DNA of 11,018 nucleotides, taken from the NCBI GenBank assembly GCA_946885545.1, contig CAMPGP010000046.1, positions 1-11,018 of the forward strand, written 5' to 3'. The translations under genes were made by a program, and so were the position numbers. Position 1 is the first letter of the stretch. Each line of letters opens with the position of its first letter. Shown here piece after piece: positions 1 to 11,018 of this stretch. Source of the stretch: an uncultured Altererythrobacter sp. (GTDB lineage: Bacteria > Pseudomonadota > Alphaproteobacteria > Sphingomonadales > Sphingomonadaceae). The notes under the pieces are model-generated. The model saw only the letters and a program-made list of their open reading frames with translations. It did not search any database and was not told where the DNA came from.

Positions 1-329
1 TGATGATGTTCAGCCTCGCGGGCATCCCGCCGCTGTTCGGCTTCTGGGGCAAGTTTGTGGTGTTCCAGGCCGCCGTTCAGGCCGACCTAATCGTGTTGGC
101 GGCGATCGGCATCGCGGCGAGCGTGATCGGGGCGTTCTACTACATCAAGATCGTCAAGGTGATGTACTTCGACGATGCCGCAGGCGTGGTCGAAGGCAAG
201 AGCGACTGGGCGCACTGGCTGATCCTCGGCGTTTGTGCCGTGATCGTCTCGCCGCTCGGCTACCTGCTGACTGTGCCGCTCGGCAATCTCGCCGAGCGCG
301 CGGCAGAGGCGCTGCTGTTCGTCGCTTGA
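1..329 (+). CDS. nuoN: NADH-quinone oxidoreductase subunit N, C-terminal part (5' end outside window)
   Basis: This is the last 108 or so residues of NuoN, one of the three antiporter-like membrane subunits of respiratory complex I (NADH to quinone, proton pumping, inner membrane). The stretch [18 protein letters not shown] at the left edge is the hallmark segment of the NuoN/NuoM/NuoL family, with the conserved lysine in GFWGK. Two further hydrophobic helices follow, at about residues 29-47 and 70-92 of the visible part, with a short charged loop between them, as expected for the NuoN C-terminus. The frame is open to base 1, so the true start lies upstream. The stop TGA (327-329) overlaps the TTG start of birA, which suggests translational coupling. 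Family identity is clear. NuoN is preferred over NuoM or NuoL because birA follows it, the usual alphaproteobacterial order. Confidence 0.95.
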
Positions 330-1036
330 TCCAGACCGTAGCCGAAACCGGATCGACCAATGCCGACCTCGCCGCGCGACTGCGCAGCGGCGAGCGTGTG
401 GGCGAAGGCGATTGGCTCGTCGCCGATCGCCAGGTCGCCGGGCGCGGGCGGCAGGGGCGGCCGTGGAGCGACGGCACGGGCAACTTCATGGGCTCGACCG
501 TGGTTCGCCCCGGCGCGGGCGATCCACCTGCGCATACGCTGACGCTGGCGGTCGCGTTGGCGGTCTACGAGACGGTGCTGCCTCTGCTCGCCGACCCGCG
601 CGCGCTGAGCATCAAGTGGCCCAACGACCTGCTGCTGAACGGCGCCAAGCTCTCGGGCATCCTGCTCGAGCGCGAGGGCGATGCCGTGGTGATCGGGATC
701 GGGGTGAACCTAGCGCAGGCGCCCGAATTGCCCGACCGACCGACCATCGCGCTCGGCAAGCTCGGGCCCGCGCCCGACCGCGATGCCTTCGCACATTCGC
801 TCGCCGCCGCATTCGACCGCGAGATCGAGCGCTGGCGCATGTTCGGCACCGAACCGCTGATCCGCCGCTGGCTCGCCGCTTCGCACCCGCTCGGCACCCC
901 GCTCAAGGTCCACGACGCGGGCGGGGTCTCGGTCGAAGGCACCTTCGCGGGTCTCGCGCCCGATGCCTCGCTGCTGCTGTGCTTGGAAGATGGGACCAGC
1001 CGTGCCATCCACGCCGGCGACGTCACGCTCGGTTGA
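326..1036 (+). CDS. birA: Biotin-[acetyl-CoA-carboxylase] ligase (monofunctional BirA)
   Basis: A 236-residue biotin-protein ligase. It makes biotinyl-AMP from biotin and ATP and attaches biotin to a lysine of the carrier protein of biotin enzymes such as acetyl-CoA carboxylase; cytosolic. Visible motifs are ETGSTN (7-12), the biotinyl-AMP loop GRGRQGR (39-45), KWPNDLLL (97-104, with the catalytic lysine region) and GIGVNL (124-129). A small C-terminal domain covers about 190-236. There is no N-terminal helix-turn-helix, so this is the ligase-only class and probably not a repressor. I chose the TTG at 326: homology begins at once ([11 protein letters not shown]), it overlaps the nuoN stop as TTGA, and no ATG or GTG lies near in frame. 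A start at 233 would only add residues read from nuoN in another frame. Upstream AGAGG (305-309) is a poorly spaced ribosome site, so coupling to nuoN is likely. Confidence 0.93.
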
Positions 1037-1040
1037 AGGA
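1035..1040 (+). promoter_or_regulatory. Ribosome binding site of coaX
   Basis: GAAGGA lies 7 bases before the ATG at 1048 and overlaps the last bases of the birA stop codon. It fixes the coaX start, because the reading frame itself stays open far upstream, to about 412, inside birA. Confidence 0.75.
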
Positions 1041-1047
1041 ACCCGCA

Positions 1048-1824
1048 ATGCTGCTCGCCGCCGATGTCGGTAACACCAACGTGGTCTTCGCGCTCTTTCA
1101 GGGCCGCGAGATCAAGGCGCGCTGGCGCATTGCCACCGATCCGCGCCGCACGGGCGACGAATATGCGGTGTGGCTGCTCCAACTGCTCGAGATCGAGGGC
1201 TTCGCGCGGGAGCAGATCACGCAGATTATCCTCGGTTCGGTGGTGCCGCGCGCGGTCCACAACCTCACCGTGTTGGCGGAGAAATACTTCGGGCTTACCC
1301 CGCTGATCGCGGGCGAGGGCAGGGCGGACTGGGGCATTTCGGTCGACGTCGATCAGCCGCGCTCGCTTGGCGCCGACCGTGCGCTCAACGCGATCGCGGC
1401 GCACGCGAAGTATGAGGGCGACCTGATCGTGGTCGACTTTGGCACCGCGACGACCTTCGACGCGGTCGATTTCAACGGCGCCTACAAGGGCGGGATCATC
1501 GCACCGGGCATCAACCTCTCGCTCGATGCGCTGGTCGGCAACACCGCCAAGCTGCCGCGTATCGCGATCGAGGCGCCGCGCGGCGAGAGCGTGATCGGGA
1601 CCAACACCGAGGACCAGATGCTGATCGGTGTGTTCTGGGGCTACGTTTCGATGATGGAGGGGCTGATTTCGCGCATGCGGGCCGAGATCGGCCGCCCCGC
1701 ACGCGTGGTCGCGACCGGCGGCCTCGCGATCCTGTTCGACGAACACACCGACATTTTCGACGCGGTCGATGCCGACCTGACGCTCGAGGGTCTCGCGATA
1801 CTGGCGGAGCGTGCTGCAGCGTGA
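1048..1824 (+). CDS. coaX: Type III pantothenate kinase
   Basis: A 258-residue CoaX, which phosphorylates pantothenate with ATP in the first step of coenzyme A synthesis. The fold is of the ASKHA (actin/hexokinase) type. Visible motifs are the phosphate-1 loop DVGNTN (6-11), LGADR (107-111, with the catalytic aspartate), the phosphate-2 loop DFGTATT (130-136), KGGIIAPGI (147-155) and the adenosine-site glycines VATGG (221-225). Length matches the family (about 255-265). From family knowledge, type III enzymes are not feedback-inhibited by CoA and need a monovalent cation. ATG 1048 is supported by its ribosome site and by DVGNTN lying at the very N-terminus; in-frame codons upstream lie within birA and resemble nothing. 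The stop (1822-1824) overlaps the rnj GTG start. Confidence 0.96.
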
Positions 1825-3467
1825 AGAAGGACTTCAAACCGGAAAGCGAATTGCTCTTCCTCGCGCTCGGCGGGTCGGGCGAGATCGGCATGAACGTCAA
1901 CCTCTACGGGTGCGACGGCAAGTGGCTGATGGTCGATCTGGGAATGACCTTCTCGGGCGGCGAGTATCCTGGCGTGGACCTCGTGTTCGCCGATCTCGAC
2001 TTCATCGAGGAGCGCGCGAAGGACCTCGTCGGGATCGTCCTCACCCACGCGCACGAGGACCATATCGGCGCGGTCCCCTATTTCGCCGCCGAACTCGGCG
2101 TGCCGCTTTACGCGACGCCGTTCACTGCCGACCTCGTGCTGCGCAAGCTCGACGAGGCGGGGCTGACCCGCTCGGTGAAACTGCACGTGGTTGACGACCT
2201 GGAAAGCTTCGCGCTGGGGCCGTTCGCAATATCCTACGTCCCCCTCGCGCACTCGATCGCCGAAGGCAATGCGCTGGTAATCGACACGCCCTACGGCCGC
2301 GTGTTCCACACCGGGGACTGGAAGCTCGACGAGGACCCGATCATCGGCGAGCCGACGACCGAGGAAGAACTGGTCGAGATAGGCGACGAGGGCGTTCTCG
2401 CGCTGGTGTGCGATTCGACCAACGTCTTCAATCCGAACCCGAGCGGCTCGGAAGGCGCGGTCTACACCGGCCTGATGGAGGAGGTGAAGCGCCACCCCGG
2501 CAAGAGGGTGCTCGTCACCACGTTCGCGTCCAACGTGGCGCGGCTGCACACGCTGGGTGAGGTGGCCAAGGCGACCGGGCGGCGGCTGTGCGTCGCCGGG
2601 CGTTCGCTCGACCGGATCATCGAGGTCTCGCAGGCCAACGGCTATCTCGACGATCTGCCTGATCTGGTCGACTTCGACACGGCGATGCGGCTTCCGCGCG
2701 GCGAGGTGCTGATCCTCGCGACCGGCGGGCAGGGCGAGCCGCGCGCGGCGTTGGCCCGCATCGCCGATAAAAGCCATCCGATCGAGCTGGCTTCGGGCGA
2801 CGTGGTGCTGTTCTCCAGCCGCCAGATCCCCGGCAATGAGATCGCGATCGGGCGGGTGCAGAACCAGCTCGCCGCACGCGGGATCGTGATGGTGTCCGAC
2901 CGGCAGAGCATGATCCACGTTTCGGGGCACCCCGGGCGGCCCGAACTCGAGGCGCTCTATGGCTGGCTCCGCCCGGATATACTCGTGCCCGTCCACGGAG
3001 AGATGCGGCACATGCAGGAACAGGCGCGGCTCGGCCTCGCCAGCGGCATCGAGCACGCGGTCGTGCAAAAGAACGGCGATATGGTGCGCCTCGCTCCCGG
3101 CGCGCCGGGCAAGATCGCCGAAGTTCGCGCGGGCCGCCTCGTGCTCGACGGCGACATCATCGCGCCCGCAGACGGCGAAGGGGTCGCCATGCGCCGCCGG
3201 ATCGCGGCCGAGGGCGCGGTGGTCGTGGTGCTCGGGCTCAACCGGACGATCGAGATAGAAAGCTTCGGACTCCCGCTGGAGGAAGACATGGCCGAGTTCG
3301 TCGCCGAGGCGAAAGCCGACGTCGCCGAGGCCATCGGCAAGCTGCGCGGCAAGGCGCGCGACGACGTGGCCGACATCGCCGAAGCCGCCAGGCTCGCCGC
3401 CCGCCGCGCCGCGCGCCGGTGGTCGGGCAAGAACCCGCAGGTCAAAGTCGTGATGATGGGGGCCTGA
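1821..3467 (+). CDS. rnj: Ribonuclease J
   Basis: A 548-residue RNase J, a metallo-beta-lactamase/beta-CASP nuclease with 5'-to-3' exo- and endonuclease activity used in mRNA turnover and rRNA maturation. The zinc-binding motif is THAHEDH (75-81); further ligands are H144 (LAHSI), D166 in HTGDWKLD (163-170) and H392 in VHGEMRH (391-397). The beta-CASP part includes DSTN (198-201), TTFASN (233-238), [10 protein letters not shown] (302-311), [10 protein letters not shown] (331-340) and [10 protein letters not shown] (366-375). A C-terminal domain covers about 450-548. Length is normal and all catalytic ligands are present, so it should be active. The GTG start overlaps the coaX stop (GTGA), and the family's [12 protein letters not shown] motif follows at 14-25. 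An alternative start is unlikely. Four bases separate it from the DUF1467 gene. Confidence 0.97.
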
Positions 3468-3471
3468 CCTG

Positions 3472-3741
3472 ATGCAGTGGACTTCGATCGTGGCGATCTA
3501 CCTGCTCGTATGGGTGCTCAGCGCCTTCGTCATGCTGCCGTTCGGCGTTCGCACGCATGACGAAATGGGAATTGAGAAAGTGCCGGGCCAGGCCGATAGC
3601 GCACCGGGTAACTTCCGCCCCGGCCGGGTGATCCTGCGCGCGACGATCCTGGCGGCCGTGGTGACCGCTCTGTTCGTGCTCAACTTCCATCAAGGATGGA
3701 TCGGGGTCGAAGACCTCGACGTGACGCGGCTAGCGTCTTAG
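3472..3741 (+). CDS. DUF1467 family small membrane protein
   Basis: An 89-residue inner-membrane protein of unknown function. Two hydrophobic helices (about 6-23 and 56-72) flank a polar loop containing GVRTHDEMG and VPGQADSAPGNFRPGR. The VPG...SAP.NF pattern and the position directly after rnj match the DUF1467 family as I recall it from alphaproteobacterial genomes. The ATG lies 4 bases after the rnj stop, with a G-rich run (about 3458-3462) upstream that could serve as a ribosome site, so translation with rnj is likely. The last 12 bases overlap the convergent gene on the other strand. The C-terminus (after about residue 72) is somewhat longer than I expect for the family. Function cannot be read from the sequence. 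Confidence 0.85.
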   Translation: MQWTSIVAIYLLVWVLSAFVMLPFGVRTHDEMGIEKVPGQADSAPGNFRPGRVILRATILAAVVTALFVLNFHQGWIGVEDLDVTRLAS

Positions 3742-3745
3742 CCGC
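3726..3745. terminator. Perfect hairpin between convergent genes, possible bidirectional terminator
   Basis: GCGGCTA (3726-3732), a 6-base loop GCGTCT, then TAGCCGC (3739-3745): a perfect 7-bp stem that folds identically on both strands. The stop codon of the DUF1467 gene (TAG, 3739-3741) is in the right arm, and the stop of the convergent gene (TAG on the - strand, 3730-3732) is in the left arm. No T-run follows on either strand, so it is not a classic intrinsic terminator. It may act as a weak terminator or protect 3' ends, or be a by-product of the overlap. Confidence 0.4.
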
Positions 3746-6348
3746 TGGATCGCCTGCGCGAGCGCAACGTAGAGCTTGCCCATGTCCGAACTGAGCAGGG
3801 TGACGCCGAGCGCGTTGCCATCCCGGGTCGACAGCATCGTGCGAAGCATGCCTTCGAAATCGGCCACATAGCGGTTCACGTTTTCCTGGAAGTCCGGTTC
3901 GCTGTCGTAGAGCTCCGCGATGTCCCGCGCTTCGGTATTGTCGAGCAGACGCACGGCGCGACGCGTGAAGATCCCGCGGTCGCCGCGCAGGTACGAAGCC
4001 CACGCGGTGTCCGTCACGTCGGTCGACAAGGCCTTGGCGATATCGATCGAATTCGAATTCAGGCTTTCGGTGATCAGCGCGATGCGCCGCGCGAAGTCGT
4101 TGTCCACGTGCTCCTCGGCACGTTCGCGCGCGCGCGCCACCCGATTTTCGAGGTTGCCCGCCAGTTCGTCGACCTTGGTGAGCTGGTCGCGGAGCTGGAT
4201 CGCGGCCTGGCGGCTCGCATCCGATGCCTTCGACGCAGCGCGTTCGAGCTGGCCAATCGACTGTTCGGCCTTCTCGCGCATGACTTCGTCCAGGGCCTGC
4301 GAGGTCTCCGCGCCGACGCGCTCGGCGAGTTCTCGGATCGCGTCGCTCGCATCCTCACCGATCGCGGCGCGGGCCGAGCGGGCGGCGAGCTCGAGTGCCT
4401 CGATCGCATCGCCGAGGTCGGCGCGCGCTTTCTCCGCCAGCGCGGAGCTGTCGTCGTCGAGCGCGACCACGGCGGCGCGCAGCTCTGCGATGCGCGCGGC
4501 ATGCTCGTCGTTGGACTGGGCGAAGCGCGAATGCAGGCTCTCGACCTCGGCAATCGTCTCGCGGCCGGTATCGCGCGCCGAGACGACGTAGTCCGACAGA
4601 CGTGCGCTCGCCGCATTGGCATCGTCGAGCGTGATCTTGAGCGCGCCGGCGCGTTCCTCGACATTGGCCAGGCGCCCTTCGGCTTCGCCGATCGCCAGCG
4701 GCAGGTCCTCGCGCGATTGCTGCGCGCTCGCCTGGATCAGCTCGAGCAGGCGGATGCTGGCTTCGGTAAGGGCGGAGACGGCCTCGTCCGTGCCCCCCAG
4801 CGCCGCACGGCTATCAGCCAGCTTGCTCTCGAGACGTTCGAGCCCTTCCGACAGTACTCGTTCCGTCTCGCTGCCTCTGTCGCCGACGTGTTCGATGTCG
4901 GCTCGTAGCTGGAGCACTCGCTCGGTCACGGCTTCGCCCTTGCGGAGCAGTTCGTCGGTCTGGGCGATATGGGCCTCGCGCCGCTCGGCGATCGCCGCAT
5001 CGAGTTCGGCCAGACGGTTCGCAAGGGCGTCCGTCGATTCGCGCTCGGCTTGGGCCAGCAACGTCTGCCGCTCGCTGATGCGGGCCTGCAGGCGCTGGTC
5101 GCGCTCTGCGATGCCGCGATCGACCGTCTCCGCCTCGATCTTGAGTGCCTCGAGTTTGCGGTTGGCGGACGCGAGCGCGCTGTCGTCGATCCCGGTGATG
5201 ACTTCGATCGCTTCGGTCAGCCGCTGCTTCATGGCCTCGATCTGCTCGTTCCACAGCCCGATAGCGGCCTCTTCCCGCTCGCGTACCGATTTGCCGACGG
5301 TCTTGGCTTCGTCGCGCAAGCCGCCGAGGCGGGCGCGGAGTGAGACCAGCGCCTCTTCCTCCTCGGCTTCGAGGGCATGGTGGCTCTCGCGCAACTCCTC
5401 GGCGAGCGAATCGGCCCGGCGACGCAACGCGGCCAGCGATTCCACTTCGCGCCCGTCCAGTTCGACCCGGAACGCCTCGCTCCGCTCGCGCAGCGCGGCG
5501 AAGCGATCCGTCGCGACTGCATGGAGATGCCCAACCTGCTCGTCGAAGGCGGCGAGCGCGGTGTCGATACGTTCGCGCAAGCTGTCGACCTGGCGGGCGC
5601 TCGCCTGCCCGAATTCGTTCAGACGCTCGAAGCCAGACACCAGCTCCGCGACCTGATCGCTCGCGATACGCCCCGCATTGCCGATCTGGCTGGAAACGTC
5701 CCGCGCGGAATTGGCGATGACCGGGAGATCGTCGCGCAGGCGATTCATATTGTCGAGCGCGGTCGAACTCACGGTCGCGAGCGCCTGTACCTGCTCGCCG
5801 TTGTCGTGAACGAGACCCTGTAGGCGGTCCGCATGGGTGGAGAGGCGCTCGGTCGCGACGCGGCCGAGCGAATCGAGCTCGCGCGACTGCGACGAGAGGA
5901 ATTCGCGCGCCAGACTCAATTCCCGATTGATCGTCGAAAGGCGATCTTCAAGGATGCGCGTCTCATGCGACAGCAGGCTCGCGACTTCGCCGAAGCGGCG
6001 CGCCTCGTGCCGGCTGTTGCGCGTCGCGAGTAGCCAGACGAGCGCGACGAGCAGGACGGGGACCGCCCATTGCCCGGTCCACGCGATCCAGCGTTCGGCC
6101 GGGGCACCGGCCAGCATCGGTTCGCGGAAGGTCCAGACGAACGCGCCCGTCCATCCGGCGATAGCGAGCAGGGCGAGCGACGGTGCGAGCCAGTGCCGGC
6201 GCAGGCCTGCCTCGGGCTCGTCCTCCCAGTACTCCTCGTAAACCGTCTCTTCGATCGCGTCGGTCTCGATCGGCTGCGCCTCGCCGGCGACCGTCGGGTC
6301 CGCCTGCTGCTCGGGGCCGATGGCCCGGATGTTGGATCCCCCTGACAT
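3730..6348 (-). CDS. Large membrane-anchored coiled-coil protein, function unknown
   Basis: An 872-residue protein I cannot assign to a characterised family. Residues 1-50 are acidic (YEEYWEDEPE at 38-47) and probably cytoplasmic. Two hydrophobic helices follow at about 53-73 and 90-109. From about 112 to 750 the sequence is almost unbroken amphipathic helix rich in E, R, A, L and S, very likely a long coiled coil resembling methyl-accepting or cytoskeletal rods. A distinct C-terminal domain (about 749-872) holds WASYLRGDRGIFTRRAVRLL and FEGMLRTMLSTRDGNALGVT and ends RLRR. I recall similar sphingomonad proteins being labelled 'ATPase', but I see no Walker A, Walker B or GHKL motif. The ATG at 6348 is the first in frame; only a weak ribosome site precedes it. 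The gene is divergent from the Hpt-like gene (71 bases apart) and convergent with DUF1467. A role in envelope organisation or polarity is only a guess. Confidence 0.85.
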   Translation of the reverse strand: MSGGSNIRAIGPEQQADPTVAGEAQPIETDAIEETVYEEYWEDEPEAGLRRHWLAPSLALLAIAGWTGAFVWTFREPMLAGAPAERWIAWTGQWAVPVLLVALVWLLATRNSRHEARRFGEVASLLSHETRILEDRLSTINRELSLAREFLSSQSRELDSLGRVATERLSTHADRLQGLVHDNGEQVQALATVSSTALDNMNRLRDDLPVIANSARDVSSQIGNAGRIASDQVAELVSGFERLNEFGQASARQVDSLRERIDTALAAFDEQVGHLHAVATDRFAALRERSEAFRVELDGREVESLAALRRRADSLAEELRESHHALEAEEEEALVSLRARLGGLRDEAKTVGKSVREREEAAIGLWNEQIEAMKQRLTEAIEVITGIDDSALASANRKLEALKIEAETVDRGIAERDQRLQARISERQTLLAQAERESTDALANRLAELDAAIAERREAHIAQTDELLRKGEAVTERVLQLRADIEHVGDRGSETERVLSEGLERLESKLADSRAALGGTDEAVSALTEASIRLLELIQASAQQSREDLPLAIGEAEGRLANVEERAGALKITLDDANAASARLSDYVVSARDTGRETIAEVESLHSRFAQSNDEHAARIAELRAAVVALDDDSSALAEKARADLGDAIEALELAARSARAAIGEDASDAIRELAERVGAETSQALDEVMREKAEQSIGQLERAASKASDASRQAAIQLRDQLTKVDELAGNLENRVARARERAEEHVDNDFARRIALITESLNSNSIDIAKALSTDVTDTAWASYLRGDRGIFTRRAVRLLDNTEARDIAELYDSEPDFQENVNRYVADFEGMLRTMLSTRDGNALGVTLLSSDMGKLYVALAQAIQRLRR

Positions 6349-6419
6349 GACGAGAAATCTACCACGAAAGCGGCCATGTGAAACCCCGCTTTAACCATTC
6401 CTGCGATAGGCCGAGCCGT

Positions 6420-6728
6420 ATGGTCCACGAAACCGGCGCCCTCGATGCCACGCTGGCCGCAGCGGCTGGAGACGATCCCGCGTTGCTCGCGGAACTGCGT
6501 GCTGCCTTCGTCGAAAGTCTCGACCGCCAGATCGACTTGCTCCGGAGAGCGCGATGCGACGGCAACTGGGACGTCGCAGCCCTCAGGCTGAAAGGCCTCG
6601 CAGCGAGCTTCCACGCGGCGGAACTCCAGGCGCTGGCCGAAGAAGCAGTGGCGTCCGCGCCCGGTGATCCGGCTATCCTGCGCAAGCTCCAGGCGTTTCG
6701 GCAAGCCTTCTTCTCCGCGCGCGACTGA
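6420..6728 (+). CDS. Hpt-like four-helix protein lacking the phospho-histidine
   Basis: A 102-residue all-helical protein resembling histidine phosphotransfer (Hpt) domains along most of its length: AGDDPALLAELRAAFVESLD (18-37 region, helix 1-2) and then ALRLKGLAASFHAAELQALAEE (54-75 region). Hpt domains carry a phospho-accepting His in the motif HxLKG; here the motif reads L55-R56-L57-K58-G59, so the His is Leu. The only nearby His, H65, falls where Hpt domains normally have Gly. It therefore cannot relay phosphate in the usual way and may bind a response regulator or kinase without transfer. ATG 6420 is preferred because AGG (6408-6410) lies 9 bases upstream and homology starts directly. 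A GTG at 6378 would add 14 unrelated residues. Spacing to the next gene is 83 bases and contains a promoter. Confidence 0.8.
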   Translation: MVHETGALDATLAAAAGDDPALLAELRAAFVESLDRQIDLLRRARCDGNWDVAALRLKGLAASFHAAELQALAEEAVASAPGDPAILRKLQAFRQAFFSARD

Positions 6729-6756
6729 ACCGCGCTAGCCCGTGCGACCGCCATGC

Positions 6757-6785
6757 TTGGCAGGCGGCTCCTCGGCTCCTAGAAT
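6757..6785 (+). promoter_or_regulatory. Probable sigma70-type promoter
   Basis: TTGGCA (6757-6762) and TAGAAT (6780-6785) are separated by 17 bases, each one mismatch from the TTGACA/TATAAT consensus. Transcription would start near 6792, leaving a leader of about 20 bases that contains the strong ribosome site of the next gene. This is the best promoter-like sequence I see in the window, and it lies in the longest gap between genes (6729-6811). Confidence 0.6.
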
Positions 6786-6797
6786 TCTCGTTTTGGC

Positions 6798-6804
6798 AAG
6801 GAGG
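6798..6804 (+). promoter_or_regulatory. Strong ribosome binding site deciding a TTG start
   Basis: AAGGAGG, a full match to the anti-Shine-Dalgarno sequence, ends 7 bases before the TTG at 6812. No ATG or GTG in this frame lies between it and the start of recognisable sequence, so it supports initiation at TTG. Confidence 0.8.
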
Positions 6805-6811
6805 GTCCGTT

Positions 6812-8014
6812 TTGCGGGTCGCGATCCTATCGGCGATGCACGCCAGCGGTGAAGATCAGGCTGCTACGCCACGCGGCTTGCTGACGGTCGCGGGGCGTAG
6901 CGTCATCGCGCTCCAGCTCGAGATCGCGCTGCGGCTCGGTTGCGAACGGATCGTTTGTCTGTCCGAAGGCCTGAACGAACAGGTCCTGCCGCTGTTGCAC
7001 CGGGCGGAGCAGGGTGGGGCGAGCTTTCACGCGCTTTCGGGAGCGCGGGCGCTTTCCGGACTCGTCAAGGCGCAAGACGAGCTGTTTGTCTTCGCCGAAG
7101 GCGTCGTACCCGATCCGCGCTTCGTGGGCGAGCTTCTCGGCGAGCGATCGGGGATCATCGCGCTTCCCGCCGAGCCCGGCGTCGAGGAGGGCTACGAGCG
7201 GATCGACCGCGACCATGCCTGGGCCGGGGTGGCACGACTGCCGGGTTCGGCGGTCGAACGTCTCGCGGAAATGCCGTTCGACGTCGACGCGGTTCCTGCG
7301 TTGCTCAGGGTCGGGCTGCAATCCGGAATCCGCCTCGCTCCGCTACCCAAGGCGGCACTTAACGAACGCCGCTGGACCTTCCTGCGTGACGAGCATCAGG
7401 CACGTTCTTTCGAGGCCGCATGGCTGCAGCAGCGTGTTTCTCCCGCTTCGTTCGCGGCGCCGTCGCATGCGGTTGCCGATCGCGCGGCGATCTCACTCGC
7501 CCCCAGGCTGCTTGCGCGGCGCGGCGGCGCTGCGTTGCCGTTCGTCATGGGCCTTGCCGCGCTCGGAGGCGCGGTCGCCGCCGCTTCGGGGCAGATGCCG
7601 GTCACCGCCTTCGCCGCGACGGGGATCGGTGCCTTTCTGCTTCGCATGGGAGGAACCCTCGTAAGCCTCGCGCGCGACGATCGCGAGGAACGATGGCTGG
7701 CCCGGACGCTGCGCTGGGGGCCGGGCGCGCTGGTAGACGCAACAATCCTTGCCGCAGCCGCGCTGGTTGCGCCACCCGCGGCAATCAGCGGGTGGCTCTT
7801 CGCCACCTCGTGCCTGCTGCTTGCGCTGCGACTAGCGGGACGCTGGGCAACGGGTGGTCTGGCCCGCACCGCAGGCGACCGCGCCTTGCTCGCCGGCGTG
7901 CTGGTGACGGGCGCGGCGACCGGCCAACTTTTGCCCATATTGCAGGGACTTGCCCTCGCAACGCTGGCAATTCTTTATTTCGCATCGGTTCGTCCAGGGA
8001 TAACGCGCGTTTAA
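6812..8014 (+). CDS. Nucleotidyltransferase-like domain fused to a membrane domain, probable pseudo-enzyme
   Basis: A 400-residue protein in two parts. Residues 1-190 resemble a GT-A-fold sugar/alcohol nucleotidyltransferase: MRVAILSA, then PRGLLTVAGRSVIALQLEIA (20-39) and LGCERIVCL (42-50), with DELFVFAEGVVPD (89-101) where such enzymes carry their metal-binding acid. The glycine-rich GxGxR loop is missing (residues 9-19 read MHASGEDQAAT), and the usual PK lysine is R21. Residues about 242-392 contain some six hydrophobic helices. The layout recalls the fusions of a cytidylyltransferase with a CDP-alcohol phosphatidyltransferase, but the D..DG..AR signature is absent; only a G305/D309 pair can be placed and the next acid is L313. 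I infer a catalytically inactive or altered relative. The TTG start is set by a strong ribosome site; the promoter lies just upstream. The stop is 23 bases before the next gene. Confidence 0.75.
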   Translation: MRVAILSAMHASGEDQAATPRGLLTVAGRSVIALQLEIALRLGCERIVCLSEGLNEQVLPLLHRAEQGGASFHALSGARALSGLVKAQDELFVFAEGVVPDPRFVGELLGERSGIIALPAEPGVEEGYERIDRDHAWAGVARLPGSAVERLAEMPFDVDAVPALLRVGLQSGIRLAPLPKAALNERRWTFLRDEHQARSFEAAWLQQRVSPASFAAPSHAVADRAAISLAPRLLARRGGAALPFVMGLAALGGAVAAASGQMPVTAFAATGIGAFLLRMGGTLVSLARDDREERWLARTLRWGPGALVDATILAAAALVAPPAAISGWLFATSCLLLALRLAGRWATGGLARTAGDRALLAGVLVTGAATGQLLPILQGLALATLAILYFASVRPGITRV

Positions 8015-8037
8015 CTATGCCGCGCTAAGGCGGATGG

Positions 8038-9000
8038 ATGACCGACTCCGTCATGACACAGGTTTCGCACTCGCCGATCGAGTCCGTCCTCGCGGGCGAG
8101 CTCGCACGGGGCGATGTCGTGCTCGGCGCGATCGGGCCGATGCTCGGCATGCTGCTGGCCAATCACGACAACGCGCTGTTCAGCGACGAAGTGGTCGCAC
8201 GCGTTCGCGCGATGGTGCGCCATGTCGCGCAACAGGCGCTCGTCGCACAGGCCCACGCGGCGGGAATCGAGGAGCCGTTCGGCTTTGCCGACGATCGCTG
8301 CGGTCCGCTGGCGGAAGCGCTGGCGGAGGATCTCGCCTTCGTCGGCCACTGCCACGCGCTCGCGCTGGAGTATCGCCTTGCGATGCAGATCGAGCGGCGC
8401 AACGGCATAGACCCGGTGGTGTCTCCGCTCCTGCAGTCTCTGATCGCCTCGTCGGACAGTAGGACCGCGCGCCTGGCGATGGCGCTGCTCGCGGCGCAGG
8501 CGCGCTTCGTCCAGCAGCAGCGGCGCATGGAACTGCCGCTCGGCGAACTGCCGCGGGCGTTGTTCGAACGTGTCCTGACGGCGTGGCGCGGACTAGCGGC
8601 GGACAGTAGCCCGAACGCCATCGAACAGGCCGACAAACGCCTGCGCGACACCTACGACGAACAGTCCGGCCGGTTGTCGCTCCTCGTGCGCGCGACGGGC
8701 GCGGTGGGCGATGCGATGAAGCCGGCGCTGTCGGTAGGACACGCTGGCGTGGCGCTGTTCCTGACCGCGCTCTCGCTCGCCACCGGAATGGAGCGCGGCC
8801 TCGCCGCGGTGTCGACCAACGAAAGCCAGCTCGGCCGTCTCGCGCTGTCGCTTCGCTCCGCCGGGCTCGCGGCTGACGGAATCGCCGAACAATTCGTCCT
8901 CATCCATCCCGAAGTGACGCTTCCCGTCGCGCTGGACGCATTGCGCGGCGACCGCGCGCGGTCGATCCTCGCCGATTCCGGCCGGCAGGCGCTGGACTAG
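8038..9000 (+). CDS. Helical protein of unknown function (possibly DUF2336-like)
   Basis: A 320-residue, Ala/Leu/Arg-rich protein without signal peptide or convincing membrane helix, predicted all-helical and cytosolic. Recognisable blocks are a helical N-half with FADDRCGPLAEALAEDLAFV (83-102), a polar block QQQRRMELPLGELP (159-172) and a C-half with HAGVALFLTALSLATG (235-250), ESQLGRLALSLRSAGLA (262-278) and IHPEVTLP (289-296). The C-half resembles the helical-repeat C-terminus of DUF2336 proteins of Alphaproteobacteria, but this is a recollection by eye and may be wrong. The ATG at 8038 has AAGG (8027-8030) 7 bases upstream; an internal ATG at 8053 is a weaker alternative. It lies 3 bases before the kinase-like gene and is almost certainly co-translated, so a role as its partner or input is a reasonable inference. 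Confidence 0.8.
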   Translation: MTDSVMTQVSHSPIESVLAGELARGDVVLGAIGPMLGMLLANHDNALFSDEVVARVRAMVRHVAQQALVAQAHAAGIEEPFGFADDRCGPLAEALAEDLAFVGHCHALALEYRLAMQIERRNGIDPVVSPLLQSLIASSDSRTARLAMALLAAQARFVQQQRRMELPLGELPRALFERVLTAWRGLAADSSPNAIEQADKRLRDTYDEQSGRLSLLVRATGAVGDAMKPALSVGHAGVALFLTALSLATGMERGLAAVSTNESQLGRLALSLRSAGLAADGIAEQFVLIHPEVTLPVALDALRGDRARSILADSGRQALD

Positions 9001-9003
9001 TCC

Positions 9004-10392
9004 ATGGGTGCCATACCACGCACATTTCTCGCCCGCGGGCGGACCGATGCCGAGGATCGGCTGGTCGAAGCCGACGAGCTGATTGCGGCGCTCCAGCGCG
9101 ATTGCGGTGGCGAGATGCCCGGGACGCTCGCCATTCCCGCGCTGCTCGATCAGGTTCGCAGGGCGCGGACCGTCGGCACCCGGATGTCCGGCTCGATCGA
9201 GGCACTGCGCGGCGAGCAAGTCGTGCGCGCCTGGGTGGAGGTATGCCCCGATACAGGCGATGCGGGCGGGTGCGCGATCGGGGTATCCGACTGGCAGGCT
9301 TCGCCCCACGCCGTGGACGACGATGCAAGCGCAGCGGCCCGGCGGCTCGAGATCGAACGTACCGTGGCCGAACTGTCCGCGCGCCTCGATCCGGCGCAGA
9401 ACGTGCTTTCGGTGGATGCGCGCGCACCCGACCTCGCCAGTCTCGCCTCCAGAATGGCGCAAGGCGCAGGAAGTCCGTGGACCGACTTCGTCCGGCTGCC
9501 CGGTGCGCTGCACGAGCAGCCGATGCACTGGCGCCTGCTCGACGGCGCGACGGTGCAGGTCGACGGGTCCGATCGCCGGTGGACCGCGACTCTGGTACCG
9601 CTGGGCTCGCCCGAGCCGGGGCAGGCCGGATACGAACTCTACCTCTCGGCAGAAGAACCGCTCGCACCCGCTTACGAGGTCCCCGTTCCGAAGCGGCCGA
9701 AATCGCGCGCCGCGCACTCGATCGGGCAGGACCTCTCGCCCGTGCTGCGCCAGCCCATCGCCCGGATCATTGCCAATGCCGAGACCATACGCGCCCGCCT
9801 AGCAGGGCCGCTGGCGGAGGAATACAGCAACTACGCCGCAGACATCGCCGCGGCGGGCCAGCATCTCCTCGCGCTGATCGAGGACCTGTCCGACCTCGAA
9901 GTGGTCGAGGCCGAGAATTTCAGCACCGCCCCCGACGAAATCGATCTGGGCGACGTCGCCCGTCGCGCAGCCGGCATTCTTGCCGTCCGTGCGCGGGAGC
10001 GGGAGATCGCGTTGGTCGGTCCATCCGACAGCGAGAAGCTGCCCGCGGTGGCCGAATTCCGGCGCGTGCTGCAGATCCTGCTGAACCTCGTGGGCAATGC
10101 GATCCGCTATTCGCCCGAAGGATCGACCGTTCGCCTGGAACTGTCGTCAGGGGAGGGCGCAGCGAGGGTGACGGTGATCGATCAGGGCCCGGGCCTGAGC
10201 GCGCAGGACCAGGCGCGCGTGTTCGAGAAGTTCGAGCGTCTCGGTCGCAGCGGCGACGGCGGCTCGGGTCTCGGCCTGTACATTTCGCGACGGCTCGCCC
10301 GTGCGATGGGGGGAGAGCTGTCTGTGGCCAGCGAGCCGGGGAAGGGCGCGTGCTTCACGCTCGTGGTCCCGCAGGTCGGGAAGCAGCCTTAG
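9004..10392 (+). CDS. Soluble histidine-kinase-like protein without the H-box histidine
   Basis: A 462-residue cytosolic protein (no membrane helix). Residues 1-230 are a sensor-like region, with 155-220 possibly PAS-like. A dimerisation helix pair spans about 238-300, and a HATPase_c domain about 310-457. The ATP core looks intact: N-box NLVGNA (361-366), G1 DQGPGL (393-398), F-box VFEKFERLG (406-414) and G2 GGSGLGLYISRRLARAMGG (419-437). The H-box, normally SHELRTP, reads S245-P246-V247-L248-R249-Q250-P251, so the phospho-accepting His is Pro (codon 9739-9741) and the adjacent acid is Val. Autophosphorylation at the usual site is impossible. H238 and H287 are the nearest histidines, neither in register. 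ATG 9004 is 3 bases after the previous stop. No response regulator gene is adjacent. The stop overlaps the convergent small gene by 4 bases. Confidence 0.9.
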   Translation: MGAIPRTFLARGRTDAEDRLVEADELIAALQRDCGGEMPGTLAIPALLDQVRRARTVGTRMSGSIEALRGEQVVRAWVEVCPDTGDAGGCAIGVSDWQASPHAVDDDASAAARRLEIERTVAELSARLDPAQNVLSVDARAPDLASLASRMAQGAGSPWTDFVRLPGALHEQPMHWRLLDGATVQVDGSDRRWTATLVPLGSPEPGQAGYELYLSAEEPLAPAYEVPVPKRPKSRAAHSIGQDLSPVLRQPIARIIANAETIRARLAGPLAEEYSNYAADIAAAGQHLLALIEDLSDLEVVEAENFSTAPDEIDLGDVARRAAGILAVRAREREIALVGPSDSEKLPAVAEFRRVLQILLNLVGNAIRYSPEGSTVRLELSSGEGAARVTVIDQGPGLSAQDQARVFEKFERLGRSGDGGSGLGLYISRRLARAMGGELSVASEPGKGACFTLVVPQVGKQP

Positions 10393-10592
10393 CGCCTCCG
10401 GCGCGAGCCGAACCAGAACAGCGCTCCGCCGATAACGAACACGATCGCGCCGTTCACCGCCCATTGCCGGTCCGCGAGCATGAAGCTTTCGGAAGGCCAC
10501 ATCACGATGCCGAGGCCCTGGAGCATCCACAGGCCGCCGGCGAGCATGAATGCTACGCCGGCGATCTGGAGAAGGAACCTGATCGCCTTCAC
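10389..10592 (-). CDS. Small two-helix membrane protein
   Basis: A 67-residue protein with two hydrophobic helices (about 5-27 and 46-62) and an Arg-rich tail (SRRRR), so the C-terminus is probably cytoplasmic. The middle segment MWPSESFMLADRQWAVNGA (31-49) resembles a small, uncharacterised alphaproteobacterial family with a P..SFM......W...G pattern between its helices. The GTG start at 10592 is 4 bases after the gltA stop; no clear ribosome site precedes it, so it probably depends on ribosomes finishing gltA. The stop TAA shares bases with the TAG stop of the convergent kinase-like gene (10389-10392, TTAG). Function unknown. Confidence 0.72.
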   Translation of the reverse strand: MKAIRFLLQIAGVAFMLAGGLWMLQGLGIVMWPSESFMLADRQWAVNGAIVFVIGGALFWFGSRRRR

Positions 10593-10596
10593 GGCG

Positions 10597-11018
10597 TCAG
10601 CGCTTGCCCATCGGCACGTAGTCGCGCTCGGTCGGGCCGGTGTAGAGCTGGCGCGGACGACCGATGACCTGGCCGGGATCGGAGATCATCTCGTTCCACT
10701 GCGCGACCCAGCCCACGGTGCGGGCCAGCGCGAAGAGCGCGGTGAACATCGTGGTCGGGAAGCCGATCGCCGAAAGGATGATGCCCGAATAGAAGTCGAC
10801 GTTGGGGAAGAGCTTCTTTTCCTTGAAGTAATCGTCGGAAAGCGCGAGCTCCTCGAGCCGCAGCGCAGTCTCGAAAACCGGATCCTTGACCTGGAGTGCG
10901 TCGAACACTTCGCGCACGGTCTTCTGCATCACGGCCGCGCGCGGGTCGTAGTTCTTGTACACGCGGTGGCCGAAGCCCATCAGGCGGAACGGGTCGTTCT
11001 TGTCCTTGGCGCGCTCGA
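10597..11018 (-). CDS. gltA: Citrate synthase, C-terminal part (5' end outside window)
   Basis: The last 140 or so residues of a type II (bacterial GltA) citrate synthase, which condenses oxaloacetate and acetyl-CoA to citrate in the TCA cycle. The frame is open to the right edge of the window. It contains the active-site histidine motif [14 protein letters not shown] and the catalytic aspartate in [10 protein letters not shown], followed by [13 protein letters not shown] and the C-terminal RPRQLYTGP block, all close to the E. coli enzyme. The ATG at 10980 is an internal Met, since homologous sequence (DKNDPFRL) continues upstream of it. The stop TGA (10597-10599) is 4 bases from the next gene on the same strand, which probably shares its transcript. 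No promoter is visible because the 5' end lies outside. Confidence 0.97.

Follow-up and report, generated by a model that had tools for sequence, protein, structure and literature searches.

The window, meaning the whole stretch of 11,018 nucleotides that was analyzed, carries a gene block on its forward strand that ends in a kinase-like gene convergent with gltA. The features of the block are:

6378..6728, forward strand: Hpt-like protein without an acceptor His (pseudo-Hpt)
6582..6584, forward strand: Leu codon where the Hpt acceptor was lost, in A-L-R-L-K-G (sister locus L312 has A-H-R-L-K-G)
6812..8014, forward strand: ORF400, with a degenerate nucleotidyltransferase-like N-terminus and a hydrophobic C-terminal half
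8038..9000, forward strand: DUF2336-related protein of 320 aa; 3 bases separate its gene from the kinase-like gene downstream
9004..10392, forward strand: pseudo-histidine kinase, 462 aa, with an N-terminal sensor region, a DHp (HisKA) domain without the acceptor His and an intact HATPase_c domain
9031..9657, forward strand: sensor region at the N-terminus (residues 10-218), probably a pair of PAS-like domains, judging by the strand/helix pattern of the model and weak PAS hits in distant homologues
9721..9909, forward strand: DHp helices, residues 240-302
9733..9756, forward strand: H-box remnant L-S-P-V-L-R-Q-P, residues 244-251
9739..9741, forward strand: CCC codon, Pro246 at the phospho-acceptor position
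9931..10374, forward strand: catalytic/ATP-binding domain, residues 310-457
10084..10110, forward strand: N box N-L-V-G-N-A-I-R-Y, residues 361-369
10180..10194, forward strand: G1 box D-Q-G-P-G, residues 393-397
10261..10281, forward strand: G2 box G-S-G-L-G-L-Y, residues 420-426
10597..11016, reverse strand: gltA (citrate synthase), the convergent neighbor used as synteny anchor

The window protein matched HisKA (PF00512) at 30.5 bits and HATPase_c (PF02518) at 97.4 bits, both above cut-off, and gave no Pfam PAS hit itself. Compared with working HisKA kinases, it retains the N, G1, F and G2 boxes and lacks both the acceptor His of the H-box and the acid that follows it (H+1). Named database records of relatives are labeled as histidine kinases or sensor histidine kinases, and the family may therefore be miscounted in two-component surveys.

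Close relatives were collected in two ways. A protein search gave 5451 matches among 7997 scored candidates, and the best 120 of these matches were aligned. In these 120, the acceptor column holds Pro in 119 and Thr in one, the H+1 column holds Val in 119 and Ile in one, and N361, N365, D393, G395, G397, G420, G422 and G424 are invariant. A scan of named genomes gave 550 relatives, of which the best 80 loci, labeled as sphingomonads or as unspecified alphaproteobacterial or proteobacterial MAGs, were kept as the top tier. With the window added (81 rows), the acceptor column of these genes beside gltA is Pro in 80 rows and Ser in one, the key N, G1 and G2 residues are invariant (81/81), and F410 is present in 80/81. 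Thirty further top-scoring loci all carry Pro. The H+1 acid is missing in every family row counted (81/81, 120/120, and 38/38 and 11/11 lower-tier rows) and was found in 44/44 His-bearing control rows. The canonical autophosphorylation site is lost, as a sequence-only reading of this gene had proposed when it described an H-box S-P-V-L-R-Q-P without the acceptor at 9733-9756 beside intact ATP boxes; scoring the H-box and ATP-box columns across homologues bore out each of these statements. The conserved boxes make ATP binding probable, and activity on another substrate would also fit them.

Values of dN/dS for the kinase-like gene (Nei-Gojobori) were 0.05-0.14 in the 14 closest pairs printed. 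When a 35-row profile was run against 296 genomes of the order, 200 matched at E<=1e-62, 186 of them at E<=1e-75. In the 14 genomes between these thresholds the H-box of the best match was read (for G042, G046 and G064, the best match of an earlier search), and eight are pseudo-type and six His-bearing. By score, then, the family occurs in about two thirds of the sampled order genomes (186/296 at E<=1e-75), membership of these 186 being assigned by score with H-boxes read for part of them. A sample of 337 genomes of the class, with up to eight candidates scored per genome, gave family-level scores (277-335 bits) in five genomes, all of which are also in the order sample; the next best score was 202 bits. 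No relative was found in viral contigs. That the gene is simply decaying is hardly credible on these data: a catalytic residue has been lost and an internal TAA interrupts two of the family matches listed (G136:C13:117280-118644 and G157:C1:532319-533164, where local decay, a frame artefact or a sequencing error is possible), but the low dN/dS, the number of genomes matched and the invariance of the key ATP-box residues all argue against it. The earlier suggestion that sphingomonads share a stable family, and that this copy is not a decayed one, thus stands.

Weaker matches were sampled from the same 296 genomes, 269 of which had a match at E<=1e-35, by picking 38 loci across the lower score tiers. 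Their acceptor column reads R 8, P 7, G 6, K 3, E 3, S 2, Q 2, T 2, H 2, A 2 and D 1; eleven more lower-tier rows, all with gltA in the fetched stretch, read D 5, E 3, V 1, H 1 and N 1. His thus stands in the column in 3/49 lower-tier rows (L169, DHSFKPP; L170, DHSFKPS; L275, DHALRSP), in each case without an acid after it; the H+1 acid occurs in 0/49. All three rows fall inside the pseudo clade in both trees computed, and the genomes of L169 and L170 measure ~2.1 Mb. We infer that these are cases of a variable column passing through His again. A later sample of 29 family rows, some from repeated genomes, gave P 17, A 3 and nine other residues once each; its sole His came again from the genome of L170. 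The search for close homologues with His, and for signs of decay in this copy, which could have overturned the sequence-only reading, led only to these three rows and to the deeper-branching sisters described below. Two candidates for a replacement acceptor were rejected. A conserved Ser, Thr or Asp at the column is ruled out by its lower-tier composition (R/P/G/K/E/S/Q/T/H/A/D). H287, a conserved residue of the DHp domain, is found in most His-bearing relatives as well (in H-L-L), so that it is no substitute.

In the 81-row set DHp helix 1 had a mean column entropy of 0.64 bits, compared with 0.86 in helix 2, 1.02 in the ATP domain and 1.62-1.76 in the sensor region; of these regions, helix 1 is the one that varies least in the top tier. 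H+8, H+11 and H+15, three of the positions altered in an HK853 specificity mutant, have top-tier entropies of 0.10, 0.10 and 0.17 bits. In the 38 lower-tier rows the means are 1.66 bits for helix 1, 1.29 for helix 2 and 1.44 for the ATP domain, with variation at H+12 and H+15. Helix 1 therefore stands out only within the top tier, and the data do not show that all of the family shares one fixed receiver partner. The strong top-tier conservation of the DHp helices, together with that of the N, G1 and G2 residues and F410, would fit an ATP domain that phosphorylates in trans, either on the His of a canonical kinase within a heterodimer or on a partner residue, for example in the DUF2336 protein; canonical HisKA kinases do occur in both genomes read for them (G001 and G004). 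The H+1 acid is required for autokinase activity in HisKA proteins, and its absence from every family row, along with the lack of any replacement nucleophile conserved at the acceptor column across tiers, makes such a trans kinase quite unlikely.

The block recurs with the kinase-like gene. Among the 80 top-tier loci, a DUF2336-related gene and gltA are each present in 80, ORF400 in 72 and the Hpt-like gene in 70, some of the misses being contig edges. Within the stretches fetched for the 38 lower-tier loci, ORF400 is found in 37, gltA in 34, the DUF2336-related gene in 25 (by profile) and the Hpt-like gene in 11. Assignment of the DUF2336 relative draws on orthologues at the same place, which match PF10098 at 7.6e-30 (L170) and 1.1e-13 (L129); in Pfam scans the window protein gave no hit, and the hits of 29 top-tier members included no DUF2336. 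The homologue of ORF400 in the His-bearing sister locus L302 is a CDP-alcohol phosphatidyltransferase (PF01066), and a plain DG..AR pattern is present in 2/110 ORF400 rows (L035 and L057). A stricter CDP-alcohol pattern finds no match in L302 either, though Pfam does, and for this reason the degeneracy of ORF400 is only tentative; recognizable catalytic motifs seem to be gone, and it may tentatively be a third protein of the block that is a pseudoenzyme. Divergent from the Hpt-like gene lies a gene for an 872-aa protein of coiled-coil-rich appearance (window 3730-6348, reverse strand), which matched no Pfam family above cut-off and has a homologue in 74/80 loci.

Nine window proteins were scanned and no response regulator was recognized among them. 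This, the association with the DUF2336-related gene, which is the tightest seen, and the presence of DUF2336 beside His-bearing relatives too would suit an ATP/ADP conformational switch that reads the sensor input and acts, without any receiver domain taking part, on the DUF2336 protein or on ORF400, a membrane protein. We consider such a switch unlikely, since helix 1, to which receivers dock, shows the strongest top-tier conservation of the regions compared and the block retains an Hpt-like fold.

The origin of the family is indicated by its His-bearing relatives. The next 25 class loci, fetched from a larger number of matches at 202 bits or below, carry His in 25/25, Glu at H+1 in 25/25 and Thr at H+4 in 24/25, and nine of them have a DUF2336 gene within the fetched flanks. 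DUF2336 is likewise shown by 15/19 His-bearing loci read from order genomes, and three DUF2336 neighbors of His-bearing relatives were confirmed by Pfam at E<=1e-65. The DUF2336-linked His-bearing set consists of L236 and L239, assigned by Pfam, and L284-L286, L288-L291 and L293-L299, assigned by profile. Two deep-branching genomes, G267 and G640, have a kinase with S-H-E-L-R-T-P at the same gltA locus, and they are decisive for the origin. The locus of G267 (L281, L302 and L351) holds gltA, a bestrophin-like gene, the kinase, DUF2336 (1.8e-52), one other gene and, further on, an NTP transferase, an inositol-1-phosphate synthase, an ORF400-related CDP-alcohol phosphatidyltransferase and an Hpt gene; that of G640 (L346) reads ORF400, DUF2336, kinase, gltA. 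The run of inositol-1-phosphate synthase, NTP transferase and CDP-alcohol phosphatidyltransferase genes at 11906-15238 of L302 hints at an ancestral link to the synthesis of inositol lipids or inositol phosphates. A third genome, G643 (L347), combines gltA with a DUF2336 that scores in full and a pseudo-type kinase whose acceptor column holds Asp. In trees of 45 and 47 rows a single branch sets the pseudo rows apart, with support of 100/100 and 100/94, respectively; L347 comes first inside the pseudo side, and the His-bearing, gltA-linked L346 and L281/L302 are next outside. Due to the use of midpoint roots for drawing and the long branches of L347 and L348, the order of events is one that we infer.

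The product of 6378-6728 has the Hpt fold (PF01627) and lacks the acceptor His, which is present in 0/71 top-tier rows, 0/11 lower-tier rows and 1/120 rows. Selection on this gene is also strong (dN/dS 0.05-0.22, Nei-Gojobori, 14 closest pairs printed). The acceptor is kept in one of the two His-bearing sister genomes (locus L312); in the other (G640, L346), no Hpt-like gene was detected in the fetched stretch. An ancestral His in the Hpt-like gene is accordingly suggested by one genome at the gltA locus. Given its presence in 70/80 top-tier loci, 11/38 lower-tier loci and one of two sister loci, the Hpt-like gene is not an obligate companion of the kinase-like gene. Residue 79 (S-F-H) was considered as a new acceptor and rejected: it is His in 65/71 top-tier rows but in 0/11 lower-tier rows, where it is Gly in eight and Ser, Met or Asn in the others. 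H79 is possibly a new functional residue.

We consider it probable, largely by analogy, that the family is a pseudo-histidine kinase derived from a HisKA kinase, with DivL-like docking or sensing and without phosphate passing through its own His. In this reading the ancestor was a working HisKA kinase that stood beside gltA and had a DUF2336 gene as its partner before the change. Along one sphingomonad branch it lost the His of the acceptor position, the acid at H+1 and the Thr at H+4, with the dimerization and docking helices of the DHp domain and the ATP pocket kept, and the Hpt-like protein of the same block lost its own acceptor. The sequences themselves show these losses, their conservation, the purifying selection and the His-bearing sisters at the gltA locus; signaling that bypasses the kinase's own His is what we propose. 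Input from the sensor domains and the nucleotide state may now determine which conformation the DHp-CA core takes, and this core could bind a receiver domain or some other partner in the manner of DivL and DivK~P. The pseudo-Hpt would then act as a decoy or as an additional docking partner that transfers no phosphate. More tentatively, the kinase and Hpt of one phosphorelay may have lost their acceptors in a single lineage and been kept together as a phosphate-free module, in which docking by the pseudo-kinase would be gated by sensor and ATP and the pseudo-Hpt would act as decoy or adaptor.

Both proteins of one block thus lack the acceptor, and both are under strong selection. The retention of a His-less kinase and a His-less Hpt in many relatives suggests a relay pair converted to other signaling. 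To our knowledge, no bacterial pseudo-Hpt kept by selection is known, and what is known of pseudo-histidine kinases comes mainly from individual examples, DivL being the best studied. Our literature search, with most subscription journals outside its scope, found no paper on DUF2336 and no description of a bacterial pseudo-Hpt kept by selection; the pseudo-HPt papers listed concern plants, by title or abstract, and none of the listed papers on pseudo-histidine kinases is titled for the window family. DUF2336 gains a first lead here. The acceptor-bearing relatives at the same chromosomal place provide a natural before/after comparison for asking what becomes of two-component parts when phosphate transfer is taken away.

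DivL of Caulobacter (PDB 4q20) is the closest functional parallel to the proposed reading. According to the part of the source available (PMC4211667), it is without kinase and phosphatase activity, docks DivK~P through the canonical docking face and binds an ATP analogue only weakly. As in DivL, at least by that part of PMC4211667, the window protein combines a HisKA-HATPase fold lacking the acceptor His with probable PAS input and keeps the helix 1 Arg (R553 in DivL, R249 here, counted from the acceptor position). That it is itself the sphingomonad DivL is nevertheless extremely improbable. It has no Tyr at the acceptor position, and DivL ranks fourth among its PDB matches and tenth among those of its profile. 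HATPase_c matches number 21 in genome G001 (that of L008) and 30 in genome G004 (that of L039). Thirty loci were fetched from these genomes, several of them without a readable H-box, and a single protein whose H-box carries Tyr turned up in each genome (L257, MSYEFRTP, 1504-3327, reverse strand; L266, MSYELRNP, 1507-3342, reverse strand). For L257, the one searched against the PDB, the top match is DivL (118 bits vs 81 for the next). In these two genomes the kinase-like protein is therefore a second pseudokinase beside a DivL-type one, so that each of the two sphingomonads has two different pseudo-histidine kinases. The H-boxes also differ, Tyr followed by acid in the DivL-type rows (Y-E-F-R-T-P, Y-E-L-R-N-P) as against P-V-L-R-Q-P, and unlike DivL the window family lies beside gltA, with a DUF2336 relative as its partner and, in many genomes, an Hpt-like gene that lacks the His. 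In the available part of Brilli et al. (PMC2877005), DivJ-PleC-DivK is described as degenerate or wholly lost in Sphingomonadales; the receiver docked need not, then, be DivK.

The nearest relatives are the DUF2336-linked PAS-PAS-HisKA kinases of Alphaproteobacteria, which have the gene pair and domain order of the window but keep S-H-E-L-R-T-P, which the window family lacks. The Hpt-like protein differs from the canonical Hpt proteins HptB (7c1i) and ShpA (2ooc) in lacking the acceptor His. Plant pseudo-HPt proteins of the AHP6 type also have an Hpt fold without the acceptor; they belong to the cytokinin relay, whereas the window pseudo-Hpt is bacterial and shares one gene block with a His-less kinase. 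Finally, the ChrS protein of Corynebacterium is, by the title of PMC9491836, a pseudokinase version of a histidine kinase, as here, but a version of one organism's kinase, whereas the window family is order-wide and has its own gene block.
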